From Bradyrhizobium viridifuturi (GTDB lineage: Bacteria > Pseudomonadota > Alphaproteobacteria > Rhizobiales > Xanthobacteraceae): DNA of 64,000 nt. A program made the position numbers and the translations under genes. Where the stretch lies: assembly GCF_001238275.1 (NCBI RefSeq), contig NZ_LGTB01000009.1:124001-188000 (forward strand). Direction: 5' to 3'. Under the pieces are notes generated by a model. That model did no database searches. It was not told where the DNA came from and saw only the letters and a list, made by a program, of their open reading frames with translations. This document shows, one piece after another, positions 1 through 64,000 of this stretch; position 1 is the first letter of the stretch; each line of letters begins with the position of its first letter.

Positions 1-1
1 C

Positions 2-586
2 GTCAACCGCGCGCTGACGCCGTACATGCTGGAAGCCATGATGATGCTGGATGAGAAGACCGACCAGCGCCTGATCGACGCGGCCGCCGTCGAGTTCGGC
101 ATGCCGATGGGGCCGATCGAGCTTGCCGACCAGGTCGGCCTCGATATCTGCCTCGATGTCGGCGACATGCTGCGCTCCAAGTTCGGCGACAGCTTGCCGC
201 CGACGCCGGCGTGGCTGCGCGAAAAGGTCGCCAAGGGCGAGCTCGGCCGCAAGACCGGCAAGGGCTTCTATACCTGGAAGGATGGCAAGGCGGAGAAGAC
301 GCCGCTGCCGGAGACCGGCCCCAAGGTAAGCGACGAAATGATCGATCGGCTGGTGCTGCCGATCTCGAATGTCTGCGTCGCCGCCTTGCGCGAAGGCATT
401 GTCGACGATCCCGACATGGTCGACGGCGCGATGATCTTCGGCACCGGCTATGCCCCGTTCCGTGGCGGCCCGCTCAACTATGCGCGCACGCGCGGCGTTG
501 ATAACGTTGTGTCGGCCATGCAATCGCTGATGCGCAAGTTCGGCGGACGATTTGCGCCGGATACCGGCTGGGAGAGCTTCAAGTGA
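2..586 (+). CDS. 3-hydroxyacyl-CoA dehydrogenase / enoyl-CoA hydratase (FadB/FadJ type), C-terminal part
   Basis: This is the 3' end of a fatty-acid beta-oxidation protein; the start lies upstream of the window and the frame is open from base 2. The visible part is the C-terminal 3-hydroxyacyl-CoA dehydrogenase domain. Its first residues VNRALTPYMLEA and the stretch FGMPMGPIELADQVGLD are typical of FadB/FadJ C-terminal domains, and FGTGYAPFRGGPLNYA near the end matches the second copy of that domain. It would oxidise 3-hydroxyacyl-CoA to 3-ketoacyl-CoA with NAD in the cytoplasm. Its stop overlaps the start of the thioesterase gene (GTGA), so the two are probably translated together. The N-terminal crotonase and NAD-binding parts are not visible, so the multifunctional nature is inferred. 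Confidence 0.85.
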   Translation, partial: VNRALTPYMLEAMMMLDEKTDQRLIDAAAVEFGMPMGPIELADQVGLDICLDVGDMLRSKFGDSLPPTPAWLREKVAKGELGRKTGKGFYTWKDGKAEKTPLPETGPKVSDEMIDRLVLPISNVCVAALREGIVDDPDMVDGAMIFGTGYAPFRGGPLNYARTRGVDNVVSAMQSLMRKFGGRFAPDTGWESFK

Positions 587-1029
587 CCGACACCCAAGCG
601 CCCGAAACCCATGTTCACGCGCCGCCGATCAGCGGCAACGAGCCGCAGGGCGATCTCTGCATCCGCACGCTGGCGATGCCGGCCGACACCAATGCCAATG
701 GCGACATCTTCGGCGGCTGGCTGCTCAGCCAGATGGATCTGGGCGGTGGCGTGTTCGCGGGCAAGGTTGCGAGGTCCCGCACCGTGACGGTCGCGATCGA
801 GGCGATGAACTTCCGCAAGGCTGTCTATGTCGGCGATCTCGTCTCGGTGCACGCCAATCTGGTGCGCGTCGGGCGCACCTCGATCACGGTGCATCTCGAA
901 GCCTGGGTGCTGCGTCGCCGCGAGCAGCAGTCGATCCTCGTCACCGACGGCAATTTCACCTATGTCTCGATCGACGAGCAGGGCCATCCGCAACCGATCC
1001 AGCGCGACGGCGCGACGATTTCGACCTGA
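583..1029 (+). CDS. acyl-CoA thioesterase, YciA-like hotdog fold
   Basis: A 148-residue single-domain hotdog protein expected to hydrolyse acyl-CoA to free acid and CoA. The segment NANGDIFGGWLLSQMDLGGG carries the Asn/Asp region and long helix of the YciA/acyl-CoA thioester hydrolase family, followed by EAMNFRKAVYVGDLV and RVGRTSITV typical of the strands. The start is the GTG overlapping the stop of the upstream beta-oxidation gene, which supports cotranslation and a role in draining or proofreading acyl-CoA pools. The first 30 residues are polar and poorly conserved. Substrate chain length cannot be told from sequence. Confidence 0.85.
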   Translation: MTDTQAPETHVHAPPISGNEPQGDLCIRTLAMPADTNANGDIFGGWLLSQMDLGGGVFAGKVARSRTVTVAIEAMNFRKAVYVGDLVSVHANLVRVGRTSITVHLEAWVLRRREQQSILVTDGNFTYVSIDEQGHPQPIQRDGATIST

Positions 1030-1193
1030 TGTTTTTCACACGAAAACGCCGTTGATTCGGCGCGAGTGAAACGCGTCGAAACTGAGACCGGAGCGCGGCT
1101 CGATTGCAAAAACGGCGCTTCGCTTCGCAAATAAACCGAGGAACAAACAGACGATGACACCGTTGTCGGGCCGGAATCAAACCGAGGCCGACA

Positions 1194-1388
1194 ATGTCCG
1201 AGTGCTATGTCATCGAAGTGAGTTCACAGACCGCGGGTATCGTGGTGCGCGACACCGGCGGTTACGCGTTTTTTGCCGCCTCGCACCGCTTCCACGCCCT
1301 CGAAGGCCAGATTTTTCGCAATGCACGTGAGGCCGAGCGCGCCGCGCGACGGCTTGTCACTGGGCAAGATCTGCAGCTGGCCTCCTGA
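1194..1388 (+). CDS. small protein of unknown function
   Basis: A 64-residue protein starting MSECYVIEVSSQTAGIVVRD. It has no signal peptide or membrane segment and ends in a basic helix (NAREAERAARRLV). The composition looks like a real short alpha/beta protein: hydrophobic strands at residues 5-20 and 24-30, and an amphipathic helix at 42-54. It stands alone, with about 165 bases to the upstream gene. I do not recognise a family; it resembles the small orphan proteins conserved among Bradyrhizobium genomes, but that is an impression only. Confidence 0.55.
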   Translation: MSECYVIEVSSQTAGIVVRDTGGYAFFAASHRFHALEGQIFRNAREAERAARRLVTGQDLQLAS

Positions 1389-1470
1389 CATGCGGCCACG
1401 GCGGCGCGTCATTTGCGTGCGCCGCGAGAGTCTGTATTGATGCGTCCGGATTCACGGAATATCTCCCCGG

Positions 1471-2131
1471 ATGTCGCAGACACAAGGCCAAGCGTCGCAG
1501 ACACAGGGTGCACTGCTGTTCGATATCGACGGCACGCTCGCCGACACCGATCCGCTGCATCTGGCAGCGTTCAACCGGGTGCTCGGCCCTCATGGACACT
1601 CCTTCGATCACGCGCGCTTCGGAAGGGAGCTGCAAGGCTTCTCCAATGTACTCGATCGGCGAGCGCTTCCTCGCCCACGAGCCGCCTGAACGCCGCGCTG
1701 GCATCCTCGGTGAGAAGGAGCGGATCTTCCGCGAACTGGTCAGTGGCCAGATCGTGCCGGTGCCGGGATTGATGGCGCTGCTCGACCGGGCCGATCGCGC
1801 CGGCGTGCCGATGGTGGCGGTGACCAATGCGCCGCGCGCGAACGCCGAATTGCTGCTTTCCGGACTGGGCGTCGTGCACCGTTTCAAGGCGCTCGTGATC
1901 GGCGACGAGCTGGCGCACGGCAAGCCCCACCCATTGCCGTATCTCGAGGGGCTGCGCCTCGCCGGCGCCGTGGCATCCGCGTCGCTGGCGTTCGAGGACT
2001 CGCGCTCCGGCATTCAGTCCGCGACGGCGGCAGGCATCGCCACGATCGGGATGAGAACCGGGCTCAGCCATGCCGACCTGCTTGCGGCCGGCGCGGTCAC
2101 CAGCGCCCGGGCGTCGACGATCCCGAATTGA
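1471..2131 (+). CDS. HAD-superfamily hydrolase (phosphoglycolate phosphatase-like), frame broken near 1645
   Basis: Two frames together give one 219-residue haloacid dehalogenase phosphatase. The first (1471 to about 1648) carries motif I as LLFDIDGTLADTDPLH. The second (from about 1649 to 2131) carries the cap, motif II in VAVTNAPRA, motif III Lys in GKPHPLPY and motif IV as AFEDSRSGIQSA. The junction, read as FSNV then SIGERF, needs one extra base removed around 1645-1650. This makes it the only probable insertion among the broken genes here. All catalytic motifs are intact on either side, so a sequencing error or very recent mutation is more likely than long decay. The substrate is unknown. 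Confidence 0.75.
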
Positions 2132-2245
2132 TCCGCCTGGTCGCGTCGGCCATGGCTTGGTGAATCGGCATTGCTGCAACGCAGTTCTTAACCCCGGCGA
2201 TGCTTGCTCGTTGACCTCGGTGCCGAACGGTCGCACCATGAGCGA

Positions 2246-2294
2246 GAGCATGATCCGGAAAAGTGGAAACCGGTTTTCCGAAATGACCATGCTC
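2246..2294. repeat. 49-base dispersed palindromic element, copy 1
   Basis: An imperfect palindrome with outer arms GAGCATGATCCGGAAAAGT and a complementary right arm ending in CATGCTC. A second copy of the same length lies at 27210-27258. It lies between the HAD gene and the repressor start, so it may fold in the leader of the repressor mRNA. Such elements are common between genes in Bradyrhizobium and relatives. Confidence 0.7.
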
Positions 2295-2323
2295 CAACCA
2301 ATTGCCGTTTCAAGGGTGCCGCC

Positions 2324-3151
2324 GTGGCCGGACTCTCCCATCGCCAGACTGAAATCCTCAACATTGCACGCGCATTCGGCCGGGTCATGGTCGAGGACCT
2401 TGCCAAGCGGTTCGAGGTGTCGGCGCAGACCATCCGCAAGGACCTCAACGATCTCTGCGACGAGCGGTCGCTGACCCGCATCCATGGCGGTGCGATCATC
2501 GCCTCGGGCGTCGAGAACCTCGCCTATGAAGCGCGGCGCTTCGTTGCCGCCGAGGAGAAGAAGGCGATCGGCGCCGCGGCGGCCGCGCGGATTCCGAACG
2601 GCTGCTCGCTGTTCATCAATATCGGCACCACCACGGAGGAGGTCGCGAGCGCGCTGACCTCGCACGAGGACCTGCTCGTCATCACCAACAACCTCAATGT
2701 CGCGATGCTGCTCTATCGTCATCCGCGCATCGAGGTGGTGGTGGCCGGCGGCACGGTGCGCCGCGCCGACGGTGCGGTGGTCGGCTCCACCGCGACGCAG
2801 CTGATCGGCCAGTTCAAGGTCGATTACGCCATCATCGGCGCCTCCGCGATCGACGAGGAGGGTGCGCTGCTCGACTTCGACTATCGCGAGGTGCAGGTGG
2901 CGCAGGCGATCATCGCCAACGCGCGCAACGTGATGCTGGTGTCGGATGCGACAAAACTCCGCCGCAGCGCGCCGGTGCGCATCGCCCATATGAGCCAGAT
3001 CCAGACCTTCGTGACCGACTCGCCCTTGCCTGCGGGCCTCGCCAACATCTGCCACAGCAGAGGGATCGAGGTCGTCGTCGCGATGGACAAGCCGCAAGTC
3101 GATATCGACGACAACGCCGATGCGGCGCAGGCGACGCTGCGCAGCGCTTAG
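2324..3151 (+). CDS. glpR: DeoR-family transcriptional repressor of the glycerol-3-phosphate locus (GlpR-like)
   Basis: A 275-residue regulator if started at the GTG at 2324, giving VAGLSHRQTEILNIARAFG. Longer readings run through the palindromic repeat and are unlikely. Residues about 5-60 form the DeoR helix-turn-helix (VEDLAKRFEVSAQTIRKDLN) followed by the family signature RIHGGAI. The rest is the DeoR sensor domain with INIGTTTEEVA, a sugar-phosphate binding loop. It lies immediately upstream of glpD and the glycerol ABC transporter genes in the same direction, so repression of that locus relieved by glycerol-3-phosphate is the likely role. The effector is inferred from context. Confidence 0.85.
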   Translation: MAGLSHRQTEILNIARAFGRVMVEDLAKRFEVSAQTIRKDLNDLCDERSLTRIHGGAIIASGVENLAYEARRFVAAEEKKAIGAAAAARIPNGCSLFINIGTTTEEVASALTSHEDLLVITNNLNVAMLLYRHPRIEVVVAGGTVRRADGAVVGSTATQLIGQFKVDYAIIGASAIDEEGALLDFDYREVQVAQAIIANARNVMLVSDATKLRRSAPVRIAHMSQIQTFVTDSPLPAGLANICHSRGIEVVVAMDKPQVDIDDNADAAQATLRSA

Positions 3152-3475
3152 CGCTGAATTGTCGGTGCTCTGAATCGTCTGTGCCTTCGCTGACTCGTCG
3201 ACGACATCCAAATTAGATACGCGGCCGTTCACCCCCTCCAGGGGAGGATGAAGCGGCTCGATTGCGCTTGCACCTCAGCGATAACGGCGCCGCCGCTGCG
3301 CTAGGGGCGATGGTCCGAGATTCGTGCATGGCTCTGCCCCCGCCGCGATCATCCCGCCCAAAAAATCCCCAGCTCAAGTTCCCCATTTTCGCTTTGCTTT
3401 CGTTTTTTGTTGTGATCTACTCCAATCCGAAAGTAAAACCGCCAAAGCGAAGGCGGTTGCCGGGGGAAGCGTTCT
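3152..3475 (+). other. glpR-glpD intergenic region
   Basis: A 324-base gap without a credible gene. It holds a GC-rich inverted repeat near 3230-3250 (CCCCTCCAGGGGAGG) that could end glpR transcription. The last 100 bases become T/A-richer and contain a repeated TTTCG motif, which probably marks the glpD promoter and operator. Confidence 0.5.
3386..3409 (+). promoter_or_regulatory. candidate GlpR operator upstream of glpD
   Basis: Two TTTCG blocks, at 3387-3391 and 3398-3402, are spaced 11 bases apart, about one helical turn. Both sit in a T-rich stretch, with GAAAG and GCGAA in the opposite sense further down. Repeated TTTCG-like boxes are usual targets of GlpR-type DeoR proteins. The position, roughly 70-90 bases before the glpD start, fits an operator. 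Confidence 0.35.
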
Positions 3476-5016
3476 TTGGATCAGATTTACGACCTCGCCA
3501 TCATCGGAGGCGGCGTTAATGGCTGCGGCATCGGGCGCGATGCGGCGGGCCGGGGTAATTCTGTTTTCCTGTGTGAAATGAATGACTTGGCCAGCGGGAC
3601 GTCGTCCTGGTCGACCAAGCTCGTGCATGGCGGCTTGCGCTATCTCGAATATTACGAGTTTCGTTTGGTGCGCGAGGCGCTGATCGAGCGCGAGATCCTC
3701 TGGCAGATCGCGCCCCACATCATTCGACCGCTGCGTTTCGTTTTGCCGCACCACGCGGGCCTGCGCCCGGCCTGGCTGCTGCGGCTCGGCCTCTTCCTCT
3801 ACGATCATATCGGCGGCCGGCATCTGTTGCCGGCGACGCGCTCGGTCGATCTGACCCGCGACGTGGTCGGCAAGCCGCTGATCCCCGGCCGCTACACCAA
3901 GGGCTTTGAATATTCCGACTGCTTCGTCGACGACGCGCGGCTGGTTGCGCTGACCGCGCGCGACGCCGCCGATCGCGGCGCCGAGATCCGCACCCGCACC
4001 CGTGCGGTCGAGACCCGGCAGGTCGACGGCATCTGGCACGTCACGGTCGAGGATACGACGAGCGGCTCGCGTGAGACGATCAAGGCGCGCGTGCTGGTCA
4101 ATGCCGGCGGTCCCTGGGTCGAGCAGGTGCTGGCGTCAGGCGCCGGTGTCAACGCGCGGGCCAAGGTGCGCCTGGTGCAGGGCTCGCACATCGTGGTGCC
4201 CAAGCTCTACGACCACGACCGCGCCTACATCTTCCAGAATGCCGACGGCCGCATCATCTTCGTGATTCCCTATCAGAACGAATTTTCGCTGATCGGCACC
4301 ACCGACCGCGACTATGACGGCGATCCGGCCAAGGTGAAGGCGACGCAGGAGGAGATCGAATATCTCTGCGCCTCCGCAAGCGAATACCTCGCCAAGCCGG
4401 TGAAGCCGCAGGACGTGGTTTGGGATTACTCCGGCGTGCGTCCGCTCTATGACGACGGCGCGAGCGAGGCCAAGGCCGCGACCCGCGACTATGTGTTCGA
4501 GCTCGATACGCCCGGCGGTGCGCCGCTGCTGTCGATCTATGGCGGCAAGATCACGACCTATCGCCGGCTGTCCGAAGAGGCGCTGGAGCGGCTCGCGCCT
4601 TATCTAAAGGGCGCGAAAGCGCAGGAGGGCTGGACCGGCAAGGCGCCGCTGCCCGGCGGCGACATGGATGTCTCCGCGGTCGCGGCGCTCGCCGCCGAAC
4701 TGGTTCGCAACCATCCGTTCCTCGCGCAGCCCCACGCCAACCGTCTCGCGCACGCCTACGGCACGCGTGCCGCAAAGGTCCTCGGCAATGCAGCATCGGC
4801 TGAAGATCTCGGTCGCTCGTTCGGCGCGACCTTGACGGAGAGTGAAGTCCGGTACCTGATGGCGAATGAATGGGCTCGGACTGCGGAAGATGTCGTCTGG
4901 CGACGATCCAAGCTGGGCTTGCGGATGACGGCGGGTGAAATCGCCGCGCTCGATGAGTGGATGGCCGCCAACCGCGTCTCCGGTGAACGTCCCCTCCGCG
5001 AAGCGGGAGGACGGGC

Positions 5017-5020
<4 letters not shown>
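3476..5020 (+). CDS. glpD: FAD-dependent glycerol-3-phosphate dehydrogenase
   Basis: A 514-residue membrane-associated flavoenzyme that oxidises sn-glycerol-3-phosphate to dihydroxyacetone phosphate and passes electrons to the quinone pool. The N-terminus has the FAD dinucleotide-binding motif LAIIGGGVNGCGIGRDAAGR (residues 7-26), followed by TSSWSTKLVHGGLRYLE, the GlpD family signature. GGKITTYRRLSEE is the conserved substrate-side motif, and the C-terminal DAO_C domain ends near 500. The start is TTG with a GGGGGAAG Shine-Dalgarno just upstream. Its stop overlaps the next start (ATGA), so it is the first gene of a translationally coupled operon with the transporter genes. Confidence 0.95.
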
Positions 5021-6105
<1,085 letters not shown>

Positions 6106-6117
6106 GGGAGATGCTTC

Positions 6118-7202
6118 ATGGCCCGCATTGACCTCGTCGATCTCGCGCAGTCCTACAACGGCAATGATGCGCCGCTGGAATCGTTCGCGCTGAAGCCGGT
6201 CACCATGACCTGGCGGCAGGGCGGCGCCTATGCGTTGCTCGGGCCGTCCGGCTGCGGCAAGACCACGCTACTCAATTTGATTTCCGGCATCGTGACGCCG
6301 TCGCGCGGACAGATCCTGTTCGACGGCCGTGACATCACGCCGCTGTCGACGCAGAAGCGCAACATCGCGCAGGTGTTCCAGTTCCCTGTGATCTACGACA
6401 CCATGACGGTGGGCGAGAATCTGGCGTTCCCGCTGAAGAACCGCGGCATCGCCAAGGCCGAGGTCGATGCACGGGTCAGGCAGATCGCCGGTCTGCTCGA
6501 CCTCACGCCCTATTTGAACCGCAAGGCGACGCGGCTGACCGCCGACGCCAAGCAGAAGATCTCGCTCGGCCGCGGCCTGGTGCGTTCCGACGTCGCCGCC
6601 GTGTTGTTCGACGAGCCGCTGACGGTGATCGATCCCGAGCTGAAGTGGCAATTGCGCTCCAAGCTGAAGGCGCTGCATCGGGAGCTTGACCTCACGATGA
6701 TCTACGTCACCCATGATCAGACCGAGGCGCTGACCTTCGCCGACACCGTGGTCGTCATGCATGACGGCCGCGTGGTGCAGAGCGGAACGCCGGCCGAGCT
6801 GTTCGACAAGCCGGCGCACACCTTCGTCGGCTATTTCATCGGTTCGCCCGGCATGAACATCGTCCCCGCCGAGGTCTCAGGCCACGAGGCGCGGATCGAC
6901 GGCCATGTCATCGGCCTGCATCGCAACTATGGTGTCCTGCCGGCCGGCAAGAAGATCGAGATCGGCGTACGGCCGGAGTTCGTCGATGTCGCGGCGCCCG
7001 CGTCGGGACTGCTCTCGGCCACCATCGAACGGATCGACGATCTCGGCCGCATCCAGTTCGCCCGCGTGCGCGTCGGCAACACCAAGCTCGCGGCGCGCGT
7101 GCCGCCGGGCTTCTCGGTCTCCGGCGATACCGCCGGTCTCGTTTTCAATCCCGCCTATGTCCACGTCTATGCCGACAGCCATTTGGTGGAAGGGGTCGCC
7201 TG

Positions 7203-7203
<1 letters not shown>
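6118..7203 (+). CDS. glpT: glycerol ABC transporter ATP-binding protein GlpT
   Basis: A 361-residue MalK-type ATPase. Walker A is GPSGCGKT (42-49), Walker B ends in DEP (165-167) and the switch region YVTHDQTEA keeps His199. The ABC signature is strongly degenerate: the place of LSGGQ reads LTADAK (140-145). A TOBE-like domain follows. Such asymmetry is typical of obligate heterodimers, and GlpS upstream supplies the intact signature. The gene lies 12 bases after glpS with a GGGAG Shine-Dalgarno. It should power import of glycerol through GlpP and GlpQ. The name glpT is from the rhizobial operon and is not the E. coli antiporter. Confidence 0.9.
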
Positions 7204-8104
<901 letters not shown>

Positions 8105-8105
<1 letters not shown>

Positions 8106-8911
8106 TGCACTCGATCCCCGGCCGCCGCCTGATCATGGCGCTGTTCCTGATCTTCCTGTTGTTGCCGATCTACTGGCTCGTCAACATGAGCTTCAAGACC
8201 AACGCCGAGATCGTCTCGACGATGACCTTGTGGCCGCACACGCCGACGCTGCAGCACTACCGACGCATCTTCACCGACGAGAGCTGGTATTCGGGCTACA
8301 TCAATTCGCTGGAATATGTCGTCATCAACACCGTGATCTCGATCGCGGTGGCGCTGCCGGCGGCCTACGCGTTCTCGCGCTACCGCTTCCTCGGCGACAA
8401 GCATCTGTTCTTCTGGCTGCTGTCGAACCGCATGGCACCGGCGGCGGTCTATGCGCTGCCGTTCTTCAACCTCTATTCGGCGATCGGCCTGTTCGATACG
8501 CCGTGGGCGGTCGCGCTCGCGCACTGCATCTTCAACGTGCCGCTGGCGGTGTGGATCCTCGAAGGCTTCGTCTCCGGCGTGCCGCGCGAGATCGACGAGA
8601 CCGCGTTCCTCGACGGCTATTCGTTCCCGCGCTTCTTCATCAAGATCCTGGTGCCGTTGATCGCGAGCGGTATCGGCGTCGCCGCGTTCTTCTGCTTCAT
8701 GTTCTCCTGGGTCGAGCTGCTGCTGGCGCGCACGCTGACTTCGGTGCAGGCCAAGCCGATCGCGGCGATCATGACGCGCACGGTGTCGGCTGCCGGCATG
8801 GACTGGGGTCTGCTTGCCGCCGCCGGCGTGCTTACCATCATCCCCGGCGCGCTCGTGATCTGGTTCGTCCGCAACTACATCGCGCGCGGCTTCGCGCTCG
8901 GCCGGGTTTAG
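8105..8911 (+). CDS. glpQ: glycerol ABC transporter permease GlpQ
   Basis: A 268-residue MalG-class permease starting MHSIPGRRLIMALFLIFLLL. The start is the ATG at 8105 overlapping the glpP stop; a longer open frame upstream is only a shadow of glpP. About six membrane segments are visible, and the EAA loop reads IDETAFLDGYSFPRFFIKIL. The C-terminus NYIARGFALGRV is the usual ending of MalG-type permeases. It pairs with GlpP to form the membrane pore. The name glpQ follows the rhizobial operon and is not the E. coli phosphodiesterase. Confidence 0.9.
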
Positions 8912-8920
8912 GAGGCGCCC

Positions 8921-9247
8921 ATGGACAGCATCGCATGGATGGCATGGACCTGGCCGACCGCGGTCTTCTTCGTGCTGCTTGCCTCTACGCTCGGCATGAT
9001 GACCTGGCTCGCGATCGCCTATCCCGAAGCGGAGCGACTCGGCGTGCTGCGGATTCCGACCACGCGCGGCGATCGGTTGTTCGTCTCGCTGGTGCTGGCG
9101 GCGGTGATCCATTTGCTGTGGATCGGCCTCGTCGGTACCGATCCGATTTTTACCCTGCCGATCGGGGAGGGCATTGATATTTCGAGCCTGTGGCTCGCAA
9201 CACTGATTTCGCTTGCCTCAGCTGCGGTGATCTTTCGCACCGTCTGA
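8921..9247 (+). CDS. glpU: small membrane protein of the glycerol operon (GlpU, DUF2160-like)
   Basis: A 108-residue protein with three probable membrane segments (about 7-30, 48-68 and 85-103), starting MDSIAWMAWTWPTAVFFVLL. It lies nine bases after glpQ and before the binding-protein gene. This position is held by glpU, a predicted small integral membrane protein, in related rhizobial operons. Its role in transport is not established. It could stabilise the permease or be an accessory subunit. The Shine-Dalgarno AGGAGG overlaps the end of glpQ. Confidence 0.8.
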   Translation: MDSIAWMAWTWPTAVFFVLLASTLGMMTWLAIAYPEAERLGVLRIPTTRGDRLFVSLVLAAVIHLLWIGLVGTDPIFTLPIGEGIDISSLWLATLISLASAAVIFRTV

Positions 9248-9265
9248 GAGGCGAAAAAGAGCAGA

Positions 9266-9282
9266 TCCGGGGTCTACCCGGA
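9266..9282 (+). other. hairpin between glpU and glpV
   Basis: TCCGGG at 9266-9271 pairs with CCCGGA at 9277-9282 around a five-base loop. No T-run follows, so it is not a full terminator. It may act as an RNA stabiliser or partial attenuator that sets the binding protein apart from the permease genes, as is common in ABC operons. Confidence 0.3.
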
Positions 9283-9323
9283 CCTGGGGTACTTAGTTTG
9301 TCGCTGCAACCGGAGGAATCAAC

Positions 9324-11104
9324 ATGCGACACTTGAGAAGGACCAAGGATAGTCTTCTGACCATGACCAGCGTCGTCGCGCTGGCTGTGGCATCAGTAGC
9401 TATCGCCGCGCCGGCTCGCGCCGACGAGGCGGCCGCGAAGAAGTGGATCGACAGCGAGTTCCAGCCGTCGACCCTCTCCAAGGACGACCAGATGAAGGAA
9501 ATGCAGTGGTTCATCAAGGCCGCTGCCCCCTTCAAGGGCATGGAGATCAACGTCGTCTCCGAAACCCTGACGGTGCACGAATACGAATCCCGCACGCTCG
9601 CCAAGGCGTTCGAGGAAATCACCGGCATCAAGGTCAAGCACGACATCATCCAGGAAGGTGACGTCGTCGAGAAGATCCAGACCCAGATGCAGTCCGGCAA
9701 GAACGTCTATGACGGCTGGATCAACGACTCCGACTTCATCGGCACCCACTTCCGTTACGGCCAGGCGGTCGATCTGACGGAATGGATGAAGGGCGAAGCA
9801 AGGACGTCACCGACCCGATGCTCGACGTCGACGACTTCATCGGCAAGTCGTTCACCACGGCGCCGAACGGCCACCTCTATCAGCTGCCCGACCAGCAGTT
9901 CGCGAACCTCTATTGGTTCCGCTACGACTGGTTCACCAACCCGGAGTACAAGGCCAAGTTCAAGGCCAAGTATGGCTACGATCTCGGCGTGCCCGTGAAC
10001 TGGTCGGCCTATGAAGATATCGCCGACTTCTTCACCAACGACGTCAAGGAGATCAACGGCGTCAAGGTCTACGGCCATATGGACTATGGCAAGAAGGATC
10101 CGTCGCTCGGCTGGCGTTTCACCGACGCCTGGCTGTCGATGGCCGGCAACGGCGACAAGGGTCTCCCGAACGGCCTGCCGGTCGACGAATGGGGCATCCG
10201 CATGGAAGGCTGCCGTCCGGTCGGCTCGTCGGTCGAGCGCGGCGGCGACGTCAACGGCCCGGCGGCGGTCTACTCGATCGTCAAGTACCTCGATTGGATG
10301 AAGAAGTATGCTCCGCCGCAGGCCCAGGGCATGACCTTCTCCGAGTCGGGCCCGGTGCCTTCGCAGGGCAACATCGCCCAGCAGATCTTCTGGTACACCG
10401 CCTTCACCGCCGACATGGTGAAGCCGGGCATCGCCGTGATGAACGCGGACGGTACGCCGAAGTGGCGTATGGCTCCGTCGCCGCACGGCTCGTACTGGAA
10501 GGACGGCATGAAGCTCGGCTACCAGGACGTGGGTTCGGCCACGCTCTTGAAGTCGACCCCGGTCGATCGCCGCAAGGCGGCCTGGCTCTATCTGCAGTTC
10601 ATCGTCTCCAAGACGACGAGCCTGAAGAAGAGCCAAGTCGGTCTCACCTTCATCCGTGAATCCGACATCTGGGACAAGTCGTTCACCGAGCGCGCGCCGA
10701 AGCTCGGCGGCCTGATCGAGTTCTACCGCTCGCCCGCCCGCGTGCAGTGGACCCCGACCGGCAACAACGTGCCCGACTATCCGAAGCTCGCTCAGCTGTG
10801 GTGGCAGAACATCGGCGATGCGTCGTCCGGTGCGAAGACGCCGCAAGCTGCGATGGACGCGCTGGCCGCGGCCCAGGATTCGGTGATGGAGCGTCTTGAG
10901 AAGTCCGGTGTGCAGGGTGCCTGCGGACCGAAGCTGAACAAGAAGGAAACCGCCGAGTACTGGTACAAGAAGGCCGAGAAGGACGGCACCATCGCTCCGC
11001 AGCGCAAGCTCGCGAACGAGAAGCCGAAGGGCGAGACGATCGACTACGACACCCTGATCAAGTCGTGGCCGGCGAGCCCGCCCAAGCGCGCCGAAGCGAA
11101 GTAA
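9324..11104 (+). CDS. glpV: glycerol ABC transporter substrate-binding protein GlpV, frame broken near 9798
   Basis: The periplasmic receptor of the glycerol importer, about 593 residues when one base is restored. A signal peptide is clear: basic start MRHLRRTKD, hydrophobic core, and cleavage around APARADEA. The first frame runs to LTEWMKGE and the second resumes at KDVTDPMLDVDDFIGK. The read has GAAGCAAGG where GAAGGCAAGG would give a continuous protein. The rest matches a large extracellular solute-binding protein. The Shine-Dalgarno CGGAGGAA precedes the ATG, and a strong terminator follows. Because the whole operon is otherwise intact, the break is probably a sequence error. Confidence 0.88.
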
Positions 11105-11144
11105 GGCGGCAAGGCGTACCAGCCCACGCCATCCGCAGACTGCG

Positions 11145-11173
11145 AAAGGCCGGGAGCAATCCCGGCCTTTTTT
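11145..11173 (+). terminator. rho-independent terminator after glpV
   Basis: A ten-base perfect stem, AAAGGCCGGG with CCCGGCCTTT, around a six-base loop, followed by a run of T. It lies 41 bases after the glpV stop and ends the glycerol operon. Confidence 0.9.
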
Positions 11174-11247
11174 ACTTGATCGACGCTTATATCCGGAAGA
11201 GTGGAGCCCCTTTCGGGATTGTGCTCAAATGACGCGATGAGGTCATC

Positions 11248-11958
11248 ATGCGCATGATTTTTCGCTGCGATCCGCGGCTTGCCGAACATCTGCCGCGGCC
11301 GTTCCCGGCCCGCATTGCGTTGCCCAATTGGCTGCGCGCGATGCCGGCGAAGGCGCATTCCGACATCCACGACCGCGACATCCGCACGGTCAAGCAATGC
11401 CCGCCCTTCGTCGATGCGATGGCCTACGGGGTGATGATCCCGCTGCCTTGCGATGTCAGGGTCGAGCACGGCACGTTCGCATGGGACTGGGACATTCCGG
11501 AGCCGGCAACGCAGGGTCACCCGCGCGCGCCGCTCAGCTTCCATCCACCTGCGCAATTCGCCGGCGCGCCGTTCGCCAACGGGCAGGCCGCGCTGAAATT
11601 CAACAGCTTCTGGACCATCGAGCTCGAACCGGGCTGGTCGCTGTTCGCGACGCATCCGATCAATCGCGACGACCTGCCGTTCCGGCTGATCTCGGGCCTC
11701 GTTGACGCCGACCGGTTTCACGACGGCGGGATCAATTTCCCGGCGGTCTGGACCGCGCCCGATTTTGCCGGCGTGTTGCCGAAGGGGACGCCGGTCGCGC
11801 AATGCTTCGCCGTGCCGCGAGAGGCCCCCGAACTGGTGTTCGAAGCCTTCGACGATGCACACCGCGAAGCCTATGCGAAAGTGGTCGGCGAGGTGCTGGC
11901 CGCGCCCAACGTCTACCGCAAGCATTTCCGCGCCAAGCGCGGGCGGCTAGTTACTTAA
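11248..11958 (+). CDS. conserved protein of unknown function, 236 residues
   Basis: A soluble 236-residue protein starting MRMIFRCDPRLAEHLPRPFP. It contains FNSFWTIELEPGWSLFATHP, INRDDLPFRLISGLVDAD and INFPAVW, giving a beta-rich, aromatic-rich core. That pattern recalls a DUF family (possibly DUF6065) found in phages and bacteria, but I cannot confirm it. There is no signal peptide or membrane segment. It is transcribed after the glpV terminator and its 3' end overlaps the convergent TPR gene by 12 bases. The function is unknown. Confidence 0.7.
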   Translation: MRMIFRCDPRLAEHLPRPFPARIALPNWLRAMPAKAHSDIHDRDIRTVKQCPPFVDAMAYGVMIPLPCDVRVEHGTFAWDWDIPEPATQGHPRAPLSFHPPAQFAGAPFANGQAALKFNSFWTIELEPGWSLFATHPINRDDLPFRLISGLVDADRFHDGGINFPAVWTAPDFAGVLPKGTPVAQCFAVPREAPELVFEAFDDAHREAYAKVVGEVLAAPNVYRKHFRAKRGRLVT

Positions 11959-12759
11959 CGCCTTACGCAGCGCCTTCTCATCGAGCCACAGCCGGCCGTG
12001 CGGAGCCGAGGTCAGCGCCATCGCGATCGATCCGAACAGTTGCGAACGCAAGGCATAGGCGCGCGCGAAGGCCTGCATTGCGCCGTCGGTGTCTCCACTC
12101 TCCTGCAGCGCGATCCCGAGATTGAGGGCGGCTTCGGCGTAGTCCGGCTTGATCTCGAGCGCCTTGCGATAGGCCTGTGCCGCGCCGTCGTGGTCGCGCA
12201 GATCCTGCTTTGTGACGCCGAGATCGAACCACACCGAGGCCGGTGCTGCGCCCGCGGTGGCGCGTGCAAGCAGGCCTGCGGCTCTGGCGAGCTCGCCATC
12301 CTCCCAGGCCAGCCGCCCGAGCCGCGCATTGGCTTCCTGATGCTCGGGAATGGCTTTGAGGATCGCTTCCCAGGCCTCGCGCGCCTGCGCCTTGCGGCCG
12401 GCCAGATCCAGCGTGCGGGCCTTCTCGACGAAGACATCGCGCTGTGGCTTCAGCGCGATGGCGCGGTCGAGATGCGTCAGCGCGACGTCGAATTCTCCAT
12501 CGGCGCGGGCGAGGCGGGCGGCGAGCAGCCGCGCCGCGGCATTGTCCGGGCGCTGCGCCAGGCTGGTCTCGACATGGCTGCGAGCCGGCGCGATCTCACC
12601 CTTGGCAAACAGCACGGCGGCCAGCAGATGGCTCAGCATCGGCTCGCCGGCTTGGCGTGCAAGGCCGCGCTCGCAAAGCGCGATCGCCTCGTCGTGCCGG
12701 CCGCTGTTGAACGCTGCGGTCGCGCGTCGGACGATATCCTCGGCGTTGTCCTTGCTCAT
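11947..12759 (-). CDS. tetratricopeptide repeat protein
   Basis: A 270-residue protein if started at MSKDNAEDIVRRATAAFNSG; a longer reading adds 13 implausible residues. It is built of TPR units from about residue 5 to 240. Clear repeats include DEAIALCERGLARQAGEP, DVALTHLDRAIALKP and GAAQAYRKALEIKPDYAEAA. There is no signal peptide or catalytic domain, so a cytoplasmic protein-protein scaffold is likely. The partner is unknown and the neighbours give no clue. Its end overlaps the end of the convergent 236-residue gene. Confidence 0.8.
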   Translation of the reverse strand: MSKDNAEDIVRRATAAFNSGRHDEAIALCERGLARQAGEPMLSHLLAAVLFAKGEIAPARSHVETSLAQRPDNAAARLLAARLARADGEFDVALTHLDRAIALKPQRDVFVEKARTLDLAGRKAQAREAWEAILKAIPEHQEANARLGRLAWEDGELARAAGLLARATAGAAPASVWFDLGVTKQDLRDHDGAAQAYRKALEIKPDYAEAALNLGIALQESGDTDGAMQAFARAYALRSQLFGSIAMALTSAPHGRLWLDEKALRKALSN

Positions 12760-12881
12760 TCCCGCATATGACCACGTTATGCTCTCGATACGCACCATGC
12801 TATGCGGTGCAGGAGGTCGAGGCCAGCGCTTGTCGTGCCGCGAGGCCGTCGATGCATGGAAATCAGATAGCGCGCAATGAA

Positions 12882-12911
12882 AAAGGCCGGGGCGATCCCG
12901 GCCTTTCTGTT
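12882..12911 (-). terminator. terminator of the Old Yellow Enzyme gene
   Basis: A ten-base stem AAAGGCCGGG / CCCGGCCTTT with a five-base loop. On the minus strand it is followed by TTTTT, as expected for the end of the gene at 13036-14139. The stem is identical to that of the glpV terminator. Confidence 0.7.
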
Positions 12912-12920
12912 TTCTCCGTT

Positions 12921-13021
12921 GTCATCGCCCGGCCTGACCGGGCGATCCAGTATGCCGCGGCGTCTCAATCAACCGCCGGCATCTCTGGAATACTGGATGC
13001 CCCGCCTTCGCGGGGCATGAC
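12921..13021. repeat. intergenic repeat of nested inverted repeats
   Basis: It begins GTCATCGCCCGGCCTGACC and ends with CCCCGCCTTCGCGGGGCATGA, with GATCCAGTAT and ATACTGGATG facing each other inside. The layout (cruciform made of two hairpins inside outer arms) matches the other intergenic elements at 50265, 51128, 55320 and 61259, although the sequence differs. Confidence 0.55.
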
Positions 13022-13035
13022 TCGTTTTGGTGTAG

Positions 13036-14139
13036 TTACTCCGCCGCTTCGGTCGCCTTCAGCGTCGGGTAATCCGTGTAACCCCTGGCGCCGCCGCCGT
13101 AGAAGGTCGCCTTGTCCCACGCGTTGAGCGGGGCGCCGGCCTTCAGCCGCTCGACCAGATCGGGGTTGGAGATGAAGGGCTTGCCGAACGCGATCAGGTC
13201 GGCCGCACCGGCCTCCAGCACCTTCTCCGCCAGCGCAAAGTCGTAGCCGTTGTTGGCGATATAGGCCTGCTTGAAGCGCTTGCGCAGCGAGGCGTAGTCG
13301 AACGGCAAATTGTCGCGCGGGCCGCCGGTCGCGCCCTCGATGACATGGATATAGGTCAGCTTCAGCGCGTTGAGCTGATCGACGATGTGGTCGAACAGCC
13401 GCTGCGGATTGGAGTCCGAGACGTCGTTGGCCGGCGTCACCGGCGAGATGCGGATGCCGGTGCGGTCGGCGCCGGCCTCCTTGGCGACCGCCTTGGAGAC
13501 CTCCAGCATCAGCTGGGCGCGTTTCTCGATCGAGCCGCCATAGGCGTCGGTGCGCTTGTTGGTGCTGTCCCGCGCGAACTGGTCGAGCAGATAGCCGTTG
13601 GCGCCGTGGATCTCGACACCGTCGAAGCCGGCCGCCAGCGCATTGGCGGTGCCGCGCTTGAAGTCCTCGATGATGCCGGGGATCTCCGACAGCTCGAGTG
13701 CGCGCGGTTCGGACACGTCGGCGAAGGTGCCGTTGACGAAGGTCTTGGTCTTGGCGCGGATCGCGCTCGGCGCCACCGGCGCGCCGCCGTTCGGCTGCAG
13801 CGAGGTGTGCGAGATGCGGCCGACATGCCAGATCTGGATGAAGATCCGGCCACCGCGCTCATGCACGCGATCGGTGACCTTGCGCCAGGCTTCGACCTGC
13901 TCTTTCGAATAGATGCCGGGCGTGTCCTGATAGCCCTGGCCCTGCTGCGAGACCTGGCTCGCCTCGGTGATCAGAAGACCGGCCGAAGCGCGCTGGCCGT
14001 AATAGTCCACTGCGAGCGGGCTCGGCACCATGCCGGGCGGCACCGCGCGGTTGCGCGTCAGCGGCGCCATGACGAGGCGGTTCGGCAATGTCAGCGCGCC
14101 CAGCTTGTAGGGCTCGAGGAGTTTGGTCGATTGGCTCAT
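13036..14139 (-). CDS. Old Yellow Enzyme family alkene reductase
   Basis: A 367-residue FMN enzyme starting MSQSTKLLEPYKLGALTLPN; the 20 extra codons upstream are unlikely. Motifs include NRLVMAPLTRNRA at the FMN-binding N-terminus, QIWHVGRISH, and the family signature HGANGYLLDQFARDSTNKRT around residues 180-200. FGKPFISNPDL closes the barrel. It would reduce the C=C bond of enones, quinones or nitro compounds with NADPH in the cytosol, like NemA/XenA. A terminator follows it at 12882. Confidence 0.92.
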   Translation of the reverse strand: MSQSTKLLEPYKLGALTLPNRLVMAPLTRNRAVPPGMVPSPLAVDYYGQRASAGLLITEASQVSQQGQGYQDTPGIYSKEQVEAWRKVTDRVHERGGRIFIQIWHVGRISHTSLQPNGGAPVAPSAIRAKTKTFVNGTFADVSEPRALELSEIPGIIEDFKRGTANALAAGFDGVEIHGANGYLLDQFARDSTNKRTDAYGGSIEKRAQLMLEVSKAVAKEAGADRTGIRISPVTPANDVSDSNPQRLFDHIVDQLNALKLTYIHVIEGATGGPRDNLPFDYASLRKRFKQAYIANNGYDFALAEKVLEAGAADLIAFGKPFISNPDLVERLKAGAPLNAWDKATFYGGGARGYTDYPTLKATEAAE

Positions 14140-14214
14140 GTGAAATGTTCCAGACAATGATCGATGGGGGAGAGTTGTGCATTGCGGCGACGAGCGCAAT
14201 GGCCCGTCCGCAGA

Positions 14215-15074
14215 TCAGCCGCGCACGATTCCGCCCATGTGACCCGCATCGAGGAACAGAGTATGCGCGTTCACATAGGAGGATTCATTCGAAATCAGGA
14301 ACAGCGCAGAATAGGCGACCTCCCAGCCGGTGCCCTGGCGGCCGAATGGCACTGTCACGGCGCGGTCCGATCGCCTTCGGCTGGCGTCGCGGCCCATCGG
14401 CGTATCCATGAAGCCGGGCGCGATCACGTTGCAGCGAATGCCCTTGTCCTCGCCGGCCCGCGCGATCGCCCGGCCCAGCGCGATCTGCGCCGCCTTGGAG
14501 GATTCATAGGCGGGATTGCGGCCGCCGGCGCGCTGGCTCGCCATCGACGAGATCAGGATGATCGCGCCGCCCGGCGCCATCAGCTCCAGCGCTTTCTGCG
14601 CGAACAGCATGTGGCTGCGCACATTGACGGCGTAGTCGCGGTCCCAGGCTTCCGCCGTCATCTTGGGCAGCGACAGGCCGGAGGAGATGCCGACATTCAG
14701 CGCCAGCCCGTCGAGCCCGCCGAGCTTTTGCGTACAGCGTTCGACCGCGGGCGCGATCGCTGCGACGTCGGAGACGTCGACCACATCGGTGAACGCCTTG
14801 CCGCCTTCTCTTGTGATCTGCGCGACTGTGTCGTCGGCCGCTTCCTTGTTGACGTCGAGGCAGGCTACGGAAGCGCCCTCGCGCGCGAACAGCACACTCA
14901 TGGCGCGGCCGTTGCCGATCGGCGGCGCTTCATCGACCGTTGTGCGCTGTCCGGCACCGACCACGATAATGCGTCGGCCGGCGAGGCGGCCGTGGTTTTT
15001 GCCAGCCCCAGCGCTTCCGCATGTAGCGAGGCCGAGGGATCGATGGCTTTCGGTGCGTGGGTTGTGGTCGACAT
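14215..15074 (-). CDS. short-chain dehydrogenase/reductase, frame broken at 14996-15000
   Basis: A 286-residue Rossmann-fold oxidoreductase. The start MSTTTHAPKAIDPSASLHAE lies in one frame and the rest in another. The switch falls in a run of five A (minus strand); a sixth A would join LGLAKNHGRLAGRRI to IVVGAGQ. Later motifs are intact: the cofactor loop, NVGISSG, catalytic Ser in ILISSMAS, and Tyr/Lys in YESSKAAQ. The C-terminus LFLDAGHMGGIVRG is typical. A glycine-poor cofactor loop (VGAGQRTTVDE) suggests an SDR subgroup, and the substrate is unknown. A homopolymer miscall is the simplest cause of the break. Confidence 0.82.
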
Positions 15075-15163
15075 TGGCGTGCTCCCTGACGTCTTGTTGT
15101 TGTCAGGGAGCAGTAGCACGGCTGGGAGCGTGAGGCTAAAATCCCGCAGCGGGGAATATCGCG

Positions 15164-15667
15164 TCAGCTGACGCCGAGGAAATCGCGCTTGCCGACCTCG
15201 ACGCCGTTGTGGCGCAGGATGCCGTGCGCGGTGACGGCGTGGAAATAGAAGTTCGGGAACGAGAACGCGCTGAGGAATTGCTGGCCCTTCAGGGTCATGG
15301 TGCGCTCGGCGCCGATCGGGAAGGTGACGTCCCTGGCGTCCGCACCATCGAACTGCTCCGGTTTGAACGACTTCACATAGTCGATCGTCTTGGCCAGCCG
15401 CTGCTTCAGTTCGCCGAAGCTCTTCTCGGTGTCGGGCGTCGACGGCACATCGCTGTGGGTCAGCCGCGCGCAGCCGCGTGCAGCATGGTCGCAGACCAGC
15501 TGTATCTGCTTCGTCAGCGGCAGCATGTCGGGATAGAGCCGCGATCCCAGCAGCACCTCGGGCGCGATCTTCTTCGCTTCGCAATGCGCCTCGGCCTTGG
15601 TCAGCTCGCCGGTGAGGCTGTTGAGGATCTGCAAATACGCGGGGACGACGGCGTCGTGAAAGGACAT
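15164..15667 (-). CDS. DUF1993 family protein
   Basis: A 167-residue protein starting MSFHDAVVPAYLQILNSLTG. It is a four-helix DinB-like protein of the DUF1993 family, recognised by LPLTKQIQLVCDHAARGCA in the middle and SAFSFPNFYFHAVTAHGILR near the end. The ending carries the conserved histidines (FHAVTAHGILRHNG) that may bind metal. It lies 90 bases upstream of the SDR gene in the same direction and may be cotranscribed with it. Its biochemical role is unknown. Confidence 0.85.
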   Translation of the reverse strand: MSFHDAVVPAYLQILNSLTGELTKAEAHCEAKKIAPEVLLGSRLYPDMLPLTKQIQLVCDHAARGCARLTHSDVPSTPDTEKSFGELKQRLAKTIDYVKSFKPEQFDGADARDVTFPIGAERTMTLKGQQFLSAFSFPNFYFHAVTAHGILRHNGVEVGKRDFLGVS

Positions 15668-16110
15668 GGGGATGCTCCCTGTGATGATGAAAATCCGGAT
15701 GTTACCGAACGGCGCTGCTGCAGATGGGGTGGCTCGTGGAAAATACAACTGAGAAGCGCCGCAACAGCAGACAAATGTTCTGCTTGCCTTCTTCGAAGGC
15801 GTCGTCCCGAGATCCCCTCGGGAGGCCCGTCCGGTATCTCCTGAACCTCGTGGGAGATCACCGTGCGGTCGACGGCACCGCAAAGCGGGACCGCGGTGCA
15901 CACTATTGATGCGGATCAATAGGATATCGAGCCGAAGGCGGCAGATTGAATCCATGTCCGTGAGGCATGACGCACGGTTGGCTAACACGTCAGGAATCAC
16001 CGGTCCGCGATAATGGTCCGAATGCCGACCGATAATACTCGCGCGGCGTTCGGAGCGCGCGGGACACCAGCTTGATCAACGCCAACACCGGTTGACGATC
16101 TTAGACCCCG
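15668..16110 (+). other. divergent intergenic region, 443 bases
   Basis: No credible gene. It separates the minus-strand DUF1993 gene from the plus-strand SbmA/BacA-like gene and holds one perfect FNR/FixK-type site at 15906. The open frames here have no start context or family match. Confidence 0.5.
15906..15919. promoter_or_regulatory. perfect FNR/FixK-type binding site
   Basis: TTGATGCGGATCAA is an exact TTGAT-N4-ATCAA palindrome, the FNR box and the core of the FixK2 box (TTGA-N6-TCAA) of Bradyrhizobium. It lies about 190 bases before the start of the membrane protein gene on the plus strand and about 240 bases before DUF1993 on the minus strand, so the regulated gene is uncertain. Confidence 0.55.
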
Positions 16111-17199
16111 ATGCTGACAAGGAGCCGTTTCGCTACGGAAGAAAGGCAGCTCCTGCCTCGCTTTTGGCAGAGCGCCTCCGGATATTGGCGAGGGCCATCA
16201 GCCTGGTTCGCCTGGTTTCTGGTCATCCTGCTCATCGCGAACGTCGTCCTGCAACTTCTGACCCAATACGGATTGAATTTCTGGAATCGCGACTTCTTCA
16301 ATGCGGTGGAGCAGAAGAATCAATCGGAGCTGATCTATCAGGCGTTGCGGTTCGTGCCGCTTGCCGGGGCCAGCATCGGGCTGGACGTCTGCTCGGTGTG
16401 GGCGCGCATGACCCTGCAGCGCTCGTGGCGCGCCTGGTTGAGCGGCCGGCTCTACGACTACTGGCTCGGGGATGACCGCTACAAGAGGCTGCGTTTCATG
16501 CCCGGTGATAGCGAGGCCCCCGAGTATCGCATCGCAGAAGATGCCAAGGTTGCAACCGATCTGCCGATCGACCTCGTGGTCGGCCTGCTGCAGTCGCTGC
16601 TGACGATCGCAACTTTCGTTGGTGTGCTCTGGTCTGTGGGCGGGAGCCTGACAGTTCATGCCGGCGAGTTCGCGCTGCTGCTCCCCGGCTACCTCGTCAT
16701 TGCGGTGATCGCGTATTCTGCATTGCTTGCGACGGCCATTTGGCTGACGGCCGGTCGATTGACGCGCATCATCGAGGAAAACAAGCGAACGGAGGCCGAA
16801 CTAAGAGCGACCGGGACGCATCTGCGCGAGAGCGGAGAAGGCAAGGTATCGCTTGCTGCCAACAAGGATGGGCGGCATGTCATTGGCGCAGCCTTGAAGG
16901 CTGTTATCGGAGTCTGGCGCATCTATTGCTGGCAGCTGATGCGAATGACGCTGGTGACCTACACCGGCCTCCTGATAACGCCGGTCATCGGTCTCTTGCT
17001 GTGTCTTCCAAAGTACCTTGCCGACACGATGACGCTCGGCGAGGTGGTCCAGGCGTCGGCGGCGTTCGTCGTGGTGCAGACGGCCTTCAACTGGTTTACG
17101 GACAACTATGCCAAGCTCGCGGAGTGGGCAGCTTCAGCCAATCGCGTCGCGTCGTTGCTGCTTGCATTGGACCAGGACCGGCCACCGCCGATGCCATGA
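16111..17199 (+). CDS. SbmA/BacA-like ABC transporter membrane protein without ATPase domain
   Basis: A 362-residue inner-membrane protein with about six membrane segments, for example 29-50 (SAWFAWFLVILLIANVVLQL), 160-185, 195-220 and 280-305. It matches the SbmA/BacA and ABC_membrane_2 fold: NFWNRDFFNAVEQKN, EYRIAEDAKVATDLPIDL and the end motif FNWFTDNYAKLAEWAASANR. It stops soon after, so no nucleotide-binding domain follows, and none is encoded next door. It may be proton-driven like SbmA or use a separate ATPase. BacA-type proteins import peptides, and in rhizobia related proteins protect against plant antimicrobial peptides. The substrate here is not known. Confidence 0.75.
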   Translation: MLTRSRFATEERQLLPRFWQSASGYWRGPSAWFAWFLVILLIANVVLQLLTQYGLNFWNRDFFNAVEQKNQSELIYQALRFVPLAGASIGLDVCSVWARMTLQRSWRAWLSGRLYDYWLGDDRYKRLRFMPGDSEAPEYRIAEDAKVATDLPIDLVVGLLQSLLTIATFVGVLWSVGGSLTVHAGEFALLLPGYLVIAVIAYSALLATAIWLTAGRLTRIIEENKRTEAELRATGTHLRESGEGKVSLAANKDGRHVIGAALKAVIGVWRIYCWQLMRMTLVTYTGLLITPVIGLLLCLPKYLADTMTLGEVVQASAAFVVVQTAFNWFTDNYAKLAEWAASANRVASLLLALDQDRPPPMP

Positions 17200-17271
17200 G
17201 GCCTCGCCTATCGGCTCAGTTGAACGTCTGACCTGCGCGCGAGGGGCAGCAAAGGCAGTTGCGATGTTGTC

Positions 17272-18618
17272 TTACCGTGTCCCCGGCACCGCGGCATCCG
17301 CGGCCGGCTGGGTCCGGCCGCCGCCGCGCATCCGCGCCAGCAGCTCCGCGGTCGGCCAGGAATCCGCGGGCAGGCCGTACTTCATCTGCATCGCCTTCAC
17401 CGCGCTGCGGCTCGCCTGGCCGAGCACGCCGTCGATCTTGCCGACATCATAGCCGGCGCGCGCCAACAGCCCCTGCAGCTCCTTGATCTCGCCAAACGGC
17501 AGTTGCGCGACCGGCGCGTGCGGTCGCTGCATCGGCGGCGCGCCCGCAATGCGGCCGGCGAGATAGCCGGCGGTGGTGGAATAGATCAGCGAATTGTTCC
17601 ACTCGGTATAGGCGGCGAAATTCGGATAGGCGAGAAACGCCGGACCCATCCGGCCCATCGGCAACAGCAGCGAGGCCGGCATCTCGTCATTCGGCAGCGC
17701 CTTGCCGTCGGTCAGGGCGACGCCGAGCGCCGCCCATTTCGAACGCGGCAGCTTGATGGTGAGGTCGGCCTGGTCCCACGGAAAATTCGTGGCCTGCGGC
17801 ACGCGCACCTCCTGCAGCCACGGCTCGCCGCGGCGCCACTTCAATCCGTTGGCGATGTAGTTCGCGGTCGAGCCGATCACGTCGGGACCGCTCGCGAGCA
17901 GGTTGCGATGGCCATCGCCGTCATAGTCGACGGCATAGTTGAAATAGTGCGTCGGCAAAAATTGCGTCTGGCCGAGCTCGCCGGCCCACGAGCCGATCAT
18001 CTCTTCGGGCGAAAGATCGCCGCGCTCGATGATCTTCAGCGCCGCGATGGTCTCGCCCTGGAACATCTCCGAGCGGCGGCAGTCATAGGCCAGCGACACC
18101 AGCGATTTCAGCGTCGGCAGATTGCCCATCTGGGCGCCGAAGTCGCTCTCCAGCCCCCAGAACGCGGCGATCACAGCCGGCGGCACGCCGTACTCCTTCT
18201 CGGCGCGGGCGAACGCGGCCGCATAGGTCCGGATGTACTGCTGGCCCTGCTGCATGCGGTAGTTGGCGGCCATGCGGCCGGCGAACTGGGTGAAGATCTG
18301 GCCGAACACGCGCTGGCCGCGGTCGCGGTTCACGATGCCCTGGTCGTAGACCAGATAGGGTGCGGCCTCCGCGATCGTGCGCTGCGAGACGCCGGCGGCG
18401 ACTGCCTTCTGCTTCAGCTCGGCGAGGAAGCGATCGAAGTTCTGCCCGTTGTGGCAGGACGCAGCCCGCGGCGAGGCCACTGCGGCCGGGCGAGCCCTCG
18501 CCGGGGCCGGTCCCGCAGGGCTCGGCAGCAGCTGCTGCGCCTGACCAGGCGAGGTGAGCGCCAGCGCTCCCGCGATCGCTGCGATCATGATCGGGGCGCG
18601 GAGGGGAGATGCTGGCAT
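17272..18618 (-). CDS. lytic murein transglycosylase, MltB type, with peptidoglycan-binding domain
   Basis: A 448-residue secreted enzyme starting MPASPLRAPIMIAAIAGALA, with a signal peptide cleaved near GQAQQ. The catalytic Glu is in AAFWGLESDFGAQMG, followed by MltB-type motifs AGELGQTQFLPTHYFNYAVD and YDGDGHRNL. The C-terminus (about 370-425) is a peptidoglycan-binding domain 1: EIKELQGLLARAGYDVGKID. It would cleave glycan strands in the periplasm to 1,6-anhydromuropeptides. A second start 12 codons upstream is possible. It is divergent from the sensor kinase gene. Confidence 0.9.
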   Translation of the reverse strand: MPASPLRAPIMIAAIAGALALTSPGQAQQLLPSPAGPAPARARPAAVASPRAASCHNGQNFDRFLAELKQKAVAAGVSQRTIAEAAPYLVYDQGIVNRDRGQRVFGQIFTQFAGRMAANYRMQQGQQYIRTYAAAFARAEKEYGVPPAVIAAFWGLESDFGAQMGNLPTLKSLVSLAYDCRRSEMFQGETIAALKIIERGDLSPEEMIGSWAGELGQTQFLPTHYFNYAVDYDGDGHRNLLASGPDVIGSTANYIANGLKWRRGEPWLQEVRVPQATNFPWDQADLTIKLPRSKWAALGVALTDGKALPNDEMPASLLLPMGRMGPAFLAYPNFAAYTEWNNSLIYSTTAGYLAGRIAGAPPMQRPHAPVAQLPFGEIKELQGLLARAGYDVGKIDGVLGQASRSAVKAMQMKYGLPADSWPTAELLARMRGGGRTQPAADAAVPGTR

Positions 18619-18803
18619 CGATGTCACCGGCTGAGAAAGGAGAAAATGGCCCAAACTGCATACACCAGGGCGACACCGGGCAACAACGGGGGTGCTGGCC
18701 TTAGACCAATTGAGCTTCGGCAGGCTGAGTCGCCGCCGCTATGATCGGGCCAAGTGATTCGCGGGCAGGGGAGTCGGCGGATCGATCACGCCCGGAGGGA
18801 CCC

Positions 18804-20459
18804 ATGTGGAGTTTTCTCGAGCGTCTGTTGGATTCGTCGACGTTTTCGCCACACGGCATTTGCCTGTTGTGGGAACCGGAGCTGATCTGGCTCCACGTGA
18901 TTTCAGACGCCATCATTGCCGCTTCGTATTTCTCGATTCCGTTTGCGCTCGCAATCCTCGTCTCCAAGCGGCGCGACTTCCAGTTCGGCTGGATGGCCTG
19001 GCCGTTCGCCGCCTTCATCCTCGCCTGCGGCCTCACCCATGTGTTCTCGATCTACACGCTGTGGGTGCCGATCTACGGCCTCGAGGGCCTGCTCAAGGCA
19101 CTCACCGCGATCGCCTCGATCATCACCGCGGTGCTGCTGTGGCCGCTGATCCCGAAGATATTGGCGATCCCGAGCGAGCAACAGCTGCGCGAGGCGCATG
19201 TCGCGCTCGCCGAGGAGGGACGACAGCGCCAGCGCTCGGAATTCCTGCTCGAGCGGTTCCGCGAAGCCGAGGCGAATGAGAGCAAGATCCGCCAGGCGCA
19301 GAAGATGGAAGCGGTCGGCCAGCTCACCGGCGGCATCGCGCACGACTTCAACAACATTCTCACCGTCATTACCGGCACCATCGACATTCTCGCCGAGGCG
19401 GTGACCCACAATCGCCAGCTCACCGAGATCACCGGCCTGATCCGCGACGCCGCCGATCGCGGCGCCTCGCTGACGCGGCATCTGCTGGCGTTCGCGCGCA
19501 AGCAACCGCTGCAGCCGAGCGACGTCGACGTCAACGCGCTGATGGTCGATACCATCGAGCTGCTGCGGCCGACTATCGGCGACCATGTCGACATCGATTT
19601 TCGCCCGATGCCCGACCTGCCGCGCGCGCTGGTCGATGCCAACCAGCTCGTCACCGCGATCATTAATCTCGCGCTGAACGCACGCGACGCGATGCCGAAG
19701 GGCGGCCGGCTGCGGATCGAGACCCGCACCGCCGAGTTCAAGCCGTCTGACGTGCACGGCCATGACGGGCTCGCCGCCGGTGACTATGTCGCGGTCGCGT
19801 TGACCGACAACGGCCAGGGCATCGCCGAAGCCGATCTGGCAAAAGTGTTCGAGCCGTTCTTCACCACCAAGGACGTCGGCAAGGGCACAGGCCTCGGGCT
19901 CAGCATGGTCTACGGCTTCGTCAAGCAGTCCAACGGCCACATCGTGCTCGACAGCGAGCTCGGCCGCGGCACCAGGGTCATGCTGTTCCTGCCGCGTGCG
20001 GCGACAGTCTCGCCGGCTGCGGCGCCGCCCGAGCGGCGGCAGCCGGAGGCGCGCGGTGCGCAGGAGATCGTGCTGGTCGTCGAGGACGACAAGCTTGTGC
20101 GCTCCTACGTGCTGACCCAGATCGAGAGCCTGGGCTACACCACGCTGTCGGCCAACAATGGCGACGAAGCGCTCGCGGTGCTCGACAGCGGCGCGCCGGT
20201 CGATCTCCTGTTCACCGACGTCATCATGCCCGGCGCGATGAACGGGCGCGACCTCGCCACCGAGGCGAAGCGGAGACGCCCCGGCCTGCGCGTGCTGTTC
20301 ACATCGGGCTACACCGATGATGCCATCGACCAGGACGGCAAGCTCGAGCAGGGCATCCTGTTCCTCGGAAAGCCCTACAGCCGGGCCCAGCTCGCCCGCA
20401 TGCTGCGCGTTGCGCTGCGCGAGAAGGAGGTGCGGCTCGCGCAGGAGCCGGCGGAGTAG
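18804..20459 (+). CDS. hybrid sensor histidine kinase with ethylene-receptor-like N-terminal domain
   Basis: A 551-residue membrane sensor. The start is the ATG at 18804 behind GGAGGGA. Residues 30-115 form three membrane helices that align without gaps, at an offset of ten, with the ethylene-binding domain of plant ETR1: Asp35, Tyr42, Ile45, Pro46, Cys75 and His79 match ETR1 D25, Y32, I35, P36, C65 and H69. Cys and His are the copper ligands in ETR1. A coiled linker leads to a HisKA domain (phospho-acceptor His180 in [13 protein letters not shown]) and an HATPase domain, then a receiver domain with LFTDVIMPG. There is no GAF domain, unlike ETR1. The output target is unknown, and no separate regulator gene is adjacent. 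Confidence 0.85.
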
Positions 20460-20634
20460 GCGCGATGCCGGTCGCGTAGCCCCGGCGGAGCCAACGGATC
20501 GGCGCACATGACCAATCGTTAATCCGCGCCGCGTCGCTGGGACGCACCGGTTTCTCTTGCGACGCGCACCGCAAAATCCCTACCTCAACGGCGTTGATTG
20601 TGGCAGCATTTCTGCCTGCCGCCAGGGAACCACG

Positions 20635-21567
20635 ATGAACTATTTTCGCACCGCGCTCCTGCTTGCCGGCCTCACTGCGCTGTTCATGGGCGTCGGCTAT
20701 CTGATCGGCGGCGGCACCGGCGCCGTGATCGCGCTGCTCGTCGCGGCTGCGACAAACCTGTTCACCTACTGGAACTCCGATCGCATGGTGCTGTCGATGT
20801 ACGGCGCCCACCAGGTCGATGCGCGTTCGGCGCCGGACCTTTACAATCTCGTTGCCGAGCTCGCGCAGCGCGCGAGCTTGCCGATGCCGCGTGTGTTCGT
20901 GATGGACGAGGCGCAGCCCAATGCGTTCGCGACCGGCCGCAATCCGGAGAACGCGGCGGTCGCCGTCACCACAGGCCTGATGCAGCAGCTCAGCCGCGAG
21001 GAGCTCGCCGGCGTGATCGCGCACGAGCTCGCGCATATCAAGCATCACGACACGCTGACCATGACGATCACGGCGACGATCGCCGGTGCGATCTCGATGT
21101 TGGCGCAATTCGGCATGTTCTTCGGCGGCAACCGCAACAACAATGGCCCCGGCATCATCGGCTCGATCGCGATGATGATCTTGGCGCCGCTCGGCGCCAT
21201 GCTGGTGCAGATGGCGATCAGCCGCACCCGCGAATACGCCGCCGACAATTATGGTGCGCGCATCGTCGGCCAGCCGATGTGGCTGGCGTCCGCGCTCGCC
21301 AAGATCGAGAATTCGGCGCATCAGGTGCCGAACATGGAGGCCGAGCGCAATCCCGCCACCGCGCATATGTTCATCATCAATCCGCTGTCGGGCCACGGCG
21401 TCGACAATCTGTTCGCCACCCACCCCTCGACCGCCAACCGGATCGCAGCGCTCCAGCAGCTCGCCGCCGAGCTCGGCACCCAGGCCGCGCCGCGTAACAC
21501 CGGCGCGACCTATCCGCCGCGCAGCCCGTGGGGCGGATCGTCGGGCCAGCGCGGGCCGTGGGGTTAG
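20635..21567 (+). CDS. htpX: membrane zinc protease HtpX
   Basis: A 310-residue M48B protease starting [20 protein letters not shown]. Zinc ligands lie in HELAH (130-134) and the downstream Glu in RTREYAADN. Two N-terminal and two central membrane segments are visible, with [19 protein letters not shown] typical of HtpX. It degrades damaged inner-membrane proteins and is usually stress induced. The C-terminal 30 residues are Pro/Gly-rich. A second, more divergent M48 protease lies at 57090, so this genome segment has two. Confidence 0.92.
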
Positions 21568-21625
21568 AGCAACATAAGAGCAGATTGAACGGCAAGCGGG
21601 GCGAGGTGAAGGGCAGGCCGCCCCG

Positions 21626-22576
21626 CTACGCGCTCGCGGCATCCAGCCGCGCGACCTGGTCCTTGCTCAGCTCGAGCTTCGTCGCCGCGACGAGCGTGGC
21701 GACCTGCTCCGGCTTGGTGGCGCTAGCAATCGGCGCGGTGATGGAGGGCTTTGCCATCAGCCAGGCGAGCGCGATAGCGGCCGGCTCGGCGCGCTGCTCC
21801 GCGGCGACCTCGTCGAGACAGGCGAGGATGCGCATGCCGCGCGGGTTCATGTATTTGGGAATGCTGCGCGACCCGCGCGGGCTCTTGGCGAAGTCGCTCT
21901 CCGAACGATATTTGCCGGTCAGGAAGCCCGCGGCGAGGGAGAAGAACGTGATCACGCCGACGTCGTTCTCCTCGCAGACACGCTGCAGCGCACCTTCATA
22001 GCTGGAACGCTCCGCGAGGCTGTATTCGGGCTGCATGCTCTCGTAGCGGGGCAGTCCGTTCGCCTTGGAAATATCGAGCGCGCTCTTGAGCCGCTCGGCC
22101 GAAAAATTCGAGGCGCCGATTGTCCTGATCTTGCCGGCCTTGATCAATTTGTCATAGGCCGCGAGCGTCTCTTCCTGCGGCGTGGTCTCGTCGTCCTTGT
22201 GCGACTGGTAGAGATCGATGGTCTCGGTCTGCAGCCGCCGCAGCGAGTCCTCGACCGCGCGCGCGATGTAATCCGGCTTCAGCCCGACATTGCCGTTACC
22301 CATGTCCATGCCGACCTTGGTGGCGAGGATGATGCGGTCGCGGGTGCCGCGCGTCTTCATCCACTTGCCGATGATCGTCTCCGACTCGCCGCCGTGATGG
22401 CCCGGCACCCAGCGCGAATAGACGTCCGCCGTGTCCAGGAACGTCAGTCCATGATCCAGCACGGTGTCGAGCAGGCGAAACGACGACGCCTCGTCCACCG
22501 TCCAGCCGAACACGTTGCAGCCGAAGCAGAGGGGAGGGACGGTGAGACCGGAGCGGCCGAGCGGACGAAGCTTCAT
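21626..22576 (-). CDS. aldo/keto reductase
   Basis: A 316-residue NADPH-dependent oxidoreductase starting MKLRPLGRSGLTVPPLCFGC; the longer reading adds 14 residues without support. The catalytic tetrad is visible: Asp and Tyr in FLDTADVYSRW, Lys in IILATKVG, and His in IDLYQSHKDD. The phosphate-binding end reads PSITAPIASATKPEQV. It belongs to the YajO/Tas-like AKR group, which reduces aldehydes and ketones; the substrate is unknown. Confidence 0.9.
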   Translation of the reverse strand: MKLRPLGRSGLTVPPLCFGCNVFGWTVDEASSFRLLDTVLDHGLTFLDTADVYSRWVPGHHGGESETIIGKWMKTRGTRDRIILATKVGMDMGNGNVGLKPDYIARAVEDSLRRLQTETIDLYQSHKDDETTPQEETLAAYDKLIKAGKIRTIGASNFSAERLKSALDISKANGLPRYESMQPEYSLAERSSYEGALQRVCEENDVGVITFFSLAAGFLTGKYRSESDFAKSPRGSRSIPKYMNPRGMRILACLDEVAAEQRAEPAAIALAWLMAKPSITAPIASATKPEQVATLVAATKLELSKDQVARLDAASA

Positions 22577-22915
22577 GCGTGTTCTTTCGGTTGTTCTTGA
22601 TGGCAGGCGCGGGGACACTGAGACAGATTGCCTCTGTTTGCAAGACGTTGGCTTGTGCGTCAGGCACGCTGCCCCTCCGTGCCGCGTCGATCATGCGTCG
22701 TGTGCGTCGCGCAGGAATGCGATTTCATTTGCGCGACGTTTGATGTAGATTGCGCGGCGAGCTGCCACCGGTTACGCCGAATTCCGGAGAATGAGCGGCA
22801 GCGCTGATGGCCATCGGCAGGCCTTTTCTTATTCATTTCAGTACGAAATCTTCTCCTGCCCGGGCGACGCCCGGGTGAATGCTGTTTTCATTCCCAGCCA
22901 AATGGAGCGATTGCC
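22577..22915. other. divergent intergenic region, 339 bases
   Basis: It separates the aldo/keto reductase and GYD genes. Apart from promoter-like A/T-richer stretches near 22830-22910, I see no gene, repeat or clear operator in it. Confidence 0.4.
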
Positions 22916-23251
22916 ATGCATTTCTGCTTCTCGGGTGAATACACGCCGCGTTCGATCAACAACATCATGGAGAACCCGGCGACCAATCGATATGAGGCCG
23001 CGAAAAAGCTGATCGAGTCAGCCGGCGGCAAGTTGATTTCGATGTACAGCACGGCGACCGACGGCCCCGGTGTGATGGTGATCTTCGACGTACCGGATCC
23101 GAGCTTCGCACCTGCCATCAGCGGCGTAGTGGTGGCGGCCGGCGCCATGCAGAATGTGAAGCTGGTCCGGTTGTTCACGCAGGATGAGATCAGGGTGGTG
23201 CGTCAGCACGCAACCAAGCTCAAGGCAGCCTACTCGCCTCCGGGTAGCTGA
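22916..23251 (+). CDS. GYD domain protein
   Basis: A 111-residue protein starting MHFCFSGEYTPRSINNIMEN. It matches the GYD family of small ferredoxin-like alpha/beta barrels: the N-terminal strand, the pair ISMYSTATDGPGVMVIFDVP, the second helix pair in the middle, and a VKLVRLFTQDE strand at the end. Members are often dimeric and of unknown activity. It appears to be a single gene, followed by a 480-base gap. Confidence 0.8.
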   Translation: MHFCFSGEYTPRSINNIMENPATNRYEAAKKLIESAGGKLISMYSTATDGPGVMVIFDVPDPSFAPAISGVVVAAGAMQNVKLVRLFTQDEIRVVRQHATKLKAAYSPPGS

Positions 23252-23735
23252 CGGCGACAAACGACAAAACGCGGCGCAGATCGACCTGATGGCCGATGTC
23301 ACTCTCGCGCGGCGGCGCTTCGCAGCGCCCCGCGCGGAGGCGGGGGCCGTTGCGCGCCGCTGATCCGGGGCGCGTCACGGATGGGCGTTAGCCCGGGCGG
23401 ATGTCGCGCGCGCATACTGGCTCGCATTAGCCCCGGCCGGTTGTGCCGTCGCTTGACGTCCGCTCCCTCGCTGACATGCCTTTGGCGTGGCCGCGTCACC
23501 CGAGTCTGGCCTAAACCGGCGGCCCGGATACCGTCAACGGGTTGATATTCGGGTGGTGAGACCCGTCCAGAATCCATGCATCGGTATCGCTCGGTCTCTC
23601 CTGCGGACTGTGCACGCTGTTCGTCGCGCCCGACGGCTGCAAGGTGGTCGAGGGCGTCATCAGCAAGGACGGCTGGTGCAAGGCCTTTGCCGCAGTGGAT
23701 TGACTCACAACCCTCCCCTCCAGGAGAGGGTGAAG
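23252..23735. other. intergenic region with a gene remnant
   Basis: A 484-base gap. The first half is very GC-rich with local inverted repeats (for example around 23310-23345). The second half contains the HiPIP remnant at 23593-23703. A GGAGGGG-type hairpin near 23709-23731 could end the minus-strand regulator gene. Confidence 0.5.
23593..23703 (+). pseudogene. C-terminal remnant of a high-potential iron-sulfur protein
   Basis: 36 codons followed by a stop read GLSCGLCTLFVAPDGCKVVE and then GVISKDGWCKAFAAVD. All four cluster cysteines of a HiPIP-like small protein (C-x2-C, GC, GWC) are present. Eleven codons upstream the frame closes with a stop, and no signal sequence or N-terminal half can be found in any frame, so only the 3' end of the gene survives. 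Whole members have a twin-arginine leader and about 80-100 residues. Confidence 0.55.
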
Positions 23736-25178
23736 TTACAGCTCCCGCGCATTCGAGAATGCGAACGACGACACCCGCCGCGTCGTCTCATCCAGGATCA
23801 AGGTGCGCGTGATCGGCGGCTCGGCGCGCTGGCTGCAATTCTCGCGTTCGCAAAGCCGGCAGTTGACGCCGATCGGGGTGCCCTCGGCCTTTTCCAGATC
23901 CATGCCGGTCGCATAGACCAGCTTGGCCGCGTGACGGATCTCGCAGCCGAGCCCGATCGCGAAGCGCGGCTGCGGCTGCGGGTAGGGCGCAACCGGCCGG
24001 CGCACCGTCTGCGCGATCGAGAAATAGCGCGTGCCGTCGGGTAGCTCGATCACCTGGCTGAGCAGGCGATCGGGCATGTCGAAGGTCGAATGCACGTTCC
24101 AGAGCGGGCAGGTGCCGCCGAACTTGGAGAACGGGAAGGTGCCGGAGGAAAACCGCTTCGACACATTGCCGGCATTATCGACCCGCAGCAGGAAGAACGG
24201 CACGCCGCGCGCGTTCGGTCGTTGCAGCGTGGTGAGGCGGTGGCAGACCTGCTCGAAGCCGGCGTTGAAGCGCTGCGCCAGCACGTGAACGTCGTAGCTC
24301 AGGGCTTCGGCCGCGGAATGAAACGCTTGGTAGGGCATCATCGCCGCCGCGGCGAAATAATTGGCGAGCGTGATGCGATAGAGTCTGCGTGCGGTGTCGT
24401 CGAGCGGGCCGGCGCGGCTGACGATCGCGTCGATCGCAGCGCCGCATTCGACAAAGCCGATCTGCAGCGCGAGCTGGAAGCTGCGGCCAGAGCTGTCGAC
24501 CAGTTCGGAGATCAGGATCTGCCGGCGATGGCGGTCGAAACGGCGCAGCGTCTCGCGCATCACGTCGACCGGCATCACGCGGGCGACGATGGAATGTTTT
24601 TCGCGCAAGCGGGCGGCGAGAGCGGTGAACAGCCCTTCGGTCGGTACGTTGAGCTCGTCGCGCAGATTTTCGGCGGCGGTCTCGAGCTCCGGAAAATAAT
24701 TGCGGTTAGCCTCGATCAGGTCGCGCACCCGCTCGATCGGATTGGCGTCGAACTGCGAGCCCTCGCGGTCGGCCATCTGCGCCGCCACCAGCGTCTCGCC
24801 GCGGCGCGCCTCGGTGTAGGCGGCGTAGAGTCGCTGCAACGCATGGGTCACGCCGGGGCAGAGCTCGGCGAGGTCGCGCAGCTCCTGCTTCGGCAGGTCG
24901 ATCTGGCGGAACAGCGGATCGGAGAAGATCTCGTTGAGTTCCGCGAAGAAGCGGTCCTCGTCGGCGGTGGCGAGGTCGCGCAGATCGAGATCGTAGGTTT
25001 CGGCGAGACGAAGCAGGATCTGCGCCGTCACTGGCCGCTGGTTGCGCTCGATCAGGTTGATGTAGGAGGGCGAGATGCCGAGCCCTTCGGCGATCTGGGT
25101 CTGCGATAGCCCCAATTGCTGACGGATCCGCCGGAACCGCGGCCCGACGAACAGCTTCTTTCCTGACTCGCCGGGCAT
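23736..25178 (-). CDS. XRE-family regulator of short-chain acyl metabolism (ScfR/RamB type)
   Basis: A 480-residue regulator. Residues 12-65 are a Cro/C1 helix-turn-helix (IRQQLGLSQTQIAEGLGISP). The middle is an IrrE/ImmA-like domain found in short-chain fatty acyl regulators. The C-terminal part contains GGTCPLWNVHSTFDMPDRLL and a cysteine cluster CRLCERENCSQRAEPP, typical of the ScfR/RamB group that senses acyl-CoA metabolism (propionate, acetate or glyoxylate cycle). Target genes are not adjacent. The upstream region is AT-rich and probably contains its own operator. Confidence 0.82.
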   Translation of the reverse strand: MPGESGKKLFVGPRFRRIRQQLGLSQTQIAEGLGISPSYINLIERNQRPVTAQILLRLAETYDLDLRDLATADEDRFFAELNEIFSDPLFRQIDLPKQELRDLAELCPGVTHALQRLYAAYTEARRGETLVAAQMADREGSQFDANPIERVRDLIEANRNYFPELETAAENLRDELNVPTEGLFTALAARLREKHSIVARVMPVDVMRETLRRFDRHRRQILISELVDSSGRSFQLALQIGFVECGAAIDAIVSRAGPLDDTARRLYRITLANYFAAAAMMPYQAFHSAAEALSYDVHVLAQRFNAGFEQVCHRLTTLQRPNARGVPFFLLRVDNAGNVSKRFSSGTFPFSKFGGTCPLWNVHSTFDMPDRLLSQVIELPDGTRYFSIAQTVRRPVAPYPQPQPRFAIGLGCEIRHAAKLVYATGMDLEKAEGTPIGVNCRLCERENCSQRAEPPITRTLILDETTRRVSSFAFSNAREL

Positions 25179-25419
25179 GGCAGCTTTCCTGACCTATTTT
25201 GTGACAAAATTTACAAATCGACATTTATTACAAGTTCAGATGTTACATGACATCACCAATAAAAAACAAGGCATCTATACGAACTTCGCCTTTTCGCGTT
25301 TAGCTCCTGACACGCACTTCGCGATGCCCTGTCAAGAATGTCGCTCCGGCGGGCAGGTCGCGAGGATCAGGTTTCAGGCGGCCGGGCAAAGGCGGCCCGA
25401 TTTTTAGAGGAGACTGACG
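25179..25419. promoter_or_regulatory. AT-rich divergent promoter region
   Basis: Bases 25190-25300 are markedly A/T-rich compared with the rest of the window, with TGACAAAATTTACAAA and nearby ATTTATTACAAG. This is the promoter zone of the ScfR-type gene and of the DUF4170 gene on the other strand, and a likely site of autoregulation. Confidence 0.4.
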
Positions 25420-25628
25420 ATGAGCAAAGGCAGCAATTTCTGGGTGATCGGCGGCGAGTTCGGGTCGATGAACTTCCACAAGCTCGTCGAAGGCTCCGCC
25501 CAGGTCCGCGGTCCATTCAAGACCCGCAAGGAAGCGAAGAGTGCTGGAAGGAAGTCTCGGAAGAGAGCCGCCACAAGGCCGGCGTGCGCTTCTCGATCGT
25601 CGAGGAGCCGTCGCGGGTTTCGGCCTGA
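25420..25628 (+). CDS. DUF4170 family protein, frame broken at 25536
   Basis: A 69-residue protein when one base is restored. The first frame gives MSKGSNFWVIGGEFGSMNFH and reaches FKTRKEA. The second gives EECWKEVSEESRHKAGVRFS and ends EEPSRVSA. The read has GCGAAG where GCGGAAG keeps the frame. The family is a small alphaproteobacterial protein of unknown role. Shine-Dalgarno GAGGAG lies before the ATG, and a hairpin at 25670 follows. Confidence 0.75.
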
Positions 25629-25669
25629 GCGCCAGAGTTATCAGAGCTAAGAAACGTCCAAGGACGGCG

Positions 25670-25696
25670 GCCCCATCCGGTTCATCCGGGTGGGGC
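25670..25696 (+). terminator. hairpin after DUF4170 gene
   Basis: GCCCCATCCGG pairs with CCGGGTGGGGC around a five-base loop, with one G-T wobble. The following bases GACCGCTTTT give only a short T-run, so it is a moderate terminator candidate. Confidence 0.4.
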
Positions 25697-25839
25697 GACC
25701 GCTTTTGGGACACCGCATGGGGTTTTTGATCTGGGGATAAGTGGCAGCCTAAGTGCTTGGGAACCAACGTCCTTTGCGGACGTCATGGTTGCTGATAGGT
25801 TAATCGGTAAGCAAACCCGTCACCACGAGACCGCAAGGC

Positions 25840-26415
25840 ATGTCCGATCCGCAGAACACCGGCAGCGAGGCGCGCGAGATGCGGCCGACACTGCGAGAGG
25901 CGCTGCGGCGGGCGCGGATCGAGGCGGCCGATCGCACCGGCGTCGTCGTCGAACTGCGCGATGCCGAAGTGGCGCGGCTTGAGATCCTCAACGACGCGCT
26001 CGATCCGCTGTTCGCGCAGGTGCCGGAGAAGGTCGATCTGTTCGACCGCGGCATCAGCCAGGGCGAGACGCCGCGGCTCTGGATCGACGTGGTCGCGCAT
26101 GTGCTGATGGGCCGTGACAAGCGGATCTACCGTTTCGTGCAGGACACGCGGTTCGGCCGCATCGTGCTCGCCGAATCACACGACGTGGCCGTGATCGTCG
26201 ATGCCGTCACCGATTACGTCGCACGCCGCATGATCGAGCGCGAGCATGCGATGGTGGCAACGCCGCTTCCGGTTGCCGAGCCGCCGGCGCCGCCGCCCGC
26301 ACCGGTGGCGCCGCCGAAACGCCGCGGCGGGTTCGGCATGTTCGTGCTTGGCTTCATCCTGGGAGCGCTCGCGCTGTTCGGCCTCGCGATGCTGGCGAGC
26401 GTGCAAAACTTCTAG
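25840..26415 (+). CDS. conserved protein with C-terminal membrane anchor
   Basis: A 191-residue protein starting MSDPQNTGSEAREMRPTLRE. Residues 1-130 look like a folded cytoplasmic domain (QDTRFGRIVLAESHDVAVIV). A Pro/Ala-rich linker (about 147-162) leads to a single membrane helix FVLGFILGALALFGLAMLA near the C-terminus. The topology suggests a tail-anchored inner-membrane protein. I do not recognise the family. The next gene starts about 20 bases downstream, so the two may form an operon. Confidence 0.65.
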   Translation: MSDPQNTGSEAREMRPTLREALRRARIEAADRTGVVVELRDAEVARLEILNDALDPLFAQVPEKVDLFDRGISQGETPRLWIDVVAHVLMGRDKRIYRFVQDTRFGRIVLAESHDVAVIVDAVTDYVARRMIEREHAMVATPLPVAEPPAPPPAPVAPPKRRGGFGMFVLGFILGALALFGLAMLASVQNF

Positions 26416-26437
26416 TCGCCGACCAGCGGGGGGCAAT

Positions 26438-27210
26438 TTGGTCATAACACCCGCCTCGGCATTCTTCGGCGTGCTGGCGGCAGGCGCCGTGATCGGCAGC
26501 GCCGTGCTGTTCGGCAAATGGCAGACGCTGCGGCGCGCCGAATATATCCGCACCTTCAAATGGCCGGCGGGGCTATTGGCCCGGCTCGAGAAGCATCACC
26601 CCGGATTCACCCGCAAGGACAGCGCGCTGGTCTCGCGCGCCTGCGGCAGTTCTTCCTCGCCTATCTGATGAGCGGCAAGCGCTTCGTCTCGATGCCGTCG
26701 CAGGCGGCCGACGACCTCTGGCACGAATTCATTCTCTACACCCGCGAATATGATGCGTTCTGCCGCCGCGCCTTCGGCGGCTTCCTGCATCACAGGCCCG
26801 CCGTCGTGCTGGTGAAGGAGCAGCGCCGGAGCAATGAGGGGCTGCGGCGGGTCTGGTGGTACTGCTGCAAATACGAGAACATCGATCCGGTCAGGCCGAC
26901 GCGGCTGCCTTTGCTGTTTGCGCTCGACGCCAAGCTGAACATCGCGAACGGCTTCATCTATCACACCGACTGCGAGGCGCTGCGGCGCAGCGGCATTGCC
27001 GGCAGCAGTCCCTATTGCGGCGGCGATTTCGCCGACTCCTCGATCGACGGATCGTCGGCGGGTTTTGGCGATGCCGGCAGCGACGGAAGCCATGGCGGCG
27101 ACGGGGGCAGCCATGGCGGCGGTGACGGAGGTGGTGGCGACGGTGGAGGTGGCGGCGACAGCGGAGGCGGCTGCGGCGGTGGTTGTGGCGGCGGCGGAGG
27201 CGGGGATTAG
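26438..27210 (+). CDS. glycine-rich domain protein with N-terminal membrane helix, frame broken near 26641
   Basis: About 257 residues when one base is restored: TCGCGCGCCTG in the read should be TCGCGCGCGCTG. The first frame gives a membrane helix (ASAFFGVLAAGAVIGSAVLF) and ends TRKDSALVSRA. The second continues LRQFFLAYLMSGKRFVSMPS and ADDLWHEFILYTREYDAFC, which match the glycine-rich domain protein family. The tail (about 215-257) is almost only Gly, Asp, Ser and Cys. The start is TTG at 26438 or nearby, which is uncertain. Function unknown; it could be a surface or envelope protein. Confidence 0.65.
27089..27207 (+). repeat. GGC/GGT low-complexity tract
   Basis: About 120 bases of GGC-, GGT- and GAC-rich triplets coding for the Gly-rich tail of the preceding protein. 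It is a coding microsatellite and can vary in length by slippage. Confidence 0.8.
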
Positions 27211-27258
27211 AGCATGATCCGGAAAAGTGCGGAGCGGTTTTCCGAAAAGATCATGCTC
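27210..27258. repeat. 49-base dispersed palindromic element, copy 2
   Basis: The same element as at 2246: GAGCATGATCCGGAAAAGT on the left and GATCATGCTC on the right. It begins at the last base of the stop codon of the glycine-rich gene, so it forms the 3' end of that mRNA. Confidence 0.75.
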
Positions 27259-27296
27259 AAACAAGACGCCAGAGAGAGAACGATTCAACTCGCGCT

Positions 27297-28184
27297 TCAG
27301 GACAACCGCACTTGCTTGAGCTCGCGAATACCCTCGTGGTTGCCGAGGCCGCGCACGATCTGCTCGCAGCGCCAGGCGTTGCCGTCGCGCTCGATCGAGA
27401 ACAGATTGTAGGCCGCCGCCGGATAGTGCTTGCGCGCGAGCGCCGATGCCGACGGCACGCCGATTGCCGGAATCTTGCGCTCGGGGCCGTCGAACCACAT
27501 CGTCGAATGGATGTGGTCGTGGCCGTGCAGCACCAGCTCGACGCCGTGCCGCTTGAGCAGCGCCAAGAGATGATGCGAATCGGTCAGCCGCTTGGCGCGC
27601 CCGTCGGAGTGTAGCGGGTGATGCACCAGGAGGACGCGGAAGGCATCCTCCTGCGATAGCTGCGCGAGGATCGTCTCCAGCGCGTCGAGCTGGGCATGGC
27701 CGAGCCAGCCGGTCGCCATCAGCGGCGGCGTCGGCACCGCCGAGGAGACGCCGATCAGCGCCACCGGGCCGCGGCGGCGCACGAACGGAAAATGCGTCGC
27801 GGCGCCATCGGCGTCGCCGCGCAGATAGTCGCCGAAGTGGCTGACGAAGCGATGCCGGGTCGCACGCACATAGGCGTCGTGATTGCCGGGGACCACGGTG
27901 ACGTCGGCAGCGCCGCCGACGCCCTCCAGCCATTGCCGGGCCGGATTGAATTCGGCATCCAGCGCTAGGTTGACGAGGTCGCCGGTGACAGCGACATGGT
28001 CCGGTTGCTGCGCCTGCATGTCCGACACCAGCGCATCGAGCACGTCGCGGCGGTGATATTTGTGACGGTTGCGCGTCCAGTTCAGGTAGCCAAAGGCGCG
28101 CTTGCCGGCGAGATCGCGCAGCCGCGCGGCCGGCAGCGGCGGCAGATGCGGATCCGACAGATGTGCGAGGCGGAACGCCGCCAT
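27297..28184 (-). CDS. metallophosphoesterase
   Basis: A 295-residue calcineurin-type phosphoesterase starting MAAFRLAHLSDPHLPPLPAA; the longer reading adds 48 implausible residues. The five metal-binding motifs are present: DPH, GDLVN, PGNHDAYV, LLVHHPLH and HGHDHIHS. It binds two metal ions and cleaves phosphomono- or diesters. It resembles 3',5'-cAMP phosphodiesterase CpdA-like proteins, but the natural substrate is unknown. It is divergent from the Nudix gene. Confidence 0.88.
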   Translation of the reverse strand: MAAFRLAHLSDPHLPPLPAARLRDLAGKRAFGYLNWTRNRHKYHRRDVLDALVSDMQAQQPDHVAVTGDLVNLALDAEFNPARQWLEGVGGAADVTVVPGNHDAYVRATRHRFVSHFGDYLRGDADGAATHFPFVRRRGPVALIGVSSAVPTPPLMATGWLGHAQLDALETILAQLSQEDAFRVLLVHHPLHSDGRAKRLTDSHHLLALLKRHGVELVLHGHDHIHSTMWFDGPERKIPAIGVPSASALARKHYPAAAYNLFSIERDGNAWRCEQIVRGLGNHEGIRELKQVRLS

Positions 28185-28343
28185 CACGCGATTCCCTTCG
28201 GATTGTCGGTGAAAAGTGGCCGGCAGCCGGTCATGTCGTGCTATCCCGAACGTCCTGCCCTGTATTGGCAAGAGCTGTGCAGGCGCGCAAGGATCAAAGC
28301 AAGGATCAATGCACGGATCAAACAGCATGATGTCGAGGGTTCA

Positions 28344-28832
28344 GTGACGGTCCTGCTCGATTTACGCAAGCGCTACGAGCCGCAGATCAGGTGGGTGTTT
28401 CATTTCTACTGGCGGCTGGTCCGCAGCATGACGCTCGGGGTCCGCGCCGTCGTGCTCGACGCCGACAACAAGGTGTTCCTGGTCAAGCACAGCTACGTCC
28501 ATGGCTGGTATCTGCCCGGCGGAGGGGTCGAGGTTGGCGAAAGTTTTATCGAGTCGCTGCGGCGGGAGCTGGAGGAGGAAGGGCGGATCGAGCTCACCGG
28601 AGAGCCGGTGCTGCACGGCGTCTTTCACAACAGCCACGTCTCGCCGCGCGATCATGTCGCGGTCTATGTCGTCCGGAACTACCGGCAGGACCGGCTGCCG
28701 GAGCCGAATCGCGAGATCGTGGCCTGCGGCTTCTTCGATCCGACCGCACTGCCGGAGGACACCACCCCCGGCACGCGGCTGCGGATTGCGGAGGTGCTCG
28801 AGGGCCGGCCGCCGCCGGCGACATGGCGGTGA
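28344..28832 (+). CDS. Nudix hydrolase
   Basis: A 162-residue enzyme, start GTG at 28344 with GAGGG just upstream. The Nudix box is readable as GGGVEVGESFIESLRRELEE followed by EGRI (residues about 60-83), with all the metal-binding Glu present. A basic amphipathic N-terminus precedes it (LRKRYEPQIRWVFHFYWR). Such proteins hydrolyse nucleoside diphosphate derivatives; the substrate is not known. The GNAT gene starts 40 bases downstream in the same direction. Confidence 0.85.
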   Translation: MTVLLDLRKRYEPQIRWVFHFYWRLVRSMTLGVRAVVLDADNKVFLVKHSYVHGWYLPGGGVEVGESFIESLRRELEEEGRIELTGEPVLHGVFHNSHVSPRDHVAVYVVRNYRQDRLPEPNREIVACGFFDPTALPEDTTPGTRLRIAEVLEGRPPPATWR

Positions 28833-28871
28833 TGGACCGCGCCCGCGCCAGATGCTATCCCGCGCCCCACA

Positions 28872-29383
28872 ATGACCGAACTGTCCCTGACCATCCTGCC
28901 CGAGACCCCGAAAGACGCCCAGGCGATCGAGCGCCTGCATGAGCGTACCTTCGGGCCTGGCCGCTTCGTGCTCAGCGCCTACCGGCTGCGCGAGCATGTC
29001 GATCATCTGCTCGATGTCTCCTTCACCGCGCGGATCGGCACCTTGCTGGTCGGCTCGGTGCGCCAGCTGCCGATCTGCATTGGCGATACGCCGGCGCTGA
29101 TGCTCGGGCCGTTGACGGTCGAGCCGCCGTTCCGCAGCCGCGGCGTCGGCCGCGCGCTGCTCGAGCGTGCGATCAATGACGCCCGCGCCAAGGGCCATCG
29201 GCTGATCGTGCTGGTCGGTGACGAACCGTACTACGCACGGGTCGCTTCAAGCCGGTCCCGAAAGGGCGGATGACGATGCCCGGCCCGGTCGACTACAGTC
29301 GCCTGCTTGTCATGGAACTGGTCGACGGCGCGTTCGAGGGCGTGTCGGGGCCGATCCAGCCGGACTGGAGCAAGGCGATCTGA
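28872..29383 (+). CDS. GNAT family N-acetyltransferase, frame broken near 29244
   Basis: A 170-residue acetyltransferase when one base is restored. The first frame gives the GNAT core with the acetyl-CoA loop RSRGVGRALLERAI (about residues 96-109) and ends GDEPYYARV. The second continues GFKPVPKGRMTMPGPVDYSR and ends IQPDWSKAI. The read has GTCGCTTC where GTCGGCTTC would continue. It belongs to the YhbS-like group. The donor is acetyl-CoA and the acceptor is unknown. Confidence 0.8.
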
Positions 29384-29497
29384 CATCCGCGCGAGCCATT
29401 GCCGGAATGGTTGCGCCCTCCGGCAATCTGACGCACAGTTGAGGCAAGCGCCGGGACAAGACCGGCGCATGTCATATCAACAGGGAGAGTGCGCGCC

Positions 29498-29815
29498 ATG
29501 ATCAAGGTCAGTGTGATGTATCCGAACAATCCAGGCGCACGCTTTGATCACGATTATTATCGCGACAAGCACATGCCGCTGGTGAAGGCGAGGCTCGGCG
29601 ACGCCTGCAAATATTACACGGTCGACAAGGGTCTCGCCGGTGGCGCACCGGGAACGCCCGCCACCTATGTCGGGATGTGCCACATTTTCTGCGACTCGGT
29701 CGAAGCCTTTGGCGCCGCCATGGGCAAGCACGCCCCGGAGATCTTGGGCGACATTCCGAACTACACCGACCTGCAGCCGGTGATTCAGATCAGCGAAGTC
29801 GTCGTCGGGCATTGA
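29498..29815 (+). CDS. EthD family protein
   Basis: A 105-residue ferredoxin-like dimeric alpha/beta protein starting MIKVSVMYPNNPGARFDHDY. The pattern FDHDYYRDKHMPLVKARLGD and the final strand QPVIQISEV are typical of EthD domains. EthD was first seen with ether-degrading enzymes, but most members have no known activity. A perfect hairpin follows at 29838. Confidence 0.8.
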   Translation: MIKVSVMYPNNPGARFDHDYYRDKHMPLVKARLGDACKYYTVDKGLAGGAPGTPATYVGMCHIFCDSVEAFGAAMGKHAPEILGDIPNYTDLQPVIQISEVVVGH

Positions 29816-29837
29816 ACGGCGCTGGCATAAGAGCACG

Positions 29838-29865
29838 ATCCCTCTGCCGGTGACGGCAGAGGGAT
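29838..29865. terminator. bidirectional hairpin between convergent genes
   Basis: A perfect 12-base stem, ATCCCTCTGCCG with CGGCAGAGGGAT, around GTGA. It lies between the EthD gene and the end of the TonB receptor gene, so it can stop both transcripts, although no long T-run is present. Confidence 0.6.
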
Positions 29866-29874
29866 ACGCTTGTC

Positions 29875-32239
29875 TCAGAACTTCAGATTGGCAAAAGCCC
29901 GCACGCCGAGGCCCGGCATCAGCACCTCGTCCTTGGTGTAGGAGACGGAGTTGCGGATGTTCTGGTTGAGCAGATTGTTGCCGACCAGACCGAGCGTCAT
30001 CTCGCGCGCGCCGATCCACGATTGATTGAGCTTGGTGTTGTAGGTGATCTCCGCGTTCAGCAGATTATAGCCTGCGGTCGGGGTCTCGCCGATCACGGCG
30101 ATGTCGTTCTGTGCGAATGCGTGCACCAGGTTGACGCGGGTGAACCAGTTGCTGTCGCGCCAGTAGACGCCGCCACCGAGTCGCACCGGCGGAATCCGCG
30201 GCACGTTGCTGCCGTCGGTGAAGGTGGCGCGCACCACATCGAACTGGTTCTCGATGCCCCAGATGCCGCCATTGAGCGCGCCGATATCGAGCTGGCTCTG
30301 GAATTCGGCGCCGCGGAAGATCGCATCGCGCTGCGAATAAACCGCCTGGCGGCCTTCGTTGGTAGGATCGCCATTGCCGCAGGAATCGAAATCCTCACCG
30401 CACATCACCCCGGTCAGGCGGCGATAGATGAAATTGCTGAAACGGGTGTAGTAGGCGGTGGCCTCGAAACGGAACGGTCCGGTCGCCTTGCGCAGGCCGA
30501 TCTCGACCGATTTCGCGGTCTCGATGGTCAGGTTCGGATTGCCGATATCGAAGGTCGCGGTGGCGTCATGCGCGCCGCGCGAGAACAGCTCGGCGGGCTT
30601 CGGCGCGCGCTCGACATATTGCGCGGTGATGCTGCCGACGAGGTCGCCGGGCAGGTTCTGGATCAATCCGACGCTGCCGCTGACCGGCGTGTAGGACGGA
30701 TTGCGCGACACCGAGCTCTGCGGCGCGCCATCGGGCAGGAAGTCCGCCGGGAAATCCGGCGTCGATCCATGCAGCTCCACATGCTCGATGCGGCCGGCGA
30801 TTTGCGCCTTGGTCTGGTCCGTGAACTTGAACTCGTTGAAGACGTAACCCGCGACGCGGTTGTTGTTGTTCGGGCTCCACAGGCCGTTGAATAGCGCGCC
30901 CGGATCGTCCGGGCTCGGCGCGGTCAACTCCTGGTGCCCGCCCTGCAGGCCGAACGCAGTCGTCACGGTGGCGAAGCGCGCGTTGAACGGCATCATCTGC
31001 ACCTCGACGCGGGCCTCTTGCTCCTTGCTGGTGAAGGTCTGGCGCACGCCGTCGCTGAACAGATCGGTTGGGTCGGCAAGGCCGAGCTCGTTGTGGCGAT
31101 AGTCGGTCGCGCGACCCAGAATCGCACCGCGTCGATCGCGGCAGCATCGGGCCGGTACTCGCCCTTGACCGCGATCTTGGTCTGGTGCGCATCGATCCGG
31201 GTCTTGTGGTCGGAGCCGTCAATGCCTGGGATGTGGTAGAGCGAGTCGTTCTGGGTGATCGACGCGCCGACATAGCCGCCCTGGAAAAAATACGACGCGC
31301 CGACCGAGGCGCCGTCCGACTGCGTTGCGGAGTTCGGCTGGCGGCCGTTCACCGGCCGGGTCTGGTCGAACAGATACGGATAGCTCGGAATGCTGTAGTC
31401 GCTCGTGGTGCGGCCATAGACGTCGGCATGCACGACGACATTGTTGCCACCGGCGTCGAGCAGCATGCCGCCTTCGACGCCACGATTGACCGAGCTCACC
31501 GACGTGCGGGTCTCGACATTGAGGCAACCCGGGCCGCCGGCGTCGGCCAGCGGCGCCTTCACCGGTAGCCCATAGCTCTGGAACGGCGCCGCCGCGCAGG
31601 TCGGCATCGCGTCGGGAATCCGGTTGTTGGAGGCGCTCACCACGCCGCCGATCGAGGTCGAGCCGTAGCGCAGCGCCGCAGGCCCCCGCACCACCTCGAT
31701 CTGGTTGGTCGAGAACGGATCGATCGGCACGAAGTGATCCTCGCCGAGATCGGAGACGCCGCCGCCGCCGAGACCGTTCTCGACGATGCGACGCGGTTGA
31801 CGTCGAGGCCGCGGATGATCGGCCGGCTCGATGCGCCGGGCGCGAAGCTCGAACCGGTGATGCCGGGCTTCGAGAACAGGAGATCACCGAGCGTCGCGCC
31901 GCCGGAGCGCCGCAGTTCCTCGTTCGGCACCACGGTGACGGTCGCGAACTGGTCGGTGACGACGGGGAGCACGCCCTGCTGCGGCGCCGGCGCCGCCGCG
32001 GCGGGCGCCGGTTGCACCGCCGCGGCGCGTTCGCTGTTGCGGCCTGGTGCAGCCCGGACAGCGCGGGTCGGCGTGCGCGTTGGCACGGTGCGGTGCCGCT
32101 GGATCGGGCTTGGCGCCGTCACGGTGATGTCAGGGAGTTGCGTCGGCGTGTCGTCGGCCAGCGCGCTGCCATGCATTGCGCCGAGCAGCAGCCAGCTCGC
32201 GCCTCCGATGTGGAGTGCTCGTATCTTCTGAAGTGTCAT
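29875..32239 (-). CDS. TonB-dependent outer-membrane receptor, frame broken near 31113 and 31790
   Basis: A 788-residue receptor when two bases are restored. The N-terminus MTLQKIRALHIGGASWLLLG has a signal peptide; LPDITVTAP is TonB-box-like, and the plug carries RRSGGATLGDLLFSKPGITG and NQIEVVRGPAALRYGSTSIGG. The barrel ends with MPGLGVRAFANLKF, with a terminal Phe as outer-membrane proteins need. The first break is in the plug (NRV then RIVENG); the second is in the barrel (FWVGATDYRHNELG expected). The Zur-like site upstream and the DUF2946 partner suggest zinc uptake, by inference only. Both frames are otherwise clean. Confidence 0.85.
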
Positions 32240-32358
32240 TGTCCTGGTCCAAGTGCTGGAAGTGCTGATCCAGCCCCGTCGAAACGACGGATCGATCCCG
32301 ATTTGCCCGGCGGGAGGCCGCAACTGTGACGCGGCCGTCCGCTCGGGGCGTGCAGCAA

Positions 32359-32793
32359 TCAGTCGATGTCAGGACACAGGAGGTGCGCGGGAGCGGAAGG
32401 CCGCAGGCGCGACTTCAGATGGACGAATTCGGCATTGGTGGTGCGGAACAGAAGCTCGACGGCTTCCGGCAGCAACAGCACCGGCGGCGCCGTGAACAGC
32501 ACGCTGCTCGCGAGCGAGATGACAGTGCAGATCGCGCAATTATCGGCGGGATGGTGCCGGTCGTTGTCGTGCCGGGCCGGCGGCTCGGTCCCGGTCACCT
32601 GGACCGCGAGATCAGGCGTTGCCGAGGTCCCGATATAGGCAAGATCGAGCAGCGACAGGCCGGTCTGGACGGCGGGTGCGGCTTGCGCGGCCGCAATGGG
32701 ATGGAAGTGCCCGAACGACAGCACGAACTGGACGGCGAGCGCGAACAGCGCCAGCCGCGAGCCAGTCTTGATGCGTCTTCGGAACCAGTTCAT
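32359..32793 (-). CDS. DUF2946 family protein, probable metal-linked
   Basis: A 144-residue protein starting MNWFRRRIKTGSRLALFALA, with a signal/anchor helix. The mature part has ARHDNDRHHPADNCAICTVI, rich in His, Asp and Cys, and HFHP near the N-terminus, which together could bind a transition metal. It belongs to the DUF2946 family, often found next to TonB-dependent receptors. It lies 48 bases downstream of a Zur-like palindrome and is the first gene of the operon with the receptor. A periplasmic metal-handling role is the best guess. Confidence 0.75.
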   Translation of the reverse strand: MNWFRRRIKTGSRLALFALAVQFVLSFGHFHPIAAAQAAPAVQTGLSLLDLAYIGTSATPDLAVQVTGTEPPARHDNDRHHPADNCAICTVISLASSVLFTAPPVLLLPEAVELLFRTTNAEFVHLKSRLRPSAPAHLLCPDID

Positions 32794-32839
32794 GCCGATT
32801 GAGTCCCACCCATCGGCACCGCGCTCATTCCCCGGCCGT

Positions 32840-32862
32840 CCGATGTTACATTATAACATCGG
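32840..32862 (-). promoter_or_regulatory. Zur-like palindrome upstream of DUF2946 and TonB receptor genes
   Basis: A 23-base palindrome with arms CCGATGTTA and TAACATCGG separated by CATTA. The core TGTTACATTATAACA fits the TGTTA-N5-TAACA form of Zur boxes with one mismatch from TGTTATANTATAACA. It lies about 50 bases before the start codon of the DUF2946 gene, where a repressor could cover the promoter. Confidence 0.6.
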
Positions 32863-32958
32863 AGGGCAGCCGAGATGTCAACCAACCTTCGGACACACTG
32901 TGTCGGTGTGTTGCCGGTGTGTGTGTTTGACGCAACGCCGACGCGAGCCCGGCCGGGC

Positions 32959-35022
32959 TCAACGTCCCTCGCGCAGCCAGGTTGCGGCAAATCCGCCGAG
33001 CAGCAGCAGCAGGCCGACCAAGCCCGCGAACATCGGCAGCACGCCGACGCCCTTGACCACGCTGGCGTCGCGCATCTTGACGCCGAGCCAGTTGTCGCCG
33101 CGGAAGATCGAGGATGCGCGCACCGGCACGATGCGCGGCATGTCGAGGCTCGACCCGTCGACGATGCGCCGTGCGTCGCCGCCGGTCGCCTGCGCCAGCG
33201 GCTTCAGCATGTCGGTGGTCGAGGTGACTTCCGAGAATTCCCTCGGGTTGGTCGGGCCGACATTGATCAGTGCCTTCAGCGTGCCGTCGGTGGCCTGCCA
33301 CAGGCCGAGCTCGTTCGCGGGCAGGGTCGCGCGCCACTCGCCGGGATCGCCGGCGGTTAAGGTCAGTTCATGCGTGGCGCCGCTCGGTGACGTCACGGTG
33401 ACCGGCGCGACGGTGTCGGCCATGGTCTGTCGCACCACCATGAGGTCCTTGCCCTGCACCTGCATGCGCAGCGCCTCTTCGTCGAGGTCGGGCTGCTTCA
33501 TCAGCCAGTGCGACACCCGCCGCAGCAGATCGAGGTGCGGGCCGCCGCCCTCATAGCCGCGCGCCCACAGCCAGATCTGGTCGGACAGCAGCAGCGCGAC
33601 GCGGCCTTCGCCGAACCGCGACAGCAGCAGCAGCGGTTTGCCGTCGGCGCCGGTCATGACCGGCGAGTTGATCGCGTTGCGGGTGTCGACGGTGCGGAAG
33701 AATCGGCTCCAATGCGGCGGCTCGGCATTCGAACCTTCCAGCCCGCGCGTCACCGGGTGGCGTTTTCCGGCATCGCTCAAATGCGCATAGAACGGCTTCT
33801 CGGTGACGCCGACCGGCTCGGCCGGCAGCACCGAATCCAGCGGCGTGCGCCAGATGCTGGTGGTCGAGGCGTAGTCGGGACCGGCCGACACCAGCACCGC
33901 GCCGCCGGAACGGACATAGCGCGCGATGTTGTCGAAATAGGCGATCGGCAGCACGCCCTGGCGGGCGTAGCGGTCGAAGATGATCAGCTGGAATTCGTTG
34001 ATCTTCTGCTGGAACAGCTCACGGGTCGGAAACGCGATCAACGACAGCTCGTTGATCGGCGTGCCGTCCTGCTTCTCCGGCGGCCTTAGAATCGTGAAGT
34101 GCACGAGATCGACGCTGGGGTCGGACTTCAGGAGGTTGCGCCAGGTGCGCTCGCCGGCATGCGGCTCGCCGGACACCAGCAGCACGCGCAGCTTGTCGCG
34201 CACGCCGTCGATCGCGACCACGGCGCGGTTGTTGACCGGTGTCAGCTCGTTCTCGAGCGGCGAGGCCTCGATCTCGACGATGTTCGGACCGGCATGCTTG
34301 ATGTCGATATCGACACTGGAGGTCTGACCTGAGGTCAGCGTACGCTCGTTGATCACCTCGCCGTCGCGCCGGACCGTGACCTTGGCGCGCTCGCCGGTGA
34401 CGCCCTGATCGTCGAGCCGGTAGGTGATGGTCTGGGTCTGGCCGACGATGCCGAAGCGCGGCGCCGCCGTGATTGCGATGCGGCGGTCGCGCTCGTCCTT
34501 GCGGCCGGTGATCAAGGCGTGCACCGGCGCCTGGAAGCCGAGCGCCTGGGTGTTGGCGGGAATATCGTGCACCCGGCCGTCGGTGATCATGAACGCGCCG
34601 GCGACGCGCTCGACCGGCACGTCCGAGAGCGCCGACGTCAGCGCGCCGAACAGTTTTGTGCCGTCGGTTTCGCCGTCGGCCTGGCCGGCCTCGACGACGC
34701 GGACCTCGAGGCCCTTGATCTGCTTCAGGCTGTCGACCAGCGCCTGGCGCGCCTTGTCGGTCTCCTGGTTGCGCGTGCCGAAATTCTGGCTCGGGCTCTT
34801 GTCGATCACGACGGCCGCGACCGAAGTCAACGGCTCGCGGTCCTCGCGGGTAAAGGAGGGATTGGCAAGCGCGAGCAGGATCAGCGCCAGCGCGGCGACA
34901 CGCACCGCGGCGCCGCGTGCGCGCGACAGCAGCAGCAATGCCGCGATGACGACGATCGCGCCGAGCGCGATCCACAGCACGAGCGAAGGAACCAGCGGTG
35001 TGAACGCGATACCGTAGTTCAT
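32959..35022 (-). CDS. large membrane protein with glutamine amidotransferase-like domain, part of MoxR operon
   Basis: A 687-residue protein. Two N-terminal membrane helices (about 10-55, starting PSLVLWIALGAIVVIAALLL) and one near the C-terminus flank a large periplasmic or cytoplasmic region. It contains a von Willebrand-like start (VAAVVIDKSPSQNFGTRN) and a glutamine-amidotransferase-like fold (RYVRSGGAVLVSAGPDYAST). It is the last gene of the operon, one base after the DUF4159 gene. It resembles the conserved membrane partner of MoxR/DUF58 clusters, with no known activity. Confidence 0.75.
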   Translation of the reverse strand: MNYGIAFTPLVPSLVLWIALGAIVVIAALLLLSRARGAAVRVAALALILLALANPSFTREDREPLTSVAAVVIDKSPSQNFGTRNQETDKARQALVDSLKQIKGLEVRVVEAGQADGETDGTKLFGALTSALSDVPVERVAGAFMITDGRVHDIPANTQALGFQAPVHALITGRKDERDRRIAITAAPRFGIVGQTQTITYRLDDQGVTGERAKVTVRRDGEVINERTLTSGQTSSVDIDIKHAGPNIVEIEASPLENELTPVNNRAVVAIDGVRDKLRVLLVSGEPHAGERTWRNLLKSDPSVDLVHFTILRPPEKQDGTPINELSLIAFPTRELFQQKINEFQLIIFDRYARQGVLPIAYFDNIARYVRSGGAVLVSAGPDYASTTSIWRTPLDSVLPAEPVGVTEKPFYAHLSDAGKRHPVTRGLEGSNAEPPHWSRFFRTVDTRNAINSPVMTGADGKPLLLLSRFGEGRVALLLSDQIWLWARGYEGGGPHLDLLRRVSHWLMKQPDLDEEALRMQVQGKDLMVVRQTMADTVAPVTVTSPSGATHELTLTAGDPGEWRATLPANELGLWQATDGTLKALINVGPTNPREFSEVTSTTDMLKPLAQATGGDARRIVDGSSLDMPRIVPVRASSIFRGDNWLGVKMRDASVVKGVGVLPMFAGLVGLLLLLGGFAATWLREGR

Positions 35023-35023
35023 A

Positions 35024-37836
35024 TCATTGTCCCAGCCGCTCGATCAGGGCAGGTGCGTGCACCTGGTCGGCCTTGTAGTTGCCCGTCAGCGTGTACATCA
35101 CGATGTTGACGCCGGCGCGGAAAGCGAATTCGCGCTGGCGCGGCTCGCCCGGCGTCAGCGGCAACATCGGCTGACCGTCGGGCCGGATCGCCCAGGCACC
35201 GGCGAGATCGTTCGAGGTGATGATGATCGGCGAGACGCCGTCGCCGCCGCGCGCCGGGCGCTGCGCTGCTTCTTCATCGTCCTCGCGCGGCAGCGCCTCG
35301 ACCCAGGTCTGGCCCGAGTTGAAGCGGCCGGGGAAGTCGCGCAGCAGATAGAACGTCTTGGTCAGCACGTGTTCGCGCGGCACCGGCTCGAGCTCAGGCA
35401 CGTCGAGGGTCGACAGCAATTCGCGCAGCGTCTGCATGCCCGGTGTCTGCGACGCGCCATTGTCGCCCGGCGGCGCCTCGATGGCGTCGCGGGTGTCGAA
35501 CAGCACGGTGCCGCCCTGCTTCATGTAGGCGTCGATTTTGTTGATGGCGTCCTGCGGCGGCTTCGGCGCGCCCGGCACGATCGGCCAATAGATCAGCGGA
35601 AAGAACGCCAGCTCGTCGCGCGCGGGATCGATGCCGACGGGATCGCCGGCCTCCAGCGCCGTGCGCTGGCCGAGGAACAGCGTCAGTCCGGACATCCCGG
35701 CCTTGACGATGGAATCGACGTCGGCATTGCCGGTCACCACATAAGCGAGCCGCGTCTGCGACACCGCCTTGATGGCGAAGTCGTCGCTGCTGCTGTTCTG
35801 CGCACGGCTCGGCGAGGGCACCATCGTCGTCGCAAGGGCGAACGCCAGCGCAAGCACCGCGGGCGCGGCGCGCCGTCGGATCAGCGCGGCGAGGCCGCCG
35901 CCGAGCATCGCCACCACGATGGCGTCGAGCAGGAATAGTGCCAGCGCCGTCGACAGCATGATGCCGCGCAGGTCCCGCGGCTCGGCGTTGGTGTAGGTCG
36001 CATGCTTGGCACGCAGGCCGGAGATGTCCAGCGGCGCGATGCGGTCGGCAGAGGCCAGCGTGTTGACTGCGATCGGGCTCTCGGCGGTGCCGTAGAAGCC
36101 GGGCGGATGGTCCGCGGTGCCGCGGTCGCGATAGTCCGCCGACATCGGCTTGGCGGTCGAGGGCGGCGGGCCGAAGGCGCCGAAGCCATCGAGCGTGCGC
36201 AGCGGCGCAACCGTCTCGGCATTGGGATCGCTGGCGACGCCAGGGCCGGGCTTCGAGGTGTAGCCGGACATATCGATCAGCCGGCGCAGCATCTCGACGA
36301 AGGTGCCTGACATCGGCAGGTCCGACCAGCGCATGTCGGCGCGACATGGAACAGGCTGACCACGCCCTTTCCGCGATGCTCGCCGGTGACGAGCGGCGTG
36401 CCGTCCTCCAGCGAGGCCCAACTCTTGGTCGCGAGCACGGCGTCGGGCTCGGCCAGCACCTGGCGGTTCACGGTGATGTCCTTCGGCACGGTGAGGCCCG
36501 CGAACGGACCATCGGCAGCGAATGAGGCCATGTGTTGCGGCTTCTCCCAGGTCAGGCTGCCGCCGAGCGTGCGTCCGCCGCGGCGCAGCTTGACGGGAAC
36601 GAGGTCGTCATCGGCCTGCGCCAGGCGCGGGCCGGCAAAGCGCACCAGCACGCCGCCTTGCTCGATCCAGGCGTTGAGCCGGTCGCGGATCTCCGGCGAC
36701 AGCGTGCCGACATCAGCCATCACGATCATCGGCAGCCGCTGATCGAGGAATTGCCCGATCACCTGCTGCGGTGCACCGCGATCGCCGAGCCTGACATCCG
36801 CGAAGGGCGACAGCGCGCGGGAGAGATAGAAGGTCGAGGCCAGCAGCGGCTGGGCGGTGTCGTTGCTCGCGCCAGAGACCACGCCGATGGCGCGGCGGCG
36901 CCAGCGCCGGTCGAGCAGCTGCACGGCGCCGGCCGAATGTTCGCCGGCGATCTCGAGCCGCGCGATGTCGTTGCGCAATTCGACCGGAAGGTCGAAGGCG
37001 GCTTCGGTCTCGCGGTCCTGCGGGCCGAAACTGTAGCGGGCCTCGCCGATCGGCGAGCCCTTGGCGTCGACCGCGCGCACCGTGCCGGCCGCGATGCCGC
37101 TCTCGGTGCGCAGCACCTTCACGGTCATCTTGGCGGCGGCGTTCTCGGCCGCGACCAGCGCCTGCGCCGATTGCGTGCCGCCGGCATAGATCGTCAGATT
37201 GCGATTCTCGATCACCTTGCCGAGGCCTTCGGTGAATTCGCTGCCGCGGCCGGTGTCGACGCCGTCGGACAGCCAGGCGATGTCGCAGTCGCCGGTGGAC
37301 TTGAGGAAGCGTTCCAGCGTCGCAAGGGTTTCAACGCGATCGATCGAGTAGGGCTTCGGCGCAAGCTGGCGCAGCGCGACGCGCGCGGCGCCGGCCGGCA
37401 TCAGCGTGATGTCGCGCGTCGGCTCGGACAGCGGCACCAGCGCGACGCCGCGGCGGTCGCTGTCGGCATTGGTGACCAGCTCGTCGGCGGCCTTGATCCG
37501 CGCATCCCAGCTCGAAGCCGCGCTCCAGCCGTCGTCGAGCAGGATCACCAGCGGCTGCTTGCCCGCGGCAACGCCGGTTTGCGGATTCCAGATCGGCCCG
37601 GCGGCGGCGAGGATGACGAGCGCGGCGGCGGCGAGCCTGAGCAGCGTCAGCCACCATGGCGTCCGCGACGGCGTCTCCTCCTTGGGCGCGATGTCGAACA
37701 ATAGCCGCGTCGGCGGGAATTCGACCCGGCGCGGCCGCGGCGGCATCACGCGCAGCAGCCACCACAGCACCGGCAGGCTGACCAGCCCCAGCAGCAGCAG
37801 CGGTTCGGCGAAGGAGAGGGGGAGGCCTGCGATCAT
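35024..37836 (-). CDS. DUF4159 / BatA-domain membrane protein, frame broken near 36343
   Basis: A 937-residue protein when one base is restored. It starts MIAGLPLSFAEPLLLLGLVS, a BatA-type N-terminus with two membrane helices and a vWA-like segment (LVILLDDGWSAASSWDARIK). A central membrane region and a C-terminal DUF4159 domain follow (FPLIYWPIVPGAPKPPQDAI). The read breaks between KGVVSLFHV and ADMRWSDLPMSG; CATGTCGCGCC should probably be CATGTCGGCGCC. Its start overlaps the DUF58 stop by four bases. It belongs to the conserved MoxR cluster, role unknown. Confidence 0.8.
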
Positions 37837-38774
37837 GCGCTGCGTCCCGCCTTGACGGTTGACCGGCCGCCGCCCTTATTCACCATCATGCCGGCGTGCA
37901 GGAACAGCAGCAGCTCGGCCGCGGAGCGGCTGGTGGTGTGGGTCGAGAACAGCCAGTCGAGCCGGCCGGTCTCGGCGCGGATCTGCTCGCGATGCAGCGC
38001 GACGCGCGCGACATAGTCGCTCGCCCAGCTCTCGGCCCGGCCCGCGGTGATGACGCTGCCGGCCTCGGGCTCGACGAATTCGATACGGCCGGAATAGGGG
38101 AAGGTCTCTTCGGCGGGATCGACGATTTGGAGCATCGTGCCGTGCGCGCCGGAGGAGGAAAGCCCGGCAAGCATCGTCGTGATCTCAGCTATCGGCGACC
38201 AGAAATCCGACAGCACGACGACTTCGGCCAGCGACGACGGTACGAAGGACGGCGGCAGGCTCGCGCGCGTCGTCTCGTCGTGCAAGATCGCTTCCGCCAT
38301 CTTGTCGATCACGTTGAGGCTTGCGGTCGGGGTCATCAGGCCGGGAATGCCGACGCGTTCTCCGCCGGCCACGAGCAACTCGGCAAGTGCGAAGGCGACG
38401 ATCAGTCCGCGCTCCAGCTTGCTGTCGCGCGCATCGCGAGAGGCAAACGCCATCGAGGGCGACCGGTCGGCCCAGATCCACACGGTGTGCGCGGCTTCCC
38501 ATTCCTGCTCGCGTACATAGAGATGGTCGTCGCGTGCCGAGCGGCGCCAATCGACGCGCTGCGACGGCTCGCCGGAGACGAAGCGGCGGTACTGCCAGAA
38601 ATTCTCGCCCGAGCCGGCGCGGCGGCGGCCGTGCAGGCCATGGATGACGTTGGCCGCAACACGGCGGGCCTCAAGCACCAGGCGCGGCAGCGACGCGGCG
38701 AGCGATCGGCTTTCGCCATCTGCACGTCGGACCGCCAGGATCTCCTCGTTCTGGTGCCTGTTGTCAGCCGCCAT
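37833..38774 (-). CDS. DUF58 domain protein
   Basis: A 313-residue protein starting MAADNRHQNEEILAVRRADG, whose ATG overlaps the MoxR stop. It holds the DUF58 signature FVSGEPSQRVDWRRSARDDH and a vWA-like fold with a MIDAS-like WIWADRSPSMAFAS motif (Asp-x-Ser-x-Ser type). DUF58 proteins are usual partners of MoxR ATPases and may present a client to them for metal insertion or assembly. The gene is translationally coupled on both sides. Confidence 0.85.
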   Translation of the reverse strand: MAADNRHQNEEILAVRRADGESRSLAASLPRLVLEARRVAANVIHGLHGRRRAGSGENFWQYRRFVSGEPSQRVDWRRSARDDHLYVREQEWEAAHTVWIWADRSPSMAFASRDARDSKLERGLIVAFALAELLVAGGERVGIPGLMTPTASLNVIDKMAEAILHDETTRASLPPSFVPSSLAEVVVLSDFWSPIAEITTMLAGLSSSGAHGTMLQIVDPAEETFPYSGRIEFVEPEAGSVITAGRAESWASDYVARVALHREQIRAETGRLDWLFSTHTTSRSAAELLLFLHAGMMVNKGGGRSTVKAGRSA

Positions 38775-39778
38775 CAACCGATCCGCGTCTTCAATTGCTT
38801 GATCACATCCGGAATGGTGCGGCCCTCGGCGCGCGCCGAGAAGGTCAGCGCCATGCGGTGCTTGAGCACGGGCTCGGCGAGATCGAGCACGTCGTCGATC
38901 GACGGCGCGAGCCTGCCGTCGAGCAGCGCGCGGGCGCGAACCGCCAGCATCAAGGCCTGACTGGCGCGGGGACCGGGTCCCCACGCGATCAGCTTGCCGG
39001 CCTCGCCACCCTCGGTGCCGGGGCGCGCGGCGCGCACCAGCGTCAGGATCGCTTCGACCACGGAATCGCCGACCGGCAGGCGCCGCACCAGTCGTTGTGC
39101 CGTGAGCAGCGTCTCCGCATCCATCGACGGTTTGGCGGTTGCCTCTTCGGCGCCGGTGGTTTCGAACAGGATGCGCCGTTCGGCGTCGCGATCGGGATAG
39201 TCGACGTCGATTTCCATCAGGAAGCGGTCGAGCTGCGCTTCGGGCAGCGGATAGGTGCCTTCCTGCTCGAGCGGATTCTGCGTCGCGAGCACGTGGAACG
39301 GCTTCGGCAGATCATGCCGCGCACCGGCAATGGTGATGTGCTGCTCCTGCATGGCTTGCAGCAATGCCGACTGTGTGCGCGGGCTGGCGCGGTTGATCTC
39401 GTCGGCCATCAAGAGCTGCGCGAACACCGGGCCCGAGATGAAGCGGAATGAACGCTTGCCGGTGGAGCTCTCGTCGAGCACCTCGGCGCCGAGGATGTCC
39501 GACGGCATCAGGTCGGGCGTGAACTGGATGCGCTTGGCATCGAGCCCAAGCGTGACGCCGAGCGTCTCGACCAGCTTGGTCTTGGCGAGGCCGGGCACGC
39601 CGATCAGGAGCGCGTGGCCGCCGGACAGGATCGTCACCAGCGTGTTTTCGATCACCTGGTCCTGGCCGAAGATGACCGTGGACACCGCTTCCTTGGCGGC
39701 CTTGATCTGGCCCGCGACCTGCTCGGCCGAACGGACGATCACATCCTCCAGTTTTTCGACGCTATCTGCACCAGCCAT
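38774..39778 (-). CDS. MoxR family AAA+ ATPase
   Basis: A 334-residue AAA+ ATPase starting MAGADSVEKLEDVIVRSAEQ. Walker A is GVPGLAKTK, Walker B is LLMADEINRAS with the Arg sensor region following, and the lid is at the C-terminus. MoxR proteins act as chaperone-like ATPases helping to mature vWA-containing client proteins. It is the first gene of a four-gene operon (MoxR, DUF58, DUF4159, 687-residue membrane protein) all read leftward with tiny overlaps. Confidence 0.9.
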   Translation of the reverse strand: MAGADSVEKLEDVIVRSAEQVAGQIKAAKEAVSTVIFGQDQVIENTLVTILSGGHALLIGVPGLAKTKLVETLGVTLGLDAKRIQFTPDLMPSDILGAEVLDESSTGKRSFRFISGPVFAQLLMADEINRASPRTQSALLQAMQEQHITIAGARHDLPKPFHVLATQNPLEQEGTYPLPEAQLDRFLMEIDVDYPDRDAERRILFETTGAEEATAKPSMDAETLLTAQRLVRRLPVGDSVVEAILTLVRAARPGTEGGEAGKLIAWGPGPRASQALMLAVRARALLDGRLAPSIDDVLDLAEPVLKHRMALTFSARAEGRTIPDVIKQLKTRIG

Positions 39779-40030
39779 CCGATCCGCTCCTTCTCGGCGA
39801 TGCGCGCATTGCCGCGCCGGCATCTGTCGTCATCTCTTGGTCGTCATCGCATGGCCCGCATGCTAAACCTATGCGAAGGCCATGTATTCGTTGAATTAAA
39901 CTATCCCCACCTTATCGGTATTTCAGGGTATGAACGGCATCACGATGTGGCGAGAATGACATCCCGACCACATCTCAGAATACGTGCACCAAACGTGCCA
40001 GATTGAAGGTCGGAAACTTTAAGGCAAACA

Positions 40031-40672
40031 ATGGCGAAGCAAGGGCAGAGCGATTCCGGCAGTGAAACTACGGGCATCGGAGGCAAGGGCCTCGAAGGCC
40101 TCACCAATGCTGCCAACCGAGCTGCGACGTCGGGTCCAGCCGGGCGCAAGGGCCTGCCGCCGGTCCATCTGTGGAATCCGCCGTTCTGCGGCGATCTCGA
40201 TATGCGAATCGCGCCTGACGGCACCTGGTTCTACATGGGAACGCCGATCGGACGGCCTGCGCTGGTGCGGCTGTTCTCCACGATCCTGAAACGCGAGGAC
40301 GGCAAGCACTTTCTCGTGACACCGGTGGAGAAGGTCGGCATCCGCGTCGACGACGCGCCGTTCCTCGCCGTGGAAATGCAGACCGAGGAAGACGCGCGCG
40401 GCCGTTTGCTCAGGTTCCGGACCAACGTCGATGATTGGGTCGATTGCGAGAAGGGCCACGGCCTCAGATTCGAGGCCGCCGAGGATGGCGGGTTGACGCC
40501 CTATCTGCATGTCCGCGCCGACCTGTGGGCGAAGGTCACCCGCGCGCTCTACTACGATCTGGTTGACATGGGCGAGGAGCGGATGGTCGATGGTCAGGAG
40601 ATGTTCGGCATCGAGTCCGGCGGCGAATTTTTCGCGATGGCCGATGCCAGTCAGGTGAGGGGCGCACTTTGA
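40031..40672 (+). CDS. DUF1285 family protein
   Basis: A 213-residue protein starting MAKQGQSDSGSETTGIGGKG. The family is recognised by LWNPPFCGDLDMRIAPDGTW and FYMGTPIGRPALVRLFSTIL, then FLVTPVEKVGIRVDDAPFLA. It has no signal or membrane segment. It is the first gene of a coupled cassette and its stop overlaps the next TTG start. Function unknown; the conserved linkage with the Nudix, DUF6111 and cca genes hints at a housekeeping role. Confidence 0.88.
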   Translation: MAKQGQSDSGSETTGIGGKGLEGLTNAANRAATSGPAGRKGLPPVHLWNPPFCGDLDMRIAPDGTWFYMGTPIGRPALVRLFSTILKREDGKHFLVTPVEKVGIRVDDAPFLAVEMQTEEDARGRLLRFRTNVDDWVDCEKGHGLRFEAAEDGGLTPYLHVRADLWAKVTRALYYDLVDMGEERMVDGQEMFGIESGGEFFAMADASQVRGAL

Positions 40673-41340
40673 ACGAGCCGTTGCTGAAGGTGAAGCCGGC
40701 GACGATCAACTCGACGGAATTCTTCGCGCGGGCCCGCACGCGGCTCAGTTTCGAAGTGCCGCCGGGCCTGGTCGATCCGCATATCATTCCGCGCACAGGA
40801 GATTCCGGCAACGACCGGATGCTCGAGATCGTCGCGCAGGAGCAACCGGTGCGGCCGGCGGCGGTGCTGATCCCGGTGGTCGATCATCCCGAGCCGACCG
40901 TGCTCCTGACGCAGCGTTCGCCCAACCTCTCGAGCCACGCCGGCCAGATCTCGTTTCCCGGCGGCAAGATCGACGCCACCGATGCCTCGCCGCTCGATGC
41001 CGCGCTGCGCGAAGCCTGCGAAGAAGTCGGCTTGAAGCGGGAATTCATCGACCCTGTCGGCTATCTCGACCTCTATGGCACCGCGTTCGGCTTCCGTATC
41101 CTGCCGACGGTCGCCAAGGTGAAGCCGGGATTTGCCCTTGAGATCAACGAGGCCGAAGTCGTCGATGCGTTCGAAGTGCCGCTCGCTTTCCTGATGAACC
41201 CCGAGAATCATCAGATTCACACCAAGGAATTCCGCGGCATGGACCGCTCCTATTATGCGATGCCGTTCGCCGAGCGTTACATCTGGGGCGCGACCGCGGG
41301 TATCCTGCGCGTGCTGTATGAGCGGATCTATCTGTCATGA
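40669..41340 (+). CDS. CoA pyrophosphatase, Nudix family
   Basis: A 223-residue Nudix enzyme, start TTG at 40669 overlapping the stop of DUF1285. It has the Nudix box GGKIDATDASPLDAALREAC followed by EEVGL, and the CoA-pyrophosphatase extension LTQRSPNLSSHAGQISFPGG (UPF0035 motif) just before it. It would split coenzyme A and derivatives into 3',5'-ADP and 4'-phosphopantetheine. It overlaps the next gene by four bases. Confidence 0.9.
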   Translation: MNEPLLKVKPATINSTEFFARARTRLSFEVPPGLVDPHIIPRTGDSGNDRMLEIVAQEQPVRPAAVLIPVVDHPEPTVLLTQRSPNLSSHAGQISFPGGKIDATDASPLDAALREACEEVGLKREFIDPVGYLDLYGTAFGFRILPTVAKVKPGFALEINEAEVVDAFEVPLAFLMNPENHQIHTKEFRGMDRSYYAMPFAERYIWGATAGILRVLYERIYLS

Positions 41341-41600
41341 TCCGCACGGTGTTGACCGAGATCGGAATCTTCCTGATCCCTTTCGCGGTTTATGCCATCT
41401 TCCTCATCACGACGCGGTCCGGCGTGACGCTGCCGGCGTCCTGGCCGCTCGACATGATCATGAAGCTGACGCTGGCGGCGCTGGTGATGGTCATCGTGAG
41501 CTTCGTGCTGCTCGCCGAATTGACCGGCGCGCCGCCGAACTCGACCTATGTTCCCGCTCACATCGAGAATGGCAGGCTGGTGCCGGGGGCTGAGAAATGA
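41337..41600 (+). CDS. DUF6111-like small membrane protein
   Basis: An 87-residue protein starting MIRTVLTEIGIFLIPFAVYA, with two membrane helices (about 7-27 and 42-62) and a short polar tail ending LVPGAEK. It lies between the Nudix and cca genes and overlaps both by four bases (ATGA). It resembles the small alphaproteobacterial protein DUF6111. Function unknown. Confidence 0.75.
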   Translation: MIRTVLTEIGIFLIPFAVYAIFLITTRSGVTLPASWPLDMIMKLTLAALVMVIVSFVLLAELTGAPPNSTYVPAHIENGRLVPGAEK

Positions 41601-42853
41601 GCGAGGTGCGCTTGCTGTCCGACGCGCCATGGCTCGCTTCGGGGCCGGCGGCGCGGGTGCTCGGCCTGCTCAATGCCGACGGCGAGGAGGCGCGGGTGAT
41701 CGGCGGCGCCGTACGCAACGCGCTGATGCAGATCCCGCTCGCCGACGTCGACATCGCCACCACCGCACTGCCGGAGGAGGTGATCCGCCGCGCCAAGCGG
41801 GCGGGCATCAAGAGCGTGCCGACCGGCATCGAGCACGGCACGGTGACGCTGGTCATCGACGGCCACCCTTTCGAAGTGACGACGCTGCGCGAGGACACCG
41901 AGACCTTCGGCCGCAAGGCCAAGGTGGCGTTCGGGCGCGACTGGGTGCGCGACGCCGAGCGGCGCGACTTCACCATCAACGGCCTGTCGGTCGATACCGC
42001 TGGCGTCGTGCATGATCACGTCGGCGGCCTCGCCGACATCGAGGCGCGGCGGGTGCGCTTCATCGGCGATCCCGCGCAGCGGATCGCCGAGGACTATTTG
42101 CGCATCCTGCGTTTCTTCCGCTTCCACGCCGCCTATGGCGCAGGCGAGGTCGATCGTGCCGGCTATCTCGCCTGCATCGGCGGCTGCAGCGGATTGCCCG
42201 GCCTGTCGGCCGAGCGCATCCGGATAGAGACGCTCAAGCTCGTGGTCGCGAACGGCGCCGCCGGTGCGGTGGTCGCGATGGCAGATGCCGGGTTGCTGCA
42301 GTTGGTGTTCGGCGGCGTTGCCTATACCGGGCCGCTCGCGGCGATGATCGAGATCGAGAGGCTGATGGGGCTCACGCCGAGCGCGATGCGCCGGCTCGCC
42401 GCGCTGACAGTCGCCGTGACCGAGGACGCGCGGCGTATCGCAAGCCGGCTGCGGCTCTCCAACGCCGAGGCCAAGGCGCTGGATTCGATGGGCCATCGCT
42501 GGTGGCGCCTGCCCGGCATGGACGAGGCGCATGCCAAGCGCAGGCTCTACCGGCTCGACGAGGAGCCGTATCGTGACCGCCTGCTATTGGCTTGGGCGCG
42601 CACCGGCGCGGACCGCGATGTCGATCAGTGGCGCGCACTCGCCACGTTACCGCAACGCTGGCGCGCGCCTCACTTTCCCTTGAGGGCGTCGGATTTCATC
42701 GCGCGCGGGATTGCCGAGGGACCGGCATTGGGGCATGTACTGACCTTGGCCGAGGATGCTTGGCTAGCCGCGGATTTCCCGCTCGATCCGCAGGTGCTGT
42801 CTGGCATCGCCGACCAGACCGTTTCCCGTTTCACCCGCGACCATCGGCTTTGA
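41597..42853 (+). CDS. cca: CCA tRNA nucleotidyltransferase
   Basis: A 418-residue class II enzyme that adds or repairs the 3' CCA of tRNA. The N-terminus has VIGGAVRNALMQIPLADVDI, with the GG motif and catalytic Asp pair, and the flexible loop segment DAERRDFTINGLSVD. The polymerase head and the neck/body domains follow to about 400. It is the fourth gene of the coupled cassette, and its stop overlaps the TTG start of tauE. Confidence 0.93.
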   Translation: MSEVRLLSDAPWLASGPAARVLGLLNADGEEARVIGGAVRNALMQIPLADVDIATTALPEEVIRRAKRAGIKSVPTGIEHGTVTLVIDGHPFEVTTLREDTETFGRKAKVAFGRDWVRDAERRDFTINGLSVDTAGVVHDHVGGLADIEARRVRFIGDPAQRIAEDYLRILRFFRFHAAYGAGEVDRAGYLACIGGCSGLPGLSAERIRIETLKLVVANGAAGAVVAMADAGLLQLVFGGVAYTGPLAAMIEIERLMGLTPSAMRRLAALTVAVTEDARRIASRLRLSNAEAKALDSMGHRWWRLPGMDEAHAKRRLYRLDEEPYRDRLLLAWARTGADRDVDQWRALATLPQRWRAPHFPLRASDFIARGIAEGPALGHVLTLAEDAWLAADFPLDPQVLSGIADQTVSRFTRDHRL

Positions 42854-43614
42854 ATTTCCTCTCCGGCTTCGCAGACATCTCGCTCCTTCAAATTCTGCTC
42901 GTCGCAGCCGTCGCCCTGTTTGCTTCCGTGATCGGAGGCCTCGCCGGCTACGGCACCGGCGCCTTGATGCCGCTGGTGCTGGTGCCGATGGTCGGTGCCG
43001 AGCCGGTCGTGCCGATCATCGCGATCTCGTCGATCTTCACCAACAGCAGCCGCTTCATCGCCTTTGTCAGATTCGCCGATCGCCGCAAGGCGATCATCGT
43101 GATCGCGGCGGCGCTATTCAGCACGGCGCTCGGCGCCTACGGCTACACGCGGCTGACCAGTGCGGGTGCTGCGCTGGTGATCGGGAGCATGCTGATCCTG
43201 AGCGTGCCGCTGCGGCGGCTGCTGCGCAAGCACAGCGTCAGGATCGGCGAGCGCGGCCTTGCGGCCGGTGCGGTCGGCTATGGCGTCGTGGTCGGCGGCA
43301 CCGCGGGCTCCGGCGTCATCCTGCTGTCGCTGCTGATGGCGGCGGGCCTCGAGGGTGCCGCCGTGGTCGCGACCGATGCGGTGATCTCGCTCACGAGCGC
43401 CGCGGTCAAGATCTCGGTGTTCGGTCTGACCGGGGTTATCACCGCACAGGTGCTTGCGCTTGCACTCCTGATCGGCCTGGTCGCCATTCCCGGCGCATTC
43501 CTCGCCAAGGCTTTCGTGGAACGGATGCCGGTGCACATCCACGCCGCAATCCTCGATGCTGCCGTGATCACCGGCGGCGTGGTGATGATCACGAGCGCGC
43601 TGCGAGCATTCTGA
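42850..43614 (+). CDS. TauE/SafE family sulfite/anion exporter
   Basis: A 254-residue membrane protein with about seven to eight helices, starting MNFLSGFADISLLQILLVAA from the TTG at 42850, which overlaps the cca stop. The family motifs are GGLAGYGTGALMPLVLVP and SGVILLSLLMAAGLEG. TauE/SafE proteins export sulfite or sulfoacetate, but many relatives have other anion substrates. A perfect hairpin follows. Confidence 0.8.
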   Translation: MNFLSGFADISLLQILLVAAVALFASVIGGLAGYGTGALMPLVLVPMVGAEPVVPIIAISSIFTNSSRFIAFVRFADRRKAIIVIAAALFSTALGAYGYTRLTSAGAALVIGSMLILSVPLRRLLRKHSVRIGERGLAAGAVGYGVVVGGTAGSGVILLSLLMAAGLEGAAVVATDAVISLTSAAVKISVFGLTGVITAQVLALALLIGLVAIPGAFLAKAFVERMPVHIHAAILDAAVITGGVVMITSALRAF

Positions 43615-43626
43615 CGGGAAGCGGAA

Positions 43627-43659
43627 GCGATGCTGCCGGCACCTGCCGGGCAGCATCGC
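43627..43659. terminator. bidirectional terminator-like hairpin
   Basis: GCGATGCTGCC pairs perfectly with GGCAGCATCGC around an 11-base loop. It lies between the tauE-like gene and the convergent DUF2158 gene. No long T-run, so it may work together with Rho. Confidence 0.55.
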
Positions 43660-43668
43660 CTGAAAGAC

Positions 43669-43941
43669 TCACGCGGCCTTGCGCTTCTTCTTGCGGTCGC
43701 CGTCGTTGTCCTCGTCGTCTTCTTCTTCCTCGTCGTCGTCCTCGTCTTCGTCGTCTTCCTCTTCATCGTCCTCAGGATCGAGCTCGGTGGATTCGAGGGC
43801 GACGAGCGGCAGGGTTTCGCGAAACAGATCGCCGTCCGTGCCCATCCACAGACACTCGACCTTGTCTTCCTCGACTTCGACGACCGTGATCGGATGGCCG
43901 CCGGATTTCAGCATGACGACATCGCCTGGTTTCAGTTCCAT
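43669..43941 (-). CDS. DUF2158 (YodC) domain protein with long acidic tail
   Basis: A 90-residue protein. The first 50 residues are the YodC-like DUF2158 fold: MELKPGDVVMLKSGGHPITV then VECLWMGTDGDLFRETLP. Residues about 57-82 consist almost only of Asp and Glu, followed by a basic end RKKKRKAA. The tail is coded by GAC/GAG repeats and is far more acidic than in short family members. It may be an electrostatic arm for a nucleic-acid or ion partner. Function unknown. Confidence 0.8.
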   Translation of the reverse strand: MELKPGDVVMLKSGGHPITVVEVEEDKVECLWMGTDGDLFRETLPLVALESTELDPEDDEEEDDEDEDDDEEEEDDEDNDGDRKKKRKAA

Positions 43942-44045
43942 GATCTTCCCTCCGCGCTGGATGACGCGGACGGCAAGCTAGCGACCGGTGATGACAGTCA
44001 AATCACGGATCGCGGCGGCCTCGATGGAATAGACGTGGAAAACAG

Positions 44046-44786
44046 CTATTTGCGTGTGGCCGGAACCAGTTCGGTCAGCGAGCGGATGATGCGGTCCGGC
44101 TTGATCGTCGACTCCGGCGGCAATCCGACTCCGTGCACGTCCATCCAGATCGCATAGATGCCGAGCCGCTGCGGCGCCACGACTTCCCACTCGAGATTGT
44201 CGCCGATCATCCAGGTGTCGGCTGCGGTGACGCCGAGTGCCTGCATTGCGTGCAGGTAGGCGCGCTCCTCCGGCTTGCCGAAACCGTGCTCGCCCTCGAT
44301 CTGGATGTGATCGAAGCGATGGCCAAGCGCGAAGCGTTCGACCTTGGCGCGCTGCATGTCGGCGGCGCCGTTGGTTACCAGCGCGAGCTTGATGCCGAGC
44401 GCCTTGAACGCATCGATCGCTTCATGCGCGCCGGGGAAGATGAACATCTCCTCCTCGCGATAGGCGGTGAAGCGATCGGCGATGCGGTCGGCGAGGTCGT
44501 CGGGCAGCGCGCGGTGGCCCGCCGCGGCCAGCTGAGCGAAGCCGCCCTTCACGGTGAGCCGGCGCGCCTCGCCGAGCTTGATCCGCCAGATCGGCTCGGC
44601 AGTCGACCAGAATTGCCGTGCAGAGGCCAACAACGCGGTTGCGACCATGTCCGGGGGCAGGGGCGCCAGCTCCGCGGCGAATTCAGTGGTGATCGCATTC
44701 CACGCGATCTCGGGACGTCCATAGGCCGACAGGATGGTGTCGTCCATGTCGATCAGCATCGCGCGCGGCAGCTTGGTCACGGCCAT
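44046..44786 (-). CDS. HAD family hydrolase
   Basis: A 246-residue HAD phosphatase starting [20 protein letters not shown] with motif I as DMDDT. Motif II is VTNGAAD, motif [13 protein letters not shown], and motif [14 protein letters not shown]. It belongs to the pyrophosphatase/phosphoserine-like subfamily; the substrate is unknown. Its start overlaps the hemF end by ten bases, so it is cotranscribed with hemF, but a role in heme metabolism is only a guess. Confidence 0.88.
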
Positions 44787-45673
44787 TTCACCTCCGGCGG
44801 CAGCGATGACAGGATCGAATCCACATTGCCGCCGGTCTTCAGGCCGAAGATGGTGCCGCGGTCATAGAGCAGGTTGAACTCGACATAGCGGCCGCGGCGG
44901 ATCAGCTGCTCATCGCGATCCTCCGCGCTCCAGTCGGCCGCGAAATTGCGCCGCACCAGCTCGGGATAGATCTTCAGGAAGCTGCGCCCGACGTCCTGGG
45001 TGAAGGCGAGATCGGCCTCCCAGTCGCCGCTGTCATGCCAGTCGTAGAAGATGCCGCCGACGCCACGGGCTTCCTTGCGGTGCGGCAGATAGAAATAGTC
45101 GTCGCACCATTTCTTGTACTTGTCGTAGTCGGCCACGCCGTTCGGTCCGGTGCAGGCCGCCTTCATCGCGGCATGGAAGGCGACCGTGTCGGGGTCCTCC
45201 TGGGTGCGCCGCCGGTTCAGCACCGGCGTCAGATCGGCGCCGCCGCCGAACCAGGCCTTGGTGGTGACGACGAAGCGGGTGTTCATGTGCACGGCGGGCA
45301 CGTTCGGATTGCGCAGATGGGCGATCAGCGAAATACCCGAGGCCCAGAACCTCGGATCATCCGCGGCGCCGGGAATCTGTGCGCGGAATTCGGGGGCGAA
45401 CTCGCCATGCACGGTCGAGCAGTGCACGCCGACCTTCTCGAACAGCCGGCCCTTCATGATCGACATCACGCCGCCGCCGCCCGGCTTGCCAGTATGGTCG
45501 GTGCGATCCCAGGGGGTGCGCACGAACCGGCCCGCATCGCCGGGATAGAGCGTTGGGGAGGCGTCGTCCTCGAGCTTCTCGAAGGCCGCGCAGATGTCGT
45601 TGCGCAGGGTCTCGAACCAGCCGCGCGCACGCGCCTTGCGGTCTTCGATGATGGCGGGGTCTGTTGGCAGCAT
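44777..45673 (-). CDS. hemF: oxygen-dependent coproporphyrinogen III oxidase
   Basis: A 298-residue enzyme starting [20 protein letters not shown]. Signature segments are [40 protein letters not shown], and [19 protein letters not shown]. It converts coproporphyrinogen III to protoporphyrinogen IX with O2 in the cytoplasm, a step of heme synthesis. It lies two bases after queD, as part of trmL-queE-queD-hemF-HAD. Confidence 0.95.
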
Positions 45674-45675
45674 GA

Positions 45676-46053
45676 CTAACCTTGCGGGCCGAAATAGGTG
45701 CAGCTCTCGTTGCAGCTGTCGCGATGGACGCTGACGCGGGTCAGCTTGCCCGCGTGCTGCAACCGCTCCCAGATGAAGCGCGAGAGATTTTCCAGCGTCG
45801 GGACACCGATCGCCTCGATCTTGTTGAGGAACTTGTGGTCGAGCGTCTTCTGCACCTCGGCCATGGCGCGTTCGAGCAGGCCGAGATCGACCACCATTCC
45901 GGTTTTCGGGTCCGGCGTGCCGCGCACGGTCACCTCGGCTCGAAACGAGTGGCCGTGGATCTCCTCGCTGGCGGCACCAAAGGTCGTTCCGGACAGCGCA
46001 TGCGCAGCCTCGAACCGAAACGCTTTCGTCAATTCCCACATCTCGCTCAACAA
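45676..46053 (-). CDS. queD: 6-pyruvoyl tetrahydropterin synthase / QueD family protein lacking the usual catalytic Cys
   Basis: A 125-residue protein, start [20 protein letters not shown] (the inner Met at position 5 is also possible). Zinc ligands FEAAHAL and [12 protein letters not shown] are present. The Cys of the QueD motif C-x3-HGH is replaced by Ser (S-E-E-I-HGH). The C-terminal cysteines ([12 protein letters not shown]) remain. Beside queE it would make 6-carboxytetrahydropterin for queuosine, but the missing Cys leaves room for another COG0720 reaction. It is two bases upstream of hemF. Confidence 0.85.
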
Positions 46054-46131
46054 TCCAGTTCTGTCTCTAGTTTGGTCGCGTTTTCTTAATGCGAACCGGT
46101 ACCCACTTCGCTTGAAAACGCTCCGGTTGGT

Positions 46132-46764
46132 TCATCTAATCCCGAGCGTCTTGTGCGTCTGCACGCTGAGGCGCCATTGCGGGTGCTTCAGGCAATAGGC
46201 GATCGCCCGCTCGGTGTTCTCGATCACGTCGGGGCCGTCCATCGGCTGCAGCGAGAAGCGCTCGAAGGCAAGCCCCGCAAAGTCCTCCGGCGCATTCTCC
46301 GGCTGCGGATAGACCAGCTTGAGCTCGTGTCCGCTGCGCACCACGAGTTCGGATGCGGCCTTGGGGCTCACGCAGATCCAGTCGAGCCCGTCGGGCGGGG
46401 CGATGGTGCCGTTGGTCTCGATCGCGATCGCAAAGCCGTGGCCGTGCAGGGCCTCGATCAGGGCGGTGTCGACCTGCAGCAGCGGCTCGCCGCCGGTCAG
46501 CACCACGTAGCGGTCGGCCTCGCCCCCGGTCCATTGCGCGGCAATGGTGCCGGCGAGCTCGGCCGCGTCGGCATAGCGGCCGCCGAGCGTGCCGTCGGTG
46601 CCGACGAAATCGGTGTCACAGAACCGGCAGACCGCCCCGGCGCGGTCCTGCTCGCGGCCGCTCCAGAGGTTGCAGCCGGCGAAGCGGCAGAACACGGAGG
46701 CGCGGCCCGCATGGGCGCCTTCGCCCTGCAGGGTGAGAAAGATCTCCTTGACCGCGTAGCTCAC
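46132..46764 (-). CDS. queE: 7-carboxy-7-deazaguanine synthase
   Basis: A 210-residue radical SAM enzyme, start GTG at 46764. The Fe-S motif is VCRFCDTDFVGTDG together with the preceding Cys (FCRFAGCNLWSG). VLTGGEPLLQVD is a typical radical SAM GGEP motif. It converts 6-carboxytetrahydropterin to CDG, the first 7-deazaguanine, for queuosine synthesis. It lies 10 bases after trmL and 78 before queD. Confidence 0.92.
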   Translation of the reverse strand: MSYAVKEIFLTLQGEGAHAGRASVFCRFAGCNLWSGREQDRAGAVCRFCDTDFVGTDGTLGGRYADAAELAGTIAAQWTGGEADRYVVLTGGEPLLQVDTALIEALHGHGFAIAIETNGTIAPPDGLDWICVSPKAASELVVRSGHELKLVYPQPENAPEDFAGLAFERFSLQPMDGPDVIENTERAIAYCLKHPQWRLSVQTHKTLGIR

Positions 46765-46774
46765 CAAAAATCCC

Positions 46775-47260
46775 TTAAGTTGCCGGACCGGCAATTTCTG
46801 AGCCGGCAAATCCTGAACCCGTCTGCCGCAGCGCCTCACCGACGGCCATGGCCGCCGTGACCGCCACATTGAGCGAACGCATGGTCGGCCTGATCGGAAT
46901 CACCAGCCGCGCATCCGCGGCCGCGACCACCGCATCGGTCACCCCTGCCGTTTCGCGCCCGAACAGCAGCACATCGGAGGCCGCATACGCGAAATCAAGG
47001 TAGGATTTCGCCGCCTTGGTCGTGAACAGCACCAGCCGGCATCCTGCCTCGGCCCGCCATTCCTCGAATTTCGACCATGAGTCGTGACGCTTCAACCGCA
47101 CATGGTCGAGATAGTCCATACCCGCCCGGCGGAAATTCCGGTCCGAGCTGTCGAATCCCGCCGGTTCGATGATATGGGCTGCCACGTCCAGGCAGGCGCA
47201 GAGGCGCAGAATCGTCCCTGTATTCTGGGGGATGTCGGGCTGGAACAGCGCGATCTGCAT
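46775..47260 (-). CDS. trmL: tRNA (cytidine/uridine(34)-2'-O)-methyltransferase TrmL
   Basis: A 161-residue SpoU/TrmD-type knot methyltransferase starting MQIALFQPDIPQNTGTILRL. SAM-binding knot motifs appear as LLFGRETAGV and LVIPIRPTMRSLNVAVTAAM. It methylates the wobble ribose of tRNA-Leu isoacceptors. It is the first gene of the trmL-queE-queD-hemF-HAD run, so two wobble-position modification pathways are linked. Confidence 0.93.
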   Translation of the reverse strand: MQIALFQPDIPQNTGTILRLCACLDVAAHIIEPAGFDSSDRNFRRAGMDYLDHVRLKRHDSWSKFEEWRAEAGCRLVLFTTKAAKSYLDFAYAASDVLLFGRETAGVTDAVVAAADARLVIPIRPTMRSLNVAVTAAMAVGEALRQTGSGFAGSEIAGPAT

Positions 47261-47538
47261 GGTGCGGACGACCTGTGAAATCCGGATGAAATTGTCTCAA
47301 TAAAACATCGCTCGGCGCGGATTTCGTGCATTGCACGTGTGCGAGCCGATAGCGGGCTTGCGCTCGTCCGGCAAGGGTGCCAATAGAACGATTCTGGACT
47401 GCTGTTCCGCCATTTGGGGTGGGGAATAGCGGTTTTCTGCCGCCGCGGGGGCCGCGGGCGCCGGCAGCCTTTCTTGGGGCGCTTCCCAGCGTCTCTGGGG
47501 CGGTTCCACCGGCTGCAGAAAAGAAAGGGCTAGGAATC

Positions 47539-48067
47539 GTGACGACAGCGTCTTCGGCGGACCATCCGACACGCCGTGATTTTCTCTTTGTTGCAACCGG
47601 AGCTGCCGCCGTGGTCGGCGCAGCCGCCACTGTCTGGCCGCTGGTTGCCCAGATGAACCCGGATGCCGCGACGATCGCGGCCGGCGCGCCGATCCAGGTC
47701 GATCTGACCCCGATCGCCGAGGGCCAGGACATCAAGGTGTTCTGGCGCGGCAAGCCGATCTACATCAGCCACCGCACCAAGAAGCAGATCGAGGAGGCCC
47801 AGAAGGTGCCGCTCTCGAGCCTGCCCGATCCGCAGCCCGACTCGGCCCGCGTCAAGTCCGGCCACGACCAGTGGCTGGTCGTGATCGGCATCTGCACCCA
47901 TCTCGGCTGTATCCCGATCGCCCATGAGGGCAATTACGACGCTTCTTCTGCCCCTGCCACGCTCCCAGTACGACTCCTCCGGTCGTATCCGCCAGGGGCC
48001 GGCGCCCGCCAACCTGGCGGTGCCGCCCTACGCCTTCCTTACCGACACCAAAATCCAGATCGGCTAA
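47539..48067 (+). CDS. fbcF: Rieske iron-sulfur subunit of the cytochrome bc1 complex, frame broken at 47941 and 47961
   Basis: A 176-residue subunit when two bases are restored. The start is GTG at 47539 in front of [20 protein letters not shown], with a twin-arginine anchor. The first cluster box is CTHLGC (in [20 protein letters not shown]). The second box, CPCHGS, is spoiled in the read: GACGCTTC and CACGCTCC should be GACGGCTTC and CACGGCTCC. With both G restored the frame reads through to [14 protein letters not shown]. The protein passes electrons from ubiquinol to cytochrome c1. The precise reconstruction argues against real gene death. Confidence 0.93.
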
Positions 48068-48139
48068 GTCCCGGACCCTCCGGGACTTCGGCTTCCCCTT
48101 GGACCCATCGCGTCGTTTTTCTTCTTCAGGATCGCATCA

Positions 48140-50210
48140 ATGAGCGGACCATCTGATTTCCAACCGAGCAACCCCGCCTTGAAGTGGATCGAACGGCGCC
48201 TTCCGATCTTCGGCCTGATCCACTCCTCCTTCGTGGCCTATCCGACGCCGCGCAACCTGAACTACTGGTGGACCTTCGGCGCCATCCTTTCGATGATGCT
48301 GGCGCTGCAGATCCTGACCGGCGTGATCCTGGCGATGCACTACACGCCGCACGCCGACCTCGCCTTCAAGTCGGTCGAACTGATCGTCCGCGACGTCAAT
48401 TACGGCTGGCTGCTGCGCAACATGCATGCCTGCGGCGCGTCGATGTTCTTCTTCGCGGTCTACATCCACATGTTCCGCGGCCTCTATTACGGGTCGTACA
48501 AGGAGCCGCGCGAGGTGCTGTGGATCCTCGGCGTCATCATCTACCTGCTGATGATGGCCACCGGCTTCATGGGCTACGTGCTGCCGTGGGGCCAGATGAG
48601 CTTCTGGGGCGCCACCGTCATCACCAACCTGTTCTCGGCCGTGCCGTATTTCGGCGAGAGCATCGTGACCCTGCTGTGGGGCGGCTATTCGGTCGGCAAC
48701 CCGACGCTGAACCGCTTCTTCTCGCTGCACTACCTGCTGCCGTTCGTGATCGCCGGCGTGGTCGTGCTGCACATCTGGGCGCTGCACGTCGCGGGTCAGA
48801 ACAACCCGGCCGGCGTCGAGGCCAAGACCGAGAAGGATACCGTGCCGTTCACGCCCTATGCGACCATCAAGGACGCGTTCGGTGTCTCGTGCTTCCTGAT
48901 CTTCTTCGCCTGGTTCATCTTCTACATGCCGAACTATCTCGGCGACGCCGACAACTACATCCCGGCGAACCCCGGCGTGACCCCGGCGCACATCGTGCCT
49001 GAATGGTACTATCTGCCGTTCTACGCGATCCTGCGTTCGATCCCGAACAAGCTCGCCGGCGTCGTGGCGATGTTCTCGGCGATCATCATCCTGTGCTTCC
49101 TGCCCTGGCTCGACAGCGCACGGACCCGGTCGTCGAAGTACCGCCCGTTGGCCAAGCAGTTCTTCTGGATCTTCGTGGTGGTCTGCATCCTGCTCGGCTA
49201 TCTCGGCTCGCAGCCGCCGGAAGGCATCTATGTGATCGCCGGCCGCATCCTGACCGTCTGCTACTTCGCCTACTTCCTGATCGTGCTGCCGCTGCTCGCC
49301 CGCATCGAGACGCCGCGCCCGGTGCCGAACTCGATCGCCGACGACGTGCTGGCGAAGAGCAAGGGCAGGGCCGCGACCGCAGCCTCGGTGATGCTCGCGA
49401 TGGTGGTGGCCGGCAGCCTGCTGGTGGGCGGCACCCAGAACGCCAAGGCCGAGGAGGGCGGCAATGCGCCGCCGCAGCAGAAGTGGTCCTTTTCGGGCTG
49501 GTTCGGCACCTATGACCGCGGCTCGCTGCAGCGTGGCCTGAAGGTCTACAAGGAAGTCTGCTCGGCCTGCCACGGCCTGTCCTATGTCGCGTTCCGCAAC
49601 CTCGCCGATGCCGGCGGCCCCGGCTATTCGCCGGCGCAGGCGGCTGCGTTCGCATCCGAGTACAAGATCAAGGACGGCCCGAACGACCAGGGCGAGATGT
49701 TCGACGTCCGGGCCGCCCTGCGGACTACTTCCCGTCGCCGTTCCCGAACGAGCAGGCCGCGCGCGCAGCCAATGGCGGCGCGGCGCCGCCCGATCTCTCG
49801 CTGATCACCAAGGCGCGGTCCTACAAGCGCGGCTTCCCGCAATTCGTGATCGACTTCTTCACGACCTATCAGGAGCAGGGTCCCGACTACGTCGACGCCA
49901 TCCTGCAGGGCTTCGAGGAGAAGGTCCCGGCCGGCGTCACGATCCCCGAGGCTCGTACTACAACAAGTACTTCCCCGGTCACGCCATCAAGATGCCGAAG
50001 CCGCTGTCCGACGGTCAGGTGACCTTCGACGACGGCTCGCCGGCGACGGTCAAGCAGTACGCGCATGACGTCACCACCTTCCTGATGTGGGCCGCGGAGC
50101 CGCACATGGAAGAGCGCAAGCGGATCGGCATGCAGGTGTTCTTCTTCCTGGTCGTGTTCGCGATCCTGATGTACTTCACCAAGCGCAAGGTCTGGGCCGA
50201 CGCCCACTGA
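48140..50210 (+). CDS. fbcH: fused cytochrome b/cytochrome c1 of the bc1 complex, frame broken near 49705 and 49950
   Basis: A 690-residue precursor when two bases are restored, like B. japonicum FbcH. The cytochrome b part (1-400) starts [20 protein letters not shown], has eight helices, and has the paired heme histidines and the PEWY motif in [15 protein letters not shown] second signal segment (AAVSVMLAM region near 420) leads to cytochrome c1 with heme motif [16 protein letters not shown]. After FD the read has GACGTCC for GACCGTCC, and after VTIPEG the read has GAGGCTCG for GAGGGCTCG. The C-terminal helix [20 protein letters not shown] anchors c1. A strong terminator follows. Confidence 0.93.
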
Positions 50211-50230
50211 CCTCAGCTGTCGCGAGTTTG

Positions 50231-50255
50231 AAAAAGCCCCTTCGGGGGCTTTTTT
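50231..50255 (+). terminator. rho-independent terminator after fbcH
   Basis: AAAAAGCCCC pairs with GGGGCTTTTT around a UUCG tetraloop, followed by a T-run. It ends the fbcFH operon 20 bases after the fbcH stop. Confidence 0.92.
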
Positions 50256-50264
50256 GTTTCATGA

Positions 50265-50348
50265 CGTCATTCCGGGATGGTGCGCTAGCACCAGACTCGG
50301 AATCTCGAGATTCCGGGCTCGATGCTGCCGGCATCGCGCCGGAATGAC
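50265..50348. repeat. intergenic inverted-repeat element
   Basis: It starts GTCATTCCGGGATGGTGCG and ends CGCGCCGGAATGAC, with CGGAATCTCGAGATTCCG as an inner hairpin. The nested arms follow the same plan as those at 12921, 51128, 55320 and 61259. Confidence 0.6.
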
Positions 50349-50426
50349 AGCCTCGTCAATTGCGTCCGCCACCGAGTACGGACAAGATGCCGGCCAATCA
50401 GCCGGCAAACATCTGCGGAGGAACTC

Positions 50427-51101
50427 ATGGGTACCAGCATCAGCTTCAAGCGTCCGGACGGCAAGGAAGCGTCGGGCTATCTCGCCAATGCCGCGCGCGG
50501 CAACGCACCCGGCGTGGTCGTGATCCAGGAATGGTGGGGCCTGCAGGACCAGATCAAGGGCATGTGCGACCGCTTCGCGCGGGCCGGTTTCGATGCGCTG
50601 GCGCCCGATCTCTACAAGGGCAAGGTGGTGCCGTATCACGACACCGACGCGGCCGGCAAAGAGATGAACTCGCTCGACTTCATGGACGCCACCACGCAGA
50701 CCGTGCGCGGCGCCGCGCAATATCTCGCCAAGAACGGCGCCAAGGTCGGCCTCACCGGCTTCTGCCTCGGCGGCGCAGTGACCATCATCGGCGCCACCAA
50801 GATCCCGGAATTGACCGCCGGTGTGGTGTTCTACGGCATTCCGCCGGAGCAGGCGGCCAAGCCTGCGGACGTGAGAATTCCGCTGCAGGGCCATTTTGCC
50901 ACCAAGGACGACTGGTGCACGCCGGCGCTGGTCGACGGCTTCGAGAAGGCGATGAAGGCCGCCGGCAAATCGCTGGAGCTATACCGCTATGACGCCGACC
51001 ACGGTTTCGGCAACGAGCAGCGCCTGTCGGTGCACGACCGGCAGTGCGCAGAGCTGGCGTGGGATCGGGCGACGGACTTTTTCAAGAAGCATCTGGGGTA
51101 A
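50427..51101 (+). CDS. dienelactone hydrolase family protein
   Basis: A 224-residue alpha/beta hydrolase, start ATG at 50427 behind GGAGGAAC, giving MGTSISFKRPDGKEASGYLA. The catalytic triad is Cys in GFCLGGAVTI, Asp in TKDDWCTPA and His in DADHGFGNEQ. Dienelactone hydrolases open cis-dienelactone in chloroaromatic degradation, but many family members act on other esters. It stands alone between two intergenic repeats. Confidence 0.9.
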   Translation: MGTSISFKRPDGKEASGYLANAARGNAPGVVVIQEWWGLQDQIKGMCDRFARAGFDALAPDLYKGKVVPYHDTDAAGKEMNSLDFMDATTQTVRGAAQYLAKNGAKVGLTGFCLGGAVTIIGATKIPELTAGVVFYGIPPEQAAKPADVRIPLQGHFATKDDWCTPALVDGFEKAMKAAGKSLELYRYDADHGFGNEQRLSVHDRQCAELAWDRATDFFKKHLG

Positions 51102-51127
51102 GCGCGCGATTGTCCGCAAACTCGCTG

Positions 51128-51243
51128 TCGTCCCGGCGAAAGCCGGGACCATACGCCGCGGCCGCGGTAATGGGCACATCGGCAGTCATCACGCCAAAAC
51201 AACTACACCCTGTGGTTATGGGTCCCGGCTTTCGCCGGGACGA
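51128..51243. repeat. intergenic inverted-repeat element
   Basis: A left arm starting TCGTCCCGGCGAAAGCCGGG (51128) pairs with the right arm ending CGCCGGGACGA (51243). The 115-base element lies between the dienelactone hydrolase gene and the end of the extradiol dioxygenase gene. The related element at 55320 has the same arm sequence with changes. Confidence 0.7.
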
Positions 51244-51252
51244 CGTGGAGAG

Positions 51253-52266
51253 TTAGCTCTCCGCCTTGACCCCGTCCCACCACGGGCACGTCCCCGACAT
51301 CAGCCTGAAATTGCCTTCCATCACCTGCACCGGCGCGCGCTTGCCCTCGGCGGCGGCACGCATCCGCATCTCGCGTGCGACCGCGCGGTCCTCCGGCGAG
51401 AGCCAGACGCGTTCGTGGCCCCACAGGCTCGGGCCGTCATACATCTCGAACGCCGTCCAGTTCGCAGGATCGATCTCGCGGCCGCCCCAGCCGCACTCGA
51501 CCATGAAGGCTGACGGCGATTTGGCGTAGAACGACGTCATCAAATCATTGGTGTGACGGCCGAGCGTGACGTTGACCCGGTCTTCCTGCTGCGCGATGTC
51601 GTAGGCTTGGCCGACATCGTCGAGCGAGAACAGCTCCACCATCAAATGATGCATGCCGTTGCTGCCGGTCTCAATCAGCGCCAGCGAATGGTGGCGGGCG
51701 TTGACGTGGAAGAAATAGGCGCGGAACGGCTTTTCGATGTAGTCGCTGAGACCGAAGCCGAGCACGTCGACATAGAAGCTCATGACAGGGACGAGATTCT
51801 CGACCGTCAGCACCGCGTGGCCGAGGCCGAGTGCGCCGGTGCGGAAGCCGGAGATCGAGCGTCCCGGCTTGAACGGCGTGTCGTCGATCTCGGCGCCGTG
51901 AAACGCCTCGAGCCGGTTGCCGGCCGGATCCCGGAACGAGATCAGGCCGCGCACCCGCCGGCTATCTGCGAGCGCCTGCGGCTCCGATGTCACGGCGACG
52001 CCGGCGCGCTCCAGCCGCGCCGCCAGCGCGTCGAGATCAGCGGCATCCGCGACCTCCCAGCCGAAGAACCGCGTGCCTTCGCCCTGCGCACGGTCGATCA
52101 CGATGCGCTGCTTGCGGTCGTCCATCCGAAACGCGAGCAGCGAGTTGCCGCGCTCGATCGCCTGCAGCCCGACCAGGCCGGTGCCGAATTGCCGCCAGTC
52201 GTCGAGCGCGTCGGAGCCGAAGCCGGCATATCCGAGACCCAAAATCGCCATCTGCGCCTCCGCCAT
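51253..52266 (-). CDS. extradiol dioxygenase-like VOC protein
   Basis: A 337-residue protein starting MAEAQMAILGLGYAGFGSDA, made of two VOC (vicinal oxygen chelate) modules. The putative iron ligands of type I extradiol dioxygenases are present: His150 in LGLGHAVLT, a His of NGMHHLMVE (206 or 207), and Glu257 in AFMVECGWGG. This matches 2,3-dihydroxybiphenyl dioxygenase-like enzymes that cleave catechols between C2 and C3. The substrate is not known and no ring-hydroxylation genes are near. Confidence 0.82.
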   Translation of the reverse strand: MAEAQMAILGLGYAGFGSDALDDWRQFGTGLVGLQAIERGNSLLAFRMDDRKQRIVIDRAQGEGTRFFGWEVADAADLDALAARLERAGVAVTSEPQALADSRRVRGLISFRDPAGNRLEAFHGAEIDDTPFKPGRSISGFRTGALGLGHAVLTVENLVPVMSFYVDVLGFGLSDYIEKPFRAYFFHVNARHHSLALIETGSNGMHHLMVELFSLDDVGQAYDIAQQEDRVNVTLGRHTNDLMTSFYAKSPSAFMVECGWGGREIDPANWTAFEMYDGPSLWGHERVWLSPEDRAVAREMRMRAAAEGKRAPVQVMEGNFRLMSGTCPWWDGVKAES

Positions 52267-52418
52267 CTGTCTGTTTTTTGGGCGGCTGATCGGCCGCCAT
52301 TTCGGCAAATCCTACGCGGATTCCTGGCTCTTCAAACCCCGAATATGGCGTCCCAGGCTGGGGCAGGGGGGTGAGGCCATCCCTTGACACGGCCCGCGCC
52401 GGGTGGTGTGTAACGGCC

Positions 52419-52469
52419 ATGAGCACCGTCGCCAGTCCATCCCGTCGTTGGTGGCCCACCTCCTCATAG
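52419..52469 (+). CDS. trp leader peptide
   Basis: A 16-codon ORF reading MSTVASPSRRWWPTSS before a TAG stop. Two adjacent Trp codons at positions 11-12 are the hallmark of a trp attenuator. It lies 110 bases upstream of trpE(G), and no other gene is present between them. When tryptophan is scarce the ribosome would stall here and change the RNA structure. Rhizobial trpE(G) genes are regulated this way. Confidence 0.8.
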   Translation: MSTVASPSRRWWPTSS

Positions 52470-52492
52470 GTGGCCGGTGCGTTTTCTTTTTT
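52456..52492 (+). terminator. attenuator region of trpE(G)
   Basis: CCACCT (52456-52461) can pair with AGGTGG (52468-52473), and GCACCG (52423-52428) with CGGTGC (52475-52480), which is directly followed by GTTTTCTTTTTT. The two pairings compete for bases 52472-52473. Together with the Trp-Trp leader this fits a transcription attenuator, although the exact fold is inferred. Confidence 0.6.
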
Positions 52493-52493
52493 C

Positions 52494-52540
52494 ACAAACG
52501 TCGAAGGTCGCCATCGCAGTGCGACGGTCCCTTCGTTTGT
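52494..52540 (+). other. long hairpin in the trpE(G) leader
   Basis: ACAAACG (52494-52500) pairs with CGTTTGT (52534-52540). Inside, AAGG pairs with CCTT and GTCGC with GCGAC, giving a long interrupted stem. No T-run follows, so it is not a classical terminator; it may be an RNA stabiliser or part of the antiterminated state. Confidence 0.45.
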
Positions 52541-52581
52541 CCTGTGTGGCGCTCTCTTCCCAAGTCTCGTAAGAGGATCAC

Positions 52582-54747
52582 ATGAACAGGACAGTCTTCT
52601 CCCTGCCGGCCAAGAGCGAGTATCTGACCAATGGCGGCCTTGCCGTCGCGCGCGTGGTCGAACAGTTCACCGGCGGCGCCAATCGCCTCGATGATCTGAT
52701 TGCGCTGCTCGACCGCCGCCGCGGCGTGGTGCTGTCCTCGGGCACGACGGTGCCGGGCCGCTACGAGAGCTTTGACCTCGGCTTCGCCGATCCGCCCCTG
52801 GTGCTGGAGACGTCAGGCACCGATTTTTCGCTGCAGGCACTGAACCCGCGCGGCGAGGTCCTGATCGCCTTCCTCGGCGACGTGCTGCGCGAGCCCTGCG
52901 TCGTGATCTCCGAGCGGAGCGCGACGAAGCTCTCCGGCCATATCGTCCGCGGCGAAGCGCCGGTCGAGGAAGACCAACGCACCCGCCGCGCCAGCGTGAT
53001 GTCGCTGGTGCGCGACATGGTGGCGGCGTTCACCTCCAATGCCGATCCGCTGCTCGGCCTGTTCGGCGCCTTCGCCTACGATCTCGTGTTCCAGATCGAG
53101 GACCTCGTGCAGAAGCGCGCCCGCGAGGCCGACCAGCGCGACATCGTGCTCTACGTGCCGGACCGGCTGCTGGCCTATGACCGTGCCACCGGCCGCGGCG
53201 TGGCGCTGAATTACGAGTTCGCGTGGAAAGGCAAGTCCACCGCCGGCCAGTCGCATGAGACCGCGCCGAGCCTCTATGCCAAGACCGGGCGGCAAGGCTT
53301 TGCCGATCACGCGCCGGGCGAATACCAGGCGACGGTGGAAGTGGCGCGCGCGGCGTTTGCCCGCGGCGACCTGTTCGAAGCGGTGCCCGGGCAGCTGTTC
53401 GCCGAGCCGTGCGAGCGCTCGCCGGCTGAAGTGTTCCAGCGGCTCTGCCGCATCAACCCGTCGCCCTATGGCGCGCTGATGAATCTCGGCGACGGCGAGT
53501 TTCTGGTCTCGGCATCGCCCGAGATGTTCGTGCGCTCGGACGGCCGCCGGGTCGAGACCTGCCCGATCTCGGGCACCATCGCGCGCGGCTCGGATTCGAT
53601 CGGCGATGCCGAGCAGATCCGCAAGCTGCTGAACTCGGAGAAGGACGAGTTCGAGCTCAACATGTGCACCGACGTCGACCGCAACGACAAGGCGCGCGTC
53701 TGCGTGCCCGGCACCATCAAGGTGCTGGCGCGGCGCCAGATCGAGACCTACTCAAAACTGTTCCACACCGTCGACCACGTCGAGGGCATGCTGCGGCCGG
53801 GCTTCGATTCGCTCGACGCCTTCCTGACCCATGCCTGGGCGGTCACCGTGACCGGCGCGCCGAAACTGTGGGCGATGCAGTTCGTCGAGGACCACGAGCG
53901 GTCGCCGCGGCGCTGGTACGCCGGCGCGATCGGCTGCGTCAATTTCGACGGCAGCATCAACACCGGCCTCACCATCCGCACCATCCGCATGAAGGACGGC
54001 CTCGCCGAGGTGCGGGTCGGCGCGACCTGCCTGTTCGACTCCGATCCCGCCGCGGAAGACCGCGAGTGCCAGGTCAAGGCGGCGGCGCTGTTTCAGGCGC
54101 TGCGCGGCGATCCGCCGAAGCCGCTGTCGGATTTCGCGCCCGACGCCACCGGCTCGGGCAAGAACGTGCTGCTGATCGATCATGACGACAGCTTCGTGCA
54201 CATGCTGGCGGACTACTTCCGCCAGGTCGGCGCCAACGTCACCGTGGTCCGGCACATCCATGCCCAGGACATGCTCAAGAAGAAGGGCTGGGATCTGCTA
54301 GTGCTGTCGCCCGGGCCGGGTCGCCCGGAGGATTTCGGCATCGCCAAGACCATCGACACCGCGCTCGAGAAGAAGCTGCCGATCTTCGGCGTCTGCCTCG
54401 GCGTGCAGGCGATCGGCGAATATTTCGGCGGCGAGCTCGGCCAGCTTACCCAGCCCGCGCATGGCCGTCCGTCGCGCGTCCAGGTGCGTGGCGGCCGGCT
54501 GATGCACAACCTGCCCAATGAGATCGTGATCGGCCGCTACCACTCGCTCTATGTCGAGCGCGACAGCGTGCCCGAGGTGCTGGCGGTGACCGCGGCCACG
54601 GAAGACGGCGTCGCGATGGTGATCGAGCACAAGACCCTGCCGGTCGGCGGCGTGCAATTCCATCCGGAATCGCTGATGTCGCTCGGCAACGAGGTCGGCC
54701 TGCGTATTGTCGAGAATGCATTCCGGCTTGATCCGCCGGCCAATTGA
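52582..54747 (+). CDS. trpE(G): fused anthranilate synthase, TrpE and TrpG domains
   Basis: A 721-residue bifunctional enzyme. Residues about 1-510 are chorismate-binding TrpE, with PISGTIARG and the [16 protein letters not shown] motif and [11 protein letters not shown]. Residues about 525-715 are a class I glutamine amidotransferase with nucleophile Cys in [16 protein letters not shown] and the His-Glu of [11 protein letters not shown]. It makes anthranilate from chorismate and glutamine, the first step of tryptophan synthesis. The fusion is common in rhizobia. It is preceded by a trp attenuator and followed by apt. Confidence 0.95.
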
Positions 54748-54761
54748 GGATTGCGAGACCA

Positions 54762-55301
54762 ATGACCTTCGACCACGACATCAAGGCGACCGTTCGCACC
54801 ATCCCGGACTACCCGAAGAAGGGCATCCTGTTTCGCGACATCACGACGCTGCTCGCGGATGCCCGCGCCTTCCGCCGGGCGGTGGACGAGCTGGTGCATC
54901 CCTGGGCGGGCGCCAAGGTCGACAAGGTCGCAGGCATCGAGGCCCGCGGCTTCATCCTCGGCGGCGCGGTGGCGCATCAGCTCTCCGCCGGCTTCGTGCC
55001 GATCCGCAAGAAGGGCAAGCTGCCGCACACCACGGTGCGGATCGCCTATTCGCTTGAGTACGGCATCGACGAGATGGAGATGCATGCCGACGCTGTGCAG
55101 CCCGGCGAGCGCGTGATCCTGGTCGACGATCTGATCGCGACCGGCGGCACCGCGGAGGGCGCGGTGAAGCTGCTGCGCCAGATCGGCGCCAATGTGGTCG
55201 CGGCCTGCTTCATCGTCGATTTACCCGATCTCGGCGGCGCGGCGAAGCTGCGTGCGATGGACGTGCCGGTGCGCACGCTGATGGCGTTCGAGGGGCACTA
55301 G
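54762..55301 (+). CDS. apt: adenine phosphoribosyltransferase
   Basis: A 179-residue enzyme, start ATG at 54762, giving [20 protein letters not shown]. The PRPP-binding motif is [20 protein letters not shown] (residues about 118-137), and [20 protein letters not shown] marks the purine site. It converts adenine and PRPP to AMP in salvage. It is 14 bases after trpE(G) in the same direction, so it may be read through from the trp promoter. Confidence 0.93.
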
Positions 55302-55319
55302 CGTCGCTCCCTCCACACG

Positions 55320-55451
55320 GTCGTCCCTGCGAAAGCAGGGACCCATAACCACGAATGCTGGTTGTGGGGAAATGCTGTGGCCCCAACTTTCGCCAAATGC
55401 GCAGCCGTGTTTATGGGTCCCGGCTCGCGCTTCGCTTGGCCGGGACGACGG
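55320..55451. repeat. intergenic inverted-repeat element
   Basis: It starts GTCGTCCCTGCGAAAGCAGG and ends GGCCGGGACGACG, with inner GGTTGTGG and facing arms. The arms resemble those of the element at 51128. It separates apt from the convergent ATPase gene. Confidence 0.6.
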
Positions 55452-56120
55452 CTAGCCCCGCTGCAGCAGCATGCTGAGCTCGAGATCCCGGAACGTGGTG
55501 TAATTCCGCCGGATCCACTGATGCAGCTCGGTCGATGAATCCTTCTCCTGGCGCAGATAGCCGGTGAAGGAGAAAGTCAGCCGGTCGATATAGGTCTTCA
55601 GGAACACCGGCAGCGCGCGGAAGCGTAGCACCCGGCTGGCGGTCATGACCGGCGACAGCTCGCCGCGCACCACGAATTCATTGTCGATGACGATCAGTGC
55701 GTTCGGCGGGATCAGGCCTTGCAGCATCTGGTAGCCGCGCACCGAGGCGCGGTCGGTGTCCGCAACGTACAGGATGACGGGCGAGACGCGTCGGCGCAGG
55801 GCCTCCTTCATCAGCCCGATCTCGTCGCACATTTTGAAGAATTCGTCGAAGGCGTGGTAGCCGAGGTCGATCACCTTGGCGATGCCGTCATTGACGATGA
55901 CCCGGTCCATCAGCTGCATCTTGCCGTAGGTGTCGATCACGTCTGCGGTTTCCGTGATCCGCGGCAGGTAGTCGAGCAGCGACGGCTCCTTTAGGTTGAT
56001 GTCGTAGCAGACCACGTCGCCGTTCTTGAGCAGCAGGAATTCCGCAAGCAGCCGCGCGATCAGCGTCTTGCCGACCTGCGGGCGGGGCGAGCAGATGATG
56101 TAGACGGGCGTGGATGACAT
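55452..56120 (-). CDS. orphan P-loop ATPase of ParA/MinD type, first of a pair
   Basis: A 222-residue protein starting MSSTPVYIICSPRPQVGKTL. The P-loop CSPRPQVGKT has the GKT end but not the deviant KGGVGKT lysine of ParA proteins. Later segments, VCYDINLKEPSLLDYLP and AKVIDLGYHAFDEFF, fit the second and third nucleotide-contact regions. There is no DNA-binding domain. The end is variable (FRDLELSMLLQRG). It lies 60 bases after the larger ATPase gene (56181-56924) in the same direction. Function unknown; a partition or polar positioning role is possible. Confidence 0.65.
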   Translation of the reverse strand: MSSTPVYIICSPRPQVGKTLIARLLAEFLLLKNGDVVCYDINLKEPSLLDYLPRITETADVIDTYGKMQLMDRVIVNDGIAKVIDLGYHAFDEFFKMCDEIGLMKEALRRRVSPVILYVADTDRASVRGYQMLQGLIPPNALIVIDNEFVVRGELSPVMTASRVLRFRALPVFLKTYIDRLTFSFTGYLRQEKDSSTELHQWIRRNYTTFRDLELSMLLQRG

Positions 56121-56180
56121 CGCCCGCTATATCAGGCCAAATTTTCGCCTAATCCAGCCCCATCGCCGCCCCGGGCGCGA

Positions 56181-56924
56181 CTATTTTTCGCCCTTGGCCG
56201 ATTTGGCGCCGACCAGGTCGGTCAGCTTGATCCGGTCGTACTCGCTCCAGACGTTGGCGAGCCAATGCCGGACATAGCCGCGCAGCACGAACGAATAATT
56301 CGCGGCGTCGTCGTTGATGCCCTTGTTGGCGACGAATTTCAGGAACGGAACCGAGGACACCTCGACCTGCTCATAGGCCATTTCGTTGAGCTTGGGGATC
56401 GTAAGGTCGGTCGCGTCCTTGATGCGGTGGAAGTAGGAATTGTAGGTCGCCTGGTCCCACTGGAAGAACTGGGTGTCGTTGATGAAGTTCTTCACCAGGA
56501 AATATTTTGCGCCGCCCATGAAGCCGGCGGTCTCGGCGATCTCGTCCAGCGAAGCGATCGACGGGCCGAGGATATGGAACACGGCGAAGGTGATCTGGCC
56601 GGAGCGCGCCGCATCGAGGAAGCCGATGTCGCGCAGCGAGGCCAGCGCGGGCGACAACAGGCCGGCGCGGACGTCGATCACGGTGACCGCGGGACCCGAG
56701 TTCAGCGTATCGAATATCTTCATCTGGTCCGCGGTCGTCGTCATGTCGACGATCTCGGTGATGTCGGGATGGAAGCGCTTCAGCGTGCCGCGCGGCGACT
56801 CGGTGTCGAACGCCCGGGTCTGCACATTGTTGGCACTGAAATAGTCCAGGAGCGTCCGCGAGACGGTGGTCTTGCCGACCCCGCCCTTGTCAGCGCCCAC
56901 CACGATCACAACCGGCTTTGCCAT
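56181..56924 (-). CDS. orphan ParA/MinD-like ATPase, second of a pair
   Basis: A 247-residue protein starting MAKPVVIVVGADKGGVGKTT with a classic deviant Walker A GADKGGVGKTT (residues 10-20). AFDTESPRG and VIDVRAGLLSPALASL are the switch regions, and LVKNFINDTQFFQWD fits the nucleotide-specificity loop. A C-terminal basic tail (VGAKSAKGEK) could bind nucleic acid or membrane. The longer frame upstream has no support. It is probably cotranscribed with the smaller ATPase at 55452. The cargo is unknown and no centromere-like repeats are near. Confidence 0.75.
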   Translation of the reverse strand: MAKPVVIVVGADKGGVGKTTVSRTLLDYFSANNVQTRAFDTESPRGTLKRFHPDITEIVDMTTTADQMKIFDTLNSGPAVTVIDVRAGLLSPALASLRDIGFLDAARSGQITFAVFHILGPSIASLDEIAETAGFMGGAKYFLVKNFINDTQFFQWDQATYNSYFHRIKDATDLTIPKLNEMAYEQVEVSSVPFLKFVANKGINDDAANYSFVLRGYVRHWLANVWSEYDRIKLTDLVGAKSAKGEK

Positions 56925-57089
56925 GGAAATCCCTTGAAAGCGCGCTCCCGACCGCGATGGCGATCGGCAAGTCCCCACACCTGCTTTGGGCGCGAACATG
57001 GCAGAAACAAGGGAGAATTCAATTCCTTAAGGCGCCCACAATCGGTTTGATGCGGATTTCCTTAATGGACTGAGTAGCCTAGCGGGCAA

Positions 57090-58328
57090 TCAGCGGTGCC
57101 TGCCCCAGGGTCCCTGAAGCGGGCCTTGGAGAGGCCCGAATGGGCCCTGCGCGGGGCCCGCGCCCGGCAGCGGCGGCGGATTGCTCGGCTGCGCGGGCGG
57201 ATCGCCCCACGGGCCATGGGTCACTGGCGGAGGCTGATCGCCCGGCCTGGACGGCCGGTCCTGCGTCTCCGTCTGGTCCGATGTCTCGTCAGGCAGTGCC
57301 AGCGGTCCGGGATCGCGGCCGCCGGCATATTTCACCAACGCATCGACCCGGGACTTCACCGACGGGTGGGTGGCGAACAGGTCGGCAAAGCCCTCGCGCG
57401 GATTGTCGACGCAGAGTTCCATCACCGCCGAGGTGGCGTCCGGCAGTTCGCCGCGGTTCTCGATCTTGCGCAGCGCCGAGATCATCGCATCGGGGTTCTT
57501 GGTCAGTTCGACCGAGCCGGCATCGGCGAGGAATTCGCGCGAGCGCGACAGCGCGAGCTTGACCACCTGCGACAGCAGCCAAGCCAGCACGATCAGCGCG
57601 ACCGCGATGATGATGACAACAATCGCGCCGCCGCCCGAACCCTTGCTGTCGCGGTCCGAGGAGGATGACGACGATCGCGAGGATGATGACGACCAGCCGC
57701 CACCGCTGCCGCTCGAGTTCCACGACAGGTTCGTGAACAGGCGGAAGAACAGCTCGCCGAAGAAGCCGACCACGCCGGCGATGATCACCGCGATCACCAT
57801 CAGCTGTACGTCGCCGTTCTTGATATGGGTGAGCTCGTGGCCAAGCACGGCCTCGATCTCCTGATCGTTCAGCGCCTTCAACAGACCGGTGGTGACCGTG
57901 ATGGCGTATTGCCGCGGGTTGAGGCCGGTCGCGAACGCGTTCAGCGCCGGGCTGTCCATCACCTTCAGCTTCGGCATCGGGATGCCGCGCGAGATGCAGA
58001 GGTTTTCCAGCAGATTGTAGAGCCGCGGCTGCTGCTGCCGCGTCACGCTTTCGCCGCCGGTGACGGCGTCGATCATCTTCTGGTGGAAGAAATAGGCGAT
58101 CACGATCCAGGCCACGGCCGCGATCGTCGCCCAGGGCAGGGCGGAGACCAGGTCGCGCGAGGCCCGCGTCAAATAATAGTCGACCGTGCGGCCGCTATCG
58201 ATCATCACCTCGGCGACCAGCGCGCCGGCATAGACCAGCACGTAGATCAGCAGGAACAGGCCGGCGAGCAGCAGCATCGAACGAAACTTGTTCGATGCGA
58301 TATGCGTATAGAGACCATAGGCGGCCAT
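57090..58328 (-). CDS. M48 family metallopeptidase with Ser-rich linker
   Basis: A 412-residue membrane protease. Two N-terminal helices (about 17-42 and 65-82) precede the zinc motif HELTH (164-168). A Ser/Gly-rich segment (about 205-235) interrupts the region after it, followed by another helix (AIVVIIIAVALIVLAWLLSQ) and a downstream Glu ligand in SRSREFLADA. The C-terminal 70 residues are Pro/Gly-rich. It is a divergent relative of HtpX and is coupled with LemA upstream, a known pairing. Confidence 0.85.
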   Translation of the reverse strand: MAAYGLYTHIASNKFRSMLLLAGLFLLIYVLVYAGALVAEVMIDSGRTVDYYLTRASRDLVSALPWATIAAVAWIVIAYFFHQKMIDAVTGGESVTRQQQPRLYNLLENLCISRGIPMPKLKVMDSPALNAFATGLNPRQYAITVTTGLLKALNDQEIEAVLGHELTHIKNGDVQLMVIAVIIAGVVGFFGELFFRLFTNLSWNSSGSGGGWSSSSSRSSSSSSDRDSKGSGGGAIVVIIIAVALIVLAWLLSQVVKLALSRSREFLADAGSVELTKNPDAMISALRKIENRGELPDATSAVMELCVDNPREGFADLFATHPSVKSRVDALVKYAGGRDPGPLALPDETSDQTETQDRPSRPGDQPPPVTHGPWGDPPAQPSNPPPLPGAGPAQGPFGPLQGPLQGPWGRHR

Positions 58329-58362
58329 GACGGAGCAGCCTCTCGCCGGAGCGCGTTGCGCC

Positions 58363-58923
58363 TCAGAACTTCACGCTCGGTGCCGCCTCGACCTCCGTGC
58401 GGCTGGCGCCGAGGTCGAAGAAATCCTTGCGGGTGAAGCCGAACATGCCGGCGAATAAGGCGGCCGGCATCTGCTGGATGCCGGTGTTGTATTCCTGGAC
58501 CGCGTTGTTGAAGAAGCGGCGGCTGGCTGCGATCTTGTTCTCGAGATCGGACAGCTCGGAGGCGAGCTGCTGGAAATTGGCGTTGGCCTTGAGGTCCGGA
58601 TAGGCCTCCGACAGCGCGATCAGCCGGCCCAGCGCGCCGGAAAGCTGGTTCTCCGCCGCCGACACCTGGGCCGGACCCTGTGCCGACATCGCCGAGTTGC
58701 GCGCCTTGATGACGTCGTCGAGCGTGCCGCGCTCATGGGAGGCATAGCCCTTCACGGTCTCGACCAGGTTCGGGATCAGGTCGTGACGCTGCTTGAGTTG
58801 CACGTCGATGTCGGCAAACGCCTGGCTGACCCGCTGGCCGAGCGCGACCAGCCGGTTGTAGGCGCCGAACGCAAACAGCACGAGAAGGACGATGACGCCG
58901 ATAACGATCCAGCTGGTCGACAT
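58363..58923 (-). CDS. lemA: LemA family protein
   Basis: A 186-residue protein starting MSTSWIVIGVIVLLVLFAFG with an N-terminal membrane helix. The rest is the coiled, four-helix LemA domain: QRHDLIPNLVETVKGYASHE and ANFQQLASELSDLENKIAAS. LemA proteins are commonly paired with an M48 protease, as here (35 bases apart). The role may be in membrane protein quality control. It is the first gene of this pair. Confidence 0.88.
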   Translation of the reverse strand: MSTSWIVIGVIVLLVLFAFGAYNRLVALGQRVSQAFADIDVQLKQRHDLIPNLVETVKGYASHERGTLDDVIKARNSAMSAQGPAQVSAAENQLSGALGRLIALSEAYPDLKANANFQQLASELSDLENKIAASRRFFNNAVQEYNTGIQQMPAALFAGMFGFTRKDFFDLGASRTEVEAAPSVKF

Positions 58924-59037
58924 GACAGGGCAACTCCTGATGGACGAGACGGCGGCACCGTAGCCCAAGATCGGGGCGCAGGGCAGCCCGCCGCGAAAAG
59001 GTGGGCACGCGTTGGTCGGCCGGTCCCCCTGATAGGT

Positions 59038-59601
59038 TCAATTCGAAGCCGGCCAGCGCTCGCCCGCGGGCGCCTGGCGGACGCCATCTTGCAGGGGGAT
59101 TCCGGTCGCCGCAGACAATTCCGAGGCGAGCCAACTGGCTTCGTCCAGCGACCACGACTGCACCGGAATCCTGTGCCTGCCGCCCCGCTTGAAGTCGACG
59201 ATCACGTCCGTGCGAGACCAGCTCCACTGGGCCACCGTATCCGTATACGTCATGATTCCGACTTCACTGCATTCGTCGAACGAGCAGTGTTCTATGACTT
59301 CGGTCCGCAGCACGACCCTCGTCCATCGTAGAACGAACGACCTGACGATCGTCATTTTCCGGTCATCCGGATCGATCCGGACGGCCGATTGCCTGACGAT
59401 GCCGAGAGCGACGATGCAGCCGAGCAAGACGAGTACTGCAAATGTCCGGGTTTGACCTGCGGAAGGATCGATCGTCTTCCCAATGAGGATCGCGAGGGCG
59501 GAAACGGCGGAGGCGATAGTCCATAGCCCCCATCGTATGCCAATGCCGTCCGACACGAACACGATTGTCTTGGATGATCCGCTGGGCTCGTGCTGAGCCA
59601 T
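59038..59601 (-). CDS. membrane protein of unknown function, paralogue A
   Basis: A 187-residue protein starting MAQHEPSGSSKTIVFVSDGI, with two membrane helices (about 21-40 and 50-70) and a soluble C-terminal domain. The C-terminus, SWLASELSAATGIPLQDG, matches the end of the neighbour at 59772 (VASLLSEATGIPRLD), as do their two-helix starts, so the two are diverged paralogues. I do not recognise a family. Confidence 0.7.
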   Translation of the reverse strand: MAQHEPSGSSKTIVFVSDGIGIRWGLWTIASAVSALAILIGKTIDPSAGQTRTFAVLVLLGCIVALGIVRQSAVRIDPDDRKMTIVRSFVLRWTRVVLRTEVIEHCSFDECSEVGIMTYTDTVAQWSWSRTDVIVDFKRGGRHRIPVQSWSLDEASWLASELSAATGIPLQDGVRQAPAGERWPASN

Positions 59602-59771
59602 GGCTACGTTCCGTTCAACCGGCTAACGGTGCGTCGGCAGGTTCCACAACTTGGCATTGCGGCAGGAGATGCTCAAGGACAAACGCGAATCTCAACCGGA
59701 GCTGGTCGGGATTGTTTCAAGTCGTCCGCGTGGGCTGCTCAACACCGGGTCGCCCTAGGGACGACAGCGCG

Positions 59772-60260
59772 TCAGAACTTGGTGTCGAGCCTCGGAATAC
59801 CGGTGGCCTCGGACAGCAGGGAAGCCACCCTGCCGGCTTCCTGGATCGTTGGCTTTTTCAACGGGACTTCATGCCGCGTTCCATCCGCCAACTCGACATA
59901 GACTCCGTATGAAGGGTGGTCGTCGGTCCCATACTCGATCCTACCGAGCGCGCGGCACTGATCGAGCGGGCAGTCGGCTATCGTCTTGCTCCGTCGGGCG
60001 ACGAACCGGCGAGAGACCTTAAACCTGCGCGTCCGTAGATCAAACTCGGTAATCGACTTGTAATATCCGATCGAGATGAACATGCATGCCAGCAACAGGC
60101 ATACGATCACTGAGCCCTTGGCCTCGGTCGATCCGACGCTGGCTGCGATAGTGGGAATGGCAATCAAGGCTGCTGAAAGAATCCAGGCCGTCGCCGATCG
60201 ACCTCTTTCAAATGTCAGAGCCGTCCCGAGCTGTTCGTTGGACGAGGCGTGATCGGTCAT
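59772..60260 (-). CDS. membrane protein of unknown function, paralogue B
   Basis: A 162-residue protein starting MTDHASSNEQLGTALTFERG; the longer frame upstream is not supported. Two membrane helices (about 25-43 and 50-67) and a soluble domain follow, with EFDLRTRRFKVSRRFVARRS and VYVELADGTRHEVPLKKPTI. The C-terminal VASLLSEATGIPRLD is shared with paralogue A. The role is unknown. Confidence 0.7.
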   Translation of the reverse strand: MTDHASSNEQLGTALTFERGRSATAWILSAALIAIPTIAASVGSTEAKGSVIVCLLLACMFISIGYYKSITEFDLRTRRFKVSRRFVARRSKTIADCPLDQCRALGRIEYGTDDHPSYGVYVELADGTRHEVPLKKPTIQEAGRVASLLSEATGIPRLDTKF

Positions 60261-60274
60261 GGCGCGACGATACA

Positions 60275-61242
60275 CTAACCTGCAGTTGCGCCCCAGCGCC
60301 AGCGCCGGGCGCGGGCGTAATCGGCCTTGGCGCGGCGGGGGACCTTGGCGACGGCGACGCCCTCGGGCGTGCAGAGCTTGGCCGCAATCTCGACCTTGCC
60401 GACATCCGGCTGCGCCAGCACGCGCGATGGCCTGTTCTCGACGCGCGCCCGTGTCAGCGCGACATAGGCGAAGCGCTCGTCCTCGAACGGGGCGTCGGCG
60501 CCCTTGATCTGCTTGTGCGCGCGCGAGCGTTGCAGGCGTTGCGAGAAATGGCACCAGTCGGGCGCGACCAGTGGGCAGGCGCCGTCATGCGGGCAGGGGG
60601 CTGTGACATGCGCGCCGGCGGCGATCAATCGGGCACGGAGTGCGATGATCCGCGCATAGCCCGCCGGTGTGCCGGGCTCGACGACCAGCAGGGTATCCCT
60701 GGTTTTCTCCCACATCACATCGGTGAGGGCGTCGCGCTCGGCATCATTGAGCTCGTTGATGACGTAGCTCGCGATCACGAGGTCAGCGGCCTCGGCATGC
60801 GCCGCATAAATGCGGGCCTGGCCGAGCTCATAGGTGATGCGGCGCAGGCGGTCACTCCGGCGCGTGAGGTCGAGCGCCAGCGTCCGCAGGGCCTCATTGG
60901 AATCGAGCAGAGTGAACGCCTGCAACGACGGGAAGGCTTCCGCGGCCGCCCAGCTTGCCGTCCCCGGCCCGGCGCCGACATCGAGCAGGCTCGTGGGCGC
61001 GAAATCCGGCCTGATTTCGGAGAGTGAATTGAGGCTCGCCACCACGGCGGCATAGGTCGCCGGCATCCGCGCCACGGCGTAGGCCAGCGCATCGGTCTCG
61101 GTCTTGATCGTCGAGGAGCCGCCGCCTTCGCGATAGGTCTGCGAGATGATGGCCGCACGGCCGGCGGCGTCGCTGCGTGACAGGCCTTCGAGCCGGGCGT
61201 GAGGGAGGCTTTGAGTTCGGCAGGCAGGTCGGGTGAGGTCAT
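60275..61242 (-). CDS. Rsm22-type small ribosomal subunit methyltransferase-like protein, frame broken at 61198
   Basis: A 322-residue protein when one base is restored. The start MTSPDLPAELKASLT is in one frame and ARLEGLSRSDAAGRAAIISQ in another; the read has ACGCCCGGC where ACGGCCCGGC would continue. The SAM-binding motif is SLLDVGAGPGTASWA. The C-terminal cysteine cluster CPHDGACPLVAPDWCHFSQR is the Rsm22/METTL17 Fe-S signature. It is thought to help assemble the small ribosomal subunit. Confidence 0.82.
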
Positions 61243-61258
61243 GCGCCGTACCATCCCA

Positions 61259-61343
61259 TGTCATTGCGAGCGGAGCGAAGCAATCCATATCGCCGCTTGC
61301 GGAAGCATGGATTGCTTCGTCGCTATCGCTCCTCGCAATGACG
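61259..61343. repeat. intergenic palindromic element
   Basis: It starts TCATTGCGAGCGGAGCGAAG and ends CTCCTCGCAATGACG, with GCAATCCAT and ATGGATTGC facing each other. It lies between the Rsm22-type gene and the end of smc. Such elements are common in Bradyrhizobium. Confidence 0.7.
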
Positions 61344-61388
61344 AGGCCGAAAGGCCTCGCCTCAAATCCGAGGTGTTCTGACGCAGCC

Positions 61389-64000
61389 TTACGCCACGTT
61401 CTGGTCGAGGATGTCGACCGCGCCCTGCAGGTCGACCGACACCAGCTGGGACACGCCGCGCTCGGCCATGGTGACGCCGAACAGCCGGTTCATCCGCGCC
61501 ATCGTGATCGGATTGTGCGTGATGATGATGAAGCGCGTGTCGGTCGAGCCGGTCATTTCGTGCAGCAGGCTGCAGAACCGTTCGACGTTGTGGTCGTCGA
61601 GCGGCGCATCGACTTCGTCCAGCACGCAGATCGGCGACGGGTTGGTGAGGAACACCGCGAAGATCAGCGAGAGCGCGGTCAGCGCCTGCTCGCCGCCCGA
61701 GAGCAGCGACAGCGTCTGCGGCTTCTTGCCGGGCGGCTTGGCGATGATCTCGAGGCCGGCTTCGAGCGGATCATCGCTCTCGATCAGGTGCAGCGCGGCT
61801 TCGCCGCCGCCGAACAGCTCGGTGAACAGCCGCTTGAAGTGGTTGTTGACGGTCTCGAACGAGGTCAGCAGGCGCTCGCGGGCTTCGCGGTTGAGGCTCT
61901 GGATGCCCTGGCGCAGCCGCTTGATCGCCTCGACGAGGTCGTCGCGTTCGGTGGTCAGCGCGGTGTGCTGGGTCTCGACTTCCTTCAACTCTTCCTCGGC
62001 GCGCAGATTGACGGCGCCGAGCCGTTCGCGGTCGCGCCGTAGCTTTTCGAGCTCTTCCTCGACCTGGCCGACCGGTGGCAGCTCCGCGCCCGGCTCGATC
62101 TCGGCCATGCCGACGACGGCGCTGGGCTCGACCTCGAGCATGTCGTGGATCTCGCGCTCGATGTCGGCGAGGCGGCGGCGGGTGCCTTCCATGCGCTCCT
62201 CGGCGCGCGCGGTGGCTTCGCGGGACGACGACAGCGCTTCGAGTGTGGCCTTGGCGACGCGGTCGGTTTCCGCCATCGCGGCTTCGGCGGTCGCCAGCGC
62301 GTCGGCGGCGATGCGGCGATCGCCCTCGGCGTGCTCGATCTCCGTGATCAGCGCGCTGCGCTTCTCGGCGAACACCTCCGGTGCATTGGCGAGTTCCTCG
62401 CGTTCGATCGACACCTCGGCGATGCGCGCCTCGATGGTCCCGACCTGCGAGGCGGCGCTGGTCTTGCGGTTCTGCCACTCGTTGCGTTCGGCGAGGATCG
62501 CCTGCACGCGGCGGTCGGCGAGCTCGGCTTCGCGGGCCAGCGCCTGCGCCTCGGCGCGGACCTGCGCCGCGGCACGGCGCTGATTGTCGATCTCGGCGCG
62601 CACCGCGGCGAGCTGGGCCTCGGTCTCGACGCCAGGCGGCAATTCGGCCAGCGCGGCAGCCGCGCTCTCATGCGCGGCTTCGGCCTCGGCGCGGTCGGCC
62701 GCGACGCGGCTGTGCGCCTCGGTCAGCGCCGATTTGCGGGCGGCGTGGCGGTTGATCTCGCGCTCGGTCGCGGCATGGCGCTCGCGCGCGGCATCGGTCT
62801 CGCGGCGGGCGGCGCGTACGGCCTCACGCGAGGCGCCCTCGGCGGCGGACGCCGAGCGCAGTTCTTCCTCAGCGGTCTCCAGCGCCTGGCGCTTGGCGGC
62901 GGCATCGATGCGGGCCTGTTCCAGCTCATGCTCGATATCGACCAGGCGGGCGCGCTCGGCGAGGCGGCGCGCGGCGCCGGTCGGAGCGTGCGCGTCGGCG
63001 ACAAAGCCGTCCCAGCGCCAGACGTCGCCTTCGAGCGACACCAGCCGCTGGCCGGTCTTCAGCTGCGAGACCAGTGCGGCGCCGCGCTCCTTGGCGACGA
63101 CACCGATCTGGGCCAGGCGGCGCGCCAGTTCCGGCGGCGCCTGGACATGATCGGCCAGCCGCTCGACACCGTCAGGCAGCGAGGGATCGCCCGAGGATTC
63201 GCCGACATTGGTCCAGCGCATCGGCGCGGAGGAATCCACGGGAGCATCGAGGTCGTCGCCGAGCACGGCGCCGATCGCCTTCTCATAGCCCTTGGCGACC
63301 GTGATGCCGTCGATGATCGGCGGCCACAGATTCTTGGTCTCGCTGGTGACGAGCTTGGAGATGGTGCGGGCTTCGGTCTCGAGCCGCTGCACGCGCTTCT
63401 CCGCTTCAGCGAGCGGATTGCGGGAGGCTTCCAGCGTCTGCCGTGCGGCGGCGTGGTGCGCCTCGCTCTCCTGCACCGCCGCCTCGGATTCGGCGAGGGT
63501 CTGCTGCGCCATTTCCATCGCGGCGGCGAGCGCGTCGATGTCGCCGAGATTGCCGGTTTCCTGCGCGAGCTTGGATTCCTCGGCCTGGACGTTGGCGATT
63601 TCCTGATCGAGCCGCGCCAGCCGGTCGCGATGCGTGCGCACGCCGGCCTCGAGCTGGTTGCGCTTCGCCGTGAGATCGGCGAGCTGCGTGGTCAGCTCGG
63701 AGAACTGGCGCTCGGTCGCGGCCAGGATCTCTTCGGCCTCGGAGACGCGCTCGTCGACGCCGGAGCGCTTCTCGACCCGCGACTTGATCTCTTCCTTCAG
63801 CTCGGCGTCTTCGGTGTCGAGCCGCTGCAATGCGATGTCGGCGTCCGAAGTCTGCTGCTGCTCGCGCGCGATGTCCTGGGCGAACTGGGTGAGGCGGCGA
63901 TCGAGCTCGCCGACGCGCTCCTTGGCGCGCTGCTCCTCGCGGTCGAGCATCTCGCGCGCATTGGTCAGGCGCTGCAGGCCGGCGGCGGCGCGCGCCTCGG
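61389..64000 (-). CDS. smc: chromosome segregation protein SMC, C-terminal part
   Basis: The last 870 or so residues of SMC; the gene starts beyond the window. Coiled coil, then the hinge (about LWPPIIDGITVAKGYEKAIG to LVSQLKTGQRLVSLEGDVW), then coiled coil, then the C-terminal ATPase half with signature LLSGGEQALTALSLIFAVFL and Walker B ICVLDEVDAPLDDHN. Together with ScpA/ScpB it folds and segregates the chromosome. The N-terminal Walker A is outside the window. Confidence 0.93.
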   Translation of the reverse strand, partial: EARAAAGLQRLTNAREMLDREEQRAKERVGELDRRLTQFAQDIAREQQQTSDADIALQRLDTEDAELKEEIKSRVEKRSGVDERVSEAEEILAATERQFSELTTQLADLTAKRNQLEAGVRTHRDRLARLDQEIANVQAEESKLAQETGNLGDIDALAAAMEMAQQTLAESEAAVQESEAHHAAARQTLEASRNPLAEAEKRVQRLETEARTISKLVTSETKNLWPPIIDGITVAKGYEKAIGAVLGDDLDAPVDSSAPMRWTNVGESSGDPSLPDGVERLADHVQAPPELARRLAQIGVVAKERGAALVSQLKTGQRLVSLEGDVWRWDGFVADAHAPTGAARRLAERARLVDIEHELEQARIDAAAKRQALETAEEELRSASAAEGASREAVRAARRETDAARERHAATEREINRHAARKSALTEAHSRVAADRAEAEAAHESAAAALAELPPGVETEAQLAAVRAEIDNQRRAAAQVRAEAQALAREAELADRRVQAILAERNEWQNRKTSAASQVGTIEARIAEVSIEREELANAPEVFAEKRSALITEIEHAEGDRRIAADALATAEAAMAETDRVAKATLEALSSSREATARAEERMEGTRRRLADIEREIHDMLEVEPSAVVGMAEIEPGAELPPVGQVEEELEKLRRDRERLGAVNLRAEEELKEVETQHTALTTERDDLVEAIKRLRQGIQSLNREARERLLTSFETVNNHFKRLFTELFGGGEAALHLIESDDPLEAGLEIIAKPPGKKPQTLSLLSGGEQALTALSLIFAVFLTNPSPICVLDEVDAPLDDHNVERFCSLLHEMTGSTDTRFIIITHNPITMARMNRLFGVTMAERGVSQLVSVDLQGAVDILDQNVA

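Follow-up and report, generated by a model that had tools for sequence, protein, structure and literature searches.

The window, the whole stretch of 64,000 nucleotides of Bradyrhizobium viridifuturi DNA that was analysed, carries a hybrid histidine kinase gene at 18804-20459. Its product is called the window kinase here, and the window type comprises this protein and its close relatives with an intact site. The gene, its neighbours and the features used below are as follows (window positions).

17272-18654, minus strand: divergent neighbour, lytic transglycosylase (SLT_2 and PG_binding_1 domains)
18794-18799, plus strand: GGAGGG, probable ribosome-binding site, four bases before the ATG at 18804
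18804-20459, plus strand: hybrid histidine kinase gene, 551 amino acids plus stop, with domain order ETR1_N, HisKA, HATPase_c, Response_reg
18879-19169, plus strand: ETR1_N domain (Pfam PF25487), residues 26-122
18906-18941, plus strand: helix-1 site residues D35 (18906-18908), Y42 (18927-18929), I45 and P46 (18936-18941)
19017-19040, plus strand: helix-2 site residues I72 (19017-19019) and the predicted copper ligands C75 (19026-19028) and H79 (19038-19040)
19095-19097, plus strand: K98 of helix 3, counterpart of ETR1 K91 and proposed salt-bridge partner of D35
19317-19505, plus strand: HisKA dimerisation and phosphoacceptor domain (Pfam), residues 172-234, with H180 at 19341-19343
19635-19997, plus strand: HATPase_c catalytic domain (Pfam), residues 278-398, with N292 and D335 intact
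20070-20405, plus strand: Response_reg receiver (Pfam), residues 423-534, with phosphoacceptor D472 (20217-20219) and K523 (20370-20372)
20635-21567, plus strand: downstream neighbour htpX, zinc metalloprotease HtpX, 175 bases past the kinase stop codon

The N-terminal domain of the window kinase was matched to ETR1_N (PF25487) in Pfam with 128.1 bits against a gathering cut-off of 27 (E 1.6e-37); Pfam gave no GAF domain (E up to 0.01) and no PAS domain between sensor and kinase. The initial annotation, by which a histidine kinase and then a receiver follow the sensor without a GAF domain, was thus borne out by the domain order. The catalytic residues H180, N292 and D335 and the receiver residues D472 and K523 were all present. 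Translation probably starts at ATG 18804; a longer frame from 18741 is less likely, since the match to orthologues begins at residue 1. AlphaFold modelled the sensor domain weakly (pLDDT 63.7, pTM 0.41), with helices at residues 25-55, 62-84 and 91-120 and C75 and H79 on helix 2, and a PDB sequence search with this domain (E up to 1) returned no match. Promoter and terminator scanning gave counts near those of shuffled sequence (1 against a mean of 0.3; 2 against 1.1).

Relatives were collected by a full-length protein search over 265 genomes of the genus, which yielded 25 orthologues of 86-100% identity (the window gene being one of them) plus a further four proteins at 64-69%. The transglycosylase adjoined the kinase gene in 24 of the 25 orthologues (window included; the 25th is at a contig end) and htpX followed it in 22 (window included), while the four more distant relatives had neither gene within about 1.5 kb. 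When htpX was searched for in 20 chosen genomes, 14 had the gene, three of these with the kinase upstream; in the 11 with no adjoining kinase the transglycosylase lay within about 650 bases of htpX in eight and did not in three, and the eight imply that the kinase gene entered or left a defined site. One orthologue genome (G063, L176:7225-9590) had opposite-strand genes in the place of htpX after the kinase, the largest being a frame of 570 amino acids that by eye resembles a carbamoyltransferase. The seven neighbours scanned, the transglycosylase and HtpX among them, included no linked response regulator, no ethylene-related gene and no copper-handling gene.

The ethylene-type site: conservation and distribution

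The sensor domain was aligned with the N-terminal sequence of plant ETR1. The seven ETR1 binding residues D25, Y32, I35, P36, I62, C65 and H69 correspond to D35, Y42, I45, P46, I72, C75 and H79, all of which are present, and K98 and S105 of helix 3 likewise match ETR1 (K91 and S98). D35, Y42, I45, P46, C75 and H79 had been named correctly in the initial annotation, and I72 (ETR1 I62) is the seventh essential residue. The gap-free alignment at a constant offset of ten that it had described held from helix 1 through H79 but not for helix 3, which is offset by seven (K91 to K98, S98 to S105), so that a three-residue gap lies between H79 and K98. C65, H69, I35, P36 and I62 are among the essential ETR1 residues and D25 is near the copper (PMC6586836), and the conserved Asp may form a salt bridge to the conserved Lys, its change to Asn cutting affinity about 100-fold (PMC13012798).

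The seven site residues and K98 were kept in all 29 window-type proteins (the window kinase and 28 others at 64% full-length identity or more), and H180, N292, D335, D428, D472 and K523 were kept in 29 of 29. This statement rests on the 29 best matches, unfiltered, since the alignment set of window-type sequences (set W) had been pre-filtered on the site string. Conservation of C75 and H79 among close relatives, on which the initial annotation had staked its case, was complete at this level of identity and failed in the related group II described below, where H79 was kept in 2 of 67 copies. Over the 300 pairs of the 25 orthologues the median dN/dS of the sensor domain was 0.092 (0.093 over the 296 pairs with dS 0.1-1), and a stretch of 230 kinase residues gave 0.139, again over 300 pairs; the sensor domain is under purifying selection among these orthologues, and Y42, I45, P46 and I72 are as invariant in them as C75 and H79. 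Judged by its E-value, by a site string identical to that of AzoEtr1 (see below) and by purifying selection, the sensor match is not one of chance, and the intact ethylene-type copper site on a hybrid kinase that had been proposed is supported by all seven residues and the Pfam domains.

A family profile search across the genus, suggested earlier, found ETR1_N in 181 of the 265 genomes among the best matches listed; in the family sample, own-genus genomes included, it was present in 30 of 149 genomes and 13 of 47 genera. The search of named genomes yielded at least 80 loci, mostly kinase-only relatives because four of its six peptide patterns lay in the kinase and one in the receiver, and the closest named full-length relative among the matches listed was Bradyrhizobium sp. 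LTSP885 (88%). C75 and H79 were unconserved in some distant copies in other genera. Three loci in other genera of the family (L227, L229 and L230) had the seven ethylene residues without the helix-3 Lys, in open frames of 213-233 amino acids. An intact-site ETR1_N protein in which HisKA leads straight to a receiver without HATPase_c was seen in five genomes, in frames of 364-396 amino acids (L303:158-1345, L304:505-1653, L305:146-1306, L306:184-1362 and L307:310-1401); this class was assigned by Pfam for one of the five (L029, the gene of L307) and by eye for the other four, and these short proteins would be ethylene-type sensors without a catalytic domain of their own.

The genome of the window (G000; 8.81 Mb, 152 contigs) gave a full-length NodA match of 317 bits and a second copy split over two frames (the two at G000:C5:120169-120753 and G000:C89:4103-4683), a marginal third match, and an ACC deaminase at 587 bits against a cut-off of 392. 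The full-length NodA match and ACC deaminase agree with the initial view of the host as a probable plant symbiont, and ACC deaminase, which was over the cut-off in 232 of the 265 genomes, is near-universal in the genus and so says nothing specific about symbiosis. NodA was found in 139 of the 265 genomes. Of the 25 genomes with a window-type receptor 16 had it, as did 123 of the other 240 (Fisher p 0.29); the figures for carriers and non-carriers were 98 of 181 and 41 of 84 for any ETR1_N (p 0.43), 84 of 147 and 55 of 118 for an ETR1_N of intact score (p 0.11), and 23 of 52 and 116 of 213 for group II (p 0.22), all p values being uncorrected for relatedness. The argument that the receptor is meaningful because ethylene limits nodulation thus found no backing across the genus (p 0.11-0.43), and its use as a marker of nodulators was rejected, there being no significant association with NodA in the 265 genomes. 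Instead of a gene for nodulation, the receptor appears to be a trait that goes with living in soil or close to plants in general.

Group II, a related clade without the site

Group II is the name given here to the clade of ETR1_N hybrid kinases with the kinases nearest to the window kinase. The set comprised at least 67 copies in 50 genomes (L035, L113-L142, L172 and most of L243-L278); some genomes of low score, G099 and G263 among them, were left unclassed. Three ETR1_N genes were found in the window's own genome: the window gene, L001 (ETR1_N-PAS-HisKA-HATPase, site intact) and a group II copy (L003/L113, G000:C99), which is frame-broken between kinase and receiver close to a contig end and may be an assembly error or a pseudogene. 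Group II proteins were 50-57% identical to the window kinase over the full length (kinase 56-62%, sensor 28-52%) and had the same domain order without PAS in the members scanned; in four genomes whose neighbouring genes were checked (L186-L189), neither the transglycosylase nor htpX adjoined the gene, unlike in the window. Two group II kinases stood in tandem at G095:C1:3802293-3805690 and at G170:C158:34455-37875.

Residues were counted on 149 of 182 aligned rows, the 33 left out being partial or duplicate pieces, other kinases and the ETR1 sequence; comparison set P (53 rows) had been selected by its H31-D35-Y42 residues, which leaves the remaining columns as the informative ones. Of 98 rows in which the kinase reached 55% identity across more than 240 residues, 96 belonged to set W or group II, and the other two were partial duplicates of W genes. 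None of the 67 group II copies kept Y42 (Phe in 64), P46 (Ala in 63) or I72, and the copper ligand H79 was kept in two (Arg in 63); C75 was kept in 53, and D35 and K98 together in 55. All 67 copies had the kinase residues H180, N292 and D335 intact, and 66 also had intact receiver residues. The median sensor dN/dS was 0.356 in group II (55 copies, 1401 pairs), below one but above the 0.093 of the window type and the 0.105 of the PAS type. ETR1_N scores of the three members tested (L114, L003 and L270) were 60.8-69.0 bits, above the Pfam cut-off, so the ETR1_N label alone does not predict ethylene binding, and the same architecture without the site implies that this type of kinase is useful without ethylene.

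In a kinase-only tree (65 rows: 13 W, 28 group II and 24 P; quick method with a long-branch warning) group II formed a single clade (SH-aLRT 99) and shared a starred clade with the window type, to which the other intact-site receptors did not belong. In a sensor-domain tree (60 rows, site columns removed, 16 of the 55 D35-keeping group II copies taken) group II was again one clade (100/100); unlike in the kinase tree, PAS-type receptors were nearer to it than the window's own clade (8 rows), which was excluded from a starred group (98/89) made up of PAS-type rows, group II and three further window-type rows, and a sensor tree forced to join the window type and group II was not rejected (AU p 0.295). 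Group II is a separate, derived lineage, for which one loss of the site is the simplest reading, and sensor domains may have been exchanged in the past of the window lineage. Group II looks like a case of repurposing under relaxed constraint rather than of decay. That an ethylene-receptor domain was turned once, within one bacterial genus, into a sensor for something else is an evenly balanced proposition; if true, window-type and group II receptors would form a natural matched pair, one reading ethylene and one not, and the near-invariant Arg of group II would mark a new ligand or a copper-free signalling state.

Two further ideas were rejected. Group II as a necessary partner of the window type was discarded, as G000 alone of the 29 window-type genomes has a copy, which is frame-broken. 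Covariation as proof of the D35-K98 pair was also set aside: in group II both residues were kept in 55 copies and both changed in 12, never one alone, but the 12 are not independent events, and L227, L229 and L230 keep the seven site residues without the Lys.

Interpretation and comparison with known systems

With domain order, a complete site, selection on that site, intact kinase and receiver residues and a conserved gene position established, the window kinase is probably a hybrid histidine kinase that sits in the membrane and acts as a receptor for ethylene by means of Cu(I). For copper and ethylene binding, the direction of the response, relay partners and target genes, we infer the following by analogy. 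Three predicted transmembrane helices would dimerise, C75 and H79 would hold Cu(I), and ethylene would bind the copper in a pocket lined by Y42, I45, P46 and I72. The D35-K98 pair would couple binding to a helix movement, which would run through a helical linker from near residue 125 straight into the kinase and alter autophosphorylation of H180. Ethylene would most likely lower this autophosphorylation, because ethylene binding lowers the activity of plant ETR1 (PMC7700396). Phosphate would pass from H180 to D472 in the protein's own receiver, on to a histidine phosphotransfer protein, for which the ChpT type is a guess, and then to an unlinked response regulator.

The copper site could be real and the signal another one, either the copper(I) supply or a different copper-binding molecule (CO, acetylene, another alkene). 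Such signals could use these very copper ligands, the receptor is not significantly commoner in NodA-positive genomes, where plant ethylene might matter most, and the downstream gene in 22 of 25 orthologues, htpX, encodes an envelope-stress protease. We regard this as unlikely, because Y42, I45, P46 and I72, whose ETR1 counterparts are essential for ethylene binding and are not among the copper ligands named in PMC6586836 and PMC13012798, are as invariant as C75 and H79 in the 25 orthologues, because AzoEtr1 with the identical site string is described as binding ethylene (PMC11819568), and because the seven neighbours scanned included no copper-handling gene. The 67 site-less group II copies with their intact kinase residues lend some colour to the view that the domain is a ligand-free membrane anchor and dimerisation unit and that some other input drives the kinase, which may be the case in group II itself; for the window type this is very improbable, since the site is intact in 29 of 29 proteins, the sensor dN/dS is about a quarter of that of group II (0.093 against 0.356), and a ligand-free anchor would hardly retain seven such residues. 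It is scarcely credible that this strain carries a non-functional gene, whether in decay or recently mobile: an open frame, intact catalytic residues and purifying selection speak against this, as does the gene's constant place beside the transglycosylase (24 of 25 orthologues) and htpX (22 of 25), although the eight of 11 kinase-less htpX genomes with the transglycosylase beside htpX point to insertion or deletion there.

Since the strongly predicted receptor occurs in a lineage that has nodulation genes, one can now test if bacteria of nodules perceive ethylene, the hormone that limits their formation. Group II, whose members carry the ETR1_N label and have lost the site, offers a natural control for such work and a caution against reading the label as ethylene binding. 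In the sources consulted, receptor-based ethylene perception has been shown in few bacteria, namely cyanobacteria and Azospirillum (PMC11819568; PMC10452086), and ethylene-binding domains with diverse outputs have already been predicted in many proteobacteria (PMC7700396; PMC11819568). Bacterial ethylene receptors are thus already known and the window kinase would be a further, predicted one; the site-swapped group II is the less expected part. In the limited open-access literature searched (titles and abstract starts) no publication on this receptor or on any Bradyrhizobium ethylene receptor was found.

Among known proteins, the kinase part was most like the CckA/PRK13557 type (NF010076, 396.5 bits; PDB 5idj, E 1.6e-46), in a match that starts after the sensor domain and does not reach the NCBIfam cut-offs of 631 and 1000 bits; by the NCBIfam equivalog the window kinase is not CckA (352.2 and 284.1 bits against 1000). 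Plant ETR1 (Arabidopsis) has a three-helix domain, as is predicted for the window kinase, and shares with it all seven binding residues, at 37% identity to the window sensor over 94 residues, and the order of kinase and then receiver. The window kinase is unlike ETR1 in having no GAF domain, a helix 3 shifted by three residues and H31 in place of an ETR1 Gln. SynEtr1 (slr1212, Synechocystis) is also a bacterial sensor kinase with an N-terminal ethylene-binding domain; the phytochrome-like part given for it in PMC10452086 is absent from the window kinase, the two being likened by description.

The AzoEtr1 gene was found by protein search in an unannotated plasmid record of Azospirillum brasilense Sp7 (L193:5001-6578, 525 amino acids), where by eye an RF3-like gene precedes it and a response regulator gene overlaps it. 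The same setting is described for it in PMC11819568, and this and the sequence match identified the gene as that of AzoEtr1, whose residues 1-130 bind 14C-ethylene according to the same source, in a plant-associated alphaproteobacterium. AzoEtr1 carries a PAS domain between sensor and kinase and lacks a built-in receiver, its overlapping response regulator being separate, whereas the window kinase has a fused receiver and no PAS, and the kinases are 33% identical over 219 alignable residues. The sensors are 54% identical over residues 1-135, both proteins are alphaproteobacterial histidine kinases of the membrane (by prediction for the window kinase), and the site string H-D-Y-I-P-I-C-T-H-K-S, which includes K98 and S105, is identical in the two.
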